A program made the translations under genes and the position numbers. Shown here piece by piece: positions 1 to 56,626 of a stretch of 56,626 bases of DNA. Position 1 is the stretch's first letter. Every line of letters begins with the position of its first letter. The notes beneath the pieces were generated by a model. The model searched no databases, was not told the origin of the DNA, and saw only the letters and a list, made by a program, of their open reading frames with translations. The stretch comes from Candidatus Brocadiaceae bacterium (GTDB lineage: Bacteria > Planctomycetota > Brocadiia > Brocadiales > Brocadiaceae), in contig JACVXV010000008.1 in assembly GCA_015661205.1 (NCBI GenBank), positions 1 to 56,626 of the forward strand, written 5' to 3'.

Positions 1-1
1 T

Positions 2-625
2 TTTGATTTGTTTTCTACGATATGCATGTCCACTATAATACAACAGTATACCTATGTTGTAAAGAATATTATCGGTTATTGCAACAATATTAGTGACTAT
101 ATATCTAGAGGTAAAACACTATCTAAGTGGGTACTATTACTGGTGTTGCGTGAAATAGGCAGAGGTGAACTTCCGTTTTATTTGCGGTTCATAAAAAACC
201 ATGTGGTAATCTGCGGACTGGGAAGAAAGGGATTGCTGCTGGCGAAAGGGTTTCTCGAAAGGAATTATTGCGTGGTGGTGATCGAGAATGACCCAAACAA
301 CAGCCTCATTGAAGGATGTAAGGACTACGGCGCTATTCTCTTAATCGGAAATGCTGCGAACCGGGACATCCTTCGCAGCGCGCACGTTCAAAAAGCCTTG
401 TACCTGATATCCGTGTGCGGGGATGACGGCGTCAACGCGGAAGTCGCGGTACACACATACGCCCTGGTAGGAGACCGCAAAGGAAGGGTCTTGACGTGTT
501 TTGTGCACATCGTGGATTACAGGCTTTGCAGCCTTCTGAGAGAGCGGGAGATTGAAACGGAGAAGGTTGATGTGTTCAGGAGGAATTCTTTAATATTTTC
601 GACAGCGGGGCAAAGGCGCTTCTGA
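2..625 (+). CDS. TrkA-N (NAD-binding) protein, N-terminal part of a frameshifted TrkA-N/RyR protein, 5'-truncated by the window
   Basis: This is the first part of a protein with a Rossmann NAD(P)-binding domain of the TrkA-N/RCK type. The fold is marked by VVICGLGRKG (GxGxxG) followed by an acidic residue at the end of the second strand (VVVIENDP). The frame is open to the left edge, so the true start is probably outside; a TTG at 8 is the first possible start. The frame runs into a stop at 623-625, but just before that, around position 579, the next frame takes over with the continuation EEFFNIFDSGAKALLNKYP. One missing base restores a single long protein ending at 1656. TrkA-N domains gate K+ transport or sense nucleotides; the specific role is not known. 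Confidence in the domain is high and in the frameshift fairly high. Confidence 0.75.
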   Translation, partial: FDLFSTICMSTIIQQYTYVVKNIIGYCNNISDYISRGKTLSKWVLLLVLREIGRGELPFYLRFIKNHVVICGLGRKGLLLAKGFLERNYCVVVIENDPNNSLIEGCKDYGAILLIGNAANRDILRSAHVQKALYLISVCGDDGVNAEVAVHTYALVGDRKGRVLTCFVHIVDYRLCSLLREREIETEKVDVFRRNSLIFSTAGQRRF

Positions 626-684
626 ATAAATACCCTGCCTTTAGCAAGAATCATGACGCCCGATGCCCGCGCCCTCACCGGCTG

Positions 685-1656
685 GTGGTGGGGCTGGGGC
701 GCATGGGAGAAAGCCTTGTTGTTCGCGCCGCAAGGAACTGGTGGCGGGATTATGCGAAAGACTGCGGACGGTTGCGCATTACCATAATAGATCGGGATGC
801 GGAATGGAAAACGGAGTCGCTCCATATTCAATACCAGCAGATGGAGACGGCCTGCGAATGGACTCCGCTCCGGATGGATATTCACTCACCGGAATTTCAG
901 CTTGGCAAGTTCCTCTTTGATGCACGGGGTAATTGTGAAATAACTATGGTATACGTCTGCCTGGATAATGACTCACTTGGCCTGATCGCCGGCCTAAGCC
1001 TGTTGCGGCAAATGAAGAAATGTCGTATACCCATTGTGGTACGGATGACTCATAACGCCGGGTTGGCGACACTCCTGCAGGGGGTAGAAAGCAGGAGTGG
1101 TTTTGCAGATCTGCATGCATTTGGACTGCTCGACCAGACGTGCGCGCCGGAACTGCTCCTGGGCGGCACCCATGAAATCATTGCCCGCGCCATCCACGAA
1201 GATTACGTGCTCAACCAGGAAAAGGAAGGCAAAACACCCCGGACAAACCCATCCATGGTACCCTGGGAGGAATTGCCGGAAGGGCTGAAGGAATCCAATC
1301 GCCGTCAGGCAGGCCATATTGGGGCAAAATTAAAGGCGGTTGGGTGCGAGGTTGCGCCACTGGACGACTGGGATGCGGAATTATTCAAGTTCACGCCGGA
1401 GGAAATCGAACTGCTGGCGGAGAAGGAGCACGAGCGCTGGGTTAAAGAACGCAAACTCAATGGCTGGACTTTTGCGGCAGGAGAAAAAAATATACAAAAG
1501 AAGACCAATCCCCATTTAATCCCGTGGAATCAACTCACAGAAAAGGTGAAGGAACTCGACCGTGATCCGGTCAGGGGGATGCCGTCCTTTCTTGCCAAAG
1601 CGGGTTTCCAGGTATTCCGCATGTCGCAGAAATCCGGGGGGTGTCAATTCCCGTGA
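685..1656 (+). CDS. TrkA-N/RyR domain protein, C-terminal part (frameshifted from upstream piece)
   Basis: This is the second part of the same gene. The frame is actually readable from about 579; GTG at 685 is only the first start codon inside it. It opens with a second Rossmann glycine motif (VVGLGRMG), and then carries two copies of the bacterial RyR (ryanodine-receptor-like) repeat. The first runs from AIHEDYVLNQE through NRRQAGHIGAKL. The second runs from LAEKEHERWVKERKLNGW through the paired PHLIPWNQL segment. RyR domains fused to TrkA-N domains are known in bacterial genomes, often in accessory regions, but have no firm function; ligand binding (nucleotide-like) is suspected. The two halves together would form a TrkA-N/TrkA-N/RyR/RyR protein. 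Whether the break is a real mutation or a sequencing error cannot be told here. Confidence 0.72.
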   Translation: MVGLGRMGESLVVRAARNWWRDYAKDCGRLRITIIDRDAEWKTESLHIQYQQMETACEWTPLRMDIHSPEFQLGKFLFDARGNCEITMVYVCLDNDSLGLIAGLSLLRQMKKCRIPIVVRMTHNAGLATLLQGVESRSGFADLHAFGLLDQTCAPELLLGGTHEIIARAIHEDYVLNQEKEGKTPRTNPSMVPWEELPEGLKESNRRQAGHIGAKLKAVGCEVAPLDDWDAELFKFTPEEIELLAEKEHERWVKERKLNGWTFAAGEKNIQKKTNPHLIPWNQLTEKVKELDRDPVRGMPSFLAKAGFQVFRMSQKSGGCQFP

Positions 1657-1884
1657 TGGATACGGTTCTTAACGCAATTGACAGGGTTATTGAACGTCAT
1701 TATGGCAATGGGGGGGTGCTTGTTAAAAGGTATTATCATAATGGCAACCGGGGACGGTTGCCCCACCATGGAATTGCCACACGGTAGCGCATGCGTCTCG
1801 CTTGCGCGAAAATTTCACGGATGATTGTATAAGGAACTTGTTATTATGAAAAGGGGGACGCTTGTCCATAAGGAAACATTATAA

Positions 1885-2437
1885 TGTACCCTAAAAACTA
1901 GACAGTCTGCTAAGATAGAAAATGCTGCCTACCGGATGTCCGGGTTGGAAGAGAAAAGCCAGTGAGGGATGAGAAGGGGGGTGTACAAGAAATGGCGAGA
2001 AAGGAGGAGGAATTACGGGTGTCATTGTACCAGCAGGCAAGGCAATTAAAGGTAGGGTTAGATTGGATGAAAAAAAGTGGGCCTTAACGGTTGAGGAAAG
2101 GAGAAGGTTGATAGAGGCAGAACACGAGAAGATAAGTGTAAGTCGGCAATGTGAGTTACTGGGAATATCCAGTGCTTAAATACAAAACACCAGCAACGCT
2201 GCATTTTCAGTGATGCAAAGGTGTGGAAAGGCGATGTGATAATAACGGGATAATAAAGGTTGTAAGAGAGCTCAAGGACGGTCGGACGCACGCACTCACG
2301 GCGGAGGGGCAGAAAAACTCCATTCCGCTTCGCTCCAATCCGTTTTCCTGCCCCTCTAAGCATAAAATAATTCAAAACAAACGATAATAATATTCTATCT
2401 TATTTTTAATAAATAATTGTCTAGACAATGGGGTACA
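1885..2437 (+). mobile_element. IS3-family element remnant, internally deleted, with both terminal inverted repeats
   Basis: A 20-bp left end at 1885-1904 (TGTACCCTAAAAACTAGACA) is matched by the reverse complement of 2418-2437 (TGTACCCCATTGTCTAGACA): 15 of 20 positions agree, including the outer TGTACCC and inner TAGACA. Inside, on the plus strand, a broken frame at about 2021-2178 reads LYQQARQLKVGLDWMKKSG, then (after a one-base shift) EERRRLIEAEHEKISVSRQC. That is the junction and start of IS3-type OrfB, just before the catalytic core. The DDE core is absent, so the 553-bp element cannot be autonomous. No target-site duplication is visible in the 3-5 bases flanking it. The rest of 1657-1884 shows no gene. 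Confidence 0.7.
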
Positions 2438-2812
2438 CCTTAGAATATGATAAAGGAATTGCTGGGGCAAAAGTGAAGAGTATTTTGTGACTAAATTGTG
2501 ACTAAAAGTCTATTATAACAACCAACAACAATCAACATATACCAACGAATGTAAACACTTGAAATTAGTCATAACATTACTTTGTTAAAAAACTTTGTAA
2601 AATCAGACTTAACTATACGATTTGCAGGCACTTAAGCCTTGAACTACTCGTTGGTCGTAACCTGACGAAATCAAACAACTTATGCTTTTCCTGCAAATCA
2701 GTGCATAACATACCACAAACATTGTACTTATGATTGATTTTGCTGCAATTTTTAACAAAATAATGTCATAAGTACACTGGAAATAGTAAAATATAGTAAC
2801 AAATAGCAAAGA
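2438..2812. other. AT-rich gene-free stretch upstream of tRNA-Leu
   Basis: No convincing gene is seen on either strand. Two TTGTGAC heptamers lie at 2485-2491 and 2496-2502, and two more lie beyond the tRNA at 2971-2977 and 2982-2988. A 10-bp inverted pair (GATTTGCAGG near 2619 and CCTGCAAATC near 2690) encloses about 60 bp. These may be remnants of an integration site next to the tRNA, but no integrase is present. Confidence 0.3.
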
Positions 2813-2896
2813 GCCGAAGTGGCGGAATTGGCAGACGCGCTAGATTCAGGGTCTAGTACCGGTAACGGTGTAGGGGTTCAACTCCCCTCTTCGGCA
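2813..2896 (+). tRNA. tRNA-Leu (anticodon CAG)
   Basis: Acceptor stem GCCGAAG (2813-2819) pairs with CTTCGGC (2889-2895), followed by discriminator A at 2896. The anticodon arm CTAGATTCAGGGTCTAG places CAG in the loop, which decodes CUG leucine codons. A long variable arm (TACCGGTAACGGTG region) and the T-loop GGTTCAACTCC are present, as expected for a class II tRNA. CCA is not encoded. Confidence 0.95.
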
Positions 2897-3247
2897 TTTA
2901 CACATATCATTGAATACACACCACTTACAGCATTTCTAAATACAACAGATTAAAAACATACGGCAACACCTTGTGACGTTTTTGTGACGGAATACCTGGA
3001 ATTATTCAGCGAGAAACGATAAATCCAATATTGGCGACTCACACCACACATCATCAGCCTTTAACGTATCATCTAAGATACTTTGAAGATGTTCCTGGAT
3101 TTTTTGATGTAATCATTATGTCTGTTTGTTTATGGCACGTTTTATTATCTGTGAGCGGTTTTAGACGGCTACAGCCGGCAAATAGTACATTGGAAAATTC
3201 GGGGTACGATGAAGGGTGTGGAGGTTGAAATCGGCTTGGAATGGGCT
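2897..3247. other. gene-free stretch downstream of tRNA-Leu
   Basis: The short open frames here have no recognisable similarity and poor composition. The only notable items are the paired TTGTGAC heptamers near 2971-2988. Confidence 0.3.
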
Positions 3248-3292
3248 AAAAAAAAGCGAACAACCTTGCAAAGGCAATCTGAATTTGCAAGG
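3248..3292 (-). terminator. candidate terminator downstream of lspA
   Basis: On the minus strand, stem arms CCTTGCAAA (complement of 3284-3292) and TTTGCAAGG (complement of 3264-3272) enclose 11 nt. A run of eight U residues (A tract 3248-3255) follows 8 nt after the stem. The gap between stem and U tract makes it imperfect. Confidence 0.4.
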
Positions 3293-3311
3293 TATTGACC
3301 GCCGAAGGGCG

Positions 3312-3809
3312 TTAAGTTTGTTCCCGCCTTGGGGCAAAAAAGGAGGTTATAGCCATGAGGAATACCCCGATGCAAATCAGGCTATCCGCTATGTTGAAGG
3401 TTGGCCAATGGTAGGCGTTGCCGAGGTGGATGTCGATAAAATCTCTTACTCCCCTAAACCATATCCGATCCCACAGGTTCCCCGCAGCGCCAGCTAAGAC
3501 CATTCCCAGGGCGACGTTTGATTTGGTAACTGACCTGTCAGACCACAGGTAGATACAGACGATGGCGATAATCGCAATTGCCGATAAAATAATAAAGGCG
3601 TTGGTTTTACCGGGTAATATGCCAAAAACAACGCCTTTGTTTTCACTTCGAACAATGTTTAACAAACCGGGAATGAGTGTTATTGTTTCGTAAGCCTTCA
3701 CCTGAGAGAAAACAAACCATTTCGACAAAATATCAATAATAACACCACAAACAGCAGGAATAACAAACGTAAGGGTGTTTTTTATATGGGGTTGATTAAC
3801 CGTTGTCAA
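3312..3809 (-). CDS. lspA: Signal peptidase II (prolipoprotein signal peptidase)
   Basis: A 165-residue integral membrane aspartic protease that removes the signal peptide of lipidated prolipoproteins at the inner membrane. Visible family marks are the N-terminal DILSKW segment in the first membrane helix, the strand RSENKGVVFG, the block GAAGNLWDRIWFRGVRDFID, and FNIADS. The last two carry the two catalytic aspartates of the family. Four hydrophobic helices fit the family, and the length is normal. The start is a TTG at 3807-3809 inside the 3' end of the DksA-like gene (14-nt overlap), with AGAGGAAG just upstream. The two genes therefore look translationally coupled, an arrangement that would make co-expression likely. 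Confidence 0.93.
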   Translation of the reverse strand: MTTVNQPHIKNTLTFVIPAVCGVIIDILSKWFVFSQVKAYETITLIPGLLNIVRSENKGVVFGILPGKTNAFIILSAIAIIAIVCIYLWSDRSVTKSNVALGMVLAGAAGNLWDRIWFRGVRDFIDIHLGNAYHWPTFNIADSLICIGVFLMAITSFFAPRREQT

Positions 3810-4170
3810 TTTCCTCTTCTCTCTGGCAATCGATACAGAGTTTTGCGTAAGGTACGGCCTTTAGACGTTCCTTGTTTATCTTTTTTGAACAGATTTCACA
3901 TACGCCGTACGAGCCGTCGTCCATCTTTTCCAGGGCAGTGTCGATATTGCGGAGGCCTTCCTCTCCGTTTTCGATAAGCTCAATCATAAGGTCTCTTTCG
4001 TAATTATCCGTGCCGACGTCCGCCATGTGAATCGGGACGTTGGATAAATCTCCGGAGGCGTCCTGCCTAGACTTCTTCAGCGCCTCACCCTGCATTGAAT
4101 CCACCTTACCAACGAGTTTTCCTCTTAAAGTAAGGAGTAATTTTTTAAATTGAGCAAAATCATCTTTCAT
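3796..4170 (-). CDS. DksA/TraR C4-type zinc-finger protein
   Basis: A 124-residue protein with an N-terminal helical hairpin (FAQFKKLLLTLRGKLVGKV to LRNIDTALEKMDDGSYG). It ends in the family zinc finger CEICSKKINKERLKAVPYAK followed by CIDC, so all four cysteines are present. DksA/TraR proteins insert into the RNA polymerase secondary channel and modulate initiation, often with ppGpp. The tip of the coiled coil here lacks an obvious DxxDxA motif of true DksA, so it is better called DksA-like. It is the upstream partner of lspA and overlaps it by 14 nt. Start is ATG. Confidence 0.88.
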   Translation of the reverse strand: MKDDFAQFKKLLLTLRGKLVGKVDSMQGEALKKSRQDASGDLSNVPIHMADVGTDNYERDLMIELIENGEEGLRNIDTALEKMDDGSYGVCEICSKKINKERLKAVPYAKLCIDCQREEEIDNG

Positions 4171-4197
4171 TTCCTTCTCCCAGTTTACAAAAGTTAT

Positions 4198-4389
4198 TTA
4201 ATGCTCCTTCTTTCTTTCCTTAGGTTTTTCAGGAACGATATCGTTAATTTGCCAGTTACGCTCAAAGGCCGTGCACGATTTGTACGATACGTTTTGCATA
4301 AGGACATTGCAAAAAGCAATTTTGCCGTCTAAAATAATCGCATAATTACACTCAAAGCAAAGGCTCTTTTGTTTTTTTGTATTTTTCAT
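4198..4389 (-). CDS. small cysteine-containing hypothetical protein
   Basis: A 63-residue basic protein lying just upstream of and on the same strand as the DksA-like gene (27-nt gap). It has a CFEC motif near residues 11-14 and further cysteines in KIAFCNVLMQ and YKSCTAFERNW. The spacing C-x2-C...C...C suggests a small metal-binding fold. No family is recognised. Its position in the dksA-like/lspA string and the absence of competing frames support it as a real gene; a function is not proposed. Confidence 0.55.
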   Translation of the reverse strand: MKNTKKQKSLCFECNYAIILDGKIAFCNVLMQNVSYKSCTAFERNWQINDIVPEKPKERKKEH

Positions 4390-4645
4390 TTCCGTAGCAC
4401 TCCGCTAAGGGACCATAGAAAATATTCACCGGTAAGGCTACCTTATCAAAGCTTCATTTTTTACAGATAACATGATATTGATATTTCCAAAAGAAGTCAA
4501 TGTAAAAAGATGCCGCCTCTCGGTTTTCACCTGTTTATTCTCTTATTAATAATATTTTTACATTTTCAGCAAAAACATTGATTATCTCTTCCGACTTGTT
4601 CGGGTTGGGAAAGAGGCGAAATTTTTGCAAAATAAGTGAAATTGC

Positions 4646-4673
4646 TTGCAAATTCCATCCGTAGAGGTAATAT
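4646..4673 (+). promoter_or_regulatory. candidate sigma-70 promoter for the secreted TPR protein
   Basis: TTGCAA at 4646-4651 and TAATAT at 4668-4673 are separated by 16 bp, about 70 bp before the ATG at 4740. A strong ribosome site (GGGAGGA, 4724-4730) precedes the start. The remainder of 4390-4739 shows no gene. Confidence 0.45.
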
Positions 4674-4739
4674 ATCTTCATACAGCAAAAGAGGTAACAA
4701 ACCGTTGCGTGTCCTATTTACCCGGGAGGATTCTGGATA

Positions 4740-5690
4740 ATGCTTACAAAAAAACTGCTTGCGTGTAGTATTGTCATGCTTGGATTGGCGTCATCTGCAA
4801 ACAAAACGGTTTTGGGCGTGGATAATTCGTACAAATACCAAAAACACGAAGCAAGATTCCAGCAAAGTTCATTCAACAAATTTAAGACACAATTAAATAA
4901 TACTGTCGATTCTTTGGAACAAAAAACTGAAGACCTTGACGCGAAGAACCGGAACCTTGAAGGCCGTGTGGACACCCTGAACGCAGAAAAGGATGCCTTA
5001 AACAAGACCTGCGCCCAAATGAAGTCAAAGCAGACGGCGTTGGAGCAAGATCAAGCCAGTCTTAAGAAGAAGACCAACTCCCTGGAAGCTGCCTATAAAA
5101 AACAGGCAAATAAGAACAAGGTCGCCGTTGCCGCTAAAAAGCAGAAACCCGTTGCCAAAAAAGGCGCCGTTTCGAAGCCGCAGAAAACAAAAAAGGGCAC
5201 CAGGAAGGGTAGTAAAGGGCAAAAGACGGCCACGAAAAAAACCTCTTCTGCTAAAATGGAAAAGAGTTATACCTCTACGCAAAAATCGCCTAAGATTGCG
5301 CCAATCGAAAGGGAACCGGTTGAAAGCCATGCGGCTGAAAGGCGCGCCGTCACTTCCACCAAAACGGCAGAGAGCGTTTCGTCTCCGCAAAAATCGCCTA
5401 ACGTTGCGCCCATTGAAAGAGAGCCGGCCGAAAAGCACGCGGCTGAAAGACGGACCATTAACATGGCAGGGGACTCAGATGTTAAAAAAATCAATGAACG
5501 GGGTATTGAATACGGTAAACAAGGAAAGTATGACGAGGCGATAAAAGAGTTTCAGAAGGTGGTCGCGATAGAACCGGACATAGCCAATGTTCATTACAAT
5601 CTAGGGCTTGCCTACAAAAAGAAAGGGATGAATGCCGAGGCGGATAAAGAGTTTGCAGAATACGAACGGTTGAGTAAAGCAGGGCGTTAG
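4740..5690 (+). CDS. secreted coiled-coil, lysine-rich protein with C-terminal TPR
   Basis: A 316-residue protein. A signal peptide (MLTKKLLACSIVMLGLASSA) is followed by a heptad-rich coiled coil (about residues 45-125: TVDSLEQKTEDLDAKN...). Next comes a Lys/Ala/Gly-rich basic stretch (about 125-180). Two copies of a motif follow, QKSPKIAPIEREPVESHAAE at about 181 and QKSPNVAPIEREPAEKHAAE at about 217. The C-terminus holds about two TPR units (EYGKQGKYDEAIKEFQKVVA, then VHYNLGLAYKKKGMNAEADK). It should act in the periplasm or at the cell surface as a scaffold. The 36-residue duplication is also visible in DNA (108-bp period). Start is supported by GGGAGGA 10 nt upstream. No named family is recognised beyond TPR. 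Confidence 0.8.
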   Translation: MLTKKLLACSIVMLGLASSANKTVLGVDNSYKYQKHEARFQQSSFNKFKTQLNNTVDSLEQKTEDLDAKNRNLEGRVDTLNAEKDALNKTCAQMKSKQTALEQDQASLKKKTNSLEAAYKKQANKNKVAVAAKKQKPVAKKGAVSKPQKTKKGTRKGSKGQKTATKKTSSAKMEKSYTSTQKSPKIAPIEREPVESHAAERRAVTSTKTAESVSSPQKSPNVAPIEREPAEKHAAERRTINMAGDSDVKKINERGIEYGKQGKYDEAIKEFQKVVAIEPDIANVHYNLGLAYKKKGMNAEADKEFAEYERLSKAGR

Positions 5691-6028
5691 GCGAAAGTTG
5701 GAGGAGGCGTGGCTGGCCACTATCATCCCCCGCCGGCGGGGGATTAAGGGCGTACGTAAATTAGGCCTTCGGCGACATTCAACAGCGTAGTGGCAAGGCG
5801 CGCCTTGCCACTACAAAGTCGGTTTGAATTTCCTGTACATTAAATTAGGTCATTGGCGGCTTTTTTGTGTTCACACGTGGGGACACGGGCACCGTGTCCC
5901 TACGACGGCATTGAAATTCCTATACATCAAGCTGGAGCTTGGGAACGAGAGAAAGCATCCAGCCGTCAACTTAACACCTATGCCTGCGCCCCCGCCGTTT
6001 GAACTATCTCATGATCAGTTCACCGTAA
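5691..6028. repeat. intergenic cluster of GTAG...CTAC palindromes and spacer modules
   Basis: The stretch holds no gene. It contains a perfect 28-bp palindrome at 5787-5814 (arms GTAGTGGCAAGGCG / CGCCTTGCCACTAC). A second hairpin lies at 5877-5903 (GTGGGGACACGGG / ACCGTGTCCCTAC). It also has two copies of the spacer with TTAAATTAGG next to a GCCTTCGGCGAC-type box, and a GCTGGAGCTTGGGAACGAG hairpin half near 5932-5950. Confidence 0.7.
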
Positions 6029-7195
6029 CTATCTGAACAAATCCATCACCTTTTTAAATCCCGGTAGCGATTTTTGGATGGTTTCCTTTTTCTTGCAAAA
6101 AGCGATTCTCAGGTACCCGCTTCTGCCCAAACTGCTTCCCGGATTTACCAACACGCCTTCTTTGGCTAGCTCCTGCATAAAGGTGACGTCGTTCACCGGC
6201 GTTTTTGGGAAGAGGTAGTATGCACCTTGCGGCCGCAATAATGAGTAGCCGAAGGACTTCAGCGCGTCATAGAACATATCCCGTCTTTCCTGATATTCGG
6301 CTAAATTCACGCGTACCCCTTGCAGATGTGTGATGACGTGTTGCATGAGTACCGGCGCGCTCAGGTATCCGAGGACGCGGTTTGTGAATGTTAGGGCGTC
6401 GGCGAGTTCTTCCGCATTATCCATTTCCGGGTGGACGGCCGCATACCCGATGCGCTCGCCCGGAATCGAGAGCGGCTTGGAAAATGACGCCGCGAGGATG
6501 GTGTTTTTGTAGATTTTAAAGATTTCCGGGAGTTGTACGCCATCGTAAACAATATCTTCATAAGCGGCGTCGTAAATCAGGAAAATTGTGCTGCCAAACT
6601 TCCGTCCCCTTTCTTCCAGGCGTTTAGCGAGTGACTTCAGGCTCGCCTCGCTGTAAATGGCGCCGGTCGGGTTGTTGGGTGAGTTTACAATGATTGCCTT
6701 GGTGCGAGGGCTTAACCGGGCAGCGATAGCATCGACGTTGAGCGTGAAATCCTCGTTCGTTTCCACAGTCAGGCATACGCCACCGTGGTTTTCAATGTAA
6801 TAAGGATATTCCAGGTAAAGAGGTGCTAAGACGAGTACCTCGTCGCCGGGATTAAGTATTGCCTTCAGGATGATGTTGAGCGCGCCAGCGCCGCCGGACG
6901 TCATCACGACATGCCGTGCGGTAAAGGGTAACCCCTTCTTTTTCGTTAAGGTGTTTGCCACAGCATCCCTTGCCCTTGTATGCCCCCCCAAAGGTGAGTA
7001 TTGATGCAATCCTTCCGGAGAATTATTTACGGCCTTCTTGAGTTCCTCGAAAAACAATGCCGGAGGGGGTATCTCCGGGTTTCCCAGCCTGAAATCAAAC
7101 GTTTCCTTTGCGTCGTCACGAGACAGGTCATCGAACATCCTGATCGCCCAGGCCGATGCCTCGAGCCCGGCTTTTACCTTGTTAGATATTAACAT
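6029..7195 (-). CDS. PLP-dependent class I/II aminotransferase
   Basis: A 388-residue fold-type I aminotransferase. Marks are GLHQYSPLGGHTRARDAVA near the N-terminus, the TSGGAGALNIILKAI cofactor-phosphate region, NSPNNPTG, and YDAAYEDI. The Schiff-base lysine lies in ASFSKPLSIPGERIGY (about Lys240), and a substrate-carboxylate arginine is in GYLRIAFC. It transfers amino groups between an amino acid and a 2-oxo acid; substrate cannot be assigned from sequence alone (aspartate/aromatic class). The ATG at 7193-7195 is chosen because GGAGG lies 8 nt upstream; a TTG further out (7222) has no such support. It stands alone between repeat-rich spacers and is probably monocistronic. Confidence 0.88.
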   Translation of the reverse strand: MLISNKVKAGLEASAWAIRMFDDLSRDDAKETFDFRLGNPEIPPPALFFEELKKAVNNSPEGLHQYSPLGGHTRARDAVANTLTKKKGLPFTARHVVMTSGGAGALNIILKAILNPGDEVLVLAPLYLEYPYYIENHGGVCLTVETNEDFTLNVDAIAARLSPRTKAIIVNSPNNPTGAIYSEASLKSLAKRLEERGRKFGSTIFLIYDAAYEDIVYDGVQLPEIFKIYKNTILAASFSKPLSIPGERIGYAAVHPEMDNAEELADALTFTNRVLGYLSAPVLMQHVITHLQGVRVNLAEYQERRDMFYDALKSFGYSLLRPQGAYYLFPKTPVNDVTFMQELAKEGVLVNPGSSLGRSGYLRIAFCKKKETIQKSLPGFKKVMDLFR

Positions 7196-7664
7196 GATGG
7201 TATCCTCCAAATTTACGCCCAATCATACGTTCCACAGGTAAGGCTAAAGCCTTGCCTTACGCAACACTTTCAACTTGTTTGGTGTCATTTGATAGCTGTC
7301 AATACTATATCATCCGATAAAAACGAATGCAAAAGCAAAACAAGTACTGCACGTCTTTTTACTTGAATCTTACCACGTTCTGCTGTTAAAATGCCGCATC
7401 AATAAAATGCCGTTAAGATCGGATTTCACTGATAATAGAAAATGGCTCACGGGTAAACATTTTATGTATGTGTTTGCCGTTTTCGTGCTGCATTGTGTAG
7501 CGGCGTTGATTATAGTCAAACAAGTCCGGTTTTCAAAACTTAAACCGGTAAACACAGGCGATTCGTCCCGTATTTTTCGAAAACGAGAAGCTTTTGGCGA
7601 TACTATTCGTTTGCAATTGTTTCTTAACCGCATTGGGTAATTCTTTCAGGTAAGGTATTCTCCA
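7196..7664. other. intergenic region with a small GTAAGG/CCTTAC hairpin
   Basis: The palindrome at 7238-7260 (GTAAGGCTAAAGCCTTGCCTTAC) is a member of the GTAG-type family with one changed base. Overlapping frames of 77 and 87 codons on the two strands at 7370-7640 show no family features, and I do not call either. Confidence 0.4.
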
Positions 7665-8681
7665 TTGGTAGCTGTTGTCCGGCAACGCGCCCTTCGTCAC
7701 TTATTGCTGATGATTCTTGCCCTTCTCATTTTAGTGGCAATAGGAACGACGGGCTATCGACTGTTGGAGGGGATGAAGATAATAGACGCGGTGTACATGA
7801 CCGTTATTACCATCAGTACCGTCGGTTTTGGAGAAATCAAGCCCCTGTCGCCTATCGGGAGGCTGTTTACCATCGGGCTGATTGTTAGCGGCGGTGGTAT
7901 TGCCGCTTATACGTTTAGCAGTACAGCCACTTTTTTATTGTCGGGAGAATGGCGCTCCCATTTGGAACGTAAGAAGAGGATTCGTATGTTGGCGCGACTT
8001 TCAAATCATGTTATCGTTTGCGGATACGGGCGGGTTGGGCGCAACGTCGCCCAGGAGCTTAAGGCGGAAGGATTGCCGTTCGTTGTTATTGACCCCAATC
8101 CGGAAAAAATTGCAGGTATCCAGGAGGATGGTTTTCTGGCATTGCATGGTAACGCCTCTAACGAGCAGCATTTAAAAGATGCTGGGATTGATCGGTCACG
8201 CGGCCTGGTGGCGGCAGCAAATTCCGATGCGGAAAACGTTTTTATCGTTTTGACTGCCCGCAGTATGCGCAAGGATATGCTCATTGTGGCGCGCGCTAAT
8301 TACGAAGAGTCGGAACCGAAATTGATACGGGCAGGGGCGGACCGTTTAATTTTGCCCTATCGTATTGCAGGACACAGAATGGTCACCATGCTGGTGCGTC
8401 CCGACGTCGCCAATTTTCTCGATGAAATCACACACGCAACCGGACTCGAACTGCTCCTGGAGCAGGTGCACCTTAAGCCCACGTCCCCATTGGTGGGAAA
8501 AACGCTGGCGCAAGCGCAATTAAGAGGCAAGCTGGGTATCACCGTGCTTGCTTGCAAACCTTTAGGAGAAAAACCGGACACAAAACCCGGTCCGGACACC
8601 GTCCTGCAGGCCGATGCGCAAATCATCGCCCTTGGAACGCGCAATCAATTGCGTGAATTGGAAAAGCTGGCGGGGCGCTAG
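7665..8681 (+). CDS. two-TM potassium channel with RCK (TrkA-N/TrkA-C) domain
   Basis: A 338-residue ion channel of the MthK/Kch type. TM1 is about residues 12-33. A pore loop with selectivity filter TVGFGE (52-57; Phe replaces the usual Tyr, Glu the usual Asp) follows, then TM2 at about 64-88. A Rossmann RCK domain starts at about 105 with VIVCGYGRVGRNVA, and a TrkA-C type domain lies at about 250-338 (SPLVGKTLAQAQLRGKLGI...). The RCK ring would gate K+ flux in response to a ligand such as Ca2+ or nucleotide. The start is TTG at 7665 with AGG upstream. The filter variants are tolerated in some prokaryotic K+ channels. Monocistronic, downstream of a repeat-containing spacer. Confidence 0.88.
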   Translation: MVAVVRQRALRHLLLMILALLILVAIGTTGYRLLEGMKIIDAVYMTVITISTVGFGEIKPLSPIGRLFTIGLIVSGGGIAAYTFSSTATFLLSGEWRSHLERKKRIRMLARLSNHVIVCGYGRVGRNVAQELKAEGLPFVVIDPNPEKIAGIQEDGFLALHGNASNEQHLKDAGIDRSRGLVAAANSDAENVFIVLTARSMRKDMLIVARANYEESEPKLIRAGADRLILPYRIAGHRMVTMLVRPDVANFLDEITHATGLELLLEQVHLKPTSPLVGKTLAQAQLRGKLGITVLACKPLGEKPDTKPGPDTVLQADAQIIALGTRNQLRELEKLAGR

Positions 8682-8699
8682 GCGCGGTTTTTTTAATAC

Positions 8700-8842
8700 C
8701 GGCGAAACGGTTCACCTTGTTCCCAAGCTCCATATCGGGAACGGGGTTGCAATAAATTTTCTGCTTTGAGTCATATCTGAAAAAAAGAAGCAGGAGCTTC
8801 CGGTACCGGCACATTCCCAAGCTGGAGCTTGGGAACGAGAAA
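8700..8842. repeat. two GTTCCCAAGC-type hairpins
   Basis: Gene-free. The hairpin CCCAAGCTGGAGCTTGGGAA (about 8815-8834) and a degenerate relative (about 8717-8742) belong to an interspersed family also seen near 5940, 15820, 24730, 27525, 41570 and 44630-44757. Confidence 0.6.
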
Positions 8843-8859
8843 ATGCATACGAAACGGCA

Positions 8860-9438
8860 TTACCAGCGTAGTTTTTGTTCGCCGCTGTATTTGTATTTCG
8901 TCCCCCAGGGTAAAAGCTTCAGCGCTTCGACCCGGTCTTCACGCTCCTGTTGTTCCGGGCTGAACAGGGTATTAAATTGCTGTTCGCCCAGCCTCATCCT
9001 TTCCAGATTTTTCTTTGCCTGGAAATCGTCGTCGTCAATCTTCAGCGCCTCTGCATATTGCATGGCAGCGGAGGAGAAATCCATGTCCGATGCAAGCAGG
9101 TTTGCATTGTTATAGATGGCCTTTGCTTTTAGAGCGACGTCGTCAGTGTCCATAGCCTTTCTGTATTCATTGGCAGCCTTTTTCTTGTTTTCCATGAGCG
9201 CGTATAAAATCCCCTTATTGTAGGAAATAATGGGGTCTTCCTTTGAAAAGCTCTGGAATAATCCGTTTGCCATTGAGTTTTCGACGTCCAGGACGGTTGC
9301 CATGGCGTCCTGATACCGCCCCATTTTAATCCTGGCGTCCAGTTGGGCAATCGTGTTGGATTTTTGGTAGAACGTATAGCCATAGAAGATTGAAAAACAG
9401 GCAATTAAAAAAAGAAATAAGGTAAAATATTTTTTCAT
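8860..9438 (-). CDS. membrane-anchored TPR protein of the Bat operon (BatC-like)
   Basis: A 192-residue protein with an N-terminal membrane anchor or signal (YFTLFLFLIACFSIFYGYTF), then helical repeats. TPR-like units are YNKGILYALMENKKKAANEY and YNNANLLASDMDFSSAAMQY. The tail is basic. It is the last gene of a minus-strand string with moxR, DUF58, BatD-like and vWA genes, in which a TPR protein facing the periplasm is usual. That context, more than sequence alone, gives the BatC-like label. Start ATG has GGGGGAGG upstream. Confidence 0.7.
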   Translation of the reverse strand: MKKYFTLFLFLIACFSIFYGYTFYQKSNTIAQLDARIKMGRYQDAMATVLDVENSMANGLFQSFSKEDPIISYNKGILYALMENKKKAANEYRKAMDTDDVALKAKAIYNNANLLASDMDFSSAAMQYAEALKIDDDDFQAKKNLERMRLGEQQFNTLFSPEQQEREDRVEALKLLPWGTKYKYSGEQKLRW

Positions 9439-9502
9439 AGCAATCGACCTCCCCCTTCAAATGTTTGTTAATAATGGTTAAATTATGCCTACGGCGACTT
9501 TT

Positions 9503-9609
9503 TTTAATGAATAACATATAACAAAAAATGAAAAATGTTAATGTGTTGTAAGATGGTTTCTTCTTTTAGTTATTAATTATTCGTTTCTTGTTATATGTTA
9601 TTCATTAAA
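9503..9609. mobile_element. MITE-like palindromic element with 22-bp perfect terminal inverted repeats
   Basis: Arms TTTAATGAATAACATATAAC(AA) at 9503-9524 and their exact reverse complement at 9588-9609 enclose 63 bp of AT-rich sequence with no coding frame. The right arm abuts a GGTGGGCAATGCCCACCCTAC palindrome (9610-9630). It lies in the 188-bp gap between the vWA and TPR genes of the Bat operon and could fold into a long hairpin in the message. Confidence 0.6.
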
Positions 9610-9626
9610 GGTGGGCAATGCCCACC

Positions 9627-10646
9627 CTACGGAATTCGCATCCACATATTTTCAATAAAAACAGCCACAAGGAGCAGAAACAGGCTTGCTATTGTGGGGT
9701 AAATGAAAAGCTCCTTTTTCTTTGAAATGGCGTTTATAACGATCTTGTCCTTTTCAATGGTATCGATCTCATCGTAAAATCGGGCAACCTCATCAAAATT
9801 ATCCGCATGGAAGTATTTTCCCCCGGTGGTTAGAACGGCGGCCTCCAGTTCCTCAATATGCTGCGCTGCAACCTCCGGGTCCACGCCGGTAACGTCCGAC
9901 GCCTTGACGGCCACGACGTAGGCCTTGATTCCCATCCGCCGCAGCAGGCGCAGGGGTCTGTCCGGCGAAATACCGATATTGTATATGCCGTCCGTAAACA
10001 AGATGATGAGCTTGTTTTTTACCATGTCCCTTCTTTCCATTTCCTTAACGAATGAAATGGCATAATCGGTGAGGTGTTGCTTGTTAATACTGTCCCTTAG
10101 CTCTTTGATGGTAAATCTTTTTCCCATCTGTTTTTCAAACAGGGCTGCGATAGAGGTGAAGAGTCCTTCACCGATAGACGTTTGATATCCGGCCTGAGAC
10201 GACTGGATGCGCTCTAAGGATTTTTCGAGCAACTTGGTTTCCATCGTGGGTACGACAATAAGCGCCGCATCCGTGCCGAAAATGGTAATGCTAACGAGAT
10301 CGTTCGGCCTTTTTTTAATAAAGTCCCCGACAATTTTTTTAATCGTTTCAATAGCCGAGCCCGTCATGCTGAACGAGGTGTCGATTGCGAGAGCAATCTC
10401 CCGTCCCCGTAAGGCGGTTTCTTCCGTATAGTAGTTTGTCTGCGGACGGGCGACGGCGATAATGGCAAACAACACTGCTCCAAATAATACCGGCTTAAAC
10501 AGACGAGCAATAACCTTTTTAAACCCCGTTACTTCGTCAACGTGGTAGAGGCTGGAATATCCGACAAACAGACGTCTCTTCCAAAAGCAGTACAAGATGC
10601 CGAAGGGGATGATAAGCAGTAATAGATAAGGGTTTGCAAGTGTCAT
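9627..10646 (-). CDS. von Willebrand factor A domain membrane protein (BatA/BatB-like)
   Basis: A 339-residue aerotolerance-type vWA protein. Two N-terminal helices (YLLLLIIPFGILYCFW and KPVLFGAVLFAIIAVARP) are followed by a vWA domain with a MIDAS metal site: DTSFSM (DxSxS), a Thr in VVPTMETK, and FTDG. One C-terminal helix (YPTIASLFLLLVAVFI) closes the protein. The vWA domain would sit on the periplasmic side between helices and bind partners through a Mg2+/Mn2+ site. It belongs to the MoxR/DUF58/BatD string. Only one vWA Bat protein is present, whereas many operons have two. Its stop overlaps a small palindrome (9610-9630). Confidence 0.88.
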   Translation of the reverse strand: MTLANPYLLLLIIPFGILYCFWKRRLFVGYSSLYHVDEVTGFKKVIARLFKPVLFGAVLFAIIAVARPQTNYYTEETALRGREIALAIDTSFSMTGSAIETIKKIVGDFIKKRPNDLVSITIFGTDAALIVVPTMETKLLEKSLERIQSSQAGYQTSIGEGLFTSIAALFEKQMGKRFTIKELRDSINKQHLTDYAISFVKEMERRDMVKNKLIILFTDGIYNIGISPDRPLRLLRRMGIKAYVVAVKASDVTGVDPEVAAQHIEELEAAVLTTGGKYFHADNFDEVARFYDEIDTIEKDKIVINAISKKKELFIYPTIASLFLLLVAVFIENMWMRIP

Positions 10647-11036
10647 TTTTTTAAAATTGTTTCTAGTTTCGTGTTTCAGGTTTCGGGTTTCGAGTGGCAG
10701 ACTTAGCCCGCTGGTTGTTGTTGCGGGACGCGGAGCGTCTTAATATAACATTCCCACTGTAGCGCGGGGGTTCATCCCCCGATTGGTGTGTATTCCCGGA
10801 CATTGCCGGCTATGAAGGCCGGCGCTACAAGAAATGGCGTTGCCATAGGTGACCTAATTTAACGTATAGGGAATCCAAACGCACGTGTAGTGGCAAGGCG
10901 CGCCTTGCCACTACGCTGTTAAAAACCGCCGAAGGCCTAATTAAAGGTGTAGGAATTTCAAAGCTATCGTAGGGTTACCCTTTAGGGTTGCAACCCTTGG
11001 TGTGCATTCAGGCAGTTGCAAGGCTAAAGCCTTGCC
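10647..11036. repeat. GTAG...CTAC repeat cluster inside the Bat operon
   Basis: Gene-free spacer between the vWA and BatD-like genes. It contains a two-hairpin unit at 10759-10828 (head GTAGCGCGGGGGTT, tail AAGGCCGGCGCTAC). A perfect 28-bp palindrome at 10887-10914 is identical to 5787-5814. A third unit lies at 10968-11040 (GTAGGGTTACCC ... GGCTAAAGCCTTGCCCTAC). Spacer modules TTTAACGTATAGG and CCGAAGGCCTAATT lie between them. Confidence 0.75.
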
Positions 11037-12497
11037 CTACGGGGGCGAACCGGTCAGCCTGATGATTTCTTGGATTTCTTGCATTGCTTTGTCAGCCGAC
11101 TCCTTCTCGATACGTGTCCCAAAGACAAGTCTGTCGAGGCTCTTTAGTGCCGTTTGGATTACGGGCAATGCGTCGCCCTGCAGGCGCGATTGGGTGTCAT
11201 GGATCAGGAAATTGGCCGTAGCGGCTGACTGCGCCGTTTCATTTGAAATCCCCATGATTATGCCGAGATACGACCTCAATGCTTTGCTCACCTCTTGCAG
11301 GTGTTTTGCATCCGCCGTAGCGTCTTCACTGGCGGACGGAAATGATGCAAGGGTGTTTTTCAACCTTGCCAGGGAGGTTTGCGGTGTTTCCTGCGCCTGG
11401 TTTTGCGAGGGTGAAAACCGCCTTGAGGTAGCCCTGAGGGTCATTACGCACAAGAATATGAACAACATTACCCCCGCGCCCATAGGCAAGTATCCGTGCA
11501 GGAAGAGTGACCTCTCTGAATAACACACCGGACCTTTCATTCCCTCCAGGGGGACATCGACTGCCTTAAGAAGGCTGTTTATAATGATGGGTATGGGGCT
11601 TGTCTTTATTTCCTTCGTGTCAAAGGTTTCCATTGACGAGTGCTTGCGGACATTCTGGGCAGGGGTGTCCTGGTAATACAAAACCGTTAAAGCCGGTATC
11701 TCTGGTGTCTTTTTCTTGCCGCCCAGTTCGTATATTGAAAGGGCGTAACTTATCGTTACCCTTTCAATATTTCCCTCCGTTCGCTTCTCAGTGTGTTTTT
11801 TTAAGACTTCAAAAGGGGAAAAATTCTGCTTTTCCAAATTTTCCCATAACAGGTTTACGCCCTTTTCGTGGCGTATGGTAAGGGCGTAGTTGATCCGATC
11901 CCCTATGTTAACAACGTCCCTGTCCACCTTTCCTTCAACGATTATGGGGGTTTTTTTGATGGTAATAGGAGAAGAAGAGGTCTTGCCTTCGGTCTTATCG
12001 ACCTCATTCCGGTAGGTAAGGGCGAAGGAAGGCAGGGTATAAATCCCATCTTTCACCTCTGAAGGCATGGAAAGGGTATAGGTGATTACCTGGTAGTCGT
12101 GCTCGTTGTCAAATATCTGGCGTTCGCCGATAACTATGCCTTCTATCCGGCAGGGGGGGAGGTTGATTTTGTTTATTTCTTCCAGGTTGATCGTTATGCC
12201 CAATTTCCAAATAAGTTGTACCGTAAGGTGCAACGTCTTGCCGGTGATTATCCGGTAGTTGTCAATAAACGTCCAGATTTCAAGCGGCCTGTCCATCAAC
12301 AACGGATTACTGCCGCCGCCCTCGTCCTGTTTCAATTCCGCGGGTTCCGCGAGTGTTGTCCATGGCGACGTACCTTGCGGTTGGTTTGCCTGCGCAGGTT
12401 CCAGGCTTGTTTTTGCCGGTTCCTGGGCATTTGCCGAAACAATGCCTGTGCCTAAAAAAGCTGCAAAAACAATTGTCGTGAAGAACGTGTTTTTCAT
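11037..12497 (-). CDS. BatD-like oxygen-tolerance family membrane protein
   Basis: A 486-residue protein. It has an N-terminal signal (FFTTIVFAAFLGTGIVSANA), then a long beta-rich periplasmic region (about 75-330) with the repeated pattern of BatD (VNIGDRINYALTIRH, PSFALTYRN, EIPALTVLYY). One transmembrane helix follows (GAGVMLFIFLCVMTL, about 343-358), then a cytoplasmic helical tail (about 370-486). Order and neighbours fit: it follows the DUF58 gene with a 4-nt overlap (12494-12497) and precedes the vWA gene. The family is linked to envelope stress or oxygen tolerance in Bacteroidetes and Leptospira, but its biochemical role is unproven. The final codons overlap a GCCTTGCCCTAC repeat end (to 11040), so the native 3' end may have been altered. 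Confidence 0.78.
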   Translation of the reverse strand: MKNTFFTTIVFAAFLGTGIVSANAQEPAKTSLEPAQANQPQGTSPWTTLAEPAELKQDEGGGSNPLLMDRPLEIWTFIDNYRIITGKTLHLTVQLIWKLGITINLEEINKINLPPCRIEGIVIGERQIFDNEHDYQVITYTLSMPSEVKDGIYTLPSFALTYRNEVDKTEGKTSSSPITIKKTPIIVEGKVDRDVVNIGDRINYALTIRHEKGVNLLWENLEKQNFSPFEVLKKHTEKRTEGNIERVTISYALSIYELGGKKKTPEIPALTVLYYQDTPAQNVRKHSSMETFDTKEIKTSPIPIIINSLLKAVDVPLEGMKGPVCYSERSLFLHGYLPMGAGVMLFIFLCVMTLRATSRRFSPSQNQAQETPQTSLARLKNTLASFPSASEDATADAKHLQEVSKALRSYLGIIMGISNETAQSAATANFLIHDTQSRLQGDALPVIQTALKSLDRLVFGTRIEKESADKAMQEIQEIIRLTGSPP

Positions 12498-13399
12498 CGT
12501 CTCCTTCGTACCCCCCTCCTGATACGTCTATCAAAAAACTCGGATATTTTCTTAATCCAAACCTCTTCATCTTCCCCGGTGGATATTGCCAGGTGGTCAA
12601 TAGCCAGTTTTCTTAATAAGGCTATGTAGGGCGCCGGTTTCCCGGCTACCGTTGAAACGGCAACCGATTTTGTCACACCCGTCTCCATATCATGCATGGT
12701 GAGAATCCCCTTCGAGTCTGGAACGTCTCTTTCCACCCTATCGGAGATAATGATAGGAACCACTTCATGCAGGCTGGACAAGGTTTTCAGGGTGCGTTCA
12801 TAATTATAAGGCGCCAGAAAATCCGACATAATAAATATCAGCGCCGGACGCGGCGCGTTTTCGTTTGCAAAGGCAATTGCGCAACGTAAATCCGTGCCTC
12901 TGCCCGATGGCGTTTTGCGCAGGATGTGGCGGAGGCGCGTCAACGCCTCCTTCTCCCCGGCGCCGGGTCTGCTATAGCTTTCTATCCTGTCGGTAAAGGT
13001 GATGAAACCTATTTCGTTACCCGTCTCCGATGCGGCGTGAACCAGAAGGGTAATAACGGCCGTTTGCACGTCTTCTTTGGTAGTAACGAAAGAACCGAAC
13101 TTTTCCGACAGGCTTCTATCAACGAGAAACACAATGGCCACCCGCTTATCGACCAATTTCAAGCGCGTGTGCAGCTTGCCCGTCTTCGCGGTTGCCTTCC
13201 AGTCGATAGATCTGGCGTCGTCCCCCGGCTGGTATTGTCTGAGTTCGTCAAGCTCCAGCCCGTGAGGCGCGTTTAAGTAGCTGGAAAACACCCCGCCAAA
13301 GAGGTTTCCAATCAATCTTTGTAAAGAGAGCCGTATTCTCTTCTTCACCTGAAAATCACCATATCTCAATATTGAATGTACTGGTTTCGAAATTATCAA
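12494..13399 (-). CDS. DUF58 domain protein (vWA-like) of the MoxR/Bat operon
   Basis: A 301-residue DUF58 protein. The signature ELDELRQYQPGDDARSIDWK is at about residues 51-70, and a vWA-like fold follows (VAIVFLVDRSLS, DxSxS-like; IFIMSDF). DUF58 proteins are partners of MoxR AAA+ ATPases and are thought to assist maturation of other proteins, with vWA-type metal binding. The first start (TTG, 13399) lies inside the remnant of a toxin gene in another frame; GTG at 13346-13348 (VKKRIRL...) is a plausible native start giving 284 residues. The 3' end overlaps the BatD-like gene by 4 nt. The normal upstream neighbour moxR is displaced by 2.6 kb. Confidence 0.87.
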   Translation of the reverse strand: MIISKPVHSILRYGDFQVKKRIRLSLQRLIGNLFGGVFSSYLNAPHGLELDELRQYQPGDDARSIDWKATAKTGKLHTRLKLVDKRVAIVFLVDRSLSEKFGSFVTTKEDVQTAVITLLVHAASETGNEIGFITFTDRIESYSRPGAGEKEALTRLRHILRKTPSGRGTDLRCAIAFANENAPRPALIFIMSDFLAPYNYERTLKTLSSLHEVVPIIISDRVERDVPDSKGILTMHDMETGVTKSVAVSTVAGKPAPYIALLRKLAIDHLAISTGEDEEVWIKKISEFFDRRIRRGVRRRR

Positions 13400-13451
13400 C
13401 AGCGAAAAGTGCGATTATTATGTTTGTATCCAGCAGAAATCTACCATTCAT
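13356..13451 (-). pseudogene. truncated PIN-domain (VapC-like) toxin
   Basis: Directly after the antitoxin-like gene, with an 11-nt overlap (ATG at 13449-13451), a 31-codon frame reads MNGRFLLDTNIIIALFA, the start of a PIN ribonuclease with its first catalytic Asp (LLDTN). It then runs into unrelated sequence and a stop at 13356. The remaining 100 or so residues, with the other acidic residues, are missing, so no nuclease activity is expected. The cut lies just upstream of the DUF58 start. Confidence 0.65.
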
Positions 13452-13662
13452 GGATATCTACCTTTTCACAGTTTTCCTCTATAGCATCTGACATTCTTTC
13501 TAAATCATCCTCAGAAATAACTCCTGCAAACGGTAAAAGGCTCTTTCCTTCGACACCCCTCGGAATTAATGCTTTCGCAAAGTTAAGTACACGAAGTTGA
13601 AGATCATAGGGAAGTTTTTCAATCTGGTCTATAAGGTTATCTTTTATTGAAGTATTTGCCAT
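13441..13662 (-). CDS. DUF2281/VapB-type antitoxin-like protein
   Basis: A 73-residue protein with the typical opening of this family (IKDNLIDQIEKLPYDLQLRVLNFAKAL). Its C-terminal toxin-binding segment is ISEDDLERMSDAIEENCEK and it ends IHEW. A good ribosome site (GGAAGGGG) lies 6 nt before ATG 13662. Its usual partner is a PIN-domain toxin encoded immediately downstream; here only the first 17 toxin residues remain, so the antitoxin is effectively an orphan. Confidence 0.72.
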   Translation of the reverse strand: MANTSIKDNLIDQIEKLPYDLQLRVLNFAKALIPRGVEGKSLLPFAGVISEDDLERMSDAIEENCEKVDIHEW

Positions 13663-14115
13663 AATTGTCCCCTTCCTAGCGTATTATCCTTACATTGCGT
13701 TTTCTGAAATGTTTTTATTTTATCAATATTTTTAAGGTATGCAACGGAATTTAATTCTTGTGTGTGATTTTGGATATGTTATTTTTGATTTTTGGACACA
13801 CGTAGGGCAAGGCTTCAGCCTTGCCTCTGGAACGCACGATGGGGGTGCAAACACGCGCATATTCGTGTAAGACCAGCGCGCTGGTTGGCGTGCAGGTAAC
13901 GTCCGCGTGCAAGCGCACGTGTGTTTGCGTAAAACTCAACAGTTTTGCCGGGCGTAAGGCACATCTAAAGGTTTGCCCTATGTGAGGAACAAATTCCCTG
14001 TTCCTGCGCGTCATGACAGTGCCAAACGTTGCGGTTCAATCTACAATACTGAATCGGCAGAAGTTATCATATTGCTGGTTAAAATTTATGGTAAGCGGCG
14101 CCTGCCCTACTTGGC
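13663..14115. repeat. gene-free repeat-bearing spacer
   Basis: It contains GTAGGGCAAGGCTTCAGCCT (from 13802), a GTAG-headed hairpin. Further imperfect palindromes lie at 13840-13930 (CGCGCATATTCGTG, ACCAGCGCGCTGGT, GTGCAAGCGCAC). No frame here looks like a protein family. Confidence 0.4.
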
Positions 14116-14412
14116 TTATTCCCAACGAGGTAAGCTGGATTGCACGCGCTCAATGGTAAGTATTAATGACTGAATATCAATATCAAGCTTTGAAACTCTA
14201 GACGAAACGATAAGTGATTTGTTTTTATTTCTTGCTAATTTTATAAGAAGAGTCCTGTTTTCTCTATATGCGATTCCATCCAATGTAATAGGTAGAATAA
14301 TATAGGTCAAAACCAAATTCTCATGAATAGTGATATCCGCCACAACTTCAAATATACAATTATACTGAGCATTAAGTTCAATCTTATTAGTCATCAGACA
14401 GTTCAGACTCAT
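14116..14412 (-). CDS. hypothetical protein, possible C-terminal half of a split gene
   Basis: A 98-residue frame with no recognised domain. It overlaps the end of the upstream 128-residue frame by 26 nt. Its content (NKIELNAQYNCIFEVVADITIHENLVL...) is beta-rich and looks like a continuation of the upstream extracytoplasmic domain. The pair may be one gene with a single-base frameshift near 14390. No ribosome site is visible before ATG 14412, which fits that view. Confidence 0.4.
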   Translation of the reverse strand: MSLNCLMTNKIELNAQYNCIFEVVADITIHENLVLTYIILPITLDGIAYRENRTLLIKLARNKNKSLIVSSRVSKLDIDIQSLILTIERVQSSLPRWE

Positions 14413-14773
14413 TTTGTTTATAGATAGCTGTTTTTACTGAGTTAAATCCATCTTCGATTTTTTTTGAACCAGGCAAAAACAATTTAGGTAACCCCTGATA
14501 AAGCGTAACTTTGTTTTTCCCAAGGTTTGTAATATTTAATTTTAAGACAAGGGGTATGTTATCCTGATATTCCACAAGCCCAATTTCAATATCTAAAGGA
14601 AACGATGCCTTAAGATTTAAAAGGTTTATTGAATTCGACTCTTTAAAAAGCTTTATTTGATATGTGTTTATTGCTATTAATATCAAACCTCCAAAAACAG
14701 CAATAATTTCTACAAAATATTTAACTTTTTGATGCAACGGCAATTCATGCCATAGAGGACTTTTCTTTATCAT
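14387..14773 (-). CDS. hypothetical single-pass membrane protein
   Basis: A 128-residue protein with one N-terminal helix (VEIIAVFGGLILIAINTYQI, about residues 22-41) followed by a beta-rich domain (LVLKLNITNLGKNKVTLYQG). The orientation suggests an exported domain. No family is recognised. It lies within the accessory insert between moxR and DUF58, and its AT content is visibly higher than that of the Bat genes, consistent with acquisition. Confidence 0.45.
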   Translation of the reverse strand: MIKKSPLWHELPLHQKVKYFVEIIAVFGGLILIAINTYQIKLFKESNSINLLNLKASFPLDIEIGLVEYQDNIPLVLKLNITNLGKNKVTLYQGLPKLFLPGSKKIEDGFNSVKTAIYKQNESELSDD

Positions 14774-14849
14774 GGGGGATTAAAAATCTTTTAAATAACA
14801 CCTGCAAAGGTTGATGTTGGGTTTTTTGCTTGAAAAAAGCCTTCTTGTG

Positions 14850-15024
14850 AAAGATTGATTTTCCTTCCTCAAGAATGTTTTTCAAACTCATTTACGATAT
14901 GTCGTATCTTTTTGGCAGAAATATCCGAACGAATATGATGGTATTTCTTTGATAGTGCATGCAAGTTGCGCTTAAACTATGGTGTATATTCAACTTGAAT
15001 TGCTTCATCGGGGTTATTTGGCAT
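14850..15024 (-). pseudogene. degenerate RelE/YafQ-like toxin
   Basis: Starting at ATG 15022-15024, inside the last codons of the antitoxin-like gene, the frame reads MPNNPDEAIQVEYTP. It then has an in-frame TAG at 14977-14979 and continues FKRNLHALSKKYHHIRSDI. This is the opening of RelE/ParE-superfamily toxins (VEYTPEFKRNLRxLxKKYRxIRSD type). The sequence loses similarity after that. The 4-nt-type gene overlap with the antitoxin is typical of such pairs. It is inactive as it stands. Confidence 0.55.
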
Positions 15025-15219
15025 CAATACCATCCCAAAGCTTAGATATCGGCAGAGTGACGCCAGTTTGTGCTTCTTTCCAACCCTGTTGGAAACTATC
15101 TGCAGATGGCTTTAACGCCACGCTTTCACAGAATAGACGAATAATTTGTACCAGATTAGGCAAGTACTCTTCTGGTATGCCTTGTATTTCACGAACCACT
15201 TGCTTTTTTTAACTGTCAT
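15014..15219 (-). pseudogene. RelB-like antitoxin with a frameshift in a poly-A tract
   Basis: The main frame (GTG 15199 to 15014) reads VVREIQGIPEEYLPNLVQII and ends LWDGIDAK, a small antitoxin type. A better start is ATG 15217-15219, preceded by AGGAG at 9 nt. The two are joined if the run of seven T on the plus strand (15204-15210, A on the coding strand) had eight, giving MTVKKKQVVREIQG. A homopolymer slip, real or technical, is the simplest explanation. The partner toxin downstream is also broken. Confidence 0.55.
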
Positions 15220-15460
15220 TGCACACTTCTCCTGGATTTATTAACAGTACTTATGGGTACATACTACGTCGGAACAACCCGGCCTGGAGGGGCCATAAAG
15301 GAAGATTGGGGATTCTCAAAATTAAGTACGACATCTATAGAATTAACCCAAACCCGTGTCATAGTAAGCGAATCACTATCTTATGTCAAGCCGGAGAAAT
15401 CAATAAAAAATATCTTGAAAATCAGGCATAACGATGATAGCATTCAAAAAAGGATGCCGA

Positions 15461-15721
15461 ATGCCAATAACTAAAGAACTCAACAATATTAAAAAATTGG
15501 AAGCAGTTGGATTTCCGCATGAACAGGCTGAGGCGCTTACGGATATTATAGAACAATCCCACGTTGATAGCCAACAAAGCCTGAAAGAATTTATCCACAA
15601 CGAAAACACCAACCTGGAACTCCGCATTAAGGCTTCACAAGCCGAATTGTTAATAAAATTTTCGGCTATCGTTGTGGGCTTTATCAGTGCAGCTCTCGCA
15701 ATCGCAAAATTATTGTGGTAG
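15461..15721 (+). CDS. small coiled-coil protein with C-terminal membrane helix (DUF1640-like)
   Basis: An 86-residue protein. N-terminal LEAVGFPHEQAEALTDIIEQ is followed by a helical stalk and a C-terminal transmembrane helix (AIVVGFISAALAIAKLLW). This is the layout of the CCDC90/DUF1640 family, in which the helix anchors a trimeric coiled coil in the membrane. The ATG at 15461 is chosen because AAGGA lies 6 nt upstream. It is on the opposite strand to the Bat operon in the accessory insert. Function is unknown. Confidence 0.65.
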   Translation: MPITKELNNIKKLEAVGFPHEQAEALTDIIEQSHVDSQQSLKEFIHNENTNLELRIKASQAELLIKFSAIVVGFISAALAIAKLLW

Positions 15722-16025
15722 CCGGGTAGGTTGGGTTGAGTGAAGCGAAACCTAACATTTTTTGAAGGCCACTTTTGAAAAGACCTGCCGATTGGAATCA
15801 GGAGATTCCAGTACCATAGCGTTCCAAAACTGGAGTTTGGGAACGCGCAGGTACACCGTCTCCTCTTCAACCCTAAAAATCTTTGCAATCTGTGAAATCT
15901 GTGGTTCCTGCGTCTTTTGCAGCCAGTTGCCAATTCCTTTATTTACGTTCTTAACGCAATCCCCGCGTCCTTCCCAGCAATACCACCACGTTTCGTTCGT
16001 CTCTCTGCAAATGTATCCTGCCGGT
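15722..16025. repeat. repeat-bearing spacer downstream of moxR
   Basis: No gene. It has an interspersed hairpin (GTTCCAAAACTGGAGTTTGG, from 15820). It also has one copy, reversed, of the motif AACCACAGATTTCACAGATT (about 15886-15905) that recurs at 43637 and, weaker, near 53100. Confidence 0.45.
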
Positions 16026-17018
16026 CTATTCCAAAATAGGTGTCTGGCGAAGTATGTTTTCAATAATGTTATCAGAGTCGATACCCTGGGATTCGGCCTC
16101 GTGGGTGAGGATGACCCTGTGCCGTAGCACGGGATAGGCCATTTTATGCACGTGTTCGGGCAATACCGTGTCGTCACCATGTATAAAGGCGCAGACGCGG
16201 GACGCCTTTGCCAGGGCAATGGAAGCCCTTGGCGACGCCCCGTACATTACCAGGTCTTTTAATCTTCCGTTACCTTCTTCCGGCCTTGTGGCGCGGACGA
16301 GTCGTGTAATGTATTTTATGATGGCGGACGTTTCGCTGAGCGGCAGCCATTCTGCGATGGTGTGTCGCAGGGCGAGTATTTCTTTCGGGGATAAAACAAC
16401 GTCCAACTCTGCATCCTCGTCCCGTATCTGTCTTTCCGTTATCTCCCGCTCTTCTGTGTATGAAGGGTAGCCGACCTTCAGTTTAAACATAAAACGGTCT
16501 ATTTCCGCCTCCGGCAATAAATAGGTGCCTGAAATTTCGATAGGATTTTGTGTTGCCAGCACGAGGAATAATTTTTCCAGCGGGTAGCTCTTCCGCCCAA
16601 TGGTTACCTGCTTTTCCTGCATCGCCTCAAGCAGGGCGCTTTGCACCTTGGCAGGGGCGCGGTTGATTTCATCCGCCAGTAACAGATTGGTGAAGGCAGG
16701 GCCTTTTTGTATCCTGCTCTTCCTTGTTTCGGGGTCCCACATCTCGAATCCCGTGATGTCGCCGGGAATGAGGTCCGGCGTAAATTGCACCCGTTGAAAT
16801 TTTGCGGATAATATGCGGGCAACGGTCTTTACCGTGATGGTTTTTCCCAGTCCGGGATACCCTTCCAGGAGGATGTGTCCGTCCGACAGCAGTGCAATGA
16901 TAATGCCGTCAACCATCTCTTCCTGGCCGACAATAACCCTTCCCACCTCTTTCTTTATCGTTATAACCCGTTCTTTGACCGACATTCTGTCGCCTATTGT
17001 TTTTGTTAACTGTTTCAT
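16026..17018 (-). CDS. MoxR-family AAA+ ATPase
   Basis: A 330-residue AAA+ ATPase. Walker A is GYPGLGKT, Walker B is LLLADEINRAP, sensor 1 is LATQNPIE, and the arginine region is LPEAEIDRFMF. The C-terminal lid carries the MoxR hallmark GASPRASIAL. MoxR ATPases are chaperone-like and act with DUF58/vWA proteins, which are found just downstream on the same strand. It is therefore the head gene of the Bat operon, though separated from DUF58 by 2.6 kb of TA remnants. An alternative start at Met12 (MSVKERV) is possible. Confidence 0.92.
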   Translation of the reverse strand: MKQLTKTIGDRMSVKERVITIKKEVGRVIVGQEEMVDGIIIALLSDGHILLEGYPGLGKTITVKTVARILSAKFQRVQFTPDLIPGDITGFEMWDPETRKSRIQKGPAFTNLLLADEINRAPAKVQSALLEAMQEKQVTIGRKSYPLEKLFLVLATQNPIEISGTYLLPEAEIDRFMFKLKVGYPSYTEEREITERQIRDEDAELDVVLSPKEILALRHTIAEWLPLSETSAIIKYITRLVRATRPEEGNGRLKDLVMYGASPRASIALAKASRVCAFIHGDDTVLPEHVHKMAYPVLRHRVILTHEAESQGIDSDNIIENILRQTPILE

Positions 17019-17086
17019 AAAGATAACCTCGATAATAGTGCGTCTGCTTGCTTTTAAAAAATAAGTGGTTTCAAAGCCTTTTATTG

Positions 17087-17142
17087 GTAGCGCAGGCTTC
17101 CAGCCTGCTGTTTTTTAAATGCAGGCTGGAAGCCTGCGCTAC
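17087..17142. repeat. perfect inverted repeat with GTAG/CTAC ends
   Basis: Two 22-nt arms (GTAGCGCAGGCTTCCAGCCT.. at 17087-17108 and its exact complement at 17121-17142) enclose 12 nt. Each arm itself holds a short hairpin (GGCTTCCAGCC). It lies in the divergent spacer between moxR and the FMN-protein gene. The rest of 17143-17550 holds no gene. Confidence 0.75.
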
Positions 17143-17550
17143 TTGCCTCTACAACCAAAACCGGTAAATTCCCTAGCAAATTTCATGCAAATTATATATT
17201 TCTCCGTTTATTTTTACAAATAAATAATAATTCGATGGAATTGGGGATCATAGTTGCCGGGGCATATTTACTATTGTTAAAATAATAGTTAGACAAACTT
17301 AAACTTTTACGCTAAAATAGCTTGCGCATTCGCGCCGTACCGGATAACAACGTTACCCGTACCGTAACTTTTCGCTCTAATGCGTGCAGTAACGTGTTAT
17401 GAAAGGCATCATTTTGAAAATATGCAATTATGTGTTTGTGAAAGTTTTATAGCAAAACTTCTCTTTAGTATTTTTGCTTCACGATATATTGGCATGTTTT
17501 GTGCTGGTTAAGCTAGGTACAAAATAAATTCAGTTATAAGGAAAATTGTA

Positions 17551-17579
17551 TTGACAGTATATTTGAAAAGGTGTATATA
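17551..17579 (+). promoter_or_regulatory. strong sigma-70-type promoter of the FMN-domain gene
   Basis: TTGACA at 17551-17556, 17-bp spacer, TATATA at 17574-17579. The start would fall near 17586, leaving a leader of about 100 nt before the ATG at 17686. This is close to the sigma-70 consensus and the best promoter in the window. Confidence 0.7.
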
Positions 17580-17685
17580 TTTCAAATTTGCAATCTTTAA
17601 AATTACGACAAATTTATAATTTGCTTATTCTTAATTTTTTTCAATCCGATAAACTAACCTAAATTTTAGAGAAAGGGGTTTGGAG

Positions 17686-19380
17686 ATGTCGTTTTCAAAG
17701 CCAAATGCATCGATTGCAACGCGTACCAAAAATAGAACACCTAACGATAGATCACACGCAAGCGGAATGTGTTCGGTTTGTGTGGACGATTGTCCTGGAT
17801 TTTGTGAGATTGGGAAGTCCGCCTTCAGGGCATCAGAAAATTTGTATCCACAACCCTTTGGCGTAATCACCGCCGGAGCCGATAAGGAGTATCCGGCAGA
17901 TTTTTCCCATTTGAATATTATGGGAACAACCGTTGGCGCCGTTGGGATAGAGGCCAACAGTGATAAGGCAATTTTCGAAAATGTGAACACGGAAGTCAGG
18001 TTGGGTAAGGATAAGGGGATTAAGTTGCGGTTACCCATTATCGTTCCAGGCTTGGGTTCCACTAACGTTGCAAAGACGCATTGGGACGGCCTGGCAATCG
18101 GTTCTGCGATTTCAGGCACGGCATTGACCATTGGCGAAAACGTCGGTGGTATGGACGTCGGTTCCAAGATGGAGAATGGCAAAATAGCACATTGTCCCGA
18201 CCTTGAATATCGCGTAAAGACCTTTCAGGAATGGCAGAAGGATGGTTATGGCGCGATTATCATGCAGGAAAACGTGGAAGATAGCAGGCTGGGCGTGCTG
18301 GAGTATGGGATAAACAAATTAGGGGTGCAAGCGGTAGAGTTGAAGTGGGGACAAGGCGCCAAAGACATTGGCGGAGAGGTAAAGATTAATACCCTGGAAA
18401 AGGCAAGGATGTTAAGGGATCGCGGGTATATCGTGCTGCCTGACCCTTATGACGATGCGGTCGCTTCCGTTTTTGGCAAATCGTTTAAAGAGTTTGAAAG
18501 GCATTCCAGGGTTGGTATGGCCTCGGAAGAAGGGTTTGTAAAGAGAGTTGCGGAATTAAGAAAGGCCGGCGCGAAGTACGTGTTCCTGAAAACAGGCGCT
18601 TACAGGCCTGCAGACCTTGCAAGGGCGGTACGTTATTGCTCGATTGCAGGGGTTGACGTATTAACCGTTGATGGCGCAGGCGGCGGAACCGGTATGAGCC
18701 CATGGCACATGATGAACGAGTGGGGTGTACCAACGCTTTACATCTCAGCTCTTACTTATAACTACATTCATAAATTGGCATCGAAGGGGCAGCACGTGCC
18801 TGACGTAGTCCTTGCCGGCGGCTTTGCATTTGAGGATGATATCTTCAAGGCCTTCGCGTTGGGCGCGCCTTACGTAAAGGCCGTGGGCATGGCACGTTCA
18901 CCGCTCTGTGCGGCGCACGTGGGCAAATTGCTGGGCGACCAGATCAAGAACAACACCCTGGACAAGAGCGTAGAAGGTTACGGCAAGAGTATGGAGGAAA
19001 TCTTCGTTCTCGCGCCAAAGGTAAACAGGTTGTTCGGCGCTAATGGGAAGAATGTCCCGCCAGGCGCAGTTGGTGTGTATTCATATTACCAGCGCTTATC
19101 CCAGGGCTTACGCCAATTAATGGCCGGTTCAAGAAAGTTTGGGCTGGAACACATCACAAGGGATGACATTACTACCCTGACCCGCGACGCAGCCGAAATA
19201 ACCGGTATTAAATATATCATGGATATCGACAGCGAAGTTGCCGAACTGATACTTAACGGTAAAGAACCGGGTAGAGCCAAGCCGGCAGCAAAAGTTGCAG
19301 CAAAAAAAGGAGTGCCGAAGGCAAAAGCTAAGCCGGCGCCAAAGGCTAGCGGGAAGGCAAAAACCAAGAAAAAGAAGTAA
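17686..19380 (+). CDS. FMN-binding glutamate-synthase-family protein with N-terminal Cys cluster and Ala/Lys/Pro tail
   Basis: A 564-residue protein built around the FMN-binding (beta/alpha)8 domain of glutamate synthase large subunits. Marks are VDGAGGGTGMSPWHM, GVPT, and VLAGGFAFEDDIFKAFALGA. A cysteine set C29-C32-C36-C40 (CSVCVDDCPGFC) at the N-terminus could bind an Fe-S cluster. There is no glutaminase domain, so it resembles stand-alone archaeal-type GltS modules that take ammonia or electrons from partners. The last 45 residues are a low-complexity basic tail (KAKAKPAPKASGKAKTKKKK). It probably reduces a 2-oxo acid/amide pair or a related substrate in the cytoplasm. ATG 17686 is preceded by AAAGGGG. 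It has its own promoter and terminator and is likely well expressed. Confidence 0.85.
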   Translation: MSFSKPNASIATRTKNRTPNDRSHASGMCSVCVDDCPGFCEIGKSAFRASENLYPQPFGVITAGADKEYPADFSHLNIMGTTVGAVGIEANSDKAIFENVNTEVRLGKDKGIKLRLPIIVPGLGSTNVAKTHWDGLAIGSAISGTALTIGENVGGMDVGSKMENGKIAHCPDLEYRVKTFQEWQKDGYGAIIMQENVEDSRLGVLEYGINKLGVQAVELKWGQGAKDIGGEVKINTLEKARMLRDRGYIVLPDPYDDAVASVFGKSFKEFERHSRVGMASEEGFVKRVAELRKAGAKYVFLKTGAYRPADLARAVRYCSIAGVDVLTVDGAGGGTGMSPWHMMNEWGVPTLYISALTYNYIHKLASKGQHVPDVVLAGGFAFEDDIFKAFALGAPYVKAVGMARSPLCAAHVGKLLGDQIKNNTLDKSVEGYGKSMEEIFVLAPKVNRLFGANGKNVPPGAVGVYSYYQRLSQGLRQLMAGSRKFGLEHITRDDITTLTRDAAEITGIKYIMDIDSEVAELILNGKEPGRAKPAAKVAAKKGVPKAKAKPAPKASGKAKTKKKK

Positions 19381-19482
19381 AATCCACTTTTGTATTTTGG
19401 CTTAGAATAAACAATTTGGCTGAAAACACGCATTTATTTGGGACTATTTTTCAGCGATTATTAGTAAATTCCTGTAAATTAA

Positions 19483-19531
19483 AAGGGGTTTTTCAGTATC
19501 TTTACGATATTGAAAAACCCCTTGTTTTTTG
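19483..19531 (+). terminator. Rho-independent terminator after the FMN-domain gene
   Basis: A stem of 18 bp with one mismatch (AAGGGGTTTTTCAGTATC pairing with GATATTGAAAAACCCCTT) closes a 5-nt loop. It is followed directly by GTTTTTTG. It lies 103 nt after the stop codon. Confidence 0.85.
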
Positions 19532-19555
19532 AAAATCCATCAAAAATCCATCAGA

Positions 19556-21187
19556 ATGCATAAAGAATTTACCGGGTATCTCTTCAACAATATTCAGTGG
19601 GTTGTAAAAGACCTGAAGCCGGACGTGTTTTCGGATATGATGGGCGCCGTGTTTGGAAGCAATGGATGTGAAATTATCCGCAGCGAGCCGTATAAAAAAA
19701 TACAGAAGTATACCAAAAATAATGAGTCGTTTTTCATAAAGCAGTACGTCATAAAAAGCGGCATTGATGCGGTAAAATCGGTCTTTGTGCCGTCCAAGGC
19801 AAAAAAAGAGTGGAATAACGGCCTCCTGTTGCTGAAAAAGCAGATATCCACCCCGGAACCCATCGCTCTGGGAGAAAGGAGGCGCTTGGGCGTGGTAAAG
19901 GACTGCTATATCATAACGAGGGCAATCCCTGACAGCGTAACGGGCAAGGAACGGTTAATTACGCTCCGGCAATTGCCGGAAGATAGTCGGTCTGTAAGTA
20001 AAGGCCTCTTTCTCAAAAAGCTCATTTCATACGTTAAGACGCTCCACGCGTGCGGCCTTTACCACGGAGAACTCCATGCTGAAAACGTCCTCGTCGGCAA
20101 AAACGGCGGCGATTTTTATCTGATCGATCTCGGACGCTTAAAATGCAGGGAAAAGACACCCACGGCGTGGAAGATATACGACCTGTCGCGGCTGCTGTAT
20201 TCAATCCTGGACGTTTGCTCCCCCAACGAGATAACCTCGGCAATTGACGACTATGCGGGCGACATGTCAAACGCGGTGGGTAAAAGGAGTTTTCACGCGG
20301 AGGTCTTTGAGCAAATCCGCAGGATCAAGCAGCGCCACGGGGTTGGGAAAACGAAAAAGTGTCTGAGAAACAACGAGCTGTTTAAAACCATGACCTATAA
20401 CAAATATACGATAAATATGCGGCGTGAATGGGACATTGCGGCGCTGGAGGGACTGCTCTGCCGGCATACCGATTCATTAGAGAAGAGACGCGACAACGTG
20501 ATAAAATTTTCCCACAAAACGGCGATTACGCATCTACCGCTATCCGATGAAAGCGGCAAACTCGTATGTGTTAAAGAATACCGTTACCCATCCGCTTTCA
20601 AAAAATGCTTTTACCCGTTTTTCCGTTCTCCCGCGTGGAATGCCTGGTTTGCCGCGCACGGGTTGATTGCTGCCGACGTCCTTACGCCCAAGCCCATTGC
20701 GTTGATTGAAGAAAAAAGAACCGGCATGATCAAAAAAAGTTTTTTAATTACGGAGGGTATCTTTGATTGCCGTCCGTGCTACAAATACATTCGCAATACC
20801 TTTGGCAACCGGGAAAAAGAGGTTGCCTTTCCCGTAAAACGAAGGTTTGCCGCCTGCCTGGCGGCGTCTTTTCGACAACTTCACGATGCAGCCATCTATC
20901 ATGGCGATTTGAAGGAAAGCAACATCATTGTCAGGGAATTGCCGGACGCCTGGGATTTTTATTACATTGACCTGGACCGCGTCTATTTCAATAAAAACAT
21001 CACCCGCAGAAGAAAGATAAAAAACCTCTCCCAATTAAACGCATCCGTGCATGACTACTTCACCCGGACGGATCGATTAAGGTTCTACAAGGTGTATGCC
21101 GGGGTGCAAACACTCGGAAATAAGGACAAGCAAATAGTGAAAGCAATCATTGCATTAAGCAAGAAGAGAAATGTGGGCAAAGGGTAG
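19556..21187 (+). CDS. tandem KdkA/WaaP-like kinase (two kinase domains in one chain)
   Basis: A 543-residue protein with two lipopolysaccharide-kinase-like (eukaryotic-protein-kinase fold) domains. The first (about 20-255) has FFIKQY for the nucleotide lysine, HACGLYHGELHAENVLV as catalytic loop (Glu in place of the catalytic Asp), and FYLIDLGRL. The second (about 275-540) has VCVKEYRYP, HDAAIYHGDLKESNIIV and FYYIDLDRV, so its catalytic Asp is intact. The family phosphorylates heptose or Kdo of the LPS core in the cytoplasm. The start ATG 19556 is preferred to a TTG within the upstream terminator. The fused pair, one domain with an altered catalytic loop, suggests a pseudokinase-kinase arrangement. 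Confidence 0.8.
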   Translation: MHKEFTGYLFNNIQWVVKDLKPDVFSDMMGAVFGSNGCEIIRSEPYKKIQKYTKNNESFFIKQYVIKSGIDAVKSVFVPSKAKKEWNNGLLLLKKQISTPEPIALGERRRLGVVKDCYIITRAIPDSVTGKERLITLRQLPEDSRSVSKGLFLKKLISYVKTLHACGLYHGELHAENVLVGKNGGDFYLIDLGRLKCREKTPTAWKIYDLSRLLYSILDVCSPNEITSAIDDYAGDMSNAVGKRSFHAEVFEQIRRIKQRHGVGKTKKCLRNNELFKTMTYNKYTINMRREWDIAALEGLLCRHTDSLEKRRDNVIKFSHKTAITHLPLSDESGKLVCVKEYRYPSAFKKCFYPFFRSPAWNAWFAAHGLIAADVLTPKPIALIEEKRTGMIKKSFLITEGIFDCRPCYKYIRNTFGNREKEVAFPVKRRFAACLAASFRQLHDAAIYHGDLKESNIIVRELPDAWDFYYIDLDRVYFNKNITRRRKIKNLSQLNASVHDYFTRTDRLRFYKVYAGVQTLGNKDKQIVKAIIALSKKRNVGKG

Positions 21188-21320
21188 AGAACGATGTCCT
21201 TGTGGTTGACACAGCAAGCAAGTAACGATGCACACTATTGGCCGTGTAATTAGTAATTCAATGTATAGGAAATTCGGTGTCAGGCCTGAAAGGCTGGCAG
21301 GATATAGGGAGGGGAAGCCC

Positions 21321-21567
21321 ATAGGTGTTAAGTTAAGAAACCTATAATTACCAGCAAACCCTTGTTTTTGTTAGCCCTGAAGGGGCGAAATAACTCAGCC
21401 CAGGGCAACGCCCCTGGGGACACGGAAAAACCAACAAGCCCTGAAAGGGCGCAATACGGAACGAATCGTTGTTTTGCACCCAATGTCGCCCCTTCAGGGC
21501 TTGTTGTGCTAATAATGCTAAACCCAGAGCGCTGCCCTGGGCTGAGTTATTGCGCCCCTTTGGGGCT
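21321..21567. repeat. long interspersed repeat A, copy 1
   Basis: About 247 bp beginning ATAGGTGTTAAGTTAAG and ending TTTGGGGCT. Inverted copy 2 is at 41866-42110, mostly identical over the full length. Internal palindromes include AGCCCTGAAGGGGCG, CAGCCCAGGGCAACGCCCC and CAACAAGCCCTGAAAGGGCG with its later reverse GTCGCCCCTTCAGGGCTTGT. No conserved frame was seen between the copies. Confidence 0.8.
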
Positions 21568-21628
21568 ATATTACAAATGTGGTTAGGTTAAGTTTGTCCG
21601 CCTTTTCATTTCTTAACTTAACACGTAT

Positions 21629-21852
21629 GGGGTGAAGCCCCCTGAAAAGATAATAAAATAATACAAGCCCCGAAGGGGCGGCAGAACGTTTTTTTTCATG
21701 ATCAACACAGAAATAAATTTTAGAAGTAATAGGTGCCTTAGCCATGCTGTACGCCCTTTTCTGTCGCCCCTTCGGGGCTTATTATATCGTTGCATTTACC
21801 AGGTGCTTCACCCCTGGCTATATACTTTCAGCCCTTCGGGCCTGTTGTAGAG
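21629..21852. repeat. long interspersed repeat B, copy 1
   Basis: About 224 bp from GGGGTGAAGCCCCC to CTGTTGTAGAGC. A direct copy 2 is at 53734-53959. It contains the hairpins CAAGCCCCGAAGGGGCG and CGCCCCTTCGGGGCTTAT and the shared core ATCAACACAGAAATAAATTT. It sits next to repeat A. A further hairpin (GGGGCGAAGCATTTGC / GCAAATGCTTCGCCTCC) follows at 21858-21925. Confidence 0.8.
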
Positions 21853-22059
21853 CCGTTGGAGGGGCGAAGCATTTGCAAAATGAGGTGTGCATATATCACC
21901 GTGTAAGCAAGCAAATGCTTCGCCTCCACATACGTCCGCAATACAAAAATCGCCGAAGGTCTAATTTATTGGTAGCGTAGAAAAAGAGAGACCTGGCGTA
22001 ATGGCACCCTTTGATTACGTGGAGTTATAAGGGCAATTTGGCTAAAGGTCTCCATAATT

Positions 22060-22218
22060 CTACGCGTACGCGACCAATTCTTTTACATCACCACGGATAG
22101 TTGACAGCCCCTCTATTATCTCCCTGTCGCTGATTCTTGGCGCCGTTTCTACGGCAAAGGCAGCGGTATAGGAGAAAAGGGGAACGGATAGGAGTAGGAG
22201 GATAAAGGTTTTTTTCAT
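22060..22218 (-). CDS. small exported protein
   Basis: A 52-residue protein: MKKTFILLLLSVPLFSYTAA is a clear signal peptide. The mature part begins near VETAPRISDREIIEGLSTIR and is only about 28 residues, ending in VAYA. It starts 2 nt after the stop of the small coiled-coil gene, so the two are likely co-translated. The sequence resembles the N-termini of longer secreted coiled-coil proteins (DREIIE... followed by heptads), so this may be a shortened form. Function unknown. Confidence 0.5.
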   Translation of the reverse strand: MKKTFILLLLSVPLFSYTAAFAVETAPRISDREIIEGLSTIRGDVKELVAYA

Positions 22219-22220
22219 GG

Positions 22221-22391
22221 TTATCTTTCCAATGCTGCGAATTTTGCCTCAACGATTGCCAGGCGTTTTCCGATTTGCATGGCAGTATCAATCCTTTCGT
22301 CTATTCTATCGACTTTTTCGTCCAGTCTTCTTAATTTCAGCGACCAGAACCATTTTTTGTGAATTATATTCCTTCTTCCTCTGTATTTCAA
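22221..22391 (-). CDS. small basic coiled-coil protein
   Basis: A 56-residue frame from a TTG start at 22389-22391. Basic N-terminus (KYRGRRNIIHKKWFW) is followed by heptads (RRLDEKVDRIDERIDTAMQI) and it ends EAKFAALER. It starts 9 nt after the radical SAM gene's stop and ends 2 nt before the small exported protein, so the three look co-transcribed. No standard family is recognised. The start codon is uncertain because no clear ribosome site is seen. Confidence 0.4.
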   Translation of the reverse strand: MKYRGRRNIIHKKWFWSLKLRRLDEKVDRIDERIDTAMQIGKRLAIVEAKFAALER

Positions 22392-22399
22392 CCGGAATC

Positions 22400-23191
22400 T
22401 TAAGGCTGGTTTTTTAAGAGATGGAATAATTGAACGCCGATATCACTTTCCGTGTCGGCAAAAGACTCCATTGAAGGGTGGTTTTTATTGCTAAATACTT
22501 GATAAACTTTATGAAAACGACCTGTCTTGAATAATTGGGCAATCTCTTTTCTGCTGCCAGGTTCAACAATAAAATAACGCAATACATGCATGACCGCAAG
22601 CAACTCTTTTTTTTCTTCGGGAACTTCCGAAGGGGAGTATTTTCCTTCAAATATTTTACGTGTCATTCGATGGATTCTACCAATTTCGATTATTTGTAAA
22701 AAGAATTCTGGAAATTCTTTTACGAGCGGACTACGGTGCGACTTTTTATATACACTCAAACGTCTGTAATAATCAAGGAGGCTGTGGACAGGCTTTTCCT
22801 TGGAGGCAGGAATGCCAGGATGAAGATATATAACGAAAAAGTACGAATGGATAATTTCGTTATTTTCCAGTATGAAATTAACGGTTTCAGGCAGGTCATG
22901 CTCCGTTTCCGTTGGAAATCCGAAAATCCAGTACGTATGGTTCCAGATAGCATTAGACGATGCATCCCGTAGCGCCTTCTTGTTCATTTCAGGGGTTGTT
23001 CCCTTCTTCATGCTTTTCAGCACGGACAGTGAACCGCTTTCTATTCCCCAAAACAGAAAACGGCATCCCCCCTGGAATAAATGTCCCAGGTATTTTTGAC
23101 CCATATTGGGGTGTATCCTTGCATTGCCCCCCCCACAACACGCCAGTATTTTTTCTTTGTAACAGGGAGGCGAATTTATGCAGCCAGACAA
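22400..23191 (-). CDS. B12-binding radical SAM protein, C-terminal part (frameshifted)
   Basis: This frame carries the second half of the radical SAM barrel (GNARIHPNMGQKYLGHLFQG, GIESGSLSVLKSMKKGT, IFGFPTETEHDLPETVNFI) and a helical C-terminal region. It joins the middle piece in another frame (FFLSQSLMNNDLVWLHKFAS, about 23134-23222) across a run of eight C on the plus strand (23127-23134). Seven would give LWGGNARIHPNMG in one frame. The genuine coding part therefore starts at about 23130, not at the first Met of this frame. The complete protein would be about 535 residues. Confidence 0.75.
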   Translation of the reverse strand: MSGCINSPPCYKEKILACCGGGNARIHPNMGQKYLGHLFQGGCRFLFWGIESGSLSVLKSMKKGTTPEMNKKALRDASSNAIWNHTYWIFGFPTETEHDLPETVNFILENNEIIHSYFFVIYLHPGIPASKEKPVHSLLDYYRRLSVYKKSHRSPLVKEFPEFFLQIIEIGRIHRMTRKIFEGKYSPSEVPEEKKELLAVMHVLRYFIVEPGSRKEIAQLFKTGRFHKVYQVFSNKNHPSMESFADTESDIGVQLFHLLKNQP

Positions 23192-23200
23192 GGTCGTTGT

Positions 23201-24040
23201 TCATAAGGGATTGAGAGAGAAAAAACGGTTTATGCCGTAAGTTTCTTTTAACTGTTCCAGGATTGCGACTGCCTTGGCAGCGTTCATTTGCCGAAAGGTT
23301 TTCCAAAATACCCTTTCATTACAAAAGGCACACCGAAACGAACACCCTCTGTTAAAACCAATGGGTAGTGCAAAGGGCTTTCCATCACCTATGAACGCCT
23401 TGTCAAAATCAGGCGCAGGCAAGGCATTGATATCCAGGGGATAAGGATGGATGGGGAAGGAAACCACTTCATTATTTACCAACGTCATCACCCCTGGCGC
23501 TGCGATAGGGCGTTGCTCCCTGATACAACAAAGCGTCTCGTAGAGGGGTACTTCGCCTTCTCCCACGACGACAACGTCCGCATACCCCTCGCGTGAAAAA
23601 AATGCTCCAGTTGTTACGCTGCGCTCGGGACCGCCAAGGATAATTTTTATTCCGGGCAGACTTTTCTTCACAATTCGGATAAGGAGAAGACTAAACAACA
23701 CGTTGGGAGTTGTAACCGATATACCCAAAGATACAGGGTTTTCCCGATGAATTACTTGCGCCCACAATGTGAGAATCTTTGTGATAACTCTCTGGTTTTC
23801 CGATAACTGGCTGAACGTTTTTTCGCCGGCCAGGAATGCCTCAATACCCTGAAAGAGTAAACGGTTTTTTACCCTTAGCGGAGAAAATGGTTTCACCGCC
23901 GATACACCGAGAAAAGAACATGTGTGATGCAGGACATGAACGCCGCGTTCCTTGAGATATGCAGCCAGGGATGCTATACCTAAATTGGGATAAGGGGAGG
24001 ATACGTTGATGTTGAATAAGAGGATTTCCGGACGTTCCAT
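23201..24040 (-). CDS. B12-binding radical SAM protein, N-terminal part (frameshifted)
   Basis: Starts MERPEILLFNINVSSPYPNL and carries a cobalamin-binding-like Rossmann domain (about 1-150, with IKIILGGPERSVTT and VVVGEGE). The radical SAM cluster motif CSFRCAFC (CxxxCxxC) follows in GFNRGCSFRCAFCNERV. The frame ends at 23201 soon after YGINRFF. The continuation LSQSLMNND is recovered if the run of six A on the plus strand (23220-23225) is lengthened by one. Such enzymes do methylations and ring or carbon-skeleton chemistry using SAM and B12; the substrate is not identifiable. It lies upstream of a cobalamin/cobalt gene cluster on the same strand, but transcription reaches that cluster first. 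Confidence 0.8.
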   Translation of the reverse strand: MERPEILLFNINVSSPYPNLGIASLAAYLKERGVHVLHHTCSFLGVSAVKPFSPLRVKNRLLFQGIEAFLAGEKTFSQLSENQRVITKILTLWAQVIHRENPVSLGISVTTPNVLFSLLLIRIVKKSLPGIKIILGGPERSVTTGAFFSREGYADVVVVGEGEVPLYETLCCIREQRPIAAPGVMTLVNNEVVSFPIHPYPLDINALPAPDFDKAFIGDGKPFALPIGFNRGCSFRCAFCNERVFWKTFRQMNAAKAVAILEQLKETYGINRFFSLNPL

Positions 24041-24760
24041 ACGGTACGTGGGAAAAAGTTACCAAAAAAGAACTATTTACGGGATAACGCTATAGTCTTC
24101 ATACTATACTTGAAAACTGCCTAAAATCAATATTATTGGAGGTGGAATATTCCGGTAGCATTCTCAAACTTTCGAGTTGGATTGTTTGACGTTTTTTGGA
24201 GTGCAGTAATCGTGTTACTGCCTGTATTGACATAATCAATACACGCTATATCCCTTTGTGAGTTCAAGCTTGCAGCTTGAACCTGACGGTTTATACGGGG
24301 GATTGCGGTATCGATTGTGCAAGGTGTTATTACCGGAATAAAATTATAGGTTCAGGTTGAAAACCTGGACTCGCGCCGGGTAGTTTTGAACAAGCATTAT
24401 ATGGTTTCGTGCGGGAAAGGGCGGGGAGACGCAGGTACTACGCGTGGATTTGCACGCGTGTTTGCGTCCTTTTATCCGTTACAAAGGCTAGGCTGAAGCC
24501 TAGCCCTACAGGATGCTTCTGGGTGAGAGGATTTTTTTGATGAGGTTTTGCAGTTTTCATGTCGTACTCAGCAATGTCAATCCATTACGGGTGCATTCCC
24601 AAATTTTGGTAAATTTGCATTTTGCCCCGTAGGGATAGATGGAAATAGCCCACCGATTTATCGGTGGGGACAGAGGTACGAATATTTAGCTCCGTAAGGA
24701 CGGTTGACAGCATTGACGTTTCTAGCCGACCGCTCCAGCTTGGAAACGAAAGAATGCTTG
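24041..24760. repeat. gene-free repeat-rich spacer
   Basis: No gene was found on either strand. Hairpins present: GTTCAAGCTTGCAGCTTGAA (from 24261), GGTTCAGGTTGAAAACCTGG (from 24350), CTAGGCTGAAGCCTAGCCCT (ending CTAC at 24508), CCCACCGATTTATCGGTGGG (from 24648) and a GCTCCAGCTTGGAAACGA half (from 24731). Confidence 0.55.
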
Positions 24761-25549
24761 CTAATGCTCGTGCAAATAACCATGCCGATGTTCGTGCTCG
24801 TGAATAAGCGCATCGTGGCGATGGCGGTGCTGGTGAACGAGGTTGTTTTTTAATAACAACTCTGTGTCGGCTAAAATCTCTTTATATCCTCCAACGGCAA
24901 TCGGACGTTTCTCTTCGCTGAAGACAAGCACCCGGTCTGCAACTTCCTGGGCAAGGAAGATGTCGTGCGTTACGATCAGTAACGTCTTTCCCTGGGCTTT
25001 CAAGGTATAGAGGATATTGACAAATTTCGAGGTGCTCCGCGGGTCCAATCCGCTGGTTGGTTCGTCTAACAACAAAATATTTGGGTTCATGGAAAGGATC
25101 GTGGCAATGGCGGCCCTCTTCTTTTCTCCGAAACTGAGGTGGTATGAGGTGCGTGCGCCGTAACCTTCCAGTCCCACCAGAAGCAAGGCCTTTTGTGACG
25201 CGGTAATTATTCCCTCGCTGCTCCATCCCAGGTTTGCAGGGCCGAACGAGACGTCATCCATAACCGTCGGACAAAATAATTGATCGTCAGGGCTCTGGAA
25301 GACCATTCCCATCCCACGCCGTATTTCTTTCAGGTTCGACCTGTTAAGGACTATGCCATTAATTTCAATGCGGCCCGTACCATCCAGGACACCCATAAGA
25401 TTCATAAACAGCGTGGATTTCCCGGTTCCATTGGCGCCGATGATTACCATCGTTTCACCGGCTACCACCTCGAAGTTTACGTCCTTCAGCCCAACGGTTC
25501 CGTCAGGATAGCGGTAATTTAGATTGTGGACTTTTATAATCCTATCCAT
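24761..25549 (-). CDS. cbiO: Cobalt/nickel ECF-type transporter ATP-binding protein with His-rich tail
   Basis: A 262-residue ABC ATPase. Walker A is GANGTGKST, Q-loop VFQSPDDQLF, signature LSFGEKKRAA, Walker B ILLLDEPTSGLD, H-switch VTHD. It powers ECF-type uptake of Co2+ (or Ni2+) with CbiQ, whose gene overlaps it by 16 nt upstream. The last 27 residues are histidine-rich (HQHRHRHDALIHEHEHRHGY), which suggests metal storage or sensing. The substrate-binding CbiM/CbiN genes are not in this window, so the set is incomplete here. Confidence 0.92.
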   Translation of the reverse strand: MDRIIKVHNLNYRYPDGTVGLKDVNFEVVAGETMVIIGANGTGKSTLFMNLMGVLDGTGRIEINGIVLNRSNLKEIRRGMGMVFQSPDDQLFCPTVMDDVSFGPANLGWSSEGIITASQKALLLVGLEGYGARTSYHLSFGEKKRAAIATILSMNPNILLLDEPTSGLDPRSTSKFVNILYTLKAQGKTLLIVTHDIFLAQEVADRVLVFSEEKRPIAVGGYKEILADTELLLKNNLVHQHRHRHDALIHEHEHRHGYLHEH

Positions 25550-26352
25550 ACACGGGCATCAGGTATTTTGATGCATCCTATCTTGTAAATCAAACCCGAC
25601 ACAATGCCGGTTAATAAAATGAAAATGGCTGCGGTAAATAAAAAATCTTTATACGATAGCCTGAAACGTTTTACGCAGGGTATTTCTCCGCTAAAACCTC
25701 TGAGTACCATTGCGCTGTAAATTCTTTCGGCACGCTCAAACGTCCTGATAAACAATCCGCCCACCATGTAGCCTACGACTAAGAACTGTTCCTTGTACCG
25801 GCGTCCAAAGTAACGCATGTCCCTGGCTCGTATCAAACGCCGCGCCTCCTCAATCAGCACGAAGATATAGCGGTACATGAATGAGGTAAGCATGATCAGC
25901 AACCGGGGGGCCCTTAGCATATCCAATCCCTTCAGAAAGTCGGGGAAGGTGGTTGTTGAAGAGGCCAAAACGAACAGCAAAATGGATAAACCCGATTTTA
26001 CCATAACGTTGAGAAACATCCATGCGCCTTCGTAGGTAACCGCGAACTTCCAATAACCAACGTTCAGATATCCCCACACCTGCCCCTCTTTCAGGAATGG
26101 CACAAACAGCGCCATTGCAAGTATGAAAGGGATTAAGACGCACGTCCTTTTAAATATCTGGCCTACGGTTGTTTCTGAAAAAAAAGTCAACGACAGGATC
26201 AGAAGAAAATACAATTCAAAATCTTTATACCGTGTAATGGGGGTGAGTATTATACAAAGAATGATGGCAAGAAATGAAACAATTTTTGCGCGCGGGTCAA
26301 GGTTTTCCACCAAACGGTTAGTCGTTATCATAAGAATTGCAATAACCCGCAT
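25534..26352 (-). CDS. cbiQ: Cobalt ECF transporter T component (CbiQ)
   Basis: A 272-residue membrane protein with about five helices. The family coupling motifs are ARRLIRARDMRYFGRRYK and ERAERIYSAMVLRGFSGE (the A-R-G type motifs that contact the ATPase). It is the transmembrane coupling subunit between the CbiO ATPase and the substrate-binding subunit. Its ATG follows directly after the cbiB stop (26353) and its 3' end overlaps cbiO, so the three genes form a tight operon cbiB-cbiQ-cbiO. An internal start at Met8 (MITTNRLVENLDPRAK) is also reasonable. Confidence 0.92.
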   Translation of the reverse strand: MRVIAILMITTNRLVENLDPRAKIVSFLAIILCIILTPITRYKDFELYFLLILSLTFFSETTVGQIFKRTCVLIPFILAMALFVPFLKEGQVWGYLNVGYWKFAVTYEGAWMFLNVMVKSGLSILLFVLASSTTTFPDFLKGLDMLRAPRLLIMLTSFMYRYIFVLIEEARRLIRARDMRYFGRRYKEQFLVVGYMVGGLFIRTFERAERIYSAMVLRGFSGEIPCVKRFRLSYKDFLFTAAIFILLTGIVSGLIYKIGCIKIPDARVWIGL

Positions 26353-27375
26353 TCATGAGGCAAGGAGCAGCCGCTCCAATGCCATAACAATGCCGATGCC
26401 TCCTGCTAAAAATAGAATTGCCGTTACAAACATAATCTTTACGGCGCCGTTAATTGCGTTCAAGGTTAATTGGTTGTGTGCGTCTCCAATAAACGGTTTT
26501 GCGATAATTTCACCTTGATAGGTGCTTGGTCCGCCTAGTTGAACACCCAGCGCCCCGGCCATGGCGGCCTCAGAAATGCCGCTATTGGGACTTTCGTGCT
26601 TTCTGCCATCCCTGATTGCAATCTTTAAAGACCTGACCGGACTATAACCGCAGAAAAAAGCGGCTACCGGAATTAACAGGGCTGAAATCCTTGCAGGGAG
26701 GTAGTTGGCTACATCGTCCAATCGCGCCGACGCCCAACCGAACCGAAGGTACTTTTCGTCCTTGTGTCCCACCATGGAGTCCATGGTGTTGACAGTCCTA
26801 TACGCCATTGCCGCCGGTGGCCCGCCCATAAAAGCGAAAAACAAGGGAGACAAAACCCCGTCAACGGTACTTTCGGCAACCGTTTCAACACAAGCGCGGA
26901 CGATTTGTTCGTCATTCAAATGAGCCGTATCACGTCCGACGATCTGCGACAATGCCTTTCGTGCGTTTAATAAATCATTTTTCTTGAGGAAATGCATTAC
27001 CTTTTTTGCCTCATCGGCCAGGCTTTTGATAGAAATTGAAAAATAGATGATAATGGCGCCACTGATTGTCTCAAACATGCAACACCATGGTCCCGTTGCT
27101 GACACTATAACGGAGGCCAATAACCAAACAAATCCGGTAGTAATCGTCGTCAACAGCATCCCTGCCGGACGTTCCGGTATGGGCAATCTTCGTAATACGT
27201 GTTCAAGACACTCTATAAACTTTCCAATCAGTCTTACCGGGTGGTAACGCCATTGTGGGTCGCCGATAATATTGTCCAGTATGAAGGCGGCTATAATTTG
27301 AAAATAGAAGTGCGGCGTAGGGCAAAAGGGGGGTAGATTCGGGCAAATGGTCATGAAGATGCAGAAATAAGGCAT
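26353..27375 (-). CDS. cbiB: Adenosylcobinamide-phosphate synthase (CbiB/CobD)
   Basis: A membrane enzyme that attaches (R)-1-amino-2-propanol phosphate to adenosylcobyric acid in cobalamin synthesis. Family marks are AAFILDNIIGDPQWRYHPVR near the N-terminus, then IVGRDTAHLNDEQIVRACVE, ESTVDGVLSPLFFAFMGGPP, the MDSMVGHKDEKYLRFGWASA segment and SPNSGISEAAMAGALGVQLG. The frame stays open further upstream (to 27435), but that part overlaps a GTAG-headed repeat (27407-27436). The ATG at 27375 is therefore chosen; the family's usual start would lie still closer to the AAFILD segment. It heads the cbiB-cbiQ-cbiO string. No cobalamin riboswitch could be recognised upstream. Confidence 0.9.
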   Translation of the reverse strand: MPYFCIFMTICPNLPPFCPTPHFYFQIIAAFILDNIIGDPQWRYHPVRLIGKFIECLEHVLRRLPIPERPAGMLLTTITTGFVWLLASVIVSATGPWCCMFETISGAIIIYFSISIKSLADEAKKVMHFLKKNDLLNARKALSQIVGRDTAHLNDEQIVRACVETVAESTVDGVLSPLFFAFMGGPPAAMAYRTVNTMDSMVGHKDEKYLRFGWASARLDDVANYLPARISALLIPVAAFFCGYSPVRSLKIAIRDGRKHESPNSGISEAAMAGALGVQLGGPSTYQGEIIAKPFIGDAHNQLTLNAINGAVKIMFVTAILFLAGGIGIVMALERLLLAS

Positions 27376-27406
27376 TGCGTTGTTTGATGGTAAAAACGGG
27401 TTTACT

Positions 27407-27560
27407 GTAGGGTGGATTAAGCGAAGCGTATCCACCAGATTATGATTTTTCCTTATTCCCCTTAATTGGTCTTCGGCAACTTTTTTATGCTCACACGTGG
27501 GGACACGGGCACCGTGTCCCTACATAAACTCGTTCCCAAGCCGGAGCTTGGGAACGAGAT
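27407..27560. repeat. GTAG-headed and GTTCCCAAGC-type hairpins between cbiB and dnaK
   Basis: GTAGGGTGGATTAAGCGAAG (from 27407) is followed by the GTGGGGACACGGG / ACCGTGTCCCTAC hairpin (27497-27523, same as 5877-5903). Then comes CTCGTTCCCAAGCCGGAGCT (27529 onward). The block probably holds the 3' end of the dnaK transcript. Confidence 0.65.
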
Positions 27561-27574
27561 GAACTGCTTCTACC

Positions 27575-29440
27575 TTAATTTTTCACTTCATAATCCGCGT
27601 CGATGATATCATCGTCACCGCCGCCTTCTCTTTTTTTCTCTTTTTGGCTGCCTTCATTTCCCGGCGGAGGCTGTTGTTGTTCGCCTTTTGGGGCGTTATT
27701 CTGATACATTTTTGCGCTGACTTCATGCAGTAAATTGGAAAGAGCTTCCATCTTTTGCTGCATATCCTTTTCGTCTTCAGTTTTTGTGGACTCTCTTAAG
27801 TCCTTAATGGCAGATTCAATTTTTTGCTTTTGTCTGGCGTCTATTTTATCGCCCATGTCTTTTAAGGACTTTTCAGCGCTGTAGGCCAGGTTGTCCGCCT
27901 TGTTTTTCGTTTCAATCTTTTCTTTAGTTCGTTTGTCCTGATCGGAGTATTCCTGAGCCTGTTTTACCATGCGGTCGATTTCATCCTTGTTCAATTTCGT
28001 CGAGGCCGTAATGGTAATCTTCTGTTCGTTACCGGTTCCCAGGTCTTTTGCATGGACGTTGATAATACCGTTTGCATCTATATCGAAAGACACCTCAATC
28101 TGCGGAACGCCTCTTTGCGCAGGCGGTACCCCCGCGAGATGAAATCTTCCGAGGGTGACGTTGTCTCTTGCCAATGACCGCTCACCCTGCGCGATGTGGA
28201 TTTCAACACTTGTCTGATTATCTTCCGCAGTTGTGAATACCTGGCTTTTCTTGGTCGGGATGGTTGTGTTTCTATCTATGAGTTTGGTAAACACGCCGCC
28301 AAGGGTTTCAATGCCAAGCGACAGGGGGGTTACGTCAAGGAGTACAAGGTCTTTGACCTCGCCGGACAGAACACCCGCCTGGATCGCAGCGCCCATTGCT
28401 ACGCATTCCATCGGGTCAATTCCGCGTTCAATCTTTTTCCCGACGTAATCCTCCACGAATTTCTGAACGATGGGCATTCTTGTCGGACCGCCGACAAGGA
28501 TGACCTTGTGGATGTCGTTCGGAGTGAGTTTGGCGTCTTTCATTGCCTGCTCGACCGATTGGCCGCATCGGTTTACAATAGAAGAAACCAACTGCTCCAG
28601 CTTTGCCCTCGTGATTGCGTGGGTAAAGTGTTTCGGGCCGGAAGCATCGGCAGTTAAAAACGGAAGATTGATGTCGGTGGTCAACGTCGTAGAAAGCTCT
28701 ATTTTGGCCTTCTCCGCTGCCTCACGCAGTCTTTGCATGGCCATTTTGTCATTCTTTATATCAATGCCGTATTCTTTCTTGAACTCGGCGACCAGATAAT
28801 CGACGATTGAATTATCCATGTCCGTTCCGCCCAATTGGGTATCACCGCTCGTAGAAACAACCTCGAATACGCCCTGGCCAAAGTCCATAATCGTGCAATC
28901 CAAAGTTCCGCCGCCCAAGTCAAACACCAGGATTTTCTGCGATTCTTCAACCTTGTCCAATCCGTAGGCCAATGACGCGGCTGTTGGTTCGTTAATGATA
29001 CGTACCACGTCCAGCCCCGCGATGGTGCCGGCGTCCTTTGTCGCTTGCCGCTGATTATCGTTAAAATAAGCCGGTACGGTAATTACCACCTTTTCAACGC
29101 GCTCACCGAGAAAGGCCTCTGCGTCCTGCTTGATTTTCTGCAGGATAAACGACGAGATTTGTTGTGGGGTAAAGGACTTGCCGCGAACGTTTACTTTATA
29201 ATCCGCTCCCATTTTCCTCTTAATTGCGTAGATGGTGCCTTCCGTATTGCTGACTGCTTGCCTTCTGGCAGGCTCCCCGACCAGTTTTTCCCCATCCTTC
29301 GTAAAAGCAACGTAAGAAGGAAATGCCTTTCCGCCAACGGTTGCTCCTTCAGCGCTTGGAATAATCGTGGGTTTTCCCCCGATCAAAACTGCGGCGGCTG
29401 AGTTGCTTGTTCCCAGGTCTATCCCAATAATTTTTGCCAT
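27575..29440 (-). CDS. dnaK: Molecular chaperone DnaK (Hsp70)
   Basis: A 621-residue Hsp70. The N-terminal ATPase starts with [15 protein letters not shown]; phosphate motifs are [16 protein letters not shown] and [15 protein letters not shown] substrate-binding domain ([34 protein letters not shown]) and helical lid follow, ending in a Gln/Pro/Gly-rich linker and [13 protein letters not shown]. It folds and refolds cytosolic proteins with DnaJ and GrpE. Slightly shorter than the usual 635-640. Start is ATG with AAGGAG 8 nt upstream. grpE lies 3 nt upstream on the same strand; no dnaJ follows. Confidence 0.98.
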
Positions 29441-29443
29441 ATA

Positions 29444-30052
29444 TTAATCTCCTTTTTCCTCTTTTGTCTTTTCCAGATTCTGAATGTCTTCTTGTGTAGA
29501 TTTCTGTGAAACAACCACCTTCGAAGTTCTGATTACAAACGAATTTAATAAATAACCTTTTTGTATTTCTTCCAGGACGGTATCTTCCGGCAATTCATCA
29601 TTAACCTTTTGCATGAAGACCTCGTGCTTGTAGACGTCCAATGGCAGGCCTATGGAAGGTATCGGCTCCAGCCCCTCCGATTTTAAAATGCGGGAAAATT
29701 CTTTATAAATCATCTTGACGCCATCAACGAATTCATTATTCGCCGCGTCTTTTACCGATGATATCGCCTTTTCAAGGCTCTCGTACACGTCCAGCAGTTT
29801 CCTGATGAGCGAGTTTGTTGCCGTGCGTTCCACGTCCTGCCTTTCCTTGATAATCCTTTTCTGATAATTATCAAAATCAGCAGCCAATCGTTGCTTCGAA
29901 TCTTGAATTTCACTGAGCTTCTTTTTGCAGGTATCCAATTCCTGTTTCAGGGATTGAATTACGGTTTGCTGCTCGGCTACCGGCGCCTCAAAGGGCTGTA
30001 CTACTTCCACGTTATCTGATATATCGATAATTTTTTCTTCTTCGCCTGACAT
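29444..30052 (-). CDS. grpE: Nucleotide exchange factor GrpE
   Basis: A 202-residue protein: acidic N-terminus, long coiled coil (about 30-100, QKRIIKERQDVERTATNSLI), then the GrpE beta domain (VDGVKMIYKEFSRILKSEGL, VYKHEVFMQKVNDELPEDTV, GYLLNSFVIRTSKVVVSQ). GrpE opens the DnaK nucleotide pocket and releases ADP. It is immediately upstream of dnaK, and the two are surely co-transcribed. Codon 1 is ATG. No CIRCE element is seen upstream; a sigma-70-like promoter is. Confidence 0.95.
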   Translation of the reverse strand: MSGEEEKIIDISDNVEVVQPFEAPVAEQQTVIQSLKQELDTCKKKLSEIQDSKQRLAADFDNYQKRIIKERQDVERTATNSLIRKLLDVYESLEKAISSVKDAANNEFVDGVKMIYKEFSRILKSEGLEPIPSIGLPLDVYKHEVFMQKVNDELPEDTVLEEIQKGYLLNSFVIRTSKVVVSQKSTQEDIQNLEKTKEEKGD

Positions 30053-30097
30053 GTTTGACTAACCCTGTACCATCTTTTCGTAAAATTTTACTTTCCC

Positions 30098-30126
30098 AAT
30101 ATATATAAATCTTAATTGTAGCACAA
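30098..30126 (-). promoter_or_regulatory. candidate grpE-dnaK promoter
   Basis: On the minus strand, TTGTGC (complement of 30121-30126) and TATATT (complement of 30098-30103) are 17 bp apart, about 45 nt before the grpE ATG. There is no HrcA/CIRCE inverted repeat nearby, so heat control would need another mechanism. Confidence 0.45.
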
Positions 30127-30375
30127 GTATGAAAAAAGGCAAGGTTTCAATTAAAAAGTGCGAAAGGGGGGGGCATTTCCAATGCCATTGCCGACCATGA
30201 AGATCGGCGCTACAAATGCCGTCGCCGTAGGCGACATGAATTCTTCAACGATCGGTCTGCATTCAACACACAGGCAGATGATTGGCCTGGTTATGATGAA
30301 TCCTGTAATGCCTACTTTTTTATCTTTTTACCCATAGATTCCCCCGAAGAGCCGAAAATTTGATATTTGGCAAAC
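30127..30375. repeat. spacer with a partial GTAG/CTAC repeat
   Basis: No gene. The segment AATGCCATTGCCGACCATGA to GATCGGCGCTAC (30181-30213) is the right half of the two-hairpin unit seen complete at 10759-10828 and 52993-53064. It is followed by the GTCGCCGTAGGCGAC hairpin. Confidence 0.5.
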
Positions 30376-30762
30376 CTAGTATAATATCTGTTTTACTTGG
30401 TTTATAACCTTTTCCGCAATTGCGATTCCTTTATTACAAATTTCTTCATTCGGTTCAAAATAAGGCAAGGCGCTTGCGAGCGGATACTTGGAGGGCAAGT
30501 ATATTGTGTCTAAATAATCACAGTCATCATCAGATAAGTCAATTTTGATACCATTCTCATCAAGAATGTTCTTTAATTCAAAAATTCTGTGAGATTTTTT
30601 TAATCCTAAAGCATGCTCTATTAAGAGAGCTTTCATGGATTTCTCTACCGTTTGTTGGATATTTTGTAGGCATGGATTAAAGAGTGTGCTTTCTAATAAA
30701 ATTTTAGCGGATTTCAAATTCTCTATGGAGTAGCATAACCAGGCTTTCGTCTCATCTTTCAT
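30376..30762 (-). CDS. HEPN-domain protein of an MNT/HEPN toxin-antitoxin pair
   Basis: About 128 residues from ATG 30760-30762, which overlaps the MNT gene's end by 11 nt. It has the all-helical HEPN layout: KAWLCYSIENLKSAKILLES, CLQNIQQTVEKSMKALLIEH, then KKSHRIFELKNIL and a C-terminal helix. HEPN partners of MinDNTs are usually RNases or their modified targets; here the R-x4-6-H motif is not clear, so nuclease activity is uncertain. A longer frame (to 30816) runs through the MNT gene and is not preferred. Confidence 0.78.
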   Translation of the reverse strand: MKDETKAWLCYSIENLKSAKILLESTLFNPCLQNIQQTVEKSMKALLIEHALGLKKSHRIFELKNILDENGIKIDLSDDDCDYLDTIYLPSKYPLASALPYFEPNEEICNKGIAIAEKVINQVKQILY

Positions 30763-31054
30763 AAATGAGTTCACCTGCTTTAATCTGCGTAAGAAAAAAG
30801 TTATTTGGCGCTTCATGCCGAATGGGAATAATCTCTACAGGAATGATTCTGGAGATATTTCGAGTCAACCTTCTATACCGCATCGCCAAGTCAACGTATG
30901 TCTCATTGCTATCTTGAAAAATAGCAACATCAACATCGTTTGGTTCCTCTGAGACCAGGAATGAACCAAAAACAATTATCTTGCGGATTTCCTTCTCCGA
31001 CATTAACGAGTCCCTTAAGTCCTTCTTTATCCTATCTTTTGATTTCTTTAACAT
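30752..31054 (-). CDS. Minimal nucleotidyltransferase (MNT) of an MNT/HEPN pair
   Basis: A 100-residue protein with the Pol-beta nucleotidyltransferase core IIVFGSFLVSEEPNDVDVAI (GSx..DxD). Family members AMPylate or otherwise silence the HEPN partner. The ATG at 31052-31054 is chosen because GAGAGG lies 9 nt upstream; an outer start (31096) would add 14 residues. Its stop overlaps the HEPN start, so the pair is translationally coupled. The spacing E-x-D replaces the classical GSxARG loop, but both aspartates (DVD) are present. Confidence 0.8.
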   Translation of the reverse strand: MLKKSKDRIKKDLRDSLMSEKEIRKIIVFGSFLVSEEPNDVDVAIFQDSNETYVDLAMRYRRLTRNISRIIPVEIIPIRHEAPNNFFLTQIKAGELIYER

Positions 31055-31126
31055 ATGTTTTTTCCTCTCTATATTATAAGTTAAAACAACTTTCAATCTA
31101 AACGGATATGAGCGTTACGTGTTAGG

Positions 31127-31822
31127 CTACATTCCGCCGCTTCTTAATATCCTGGAAAGTGTTGCAACGTGTGGTGGTGATATGGTGGTTTGCTGCAGAC
31201 CCAGTACCGTTGATTCTATATCGTAAGAAACCCTTTTAATTTCAATGCGCCCGTCTTCCCATACCGCGTATGAAGCCAGCGGTATGCCGTCGCGGGGCTG
31301 TCCAACGCTGCCGGGATTTATATAGGTGATGCCGTTAATCTCGCGCACCATCGGTAAATGGGTGTGGCCGAGAAAGACAACGTCGGCGGTAATGCCTTTT
31401 GATTCCGTGATAAATTCCGCGTCTTTAACGTTGGGTCTAAGATATTTATGGAGATCGCCGCTGGGTGAGGCATGTGAGAACAAAAACCTTTTCTCTGCTA
31501 CCTGGTGATTCAATGTTAACGGCAAGTTACCAAGAAAGTTTTTTTCATCGTTGTTCAGTGTAGCAATAGTAAACGCCTTGCCGTCATTGCTGAGTTCCGT
31601 ATATTTTTCAGAACAGCCACATCCCAGGTTTTTACCAATAGCGTTATCATGGTTTCCCCGAACGATTTTATCGGTCATGCCCCGGATCTTTTTAATGCAC
31701 TCGCCGGGGTAAGGGCCGTAGTTGACCATATCTCCCAAACAAAAGACCATATCTGCATCTTCCCGTATGGCATTTAATGCGGCGAGATTACCATGGATAT
31801 CGGATAGTACCAGTATTTTCAT
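31127..31822 (-). CDS. Calcineurin-like metallophosphoesterase (YfcE/MJ0936 type)
   Basis: A 231-residue phosphoesterase with all five metal motifs: LSDIHGN, LGDMVNYGP, RGNHD, FSHASP and GHTHLP. It ends its core with YINPGSVGQPRDGIP. It hydrolyses phosphodiesters or phosphomonoesters with two divalent metals; the natural substrate is unknown. The protein is cytoplasmic (no signal). It stands alone, between the MNT/HEPN pair and a repeat block. Confidence 0.9.
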   Translation of the reverse strand: MKILVLSDIHGNLAALNAIREDADMVFCLGDMVNYGPYPGECIKKIRGMTDKIVRGNHDNAIGKNLGCGCSEKYTELSNDGKAFTIATLNNDEKNFLGNLPLTLNHQVAEKRFLFSHASPSGDLHKYLRPNVKDAEFITESKGITADVVFLGHTHLPMVREINGITYINPGSVGQPRDGIPLASYAVWEDGRIEIKRVSYDIESTVLGLQQTTISPPHVATLSRILRSGGM

Positions 31823-32055
31823 GCAGGGTTCCGTTTCAAGCCGTTCTTACCGGGACGAATAATTTACTGAAATTTAATTGTATAGAAATTTTAGAGTCGA
31901 GGCACGGCACCCGCGTCCCCGTGGGGAAAAATAGTGACCGTGCACTTCATTTAACGTATAGGAATTTCAAAGTTGTAGAACGAAGCGATTGCTTCGTTAT
32001 GGGCGAAGTGGCACTTCGCCCTACTATAGAAAAAGTCGCCGAAGGCATAATGTTG
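31823..32055. repeat. GTAG...CTAC unit with spacer modules
   Basis: A GTAG-headed unit at 31974-32024 (GAACGAAGCGATTGCTTCGT, then GGCGAAGTGGCACTTCGCCC) is preceded by ATTTAACGTATAGGAATTTC (31950-31969). It is followed by GTCGCCGAAGGC (32035-32046). It is the cleanest single example of the modular arrangement in this window. Confidence 0.7.
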
Positions 32056-33243
32056 TTAGCTTATACATTCCATCTCAGTATTATAACTATCGGCGCTTAA
32101 ATCTATCTCAAAGGGCATAATTTTTTTCTTGTTATTATCGTAAAGAAGCCTTACCTTGGGTTTGGATATTTCAAATCTGTTCAAAGAGGCCACAATTCCC
32201 GAAAAATCCCGGTACCTGCCATTTATTATCATTACCTCACAACCGATCGGATACTTAGGCACAATCTGCAAGAAGCAATCTACTAACTCCTTGTTAAATT
32301 GAGACACGGCGCCTACCCTAACCAATTCGTGCGCCAGGTCGGGACGCAGGGCTGCGCGAAATGGCCTGTCAGATATGCAGGCGTCATAGTAATCCGCTAT
32401 GGCGGCAATTTCCGCAATGGTAATCATTTTTTCCTCATCCATGTAAATGAGGTCACCTTTATCAATTTTATTGGTGCCTCTCAATCCCCTGGGATAGCCG
32501 TTGCCGTCCTGCCGTTCGTGGTGTTGGTAAGCGATATGTGCGGAAGCTGCGCCTATGGTCTCTATGTCCTTAAGCAACTCATATCCATAGTTAGTGTGAA
32601 GTTTTATTTGCTCAAATTCTAATTGTGTTAATTTGTCTGATTTATTGATAAGGTTTTCATCGATAAAGATATATCCAATGTCGTGAAGAAACACACCGAT
32701 GGCGATTTGTTTCAATTTTTCAACGCTCAGATTCAACCTTTTGCCCATAAGTAACGCCATAATGGCTGCATCAATGGAATGTTCAAAAAGGTAGTTATCA
32801 AAACTCTTAATCGAATGCAAACCGGACAAGACCTCCTGATTTAAAAGTTCGTCAACAAAGGGACCTATATTCTCACACAATTTTCTAAAATAAGGATTGT
32901 CGTGAAATGATCTTTTAAACTTAGAGGTGTTAATGTTCCTCATAACGGCGTCGGTCGCATCCGCCTCTATTTCTTCTAAGATGGACTTGGTCATAGAATA
33001 GGTGTTGAATATGTTCTTTGTGGCCATAATTCGAATCTTATCGGATATGGGGTCATTAATAACGATATTTTCCGATTCTTTGTCCTCAATGTAAATCTTC
33101 AAGAAACCCCTGCCTTTTAACTGGGTTATATATCGATGCTCAAGGATTACCCCTTTGTTTAACAATACCTCGAAATTACTGCCGTATATTGTTTTTGCGA
33201 GTTCCATACCCGGCAAAGCGTTGTTTATATTAATTCTGCGCAT
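32056..33243 (-). CDS. HD-GYP domain protein, tandem copy 1 of 3 (most divergent)
   Basis: A 395-residue predicted c-di-GMP phosphodiesterase. An N-terminal DUF3391-like domain (about 1-60, NNALPGMELAKTIYGSNFEV) and a helical linker precede an HD-GYP domain (about 150-335). The motif HHERQDGNGYPRGLRG is intact, but HDIGK reads HDIGY and the next helix has HTNYGYELL. A beta-rich C-terminal domain (YPIGCEVMIINGRYRDFSG) resembles those of its neighbours. HD-GYP enzymes hydrolyse c-di-GMP to pGpG or GMP. Loss of the Lys after HDIG could lower activity. It is the last of three tandem copies, 24 nt after copy 2, and is probably co-transcribed. Confidence 0.85.
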   Translation of the reverse strand: MRRININNALPGMELAKTIYGSNFEVLLNKGVILEHRYITQLKGRGFLKIYIEDKESENIVINDPISDKIRIMATKNIFNTYSMTKSILEEIEADATDAVMRNINTSKFKRSFHDNPYFRKLCENIGPFVDELLNQEVLSGLHSIKSFDNYLFEHSIDAAIMALLMGKRLNLSVEKLKQIAIGVFLHDIGYIFIDENLINKSDKLTQLEFEQIKLHTNYGYELLKDIETIGAASAHIAYQHHERQDGNGYPRGLRGTNKIDKGDLIYMDEEKMITIAEIAAIADYYDACISDRPFRAALRPDLAHELVRVGAVSQFNKELVDCFLQIVPKYPIGCEVMIINGRYRDFSGIVASLNRFEISKPKVRLLYDNNKKKIMPFEIDLSADSYNTEMECIS

Positions 33244-33267
33244 AAATGCATTATCGTTGCTTCGACC

Positions 33268-34455
33268 CTAACTAAAACACTCTATTTCAAGAACCCTTGC
33301 GTAGGAACCTAAATCTACCTCAATCGGTTTAATCTTTTTTTTCTGGTCATCATTTAACAGTAAGATTTTTGGGACAGACAACCGCTGAGGATTCACCGAA
33401 GCCACTATGCCGGTATAATCTTTATATTCACCACTCTTAACCCTCATCTCATACCCCACAGGATATTTAGGCACCACACTAAGAAAACAATCCACTAATT
33501 CTTTGTTAAATTGCACTCCGCTGCCGGTCTTAATAAGCTCATAGACCAAATCAGGGGACAACCCTTTACGGTACGGTCTATCGGAAATACAAGCGTCATA
33601 GAAATCCGCTATTGCCGCAATTTCTGCAAGCATAATTAACCGGTCACCTTCTCGAAATTTTAATAAACCCATATCGAGCTTATTGGTTCCCGTCAGGCCG
33701 CGTGGATAGCCTCTGCCGTCTTGCCTTTCATGATGTTGGTAGGGGATATGTGCGGCAACGCTTCCTATTTGCTCAACGTCTTTTAGCAGTTCATAGCCAT
33801 AGACAGGGTGCAACTTAACCGTTTCAAACTCTTCCGGTGTCAACTTACCCGGTTTGTTAATGATTTTTTCGTCTATGAATATTTTTCCAATATCGTGGAG
33901 AAATTCTCCAACCGCAACCTGTTTCAATTTATCCTGACTAAGCATCAGTCTTTTTGCAATTATAGTCGAGATCACTGCAGTGTCAACGGAATGTTCATAG
34001 GTGTAATTATCAAAACTTTTAATTGAATTTAATCCCGATAGCACGTCCTGGCTCATAATGCCTTCAAGAAAATGGTTAAGATTATTACAAAGGTGGATAA
34101 AAATGGGATTGTGTTGAAATGCGTTTTTAAATTTTGGCGTATTAATGCTTTTTATAACAGCATCTGTAGTATCCGCTTCTATCTTTACCAGGGATGCTTG
34201 AGTAATCTTATATACCTTGTGAATATCTTTTGTCGCCATGGTGCGGATTTTGTCTGATATGGGGTCTTTAATAACAACGTCCGCCGTTTCCACATCGTCA
34301 ACGTAAATCGTTGTATATCCCCTGGCTTTTAGTCGGATAATATAGTCCTTTGTAAGGACTACCCCTTTATGTAACAGGACATCAAAGCTATCCGTGTAAA
34401 TCGTCTTGCCCAGCACGACACCGGGCTCAGTCTTATCTATTGATATTCTTCGCAT
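33268..34455 (-). CDS. HD-GYP domain protein, tandem copy 2 of 3 (canonical HDIGK)
   Basis: A 395-residue paralogue of its neighbours with the same architecture. Its catalytic motifs are the most canonical of the three: EFLHDIGKIFIDEKI, KLHPVYGYELL, HHERQDGRGYPRGL and EIAAIADFYDACISDRPYRK. It is thus the best candidate for an active c-di-GMP phosphodiesterase. N-terminal RRISIDKTEPGVVLGKTIYT matches copy 3. The C-terminal domain is YPVGYEMRVKSGEYKDYTGI. It starts 95 nt after copy 3 and precedes copy 1 by 24 nt. Confidence 0.88.
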   Translation of the reverse strand: MRRISIDKTEPGVVLGKTIYTDSFDVLLHKGVVLTKDYIIRLKARGYTTIYVDDVETADVVIKDPISDKIRTMATKDIHKVYKITQASLVKIEADTTDAVIKSINTPKFKNAFQHNPIFIHLCNNLNHFLEGIMSQDVLSGLNSIKSFDNYTYEHSVDTAVISTIIAKRLMLSQDKLKQVAVGEFLHDIGKIFIDEKIINKPGKLTPEEFETVKLHPVYGYELLKDVEQIGSVAAHIPYQHHERQDGRGYPRGLTGTNKLDMGLLKFREGDRLIMLAEIAAIADFYDACISDRPYRKGLSPDLVYELIKTGSGVQFNKELVDCFLSVVPKYPVGYEMRVKSGEYKDYTGIVASVNPQRLSVPKILLLNDDQKKKIKPIEVDLGSYARVLEIECFS

Positions 34456-34550
34456 AAAAGCCGTTCAAATAACGTAATTGAATAAAGATGTATTTCCCTA
34501 TAATTAAAATAGTTTAAAACAGTATGGATATGGCTTAATTCTCATGCATG

Positions 34551-35750
34551 CTAATTAATACACTCTATATCGATAAGCCCGCGATAAGAGTATAAATCTA
34601 CTTCAATCGGTTTAATCTTGTTTTTCTGATTATCGTTTAACAGGAGAATTTTTGGGGCGGACAACTTAGATGTATTCAATGTTGCAACTACCCCGATAAA
34701 ATCTTTATACTCACCGCATTTAACCTTTATTCCGTATCCGACAGGATATTTAGGCACCACACTCAGAAAGCAATCTACCAATTCGTTGTTAAATTGCCAA
34801 CCGCCGCCTGTTTTAACAAGCTCATATACCAAATCCGGGGACAATCCCGTGCGGTACGGTCTATCAGAAATACAAGCGTCGTAAAAATCAGCAATAGCCG
34901 CAATCTCGGCAAGGATAACCAGCTTATCACTGGTAGTAAATCTTAACTCGCCTGTTAACGATCCCATATCTATCTTGTTGCTTCCCCTCAAACCGCGTGG
35001 ATAACCCATGCCGTCTTGTCTTTCATGATGTTGAAAGGAAATGTGCGCGGCAACACCTTCTATTTTGTCTACGTCTTTTAGTATTTCATAGCCATAGACA
35101 GTATGCAACTTTATCTTTTCATACTCTTCCGGTGCTAACTTGCCGGGTTTGTTAGCGATCTTTTCATCTATGCATAGCTGCCCAATATCATGGAGGAATT
35201 CGCCGGTCACAAGCTGTTTCAATTTGTCCTGGCCAAAAGAGAGCCTTTTTGCAATAAGCACCGATATCACCGTAGCATCAACGGAGTGTTCGTAGGTGTA
35301 GTTATCAAAACTCTTGGTTGCGTTTAACCCCGATAGCACGTTTTGGTTCATTATGTCTTCCAGAAAACGGTTAGCATTTTCACAAAGGTGAGTTAGAACA
35401 GGATTTTGTTGAAAAGATTTTTTGAATTTTGGCGAATTAATGCTTTTGATAAGGGCACTTGAAGTATCATTTTCTGCCTTAGCAAGATTCAATTGAGTAG
35501 TCCTGTACATCTTCTGAATGTCTTTTGTTGTCATGGCGCGAATTTTGTCTGATAAGGGATTTGTAATAATAATGTCGGCCGTTTCTGCATCGGTCACGTA
35601 AACGGTTGTATGTCCTCTGGCTTTCAATCGAGTAATATAGTCGATTGTAAGGGGGGTACCTCTATTCATCAGTATATCATAATTATCTGTGTAGATCGAC
35701 TTACCAAGCACCATACCTGGTTCGACCTTGTCTACCGTTAATCTTCTCAT
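34551..35750 (-). CDS. HD-GYP domain protein, tandem copy 3 of 3
   Basis: A 399-residue paralogue, first in transcription order. N-terminus RRLTVDKVEPGMVLGKSIYT. HD-GYP domain with EFLHDIGQLCIDEKI (Gln in place of the Lys), KLHTVYGYEIL, HHERQDGMGYPRGLRG, and a 4-5 residue insertion (LTGELRF) before the final helix. It is closer to copy 2 than to copy 1. AGAGG lies 4 nt before ATG. It begins 28 nt after the MBL-fold gene's stop, so the MBL gene and three HD-GYP genes could be one transcript. Confidence 0.86.
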   Translation of the reverse strand: MRRLTVDKVEPGMVLGKSIYTDNYDILMNRGTPLTIDYITRLKARGHTTVYVTDAETADIIITNPLSDKIRAMTTKDIQKMYRTTQLNLAKAENDTSSALIKSINSPKFKKSFQQNPVLTHLCENANRFLEDIMNQNVLSGLNATKSFDNYTYEHSVDATVISVLIAKRLSFGQDKLKQLVTGEFLHDIGQLCIDEKIANKPGKLAPEEYEKIKLHTVYGYEILKDVDKIEGVAAHISFQHHERQDGMGYPRGLRGSNKIDMGSLTGELRFTTSDKLVILAEIAAIADFYDACISDRPYRTGLSPDLVYELVKTGGGWQFNNELVDCFLSVVPKYPVGYGIKVKCGEYKDFIGVVATLNTSKLSAPKILLLNDNQKNKIKPIEVDLYSYRGLIDIECIN

Positions 35751-35777
35751 AAAACCTCTTTAAAATAATGTACTTGA

Positions 35778-36656
35778 TTAAAAATGTATTTCCATGCCTT
35801 CGTGCGCAGCAAAACACTCCAAAGGGAGGTCATTTAATACTTCTTTGCAATTGGCAACAAGGACGTCGATGTGGTCGTCGAAACGATCGGGATCGTGATG
35901 AAAGAGCGCCAATCGTTTCACCCTCGCCTCCATGGCCAGGCTTACAACCTCCGGGATTGATGAGTGGCCCCAGCCAACCTTGTGCTTGTATTCCTCCGTT
36001 GTGTATTGGGCGTCGTGAATCAGCAAGTCGGCGTCACGCAGCAAGGCAAGCATCTTTGTTGTCATGTCTAACTGGTATTTCAAGCTGGAGGTGTCTTCCG
36101 ACCACAGGGGTATCGGCACGATTTCATTATCAGTGAAATAACCTATCTTTGTTTTCCCAATGGTTATCACATATCCCATTGACATACCGGGATGATTGGT
36201 ATATATCGTATTTATCGTTGCATCGTCAATGCAAAGCTTTCCTTCCGTTAGTATCTGAAATTTTATTTTGGCTTTTAAGGACTGTAAACGTACCGGGAAA
36301 TAGACACTTTCCATTTGATTGGAGATGATTTTGTCCAATCTTGTCTCCTTGGTATTCATGCCTAAAATGTTAATTTCATTTCCTTCCTGATATGACGGCA
36401 TGAAAAAGGGTAATCCCTGTATGTGGTCCCAGTGGAAGTGGCTCAAAAAAATGTAAACTTTTTGTTTTTTTCCGTTCTTCAGCAAAGAGTTTCCCAGTTC
36501 CCTGATGCCCGTGCCGGCGTCAAATATAAATAACATGTTGTTCGGCAAGAGTATTTCAACGCAGGAGGTATTTCCTCCATATTTAACGTATTTTACTCCT
36601 GGAGTAGGAATAGACCCTCTAACACCCCAAAATTTAACCTTAATGCCGGACTTCAC
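35778..36656 (-). CDS. MBL-fold metal-dependent hydrolase (PhnP/beta-CASP-like single domain)
   Basis: A 292-residue metallo-beta-lactamase-fold protein. The first 20 residues (VKFWGVRGSIPTPG) and LFIFDAGTGIRELG are typical of the 3',5'-phosphodiesterase/PhnP-like branch. The zinc motif HFHWDH is at residues 73-78, TNHPG at about 155, YFTDNE and LLIHDAQY give further metal ligands, and ALFHHDPDR ends the site. A cyclic-nucleotide or phosphodiester substrate is possible. Start is GTG with AAGGAA 7 nt upstream. It lies just upstream of the three HD-GYP genes. Confidence 0.85.
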   Translation of the reverse strand: MKSGIKVKFWGVRGSIPTPGVKYVKYGGNTSCVEILLPNNMLFIFDAGTGIRELGNSLLKNGKKQKVYIFLSHFHWDHIQGLPFFMPSYQEGNEINILGMNTKETRLDKIISNQMESVYFPVRLQSLKAKIKFQILTEGKLCIDDATINTIYTNHPGMSMGYVITIGKTKIGYFTDNEIVPIPLWSEDTSSLKYQLDMTTKMLALLRDADLLIHDAQYTTEEYKHKVGWGHSSIPEVVSLAMEARVKRLALFHHDPDRFDDHIDVLVANCKEVLNDLPLECFAAHEGMEIHF

Positions 36657-36681
36657 TGTGTATTTCCTTAATTTGACAGTA

Positions 36682-36735
36682 CGGTTTAAACCGTTTAAAC
36701 GGCTTAAGCGGATTAAACCGTTTAATCCGCCTAAA
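36682..36735. repeat. nested short palindromes built on TTTAAACCG
   Basis: Successive palindromes CGGTTTAAACCG, CGTTTAAACG and GCTTAAGC are followed by the stem pair CGGATTAAA/TTTAATCCG. They fill 54 bp between the DUF255 gene and the MBL-fold gene. They could fold in more than one way in the message. Confidence 0.6.
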
Positions 36736-36743
36736 CCAACGCG

Positions 36744-38861
36744 CTACTCTAACAATGTACCAATCTCATGCATATCCGTAGCAGGCGGCTTACAAGTATT
36801 GTTTTCGCACACGTACACCGTGGCCTTATTATTAATCATACCTTGTGCCTTTACCCGTTCTGCGACGTCTTCGATAGATTTATCGGCTGATGAAGAAACA
36901 ATCAGCGTCTTACGAGGGATAAAGCGACTCCATACTTCCCGCAGTATCTGTTTTGTGTCGTCCCTGCCGGGGGCGCCTGCAACGACGATATCTTTCGTTG
37001 TCCCATGGGCAAAATCAAAGCCACAAAGAAAGTGTGTATAGCCTGAAGGATATTGGTTTATCGTATCGCTAAAGGCGGATGTCAATCTTTCTGCAATCTT
37101 CAACAAATCAGGGTTTCCCGTTATATGTCCCAATCTGAGAATGTTCAAGAGCGCCATTGAATTTCCCGAAGGCAGCGCTCCATCATAGACTTCCTTAGTT
37201 TGTGCAATAAGAGGTTCGTTCTTCTTCCCTCCGAAGAACAAACCACAATCCTTCTCGTCCCAAAAATGGTCTAACATCTGTTTGTTCAACGCTAAAGACG
37301 CCTTGAGGTGTCTTGTTTCAAAGGTGGTCTCATAAAGATCGATCAAACTCCCCACAAAATAGGCGTAATCATCCAGGTACGCGGGAATAAAGGCCTCGTC
37401 AAGCCGATAACACCTCAGTAGCGTTCCATCCGTTTTTCGCAAGTTACTCAGAACAAAATCAGCCGCCTGCACTGCGGCCCGTGTATATTTGGGTTCGTCA
37501 AGCGCCTGCGCGCCACGCGCGAAGGCGGAGATCATTAATCCATTCCAGGAGGTGAGTATTTTATCGTCTTTATGGGGGTGTATGCGTTTCTCCCTTGCCT
37601 GAAAGAGTTTTTCACGGGCTGAGCCGAGCAGTTTCTGAAATTCGCCGGTATCAATCCCTTCCAGTTTAACGAAGGCATCGACAGGTTTATCCACGTGCAG
37701 GATATTGTTGTTATCCTCAAAATTACCCTCTTTTGAAACGTCGTAGTAATCGCAAATAACCCTGCCGTCTTTCTCCCCCAAAATCTTTATAATCTCATCT
37801 GACGTCCAAACGTAAAACTTTCCCTCAACCCCCTCGCTGTCGGCGTCCTCTGCGGAAAAGAAACCACCCTTAGAGGACGTCATATCCCGCAGCACATAAT
37901 CCAACACGCCACGGGCAATATCGGCGTAAAAGGCCTTTCCGGTCGCCTGATACGTCTCCAGGTACGCTATAGCGAGCTGCGCCTGATCATAGAGCATCTT
38001 TTCAAAGTGTGGAACCAGCCAGTATTCATCCGTGGAATACCGGTGAAATCCACCGCCCAATTGATCGTACAAACCACCGTGACCCATCCGGTCGAGCGTC
38101 TTTTCAACCATTTCCAACGGCATGGAATCACTGCTCCGTTTCCACCATCTCAGTAAAAAAGTATAGTTATGCGGTGTGGGAAACTTCGGGGAAGAGCCAA
38201 AACCGCCGTAGAGACCGTCATAATTATTCCGTAGTTGCTCGTAAGCATGTTTTAGTGTTTCTATGGTAAGAACCTCCCCTGAAGAAACAATCTTCATGGG
38301 TTGCAAAACCTGCGTGGCCTGTTCGCTGGAGGCAATAATACTTTCTTTGTTGGTGTTCCAAAGGTTGGCTATTTGTTTCAGGATGGCAATCAAACCGGGG
38401 TTTCCATACCGCTCCGTTTTAGGGAAATAGGTGCCGGCGTAAAAGGGTTTCTTCTGTGGTGTGAGAAAGAGGTTTAGCGGCCAGCCGCCGGTTCCCGTCA
38501 TGGCCTGGCACACCGTCATGTATACATGGTCAATATCCGGGCGTTCCTCTCTGTCTACCTTAATAGAAACGAAATATTTATTCAATATCTGCGCCACCTC
38601 ACCGTCTTCAAAAGATTCGTGTTCCATCACGTGGCACCAATGGCAAGTCGAGTACCCGATAGAAAGAAAAATGGGCATATCTCCTTCGATTGCAGTTTGA
38701 AATGCCTCATCACCCCATGGATACCAATCCACAGGGTTAAAGGCATGCTGCTGCAGATAAGGGCTTTTTTCCTGAATCAAACGGTTGGGTTTGCCTTGGT
38801 TGGTAATTTTCGGTTTCTGTTCGACGGTATCTGGGGCTATGTAATTTTCACGTGCATTCAT
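36744..38861 (-). CDS. DUF255 thioredoxin-like/six-hairpin glycosidase-like protein (YyaL/SSP411 family)
   Basis: About 705 residues. The N-terminal thioredoxin-fold domain has [29 protein letters not shown] and [18 protein letters not shown] (a CxxC-type motif). A long alpha/alpha barrel domain follows ([13 protein letters not shown]-like: [56 protein letters not shown]). The family is conserved from bacteria to human SPATA20, and its function is unproven. ATG 38861 is chosen over GTG 38894 because the extra residues are not family-like; neither has a clear ribosome site. It is first of a likely string with the MBL and HD-GYP genes. Confidence 0.88.
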
Positions 38862-38959
38862 ATCACAAAGTGCTATGCTTCTCCCAAAAAACACAAAACC
38901 AAACGGATCTCACGAGCAACATTCTTTATGAAAAAAGATGGGACTAAAGAATTGAATTT

Positions 38960-39013
38960 GCCGGGGGACGAGGATTCGAATCCAGACTAAACGATCCGGA
39001 TCATTTGTGCCTC
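38960..39013 (-). pseudogene. tRNA-Gln 3' fragment
   Basis: On the minus strand, GCACAAATGATCCGGATCGT and TTTAGTCTGGATTCGAATCC resemble the anticodon arm, T arm and 3' acceptor strand of the tRNA-Gln at 39935-40008 (about 80% by eye). The 5' acceptor strand and D arm are absent. The similarity stops sharply at the GCAC before the anticodon stem. Confidence 0.55.
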
Positions 39014-39181
39014 TTTAATATTGGACAAATAATGTACTTACTCTCACTGTAACACTTTATCAAATAATAAGATAAAATACAATTTAAATTCCGGCGATTC
39101 CGATAGGATTACGTAGAATTACGGTGGATATGGAAAGAATTTATTGAATTGGAGAAGGGGGAGGATTTAAAAGTTACACAT

Positions 39182-39320
39182 CTATAAATAATACATAAAA
39201 AGTGTCACGTTTCCTTCCTGGCAAAATTTCCAGATATCCTCATCTGCCATTTCTCTATTATCTGAACCGCGAATATCAACGACGATGGAATGCGGTTTTA
39301 GTGAAAGGTAACTACAGTCT
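39182..39320 (-). pseudogene. remnant of a DUF5615 (PIN-like) toxin
   Basis: A short minus-strand frame ends at 39182 and reads PHSIVVDIRGSDNREMADED then IWKFCQEGNVTLFMYYL. DUF5615 proteins carry the pattern VVDxRG...DDxIWxxAxxxxxLLxT at this point. The N-terminal third and the C-terminal active-site part are missing. Its natural partner, a DUF433 antitoxin, also exists only as a fragment at 39721-39816. Confidence 0.4.
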
Positions 39321-39325
39321 TGAAC

Positions 39326-39700
39326 TTAAACAGGAATTTCCAGGAGTATTCTATCATACTTTACAAGCGGGGTTGTTTTTTCCCGGCCTTCTTTCGTTTT
39401 CTTTAGTTCTATGAAGCCTGCCTGTGCAAGATACTGTACGTCATCAAAGGTGTTTTTCATATCTCTCTCAAGGATTTTTGCAAGCTGGTAAATCGAGGCG
39501 GGATGTTCTTTCTTTATGGTCTTTAATATCCTCAATCGCTCTTCCGTAAGGACATTTCTCATTACATCAAGATTTTCAAATGAAATGCCTTCGCGCTTTT
39601 TAACCTTTTCTCCCTTCTCCAGTTTTCCACATACTTCTTTAACCTCTTTGAAAAGGTCGTCATCTGATCTAATCGCTATTTTTATATTTCTAACCCTCAC
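39326..39700 (-). CDS. HTH regulator-like protein (COG4190/HVO_A0114 type)
   Basis: A 124-residue protein. After an N-terminal domain (IKIAIRSDDDLFKEVKEVCG) comes EGISFENLDVMRNVLTEERL. A winged helix-turn-helix follows (RLRILKTIKKEHPASIYQLA, KILERDMKNTFDDVQYLAQA, then wing FIELKKTKEGREKTTPLVKY). Such regulators are often antitoxins or autorepressors next to small toxin genes. The start is GTG 39698-39700 with a perfect GGAGG site. No intact partner toxin is adjacent; remnants of a different TA pair flank it. Confidence 0.75.
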   Translation of the reverse strand: MRVRNIKIAIRSDDDLFKEVKEVCGKLEKGEKVKKREGISFENLDVMRNVLTEERLRILKTIKKEHPASIYQLAKILERDMKNTFDDVQYLAQAGFIELKKTKEGREKTTPLVKYDRILLEIPV

Positions 39701-39720
39701 GGCTTTCCTCCTGGAATTGC

Positions 39721-39816
39721 TTAATATCGTTCATAAAATCCTTCCGCAAGAGATGTCGCATAATCAAGGCAGGCAAGGACGTCTTCACGGTTCAGTGATG
39801 GGTTTTTGCCTTGCAT
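39721..39816 (-). pseudogene. remnant of a DUF433 antitoxin
   Basis: A 31-codon frame reads NPSLNREDVLACLDYATSLA and ends EGFYERY. This is the C-terminal helix pattern of DUF433 proteins (PxLTxEDVxACLxYA). The N-terminal half is lost. It ends 21 nt before the start of the HTH-regulator gene. Confidence 0.5.
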
Positions 39817-39934
39817 ACGGGTTTACGTCAAGACGAACTGCTTTCGCTTCAGTGGAGTAGAGTAAATTTGTTCAACAAAACCACTAGTTGGAGAACGGAG
39901 AGAAGTGTCAATTGCCTGAATGCATTAAATTAGT

Positions 39935-40008
39935 TGGCTGGGGAACTAGGATTCGAACCTAGATTAAATGATCCAGAGTCATTTGTGCTACCGTTGCACT
40001 ATTCCCCA
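39935..40008 (-). tRNA. tRNA-Gln (anticodon CTG)
   Basis: On the minus strand TGGGGAA pairs with TTCCCCA. The D arm is AGTGCAACGGTAGCAC, and the anticodon arm AATGACTCTGGATCATT presents CTG. The T arm is CTAGGTTCGAATCCTAG. The 3' GCCA is encoded, so the CCA end is genomic. 74 nt. The U-A (T1-A72) closing pair is typical of bacterial tRNA-Gln. Confidence 0.95.
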
Positions 40009-40419
40009 ACGAAGAACAGGTCATTGTTACCTGAACAAATCTTAATTGATAGATAAGATAATACAATTTCTTTTCGTGTTAGTCAAGATGGATAATTCAA
40101 TGTGAAATAATTTTTTGTAAAAATATAAGGCTTGGAGCTATATAATGCAAAAAAAGACTTAATTTCCGGTTTATTTTTACCAATGCGTTAAGTTTTGAAA
40201 AGAACGAACGAAACCACAGATTTTATAAACTATATCATAAATCTTCTATAAATTTTGAAAAAATACCGTGCGAACTCATGGTATTTCCTAATTATTAGCA
40301 TCGAAACCCCGGCTTGTTTGGCTATAATCGAAACTGTTCTGCACCCTGTCTTCTCATTACACGCCGTTTAATCCTTGATAAACAACACCATTTTTGCTAG
40401 ATTACTCACCCTTGGTTTT
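40009..40419. other. AT-rich leader region before the REC-GGDEF gene
   Basis: No gene. The decamer TTTGGCTATAATC occurs twice, at about 40317-40329 and 40438-40448 (second copy shorter by one base). Both contain a perfect TATAAT, so two promoters or a duplicated promoter are possible. Confidence 0.4.
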
Positions 40420-40447
40420 TTGTAAAATAAAGGTTTTTGGCTATAAT
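40420..40447 (+). promoter_or_regulatory. candidate promoter of the REC-GGDEF gene
   Basis: TTGTAA at 40420-40425, 16-bp spacer, perfect TATAAT at 40442-40447, 65 bp before the ATG. A second TATAAT (about 40321-40326) lies within the same repeated decamer upstream. Confidence 0.5.
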
Positions 40448-40512
40448 CATTCCACCTTGACGATGTGTTAACATAAATTTTAATATTTTTGGCAGAAAGT
40501 TAGAGATTTATT

Positions 40513-41514
40513 ATGGGAATCCTTATCGTTGACGATTCACCTGACGTACACTTCCAACTCAAGGTTTTTCTGCATTCGAGCGGTTATCAGAAACTCACCT
40601 TCGCAAAATCGGCCTCCGAGGCATATACCGCCTTAGAGATCGATAGCCCTGAACCCAACCATAGAAAGTTTGATCTTGTCTTAATGGATATTATGATGCC
40701 TGATATTGATGGGATTGCGGCGTACCGTCGCATAAAGAAATGCAAAAGCCTGGAAGATATTCCTATCATTATGGTAACGGGCAAGACGGATAACGAGTTT
40801 CTCCAGATAGCGTTTTCCGAGGGCGCAGTGGATTATATCACGAAACCTATTGACAAGGTTGAGTTGCTCGCTCGGGTGCGCTCTGTCTTAAGGCTTAAGC
40901 ATGAGATTGACCATCGCAAGGCACGTGAGAACGAATTGATCGAGGTTTCACGGCAACTTGAGGCCGCAAACCAAATGCTCCTGCAACTCTCTTTTAGCGA
41001 TGCGCTCACCGGCGTTGCCAACCGGCGGTCTTTTGAAGAACTTATTGCAAAAGAATGGAGCCGCGTTACAAGGCATTCCCGTCCGATATCCTTGATAATG
41101 ATAGACGTAGACTGTTTTAAAATCTATAACGATTCGTATGGCCATCAGTGCGGCGACGAATGCCTCAAGCAAGTGGCTAAGGGCTTAAGGAACACCCTGA
41201 AAAGACCCGGCGATTTTATTGCCAGATACGGTGGAGAGGAGTTTGTTGTAGTGCTACCTGACACGGAATTGGAAGGGGCGCGCCAAATAGCGGAAAACAT
41301 GCGCCGAAGCATCGATTCACTAAAAATTACATTTAAAGAGTCACTCGTACGTGATCAGGTTACCGTGAGCATGGGAATTGCAATGATAGTTCCCGACCTT
41401 GATTCCAAGCTTGGTTCGTTGATTAATTCTGCGGATAAGGCATTGTATCAGGCCAAAAAAGGGGGGCGCGACAGGGTTGAAATTTACCAGGATGCCGGCA
41501 AAGAAGACCGATGA
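40513..41514 (+). CDS. REC-GGDEF response regulator (diguanylate cyclase)
   Basis: A 333-residue two-domain regulator. The receiver (about 1-125) has LIVDDSPDV, the phospho-acceptor in LVLMDIMMPDIDG, MVTGK and ITKPID. A GGDEF domain (about 165-330) with GVANRRSFEEL, RPISLIMIDVDCFKIYND and active site RYGGEEFVVVLP follows; the GGEEF form is active in known enzymes. An RPGD inhibition site lies five residues before it, so product feedback by c-di-GMP is expected. It makes c-di-GMP from two GTP when phosphorylated. No kinase gene is adjacent; the hybrid kinase at 46.3 kb is a possible but unproven donor. Confidence 0.93.
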   Translation: MGILIVDDSPDVHFQLKVFLHSSGYQKLTFAKSASEAYTALEIDSPEPNHRKFDLVLMDIMMPDIDGIAAYRRIKKCKSLEDIPIIMVTGKTDNEFLQIAFSEGAVDYITKPIDKVELLARVRSVLRLKHEIDHRKARENELIEVSRQLEAANQMLLQLSFSDALTGVANRRSFEELIAKEWSRVTRHSRPISLIMIDVDCFKIYNDSYGHQCGDECLKQVAKGLRNTLKRPGDFIARYGGEEFVVVLPDTELEGARQIAENMRRSIDSLKITFKESLVRDQVTVSMGIAMIVPDLDSKLGSLINSADKALYQAKKGGRDRVEIYQDAGKEDR

Positions 41515-42183
41515 GAGTTTTGTAACAGGCCGGTTGTTGTAACGGGACGCAGGGTCTCCTGATGTTGTATTCCCACGCCGGAGCGTGGGAACGAGTTGAT
41601 GTAGGGACACGGAGCCCGTGACCCCTCGTGTGAATACAAAAGCCGCCGAAGGCCTAATTTAACGTATAGGAATTTCAATGCCGTTGTAGGGACACGGAGC
41701 CCGTGTCCCTGTGTGCAAAAAAAGTCGCCGTAAGGCCTAATTTAACGTATAGGAAATTCAAAGTTAGGCCTGAAAGGCCGCTAGGTCATGACGGGGGGGA
41801 GCCCATAGGTGTTAAGTTAAGCAATAAAAAGTCGGGCAAAATCAGCCTCGCCGTATTAGCAATACAGCCCCAAAGGGGCGCAATACAACAGCCCAGGGCA
41901 ACGCCCTGGGTTTAGCATTATTAGCACAACAAGCCCTGAAGGGACGATATTGGGCTCAAAATAACGGTTCATTCCTTATTACGCCCTTTCAGGGCTTGTT
42001 GGTTTTTCCAAGTCCCCAAGGCGTTGCCCTGGGCTAAGTTATTTCGCCCCTTCAGGGCTAACAAAAACAAGGGTTTAGTGGTAATTATTGGTTTCTTAAC
42101 TTAACACCTATGGGGTGCCCCCCCCTGAAAGATAGGAAAATAATACAAGCTCCGAAGGGGAGAAAGAAAAGGAGAAATGTGTA
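41515..42183. repeat. dense repeat block before the FadL-like gene
   Basis: No gene. In order: GTAACGGG hairpin debris, a GTTCCCAC-type hairpin (TTCCCACGCCGGAGCGTGGG, from 41570), a GTAGGGACACGGAGCCCGTG unit (41601 onward), CCGCCGAAGGCCTAATTTAA with the ACGTATAGGAATTTC box, and a second GTAGGGACACGGAG unit (41686-41710). A second copy of the same box (to 41761), AGGCCTGAAAGGCC, then the long repeat A copy at 41866-42110 complete the block. Confidence 0.75.
41866..42110. repeat. long interspersed repeat A, copy 2 (inverted)
   Basis: Reverse complement of 21321-21567 with scattered substitutions. It starts AGCCCCAAAGGGGCGCAATA and ends CTTAACTTAACACCTA. The two copies are 20.3 kb apart in opposite orientation, so recombination between them would invert the intervening DNA. 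Confidence 0.8.
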
Positions 42184-43605
42184 ATGCACACTGCAAAAGA
42201 AAAACGTTGTAGCGGTTTTCCACAACCGTGTAGTGGAAGAACGTGGCATACCAAACGGTTCATTTATCCCTTCTTGCTCTTTATCTCTTTATTTTCCCTC
42301 CTTTTTTTTACTGCAAACAGATATTGTGCTGCAAACGGCGTTGTCCTGGATAGTATCGGTGTGACGTCGTCAGGTAGGGGGGGTACGAATATCGCTCATA
42401 CTGATAACGGGGTGTTGATTCACGATAATCCGGCCGCCCTTATTAATATGCCGGCGGGAAAACTATTCGAATTCGACGGAGAATTGATTTACCCCGACAT
42501 TCACTACGAAGACGACCACGGCGCCGACAACTCGAAGCACGAGGCCTTTTTGCTTCCCTCGTTTTCCTTTGTTTACAAGCGGGCGGCAGATAGTAGATTT
42601 GCTTTTGGCGCGGGTGTTTTTGCCCCTGCCGGTTTTGGCACGGAATACCGGATGGAACACTTTATGACCCGCAACACGATTGCAGGTGATTTTCCTGTAA
42701 GTTTCGGCAACCATATCTACCGTTCGGAGGCTTCATTGATAAAGATGCTGGCCTCAACGTCGTTTAAGGTTAACGAGAAGCTCTCTCTTGGTTTTTCAGC
42801 AGGGCCTTCAGTCCAAAAGGTGGATCTTGAAATGCCTTATACGTTTCAAACCGGTGCGTTGGCGGGGGTCAGCGCATTGGGTAATATGGATACCCGTTCT
42901 AGTTTTGGATTTGCCTACACTGCGGGAGTCCAGTACAAAATTACTGAAAATACCACGATAGGACTGGCATACATCAGTGAGTCCCGTTCTACTTTGAAAG
43001 GTGACGCTACTATATCTCTGCCTGACACGGCTCCCGAAAGTGCTTTATTTACTAATAAACAGGCAAAGTACGACCTGAAAAGTGATTTTGAATGGCCGCG
43101 TTCCATCGGCATTGGAGTAACGTACAAGCTTGGCGCATCTCACCGCTTTTCATCCGACGTAATGTGGTTCGATTGGGTGTCGGCATTCGACAGCTTAGAC
43201 ACCAAGATGACAGACGGAGACAATGCTGAATTTAACGCGGCTTTAGGCAACGAACTAAAGGATTCATATCCTATCGATTGGAGCAGCGCGTTTGCCTTTC
43301 GCTTTGGATATGAATATTTTGTAATGGGGAGCAGTGACAATATTATCAGATGCGGTTACATTTATAACGAAAACCCCGTTTCACAAGGTGCGCAAGTTCC
43401 TATGATCCCCGGCAACGTGCAGCACAATGTTTCCGTCGGTTACAGCCACACCTGGAACAAGTGGGAGTTCGGCGTGGCTTCCCAATATATGTTTTCAGAG
43501 AAAGATACGGTTGCGACAAGCGACATTCTTGGGAGTGATTTTAATAATAGTTCGCTGGATACAAAGGCGTATTTATTGTTTCTTGGCGCAAAATATAAGT
43601 TCTAA
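42184..43605 (+). CDS. FadL/OmpP1/TodX-family outer-membrane protein
   Basis: A 473-residue beta-barrel of the long-chain fatty acid/hydrocarbon transport family. A signal peptide with a long hydrophobic core (FIYPFLLFISLFSLLFFTAN) is followed by the family N-terminal hatch GRGGTNIAHTDNGVLIHDNP. Barrel strands such as FGAGVFAPAGFGTEYRM, IGLAYISESRSTLKGDA and VSVGYSHTWNKWEFGVASQY follow. The C-terminus ends in YLLFLGAKYKF, with terminal Phe as in barrel proteins. It moves hydrophobic molecules across an outer membrane. ATG has AAAGGAGA 9 nt upstream. Confidence 0.9.
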   Translation: MHTAKEKRCSGFPQPCSGRTWHTKRFIYPFLLFISLFSLLFFTANRYCAANGVVLDSIGVTSSGRGGTNIAHTDNGVLIHDNPAALINMPAGKLFEFDGELIYPDIHYEDDHGADNSKHEAFLLPSFSFVYKRAADSRFAFGAGVFAPAGFGTEYRMEHFMTRNTIAGDFPVSFGNHIYRSEASLIKMLASTSFKVNEKLSLGFSAGPSVQKVDLEMPYTFQTGALAGVSALGNMDTRSSFGFAYTAGVQYKITENTTIGLAYISESRSTLKGDATISLPDTAPESALFTNKQAKYDLKSDFEWPRSIGIGVTYKLGASHRFSSDVMWFDWVSAFDSLDTKMTDGDNAEFNAALGNELKDSYPIDWSSAFAFRFGYEYFVMGSSDNIIRCGYIYNENPVSQGAQVPMIPGNVQHNVSVGYSHTWNKWEFGVASQYMFSEKDTVATSDILGSDFNNSSLDTKAYLLFLGAKYKF

Positions 43606-43784
43606 TGTGGTGTTGCCTCAGACCAACAAAAAACAGCAGAAACCACAGATTTCACAGATTGCACAGATTTTTGGTGCTTAACGTCTGAACATTTCTCTCG
43701 CTTCCAAGCTGGTGCTTGATCAGGAATAAATTAGGTCATTGGGTTTCGCTTTACTAAACAAAAACTACAAATTATTAATATCTT
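43606..43784. other. short spacer with ACCACAGATTTCACAGATT motif
   Basis: AACCACAGATTTCACAGATT at 43637-43656 is the same motif as the reverse copy at about 15886-15905. A partial TTAGGTCATT box lies near 43730. Confidence 0.4.
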
Positions 43785-44381
43785 ATGACTGAGCAAAGAC
43801 CACATGTTATTATCATTGGCGGACCTAACGGGGCGGGAAAATCAACGACCGCGCCGGTCTTGCTCAAAGGGACGCTTGGCGTAACTGAATTCGTAAATGC
43901 CGATACGCTTGCGCTGGGGCTTTCAGCTTTTCAACCTGAAAGTGTCGCGTTTCATGCAGGCCGTATTATGCTGGAAAGAATACGTTTCCTTGCAAAAGGA
44001 AGGGTGGATTTTGCATTCGAAACAACCCTTGCAAGCCGTACTTTTGCCACGTGGGTCGATGAACTTAAAAAGACAGGCTATATCTTTCACCTTGTGTTTC
44101 TCTGGCTGCCTAATCCTGAATTTGCCTTAGCTCGTGTTGCCGAGAGGGTGCGAATGGGTGGGCATAATGTACCCGATGAAATTGTGAAAAGGCGGTATAA
44201 CAAAGGCATTAGGAATTTTTTCTGGCTGTACATGTCATTGGCGGATACATGGGCATTTTATGATAATTCGGTTGCCGGCACTCTAACGCCGTTGGCTTCA
44301 GGTGGAATGGGGATTAGCACTTTGATTGCTAACGAAAATAGATTGGTATGGAAGCAAATACTGGAGGAACATAATGGCTGA
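43785..44381 (+). CDS. zeta-toxin-like P-loop kinase
   Basis: A 198-residue P-loop protein. Walker A is GGPNGAGKST, followed by FVNADTLALGLSA (the acidic/sugar-binding region), RVDFAFETTLASRTF, and a lid with arginines (ARVAERVRMGGHNVPDEIVK). This is the zeta/PezT-like subfamily, which phosphorylates UDP-N-acetylglucosamine or related molecules, though many chromosomal members are uncharacterised. A small gene overlaps its end, so the order is toxin-like first. ATG lacks an obvious ribosome site. Confidence 0.82.
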   Translation: MTEQRPHVIIIGGPNGAGKSTTAPVLLKGTLGVTEFVNADTLALGLSAFQPESVAFHAGRIMLERIRFLAKGRVDFAFETTLASRTFATWVDELKKTGYIFHLVFLWLPNPEFALARVAERVRMGGHNVPDEIVKRRYNKGIRNFFWLYMSLADTWAFYDNSVAGTLTPLASGGMGISTLIANENRLVWKQILEEHNG

Positions 44382-44571
44382 TAAGGTAGTAAAAGACAGA
44401 ATCTCTGAAATATTTGCAGATAATGAAAAAATAACAAAGGCTTTGTCTAAAGCAATCAACGATGCATTACTGCAGCATAAAAAGGCAGGCAATCCCGTTG
44501 TGTCGTGGGAAAACGGCAAGATCGTCCTGATTCAGCCGGAGGACATCCCTGTCAAGGATGAAGACAGGTGA
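44374..44571 (+). CDS. small partner protein of the zeta-like gene
   Basis: A 65-residue protein starting MADKVVKDRISEIFADNEKI and ending with QPEDIPVKDEDR. The ATG at 44374 overlaps the zeta-like gene by 8 nt. GGAGG lies 9 nt upstream, so this start is preferred over 44326. The context suggests an antidote or accessory subunit of the P-loop protein; no known epsilon/PezA homology is seen. Confidence 0.7.
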   Translation: MADKVVKDRISEIFADNEKITKALSKAINDALLQHKKAGNPVVSWENGKIVLIQPEDIPVKDEDR

Positions 44572-44609
44572 TGTTTTTATGATTCGGGAAAAGCTGTGAG
44601 TATTTTTCT

Positions 44610-44760
44610 CCTCGTTCCCAAGTCACACCTTTTTCTCCTCGTTCCCAAGCTCCAGCTTGGGAGCGGGATTGCACTAAAAGCTCTGCTTTTAGTCAGAAAA
44701 CGAAGCGGGAGCTTCTGGCACAAACACGTTCCCAAGCTGGAGCTTGGGAACGAGAGAAGT
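44610..44760. repeat. tandem GTTCCCAAGC hairpins
   Basis: Three related segments in 150 bp: CTCGTTCCCAAGTCACACC, CTCGTTCCCAAGCTCCAGCT (with arm CTTGGGAGCGGG), and CGTTCCCAAGCTGGAGCTTG ending GGGAACGAGAG. A shared intervening motif AAAGCTCTGCTTTTAGTC separates two of them. Confidence 0.7.
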
Positions 44761-44791
44761 GAGAGAATATCAGCGATAGGGGGCTTAATAC

Positions 44792-46153
44792 ATGGGAAAA
44801 GAAATACCTTTCGACGTAATCATCATTGGCGGCGGCCCGGCAGGCCTTAGCATAGGTTCCGAGCTTTCGAAGAACTATAAAGTTCTTGTTGTTGATAAAA
44901 ACGTCGCAGGCGTCACATCAAGAAGCTGGTTTGTGCCTCTCGACGTATTGGATGAAGGCGTCAAGCCGTTTACCTACGGTGGCGTCACCCGCTTCCTGGC
45001 CAGTACATTTACTGGCGCGAAACTGGCCTTTCAGGCAAAGCTGTTTGACCGGTATCCTTACGTAAACGAGAAAACCATCTTGCCTTATTGGCTCGACGTA
45101 ATAAAAAGCAACCGCTCGCAAGTCATTGATAATTGCGCCTATCTCGATCATACGGTAAAAGACGGCGTCGTTTCCGTGCAAACAACGAAGGGGTGTTTTG
45201 CGTCCCGCCTGCTTATTGACGCATCCGGCTATAACTCCATCATTTTGGACAAATACAAGATCAAGCGCAACAATTTCTATTGGTGGTCGGTCTACGGCGC
45301 CGTTGGGGAACACCCTAACGGTTTGCAGAGTATGCAGGTTGGCGACTATATGATGTGGCAGACCTTCAAGGATTCCAACGAGAACCTGGATACCTCTCTT
45401 GCGCAGGGAAGACCTGTTTTTGAATATGAAATATACGATGACAAGACGTCCTTGTCACTCGTCCTTTATTTACGGAAGGTGCAGATTTCCTATAGCGACA
45501 TGGAAAAAGAATACTTGCATGTAATCAGGAACGAGGACAGCACAAAACCATTCCATGACCTGAAAATAAAGGAGATAAAGTATGGATGGTATCCCTCCGG
45601 CAACTTGTCGCAGCAAATAGCGGAAGACCACGTGGTTTTTGTGGGTGACTCCGGTTGTTGGACGACGCCGTGCGGCTGGGGCATGGGATTCATCCTTGAC
45701 AACTATCAATTCTTTTCAAGCCAACTAAGCAAGGTTTTGGCTGCAAACACCCTTGATAAGGCCAGCCTGCTTTCCATTCCTCATTATAAAGTACACCAGA
45801 AATATGAAGTGCTTATGAACACGTTGGCGACCCATTTTCTGTCAAACGCAACCGCGCCGCAATTGGATAAATTCATCAATTTGTATAATCAGGTCGATCC
45901 CATATTGTGTGAAAAGATGCTTACCTTAAAAATGTCGGAAAAGGAACTTCGGGAGATGCTTAAGGTGGTCTTGAAAACCTTTGATTTGAAGGAACTGGTC
46001 CAGATTATACCCAAACAAGATTATTTGCTGGTGCTTGAGGAGGCGAAGTATGTTGTTGAGGATACCGTCATCAATAAAATTCACGACATGATCCATTTCG
46101 TTTCAGGCCACGAAGACAAACCGAAGTTGAATGATGGATTTGAATTTCAGTAA
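44792..46153 (+). CDS. FAD-dependent lycopene-cyclase-like oxidoreductase
   Basis: A 453-residue flavoprotein. The N-terminal dinucleotide motif is IIIGGGPAGLSIGSEL with VLVVDKN at the second strand. LLIDASGYNSIILDK and VVFVGDSGCWTTPCGWGMGF are the second FAD motif. The middle region (NNFYWWSVYGAVGEHPNGLQ, YYLRK-like strands) is the substrate domain of the lycopene cyclase/geranylgeranyl reductase branch. It probably acts on an isoprenoid or polyene lipid; the exact substrate is unknown. AGGGGG lies 8 nt before ATG. Confidence 0.78.
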   Translation: MGKEIPFDVIIIGGGPAGLSIGSELSKNYKVLVVDKNVAGVTSRSWFVPLDVLDEGVKPFTYGGVTRFLASTFTGAKLAFQAKLFDRYPYVNEKTILPYWLDVIKSNRSQVIDNCAYLDHTVKDGVVSVQTTKGCFASRLLIDASGYNSIILDKYKIKRNNFYWWSVYGAVGEHPNGLQSMQVGDYMMWQTFKDSNENLDTSLAQGRPVFEYEIYDDKTSLSLVLYLRKVQISYSDMEKEYLHVIRNEDSTKPFHDLKIKEIKYGWYPSGNLSQQIAEDHVVFVGDSGCWTTPCGWGMGFILDNYQFFSSQLSKVLAANTLDKASLLSIPHYKVHQKYEVLMNTLATHFLSNATAPQLDKFINLYNQVDPILCEKMLTLKMSEKELREMLKVVLKTFDLKELVQIIPKQDYLLVLEEAKYVVEDTVINKIHDMIHFVSGHEDKPKLNDGFEFQ

Positions 46154-46194
46154 CGGTATTTGCAGAGATCATAATCAAACACAGCCAGACCGTA

Positions 46195-46265
46195 TTTACA
46201 ATGATAGCCCCGAAGGGGGCGCAATACCATAGCCCAGGGCAACGCCCCTTTGGGGCTGTTAAATT
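46195..46265. repeat. fragment of repeat A-type palindromes
   Basis: TAGCCCCGAAGGGGGCGCAA, then AGCCCAGGGCAACGCCCC and TTTGGGGCTGTTAA repeat elements also found in both copies of repeat A. It forms the leader of the giant kinase gene. Confidence 0.6.
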
Positions 46266-46288
46266 AACCTTTTGCCGCCAATAAACCC

Positions 46289-49200
46289 ATGATAACCCTT
46301 AAAGGCTACAAAATTATAGACGAGCTTTATAAAGGAAACCGGACGGTCGTTTATAAAGGCCATAGCCTTGAGACAGATAAGCCGGTAATCCTGAAAACGA
46401 TACGGGACGGGCATTTTACACCTGACGACGTCGCACGATTGCGTCATGAATACGAAATCTCCAGCGGCCTGAATGTTGATGGTGTTGTGCGGCCTTATGG
46501 ATTACAGAAATACGGAAACGGCCTGGTACTGGTGTTAGAGGATTTCGGCGGCATTCCTCTTAAAAAAACAATCAGTACCCACGGTATCCCTGCCGGGAAG
46601 TTTTTTCACATAGCCATTCAGGTAGTAAGCACCCTTGCAGAGCTTCACCGGAAGCAGATTATCCACAAGGACATCAAGCCATCAAACATCATTTATAATC
46701 CCGAAACCGGGCAGGTAAAAATAACCGATTTCGGCATTTCTACCGTGCTTTCCAGGGAATATCAAAAGGCCGTCAACCCCGATATCTTAGAGGGAAGTTT
46801 GTTTTACCTATCACCGGAACAAACCGGCCGCATGAACAGGGCCATTGATTACCGCACCGATTTCTACTCGCTGGGCGTTACTTTTTACGAAATCCTTACC
46901 GGGCAACTCCCCTTTCAGGCGCACGACCCCATAGAATGGATTCACTGCCACATAGCAAAAAAGCCTACGCCGCCCCATACCGTAAACGCTGATATTTCGG
47001 AAGCCCTCTCTGCTATCGTCATGAAACTGCTTTCAAAAAATGCCGAAGATAGGTACCAAAGCGCTTACGGACTGAAGGCTGATTTGGAAAAGTGTCGGCG
47101 CCTGATAGAAACGAAGCAGCCGCTCGAAGGCTTTGTCCCTGGCGGAGACGACAGGCACGAAACCTTGCATATTCCCCAAAAATTGTATGGCAGGGACAGG
47201 GAAATTGCGTCGTTGATGGCGGCCTTTGACCGTGCCGGTTCAGGCAAGGCGGAAATGATGCTTGTTTCCGGTTACTCCGGTATTGGTAAGTCCAGCCTGG
47301 TAGGTGAAATCCACCGTCCGATCGTTGCGCAAAGGGGTTATTTTGTTTCCGGAAAATTTGACCAATTTCAGCGCAATATCCCCTACATGTGCCTTATCCA
47401 GGCATTTCGGGACCTTGTCCGCCAGTTGCTTACGGAAAACAAAGATAAAATAGCCGCCTGGAAAGAAAAGATACTGGACGCCCTGGGGTCAAATGCACAG
47501 GTGGTCATAAACGTTATTCCCGAAATTGAATTAATTCTCGGAAAACAACCCGAACTGCAAGAGATACCTCCCGCGGAATCTCAAAACCGTTTTAACATGG
47601 TATTCCGCAATTTTGCGCGTGTATTCTCCCAAAAAGAACACCCGCTGGTTTTATTTCTGGATGACTTGCAATGGGCTGATTCCGCCTCGTTAAAGCTGAT
47701 TCAGTTTCTCGTTACGGACACTGAGTCGCGATACCTCTTGATCGTCGGCGCATACCGGAATAATGAAGTAAGCGCTACCCATCCTTTACTTTTGACCGTG
47801 GAAGAAATTAAAAAGGCGGGGGCAACGGTAAACGGCATCAGTTTAAACCCTCTCGACACGAATAACGTGAACCAGTTAATCTCCGACACACTGAAGTGCA
47901 GGAAAGAAGATTCGCTGGAACTGGCGACGCTCGTCGCCAAAAAAACGGCCGGCAACCCGTTTTTCATTGACGAATTTCTCAAAACACTCTACCAGGATAC
48001 ATTACTTGAGTTCGATAGTGGCAAAGGTGGATGGCGATGGGATATCAAGCAGATTAACGACAGAGGAATAACGGAAAATGTGATTGACCTGATGGCGGGA
48101 AAGATACAAACGCTTTCCTTGCAGGTACAGGAAGTCCTGAAATACGCCGCATGCATTGGAAACAACTTCGATTTAAACACCCTATCCATTGTTTGTGAAA
48201 GGCCAAAGAGGGAAATTGTTGCAGAGCTGTGGGCGGCCATAAAGAAGGGGCTTATTATCTCAGATTCCAGGCTGCTATCTGAAAATTGGGAGGTATGGGA
48301 CGCTGCAACCGATACGGAAGAGAGATATCACTACTTTGACTCCCTTTTTGACTCCCTTCAGTTCAGGTTTCTCCACGACCGCGTACAACAGGCTGCTTAC
48401 ACCCTGATGAACGACGGGCAAAAAAAAGATACCCACCTGAAGATCGGCAGGCTCATGCTCAAGGGTACCCGTCCCGAAGAAAAAGATGAAAAAATATTCG
48501 ACATTGTCAACCACTTAAATTACGGCAACGACCTGATAACGCTCCCCGAAGAAAGACTCCAATTAGCCCATCTCAATCTGGACGCCGGGAAAAAGGCAAA
48601 GACCTCCACCGCGTATGAACATGCGCTAAAATACGTGACAACCGGCATGCAATTGCTTAATGAAAACAACTGGCAAACCCATTATGACTTGACGAGTGAA
48701 CTCTCCAAGGAACGCGCGGAATGTGAATACCTTTGCGGCAACTTCGATGAAGCAGAAAATATATTCAACGTTATCCTGAAGAGGCTAAAAACGAACAGGG
48801 AAAAGGTGGCGGTATATAGTAAAAAAATCACCCTATACACCAACCAGGGCAGGTTTAAGGATGCTATAGACTTAGGCAGGGAGGGTCTTCGGTTATATGG
48901 AATCGTTTTACCTGTTAAACCAGGAAAGGGAGTAATCCTTCTTGAATATGTGAAATCCAAATATCTTCGCTTCAAAATGAAATGGCAAGGCATGAGAAAC
49001 ATAAACGATCTACGCCTCCTGCCGGACATGTCTGACCCTGACAAGCTTGAGGTCATGAGCATTCTCAAACACCTGCCTGATCCTGCGTATTTCCTGGATA
49101 TGAACGTGCTTGTGCTGTTGAGTATTAAGATGGTCAACCTGTCTTTGAAATATGGCAATACCGACGTCTCACCCTTTGCCTACAGTCTTTACGGCACTGT

Positions 49201-52200
49201 CCTTGCCGGCGCTTTAGGCGACGTTGAGGGCGGGTATGCATTTGGGAAGATGTCCCTTAGCCTGAATCAAAAGTACGAAAACAGAACAACGCGGCAAAAA
49301 ACGCTTTTTACCTTTCATGCCTTTGTCAGCCATTGGAAGACGCATCTACAAAAAGATGAACTTCCCATGAAGGAACTATTTCATCTTTGTCTTGAAGTCG
49401 GCGATCTTGTTTTTGCCTGTTACACACTCGGTATTTCTTTCATAAAATTGACCATACGGGGCTATATACTTGATGACTTAATAAAAATTGCAAGAGATAA
49501 TCTCGGTTTTATAAACCGGATAAAGGAAAAAAATTCCGGCATTTATGTTACGGTTGCATTGCAAATGGCCTTGTGCCTGAAGGGGCATACCAAGAATCAA
49601 TACAGTTTTTCAGATGATACCTACAATGAAGACCTTCACGTTCTGCAGATGAAAGAGGAAAATAATCTTACCCCCTTAAGCGTGTATTACATTTTTAAGA
49701 TGCAGGCGCTTTATATCTTCGGGGATTATTCTAGTGCCCTTACGGTGGCCAAAGAGTCTGAAAGGATAATTGAGGCGTCACTGGCCCAGGCTCAACTTCC
49801 GGAACATTATTTTTATTATTCACTCACCTTGTCGGCGCTTTACACTGCGGCAACCGCTGTAGAAAAGAAGGGCTATCTTAAAGTTCTGAAAAGGAATCAA
49901 AAGAAGTTGGAAAAATGGTCGGACCATTGTCCTTTGAATTTTCTCCATAAATATCTGCTTGTCTCTGCTGAAATTGCCGGGGTACAAGGAGAAGAACACC
50001 GGGCGCTGGAGTTCTATGGCCGTGCCATTACGTCTGCACGGGAAAATGAATACGTGCAGAATGAGGCCATAGCAAGTGAATTGCTTGCAAGATTTTATCT
50101 GCAAAGAGGCCAGGAATCGCTAGCCAGGGCGCATATCGTTGACGCCTATTATGTATTCCTGAGATGGGGAGCCAATGCAAAGGCAAACGTGCTGGAAGAG
50201 GAATTTGGCAACTTAATAGCGAAGGTTCCGGCGCCAAAAGGCGACCATGGTTCGACTGCCAGCACCCATACGAGCAGCAGGGGATCGGAATCTCTCGATA
50301 TAACGTCCGTAATCAAGGTATCTCAAGCCATCCTGGGTGAGATCAATCTCGACAAACTCCTCAGAACACTTATGAAGATCGTCATGGAAAATGCCGGCGC
50401 ACGACGGGGGATTTTAATCCTTGAGAAGGAGGGTGGGTTTTACGTAGAGGCGGAAGGTAACGCCGATAACGGAGAGCCGGAAGTGCTGCAATCCATACCC
50501 GTGGAAAACAACAACACCTTTTCTGAATCAATCGTCAACTATGTTGCCCGTACCCGTGAAAATGTCGTACTGGATGACGCCACCGGCGAGGGCATGTTTA
50601 CGAAAGATAAATATGTGATAGAAACCGGTCAAAAATCCATACTCTGCATGCCGGTGATTCATCAAGGCACATTGACGGGATTGTTGTATCTTGAAAACAA
50701 CCTGGCAACTAAGGCATTTACTCCCAAGCGACTGGAATTGCTCAAAATCCTGTCCTCCCAGTTGGCTATTTCCATTGAAAATGCCAATCTTTATAAGGAT
50801 TTAAAGGTATCACACGAACAGTTGGAAGACTACAGCCGCACACTGGAAAGACGCGTTGCCGAACGTACCGCAGCGCTTTCACAATCAAATGAACTGCTCA
50901 GGCAGGAGATTACCGAACGTAAGCGCATGGAAGTGGAATTGGAAAAGGCAAAAGAAACGGCCATAGCCGCCAATAAGGCCAAAAGCGACTTCCTTGCCAG
51001 CATGAGCCATGAGATCCGCACGCCATTGAACGCCATTACCGGCATGGCCGACCTGCTCAGCGATACGCAGTTGACTCAGGACCAAAGAAAATACGTCCAG
51101 ATATTCCAGTTTGCAGGAGAAAATCTCCTGGAAATAATTAACGACATCCTCGATCTCTCAAAAATCGAGTCGGGACAGATTGATCTGGAAAACAGAGAGT
51201 TTGATTTACACGAACTTGTTGAAAACACGTGCGAAATGATGGCTGTTCGCGCCCACAAAAAGGGACTTGAGTTGAACTGCCATATTGCCGGTGACGTCCC
51301 TGTCCTCGTTGCCGGTGATTCGGTCCGTTTGCGTCAGGTGCTTATCAACCTGATTGGAAACGCGATAAAATTTACCGAACAAGGAGAAATAGCCATAAAA
51401 GTTGTAAATGACGCCCATTCCGACGCGTTGTTGTTCTCGGTTTCAGATACGGGGATAGGCATACCGAACGGGAAACTCCAGACCATCTTTGACCGATTCA
51501 CCCAGGCGGAATCTTCCACCACCCGTAAATATGGAGGCACCGGCTTGGGATTGACCATATCGAAGAATTTGGTTGAACTTATGGGCGGCCACATCCGGGT
51601 AGAAAGCGCCGTTAGTCATGGAAGTATTTTTTCCTTTACCGTGAAACTTAAAATTCAGGACGTTCAGAATGTGCCCGCAAAAAACTATCCGATTGATTTA
51701 AGAGGGGTAAAAGTCCTCGTTGTGGATGATAATGACACAAACCGCTTGATATTGCATGAAACCCTCACCGGGTGCGGGGCTTCCGTTTCGGCTACGGCTT
51801 ATGGACAGCGCGCGCTGGTGATGCTTAAGGAGGCAAAAACTGAAGGCGCACCCTTTCAGATACTCCTTTTGGACTGCCGAATGCCCACCATGGACGGCTT
51901 TCACGTTGCGGAAAACATTAAAAACGACCCTGAGCTAGCCGGTGTAACGATTATGATGCTCACGTCCGATAACAGGGTCGGCGATTCTGCCAGGGCGCGG
52001 GAATTGGGTATTGCGTCCTATATCGTTAAGCCGGTAAAACGTAGTGAACTTTTAAATACCATTAGCCTCGCCATCGGGAAATCGCTGATTTCCGCGCAAG
52101 AATCATCAACGGTAGACCTGTCCGTTGGCACAAAAGACATTTCCACACTGAGCGTCCTTCTTGTCGAAGATTATGAGTATAATCGCATTGTCATTCAGTC

Positions 52201-52891
52201 GTATTTAAACAACGTTAACTCTATTGACGTGGCTGAAAACGGCTTGATAGCCGTTAAAAAATGTAAATCAAAAAGGTACGACATTGTATTAATGGACATG
52301 CAAATGCCGGAAATGGACGGTTACACCGCGACGCGTGAAATAAGGAAATACGAAAAAGAAATGGGGTTACACCCAACCCCCATCATCGCCCTTACTGCCC
52401 ATGCGCTGAAAGAAAACATGCAGAAAAGCCTGGACGCCGGTTGTGATGACCACCTGACAAAACCGATAAAAAAGAAGGTACTCCTGGCGTCTATCCAAAA
52501 GTTTATATCCATTCAAGGCCACGTTGACGCGGCAAGTGAAGAAGTCCCTGTCGTACACGCCGAAGAGGTGGGTTCTACAGAGCCTGTCGGGCAAAACGTA
52601 GTGACGGTTATCCCTGACTTTCAGGAAATCGTTCCCTTATTTCTCAACAGCATCCGTCAGGATATTATTATTATGACCGAGGCGATCCGGGATAACAACT
52701 ATAAAAAAATCGTCGAATTAGGCCACCGTATCAAAGGTGCCGGTGGCGGCTACGGCTTTCATCACATATCGGAAATGGCAAGGTCTCTTGAAAAACACGC
52801 GGAAGAGGGCAATACCGAGGAGATACAGAGACAACTCAAGGGGTTTACAAGCTACCTGGATACGCTCCACGTTGTGTACAAGGGGGATTGA
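46289..52891 (+). CDS. Giant Ser/Thr kinase-ATPase-GAF-hybrid histidine kinase with two receivers and HPt
   Basis: A 2200-residue multidomain signalling protein. Ser/Thr kinase at about 1-270 (HKDIKPSN near 126, DFG at 147-149, [11 protein letters not shown]). AAA/ATPase module at about 285-640 (Walker [11 protein letters not shown] near 329-338, Walker [13 protein letters not shown]). Helical/TPR-like region at about 650-1290. GAF at about 1330-1490. Coiled coil, then HisKA with [10 protein letters not shown] (His about 1574) and HATPase with [26 protein letters not shown] and [12 protein letters not shown]. Receivers have Asp 1862 ([12 protein letters not shown]) and Asp 2003 ([11 protein letters not shown]). 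HPt has His 2146 ([12 protein letters not shown]). It could run a full phosphorelay within one chain and hand phosphate to a regulator. Trifunctional kinases of this class are known; the added REC-REC-HPt tail makes it larger. No signal or membrane helix is obvious, so it is cytoplasmic. Confidence 0.92.
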
Positions 52892-53158
52892 GCCGATAAG
52901 TTTGTGTAGGGACACGGAGCCCCGTGTCCCTACGTGTGCGTAAAAAAGTCCCGAATGCCTAATTAAAAGTATCGGAAATTCAAAGCAATCTTGTAGCGCG
53001 GGGGTTCATCCCCCGCTGGGCGTGCATTCCCAATGCCATTGCCGGCCATGAAGGCCGGCGCTACAAACGTCGTCGCCGTAGGCGACCTAATTTAAAATCT
53101 GCATAATCTGTGGTTTCAAATGTTTTTTATTGGTCTAAGGCTTTGCATCGCAGGGTAT
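52892..53158. repeat. GTAG...CTAC cluster downstream of the giant kinase
   Basis: No gene. GTAGGGACACGGAGCCCCGT (52906-52933) is followed by TAATTAAAAGTATCGG and a two-hairpin unit 52993-53064 (GTAGCGCGGGGGTTCATCCC ... GGCCGGCGCTAC). Then come GTCGCCGTAGGCGAC with CTAATTTA, and a weak AATCTGTGGTTT motif. Confidence 0.7.
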
Positions 53159-53584
53159 CTAACGTTTATTTTTAATAAACGATGCATACTGTTTGTCGAT
53201 GGATGCAATATGATTTAATAGCCACTCTACTAAATACGTAAGAAGATCGACTGAAATGTATTCCTTGCTCTCATAATGTTTTCTGATCATATCGGAAATC
53301 TTCCTGGTAAACTCGGCATGTTCCATCTTGTGCCTTTCGTACTGATGCCTGGTAGTAACGTCATGGTCTGAAAAACCGGACTTCACCATCAAGTCATCTT
53401 CGCCGGCAAAATGATTCTTGATATAAGCGGTTAATTCGTTGAGTATCTTACCGGTAACGTTATCCTCTTCATCTCTAAGCATTGCTTGATGTAGTTTGTT
53501 GATATATGACACCAGTTTTTCGTGTTGTTCATCAATGTGGGGTATACCAACGCTATAGGTAGTATCCCATGCAAAAAGCGACAT
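53159..53584 (-). CDS. Bacteriohemerythrin
   Basis: A 141-residue four-helix protein with a non-haem di-iron site. Ligand motifs: HIDEQHEKL (His21), NHFAGEDDLM (His58, Glu62), RHQYERHKMEHAEF, and LLNHIASIDKQY near the C-terminus (His and Asp). Such proteins bind O2 or sense it; free-standing forms can store or deliver oxygen or protect anaerobic enzymes. It is cytoplasmic (no signal). AAAGGAG is 6 nt before ATG. It sits by itself between repeat blocks, about 0.6 kb from a GGDEF-EAL gene on the same strand. Confidence 0.93.
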   Translation of the reverse strand: MSLFAWDTTYSVGIPHIDEQHEKLVSYINKLHQAMLRDEEDNVTGKILNELTAYIKNHFAGEDDLMVKSGFSDHDVTTRHQYERHKMEHAEFTRKISDMIRKHYESKEYISVDLLTYLVEWLLNHIASIDKQYASFIKNKR

Positions 53585-54155
53585 AGGTTCTCCTTTCTTT
53601 TAAATGTATAGGAGTTTCAAAGTAGGGACACGGTTCCCGTGTCCTTACGTGTGAACACAAATAAGTCATTGAAGACCTAATTTGTGTATAGGAAATTCGA
53701 AGTCAGGCCTGAAAGGCCGACAGGATATAGCGGGGGGTGAAGCCCCCTGTAAAGATAATAAAATAGTACAAGCCCCGAAGGGGAGGCAGAACGGTTTGTT
53801 TTCGTGATCAACACAGAAATAAATTTTAGAAGAAATCGGTGCATTAGCCATGTTGTGCATCCTTTTCTGTCACCCCTTCGGGGCTTATTATGTTATTCCA
53901 TTTACCAGGGGCTTCACCCCTGGCTATATACTTTCAGCCCTTCGGGCCTGCTGTAGAGCGAAGAGGCTCTTCGCTCTACATGAAAAAACCGCTGTAGCTA
54001 GCATTGTGCGTTGCGCCAAACCACCACACAATGCCTGACAATGCATATATCTGTGGCGAGCACAACATCCATCAAACCTGAAGGTTTGAGCTACAAAAGG
54101 CGGTCGCCGTAGGCGACCTAATTTATCCCAGGCAGGTTTTGAAAATGATTTGAAA
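53585..54155. repeat. repeat block: GTAG unit, spacer modules and long repeat B
   Basis: No gene. The GTAG...TTAC unit lies at 53622-53648 (GTAGGGACACGGTTCCCGTG). Then ATGTATAGGAGTTTCAA- and TGTATAGGAAATTCGAAG-type boxes and AGGCCTGAAAGGCCGAC occur. Repeat B copy 2 (53734-53959) is overlapped at its end by the palindrome 53953-53979 (GTAGAGCGAAGAG / CTCTTCGCTCTAC). GGTCGCCGTAGGCGACC with CTAATTTA (54101-54124) closes the block. Confidence 0.75.
53734..53959. repeat. long interspersed repeat B, copy 2 (direct)
   Basis: Direct copy of 21629-21852, 32 kb away. Both share the core ATCAACACAGAAATAAATTT, CACCCCTGGCTATATACTTT and CAGCCCTTCGGGCCTG. No open frame is conserved between copies. Confidence 0.8.
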
Positions 54156-56024
54156 TCATCCGGGTTTTATTAACTTACCTGGCAAAGGATAGTTCTTCGA
54201 TAGAAGTTCTTCAAACATTGCCATCGATAATGGTTTATGGAACAGAAATCCTTGAATGTCAGTACAATGCTGTTGCTTGAGAAAATCGAGTTGCTCGTTG
54301 GTTTCAACGCCTTCGGCAATAACCCCAAAGTTCAAACTATGAGCCAGGGCGATAACGGCGCCAACAATCATTTTGTCATTCTGGTCAGTCGTAAGGTCCC
54401 GGACAAAATGCTGGCTGATCTTCAGTTTGTTAATGGGAAATTTTTTGAGATAAAAAAGAGAAGAAAAGCCGGTGCCAAAATCATCGAGCGCAATCTGAAT
54501 ACCTAGCTCCCTTAGTTTTGTTAAATTGTAAATGGTTGCTTCCAGATTTTGCATAGCGGCGCCCTCGGTAATCTCCAATTCCAACAGATGAGGGGGCATC
54601 CCGGTTTCTTTTAATACCGAAGTAACCAGTTCTATCAAATTGTTTTGCTGAAACGTATGCGCCGAAAGGTTTACTGCCGCGTATAAAGGACTGAATCCCT
54701 TATCCAACCATGCCTTGTTTTGCATGCAGACGGTGTGTAATACCATCTCGTCGATGGAGATAATCATTCTCGTGTCTTCCGCAAAGGGGAGAAATTCTAC
54801 GGGAGAAATCAATCCGCGATGCGGATGTTGCCATCGTACAAGGGCCTCCATGCCAATGATTAGACCCGTGTTGGTATCTATTTGTGGTTGATAGTACACC
54901 ACGAATTCCTTGCGTTCCAGGGCGCGGTGGATGTCCCGTTCGAGGATCATTGCCGCGAAAGACTTGTTGTACATGGCCGGGACATAAAAAGTATAGTTGT
55001 TTCCACCGTGTTCTCTCGTATGATGCATAGCGATGTCGGCATTTTTGAGGAGGATTTCAGCGTTGTCTCCATCGTTGGGATAGAGGGATATTCCCATGCT
55101 GGTTTTAACGTAGAGTTCATGTTCATTGATTATATATGGTTGTTTCATGGCGATGAGTATTTTATTCGCAACGGTGTGTACATGATCCACATGGGTGAGT
55201 CCCGACAGCACTATTGCAAATTCATCGCCGCCGAGGCGGGCAATAGTATCATCCTCACGAACACAACCTTTAAGCCTGCCTGCAACGCCTTGTAACAATA
55301 GGTTTCCCTGGTTGTGGCCCAGTGTCTCATTTACGATTTTGAATCTGTCAAGGTTTAGGCATATCACGGCAGTCATTTTTTTTGTGCGACGCACTTGTGC
55401 TAATGCCAGACAAAGGCGGTCACCGAACAACACGCGGTTGGGTAGTGCGGTAAGGGTATCATGAAGGGCTATGTGCTCGGCTTTTTCTTCTACCTGTTTG
55501 CGCGCTGCAATTTCCGACTGCAATTCCACATTTTTGGTTATTAAGGCTGCCGTACGGGTCGCCACGCGCTGTTCCAAATACCGGTTTAACGTCTTCAGTT
55601 CTTCTGCGGTTTTTTTAAATTCAGTCACCTCCCGCCAGATACTGATAATAACGCCGGCATCCTCATTTGCCACCTGTTCAAGAACGGACGCGTTGACACT
55701 GAAACACCTCATCTCACGCATTTGAGTGATAAGCTTAAATTCCACATTGCAACAGGAGGTTTCGCTATGAACGCGGCTCACCATCTCTGTCCAGCGCGCA
55801 GGCCACTCGCTATAAAGCTGCTCTAGTAAAGAGAATATGTTTGTCTCTATAATCTCATGCCGCTGCCGTCTAAAAAAATTGCAAAATGTTTCGTTGACGA
55901 CCATGATGTTGTGGGTGGCGTCCGTAATCAAAATGCCATCGGCCGACGCGCGCAAGAGTTTTTCAAAAAACTTAATGGTCTGCTGTGTGCCTTCTATTTT
56001 GCTTTTTTTGTTTTGATCATTCAT
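54156..56024 (-). CDS. PAS-GGDEF-EAL protein (c-di-GMP turnover)
   Basis: About 622 residues. A PAS domain (LLRASADGILITDATHNIMV; FCNFFRRQRHEIIETNIFSL) is followed by a coiled coil (RYLEQRVATRTAALI). GGDEF is next with LHDTLTALPNRVLFGDRL and RLGGDEFAIVL, with an REDD inhibitory site five residues before GGDEF. EAL has VYYQPQIDTNTGLIIGMEAL then VRWQHP, DDFGTGFSSLFYL and AEGVETNEQ. Both active-site sets look intact, so it may make or degrade c-di-GMP depending on the PAS input. The ATG at 56022-56024 is favoured (AAGG 7 nt upstream) over 56057. No membrane helix is seen. Confidence 0.93.
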   Translation of the reverse strand: MNDQNKKSKIEGTQQTIKFFEKLLRASADGILITDATHNIMVVNETFCNFFRRQRHEIIETNIFSLLEQLYSEWPARWTEMVSRVHSETSCCNVEFKLITQMREMRCFSVNASVLEQVANEDAGVIISIWREVTEFKKTAEELKTLNRYLEQRVATRTAALITKNVELQSEIAARKQVEEKAEHIALHDTLTALPNRVLFGDRLCLALAQVRRTKKMTAVICLNLDRFKIVNETLGHNQGNLLLQGVAGRLKGCVREDDTIARLGGDEFAIVLSGLTHVDHVHTVANKILIAMKQPYIINEHELYVKTSMGISLYPNDGDNAEILLKNADIAMHHTREHGGNNYTFYVPAMYNKSFAAMILERDIHRALERKEFVVYYQPQIDTNTGLIIGMEALVRWQHPHRGLISPVEFLPFAEDTRMIISIDEMVLHTVCMQNKAWLDKGFSPLYAAVNLSAHTFQQNNLIELVTSVLKETGMPPHLLELEITEGAAMQNLEATIYNLTKLRELGIQIALDDFGTGFSSLFYLKKFPINKLKISQHFVRDLTTDQNDKMIVGAVIALAHSLNFGVIAEGVETNEQLDFLKQQHCTDIQGFLFHKPLSMAMFEELLSKNYPLPGKLIKPG

Positions 56025-56072
56025 AGTGTGCCTTGTTGGGTTCCAACGACATACCAAAGGTTGTTTTTTTAC

Positions 56073-56099
56073 GTAGAGCGAAGAGCCTCTTCGCTCTAC
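56073..56099. repeat. GTAG...CTAC palindrome
   Basis: GTAGAGCGAAGAG, one centre base, CTCTTCGCTCTAC. Apart from its centre base it is identical to 53953-53979, 2.1 kb away. It lies upstream of the PAS-GGDEF-EAL start and just downstream of the molybdopterin oxidoreductase stop. Confidence 0.85.
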
Positions 56100-56131
56100 A
56101 AACCGCTTAAATAAAATCCTCTACGGCACAC

Positions 56132-56626
56132 TCAAACTTTCGCTATCTTTACTGCGCAATATTTTAATTCGGGTTGTTTGGAATGCACGTCATACGCAGG
56201 ATTGCAGACGATATTGGCAAGTCTTCCACTGCCAACCAAAGTAGCCTTTCCGAAGTGCGGACTCATAAAGATTGTGCCTGCAAGCACACGGTCTCTAATA
56301 CGGGCAGCGCCTCTGACGCTGCCCCTGCGCGATGTGACCTCGACCTCATCCCCATCCGATATACCATAGCGGGTAGCGTCTGTGGGATGAATCTCTACGA
56401 AATTATCCGGTTCTATATTATTAAGACGTGGAATACGGCCCGTGCGTGTGCGTGTGTTGAAGTGACAGGAGACGCGTCCGGTATTGAGCACGAAGGGATA
56501 TTCATCATCAACGACTTCCGCCGGCTCTTTGTAGCTGCGGCCAATCAATGCGGCACGGCCATCCGGCCTGGGGAAACGCATGTCGGTAAACAAACGTGGT
56601 GTGCCGGGATGGTTAGCGTCCGGACA
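56132..56626 (-). CDS. Molybdopterin oxidoreductase catalytic subunit, C-terminal part (N-terminus outside the window)
   Basis: The last 164 residues of a DMSO-reductase-family enzyme (molydopterin dinucleotide-binding domain). Marks are HPGTPRLFTDMRFPRPDGRA, the YPFVLNTGRVSCHFNTRTRT strand and loop, NFVEIHPTDATRYGISDGDE, and GTIFMSPHFG. This layout fits assimilatory or periplasmic nitrate reductases and formate dehydrogenase alpha subunits; which one cannot be told from this end. The frame is open to 56626, so the gene runs off the right edge. Its stop is at 56132. Confidence 0.85.
   Translation of the reverse strand, partial: CPDANHPGTPRLFTDMRFPRPDGRAALIGRSYKEPAEVVDDEYPFVLNTGRVSCHFNTRTRTGRIPRLNNIEPDNFVEIHPTDATRYGISDGDEVEVTSRRGSVRGAARIRDRVLAGTIFMSPHFGKATLVGSGRLANIVCNPAYDVHSKQPELKYCAVKIAKV

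Follow-up and report, generated by a model that had tools for sequence, protein, structure and literature searches.

Non-autonomous Helitrons of eukaryotes are gene-less, rolling-circle elements that share only their ends, with a hairpin near a CTRR-like terminus, and carry captured interiors. Among bacterial intergenic repeats, the BOX elements of Streptococcus pneumoniae have a modular structure. The IS91 model holds that the transposase nicks at ori, that the strand so displaced is cleaved at ter, and that a single-stranded circle is inserted without direct repeats; when termination fails, neighbouring DNA can be taken along (PMC5714925; PMC9330008). IS801, a member of the IS91 family, targets GAAC/CAAG, which reads GTTC/CTTG on the other strand, and its miniature fragments, associated with one-ended transposition, are 229–679 nt pieces of IS801 with one true end (PMC3189936). 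PATEs, the IS200/IS605-related elements of Haloquadratum, are short and palindrome-bearing and have a short oligonucleotide target without duplication (PMC3119063), and the GTAG-tagged palindromes of REP/REPIN–RAYT systems are documented in Planctomycetes (PMC3733652). We found no account of the intergenic repeats of anammox bacteria in the open-licence literature.

The window, that is, the whole 56,626-nt stretch analysed (contig C284 of the 3.9-Mb genome of a Candidatus Brocadiaceae bacterium, an anammox planctomycete), contained two unlike sequences, box A (close to AYGTATAGGAAWTTCAAAG) and box B (close to GTCGCCGWAGGCCTAATTTA), neither of which is an inverted copy of the other and between which many classes of hairpin payload lie at a near-rigid, class-specific spacing. 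Box A in the form TTTAACGTATAGGAATTTCA had eight matches in the window at up to three mismatches, compared with none in 100 dinucleotide shuffles, and GTCGCCGAAGGCC had 11 matches at up to two mismatches, compared with 0.9 expected. Over the whole genome, box A (up to three mismatches) had 98 + 120 matches, approximately 218, and the reversed-pattern control had 1 + 2. PWM matches in 623 kb of own sequence numbered 119 for A and 114 for B (1 and 15, respectively, in the reversed sequence), and the own-genome statistics given here and below were drawn from approximately 640 kb of own sequence, partly selected for matches. An earlier note on this DNA had listed seven places at which a box, a hairpin payload and a second box follow one another. 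The boxes were present as described in all seven, although 5757–5850 belongs to a minus-strand array of two units and the unit at 21257 has its box B only at 21944–21969. The features of the window are as follows.

31950–31953, plus strand: target tetranucleotide TTTA on the host side of the left end, by comparison with Jettenia empty sites and isolated left ends
31954–31972, plus strand: box A, putative initiating (ori-like) end, ACGTATAGGAATTTCAAAG (PWM 38.9)
31973–32029, plus strand: payload P1, GTAGAACGAAGCG...CGCCCTAC palindromes (REP/REPIN type)
32030–32054, plus strand: box B, putative terminating end, stem GCC-GAA-GGC with a degraded CTAATTTA tail (PWM 29.1)
31874–31896, plus strand: second box A, decayed, just upstream of the 31954 unit (PWM 18.0)
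5756–5931, minus strand: two-unit head-to-tail array, in the order A (5909–5931, CTTG-flanked), P2, B (5840–5865), A (5822–5844), P3, B (5756–5781)
Approximately 10835–10861: decayed B variant ahead of the following array
10858–11041, plus strand: array of A, P3, B (10920–10945), A (10941–10963) and P6, a GTAG..CTAC palindrome
21257–21969, plus strand: long P8-class unit, A at 21257 and B at 21944–21969, with two Acido-Lenti-1 matches in its interior
41637–41763, plus strand: array of B (41637–41662), A (41658–41680), P2, B (41719–41744) and A (41741–41763), with P2 ahead of it (approximately 41600–41635) and a P8 payload after it
52942–53094, plus strand: B (52942–52967), A (52963–52985), P5 payload, and the B variant GTCGCCGTAGGCGACCTAATTTA (53072–53094)
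53600–54125, plus strand: two units, namely A (53600–53622), P2 and a decayed B (53660–53685), then A (53680–53702), P8 and a B variant (54103–54125)
9478–9503, minus strand: isolated box B without A (PWM 37.0)
27460–27523, minus strand: P2 palindrome followed by a decayed B, without A
30167–30243, plus strand: fragment of a P5 unit with the B variant GTCGCCGTAGGCGAC, without A

Another repeat family, CGTTCCCAAGCTGGAGCTTGGGAACGAG, was widespread in the window (also at 8782–8843, 27501–27567 and 44697–44763), and units stood after CTTG inside such repeats at 5909–5931 of the window (minus strand) and at 15379 on the minus strand of L096. The window also carried three successive minus-strand ORFs of 395–399 aa (32056–35750), which appear to be tandem paralogues (67–79% DNA identity over 300-nt stretches), and, at 36682–36734, a short run of four overlapping 9-nt repeats resembling CGGTTTAAA.

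The modular layout claimed in the earlier note, in which the boxes are constant and the hairpin payloads exchangeable, was borne out by 66 A–B pairs of less than 220 nt, which fell into several payload classes, mainly GTAG-initial palindromes (P1–P7); a further class, P8, is long (approximately 305 nt and more). Box B has the form GTCGCCGWAGGC..CTAATTTA or that of longer stem-loop variants with CTAATTTA at the end. Spacing between box and payload was non-random and nearly fixed within each class, the distance from A being 2 nt to the P1 palindrome in 23/23 copies of the own sample, 0–2 nt to P8 in 18/18, 6–7 nt to P3 in 14/15, and 2 or 8 nt to P2 in 23/24. At tandem junctions, A started 21–22 nt past the start of B in 47 of 49 cases. 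The succession noted earlier, in which a box beginning GTCGCC is followed by CTAATTTAACG as the start of the next unit, is a real arrangement, but its meaning is that of a junction between two units inserted head to tail. Payload classes were found with and without each box: P1 had both boxes in 22 of 30 copies, P2 had both in 21 copies, B only in 16, A only in 3 and neither in 18, and 17 of the 22 P6 copies were without boxes. A payload-free box–box site was essentially absent, and the one A–B pair that came close, its boxes 7 nt apart, is apparently what a deletion has left of a P3 unit. Whole-unit copies like the 31954 unit numbered approximately 30 in the genome, with 84–96% identity. The repeat was present in all 23 same-family relatives searched, among which the best-conserved stretch was the B–A junction and not A–payload–B; named records with exact matches to this junction were those of Candidatus Brocadiaceae, Planctomycetes bins and Candidatus Jettenia ecosi. 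In Jettenia, other interiors lay within the same boxes, again mainly hairpins, approximately three quarters of them with GTAG.

Several payloads are REP-type palindromes, and the interiors as a whole are chiefly such GTAG..CTAC sequences or inverted repeats of another kind. GTAG-GCGAAG palindromes resembling P1 flanked the resident Y1_Tnp gene of contig C168, and both C168 and contig C4 carried resident RAYT-like genes with payload-like palindromes at their flanks. These similarities, the GTAG..CTAC form of several payloads and the documented presence of GTAG palindromes in Planctomycetes are what would be expected if the units were REPIN composites, in which RAYTs move the palindromes and A and B are carried along as conserved flanks. 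However, the same boxes bounded non-GTAG payloads (P8 and some Jettenia classes), the insertion junctions described below were at A and B and not at the GTAG-tagged REP, and the boxes were present on IS91-family elements, making such composites quite improbable. A REP-like palindrome, TGTAGAGCGAAGTGCCACTTCGCTCTACA, was also seen inside a Y1_Tnp (RAYT-like) reading frame (L103:7115–7141, own contig C168), the flanks of which carry similar palindromes.

Insertion was examined in two Jettenia species that are approximately 96% identical (G012 and G004) and a third of the same genus (G017). Alignment of G012 with G004 (460 kb vs. 420 kb) revealed six presence/absence differences containing boxes. 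At all three sites checked in G017, the insert was present in G012 and absent from G004 and G017, a polarity of two against one among three species, and consisted of whole A–payload–B units or arrays inserted 3' of TTTA. At the cleanest site, the empty sequence, CATTCGTTAATTTA joined to TAATTTTAA, corresponded to the occupied sequence ..TTAATTTA joined to ATGTATAGGGATTTCAA..GAAGGTCTAATTTA joined to TAATTTTAA, in which a 119-bp unit directly after TAATTTA started with ATGTATAGGG and ended with CTAATTTA; the inserts at the other two, of 409 and 485 bp, each comprised at least two units. The fourth difference was a deletion that left box A behind; at this orthologous intergenic place, the units of G012 and G017 differed in payload, which looks like a swap, although differential loss from an array explains it as well as exchange. 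A further site that distinguished G012 from G017 was consistent with insertion after TTTA. The boxes had previously been taken for a fixed platform receiving different hairpins. The empty sites of the relatives held TTTA alone, with neither box, and no box–box empty site was seen among them, indicating that the boxes move together with the payload and form its ends. A and B thus delimit a small mobile unit, with the payload travelling between them.

AYGTATAGG at the 139 isolated left ends was preceded by TTTA in 37, TTAA in 19, CTTG in 18, TGTA in 7 and GTTC in 3, compared with 0.4–0.8 expected from genome 4-mers and, in a local control using tetramers 5' of any AYGTA, at most 4.8 (TTTA), 1.4 (TTAA), 1.2 (CTTG) and 0.9 (GTTC). 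Left and right tetramers of 53 isolated units or arrays showed no correlation (134 letters matched, compared with an expectation of 132.7; p = 0.40), demonstrating that the target is not duplicated, and the right end was TTTA in 34 of the 53 regardless of the left side. A 7-bp target-site duplication, which the cleanest empty site had brought to mind, was ruled out on this basis, and a MITE of a DDE transposon was ruled out by the lack of both terminal inverted repeats and target duplication. Because B ends in TTTA, the right end of a unit restores the target and the next unit can insert, which accounts for the head-to-tail arrays. The array layout and the TAATTTA common to both junctions of the cleanest site would also suit site-specific recombination of integron- or tyrosine-recombinase-like cassettes, with TAATTTA as a 7-bp crossover and arrays formed by integration at junctions, but many isolated units followed CTTG, GTTC or other tetramers with unmatched left and right sides, and we regard this mode of movement as very improbable.

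The presence or absence of units between close species also argues against BOX-like structured RNA or regulatory modules that are kept for function while their payloads diverge in place. Such modules should be mainly intergenic, and only 15 of 116 A boxes lay within ORFs at a crude ORF cover of 77.5%, but purifying selection also predicts this bias. A stem was visible in the B, B2 and B' variants, but 129 copies showed no covariation, the paired positions of the short B stem had no compensatory change (observed pairing equalled that under independence), and no Rfam family matched A or B at the gathering threshold. Functional maintenance in place thus seems hardly credible; compared by description only, BOX elements differ from the present repeats, the modules of which are probably transposon ends around exchangeable interiors.

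Of the long repeats headed by box A that a search of the sampled sequence returned, none clearly exceeded the approximately 310-nt P8 class, orthologous and overlapping stretches aside, and the full-length element was therefore located only through a family search for Y2_Tnp. This search detected IS91-type genes in 11 of 24 genomes, the own genome included. The ends of the elements were read from few loci. In G004, two copies (L272 and L279), 99.3% identical over 1616 bp, contained a Y2_Tnp gene with its 3' end facing box A and extended from box A to AAAAAGTCGTTGGGTTTTGTCTTTTAAAACCCAACCTA(A)TTTA. Their ter end, AAAAAGTCGTTGGGTTTTGTCTTTTAAAACCCAACC followed by CTATTTA or CTAATTTA (shared C counted once), also closes gene-less Jettenia units. 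A third copy lacked its middle and abutted this ter end without a gap, and shows an intermediate stage between the full-length and miniature forms. In G014 (L271), a gene of 406 aa encoding both a Zn_Tnp_IS91 and a Y2_Tnp domain had box A on its 3' side, and the contig stopped within the ter stem. On the own contig C111 (L273), box A lay just 3' of a Y2_Tnp gene that shared 66% identity with the protein of G004; this locus has the ori end only, and its gene is partial, matching residues 159–405 up to the end of the contig. The proteins carried HIHL and Y-x-x-x-Y (YPGKY, YLGKY), as expected of the IS91 family. Furthermore, P8 units matched the own IS91 DNA beyond box A, with interior scores of 52–70 compared with 34–46 for the best of 40 shuffles. 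No intact transposase with A/B ends was found in the own genome, G012 and G017 had no such gene at all, and the frame of both full-length G004 copies (L272/L279, 1266–2500) was interrupted near the zinc-binding region; the source of trans activity for the recent insertions is thus not visible in these genomes.

A second IS91 clade was also observed (L276 in G008; L274 and L281 in G010), with ends CTTG/GTTC-A-TYGTATAGGAATTTTCATT related to yet distinct from box A, and the own contig C34 (L282) carried a different IS91-type gene fragment of 259 aa at the contig end, with no box A found. The Rfam family Acido-Lenti-1 (RF01687) had four matches in the window, at 21373–21418 (minus), 21523–21567 (plus), 41866–41910 (minus) and 42015–42059 (plus). 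The matches were paired in inverted orientation, each pair downstream of a P8-class left end and the one near 21 kb within the A-to-B interval, and this RNA family may partly represent a transposon-interior palindrome in these genomes.

An IS200/IS605 origin, favoured at first from the TTTA target, was dropped. The units would then be PATEs of the Y1 HUH type, with single-strand insertion 3' of a tetranucleotide and subterminal hairpins at both ends. They do insert 3' of TTTA without target duplication, lack inverted repeats and have hairpins near their ends, in keeping with the PATE definition (PMC3119063), and Y1_Tnp genes were present in 22 of the 24 genomes searched. However, A and B enclosed no Y1_Tnp gene at the 30 loci scanned, other repeats flanked the four Y1 genes read in the own genome, TnpB was not detected in four genomes, and the CTTG/GTTC targets together with the direct match of A and B to IS91-family elements point away from this origin, which we consider unlikely. 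Words near the hairpins, compared by eye under the IS608 guide rule, gave no convincing match.

We propose, with a probability of roughly 0.8, that the units are non-autonomous (gene-less) IS91-family rolling-circle elements, with A as the initiating end and B as the terminating stem-loop. Box A would be the ori-equivalent end, lying 3' of the transposase gene, its outer side abutting TTTA, CTTG, GTTC and relatives. A Y2-HUH transposase acting in trans may introduce a nick at A, with strand displacement proceeding across the interior as far as B. The single-stranded copy would then be inserted 3' of a tetranucleotide of the TTTA/CTTG type, leaving the target unduplicated, and the terminal TTTA of B would serve as the target for the next unit, giving head-to-tail arrays. 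Interiors could be gained by REPIN insertion between A and B or by read-through past ter, from one A to a later B. It is possible, though we hold this only tentatively, that the units form a self-assembling cassette system run by an IS91-type enzyme: units would insert at one another's ter ends and rolling-circle read-through past a failed ter would recombine interiors, so that hairpins, among them the REP palindromes that belong to resident RAYTs, might be captured and mobilised again and again, as host DNA is by Helitrons.

The repeats share with the IS91 family (IS91, IS801, IS1294, ISCR) a Y2-HUH transposase (PF04986, PF14319) with a zinc domain on elements bearing the same ends, the lack of terminal inverted repeats and of target duplication, an ori end 3' of the gene adjoining CTTG/GTTC-type tetramers, and a ter terminus resembling the target; the GC-rich ter-end stem-loop of the family has a putative counterpart in the B stem, which showed no covariation. 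They differ in that the main target and ter terminus are TTTA, which to our knowledge is not a described IS91 target, and in that the units are gene-less, present in hundreds of copies and arranged in arrays. In layout the units resemble non-autonomous Helitrons, with a bacterial IS91-type enzyme as the probable mover and a tetranucleotide as the target. Miniature IS801 fragments are likewise gene-less rolling-circle derivatives moved in trans (PMC3189936), as the present units would be, but the latter keep both ends and their interiors are mostly unrelated palindromes. PATEs are similar in size, palindromes and insertion without duplication at a short target, whereas the ends described here match Y2 (IS91) elements and not Y1 transposons. 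REP/REPIN–RAYT systems have in common with the units the GTAG-tagged palindromes that form interiors here, but A and B are separate from and outside the REP.

IS91-family elements are known gene movers, and the miniature forms that we found described are single-ended fragments. What appears to be new here is a large non-autonomous IS91-type swarm across anammox bacteria, with both ends kept and with foreign hairpin interiors, in which two HUH systems (RAYT/REP and IS91) are layered in one repeat. The many units with different interiors, together with the presence/absence sites, provide natural substrates for studying the ori and ter requirements of IS91. The proposed origin accounts for many intergenic repeats of anammox bacteria and suggests an enzyme that moves them, and a swarm of this kind throughout the family would be a bacterial analogue of the non-autonomous Helitrons known from plants and animals.
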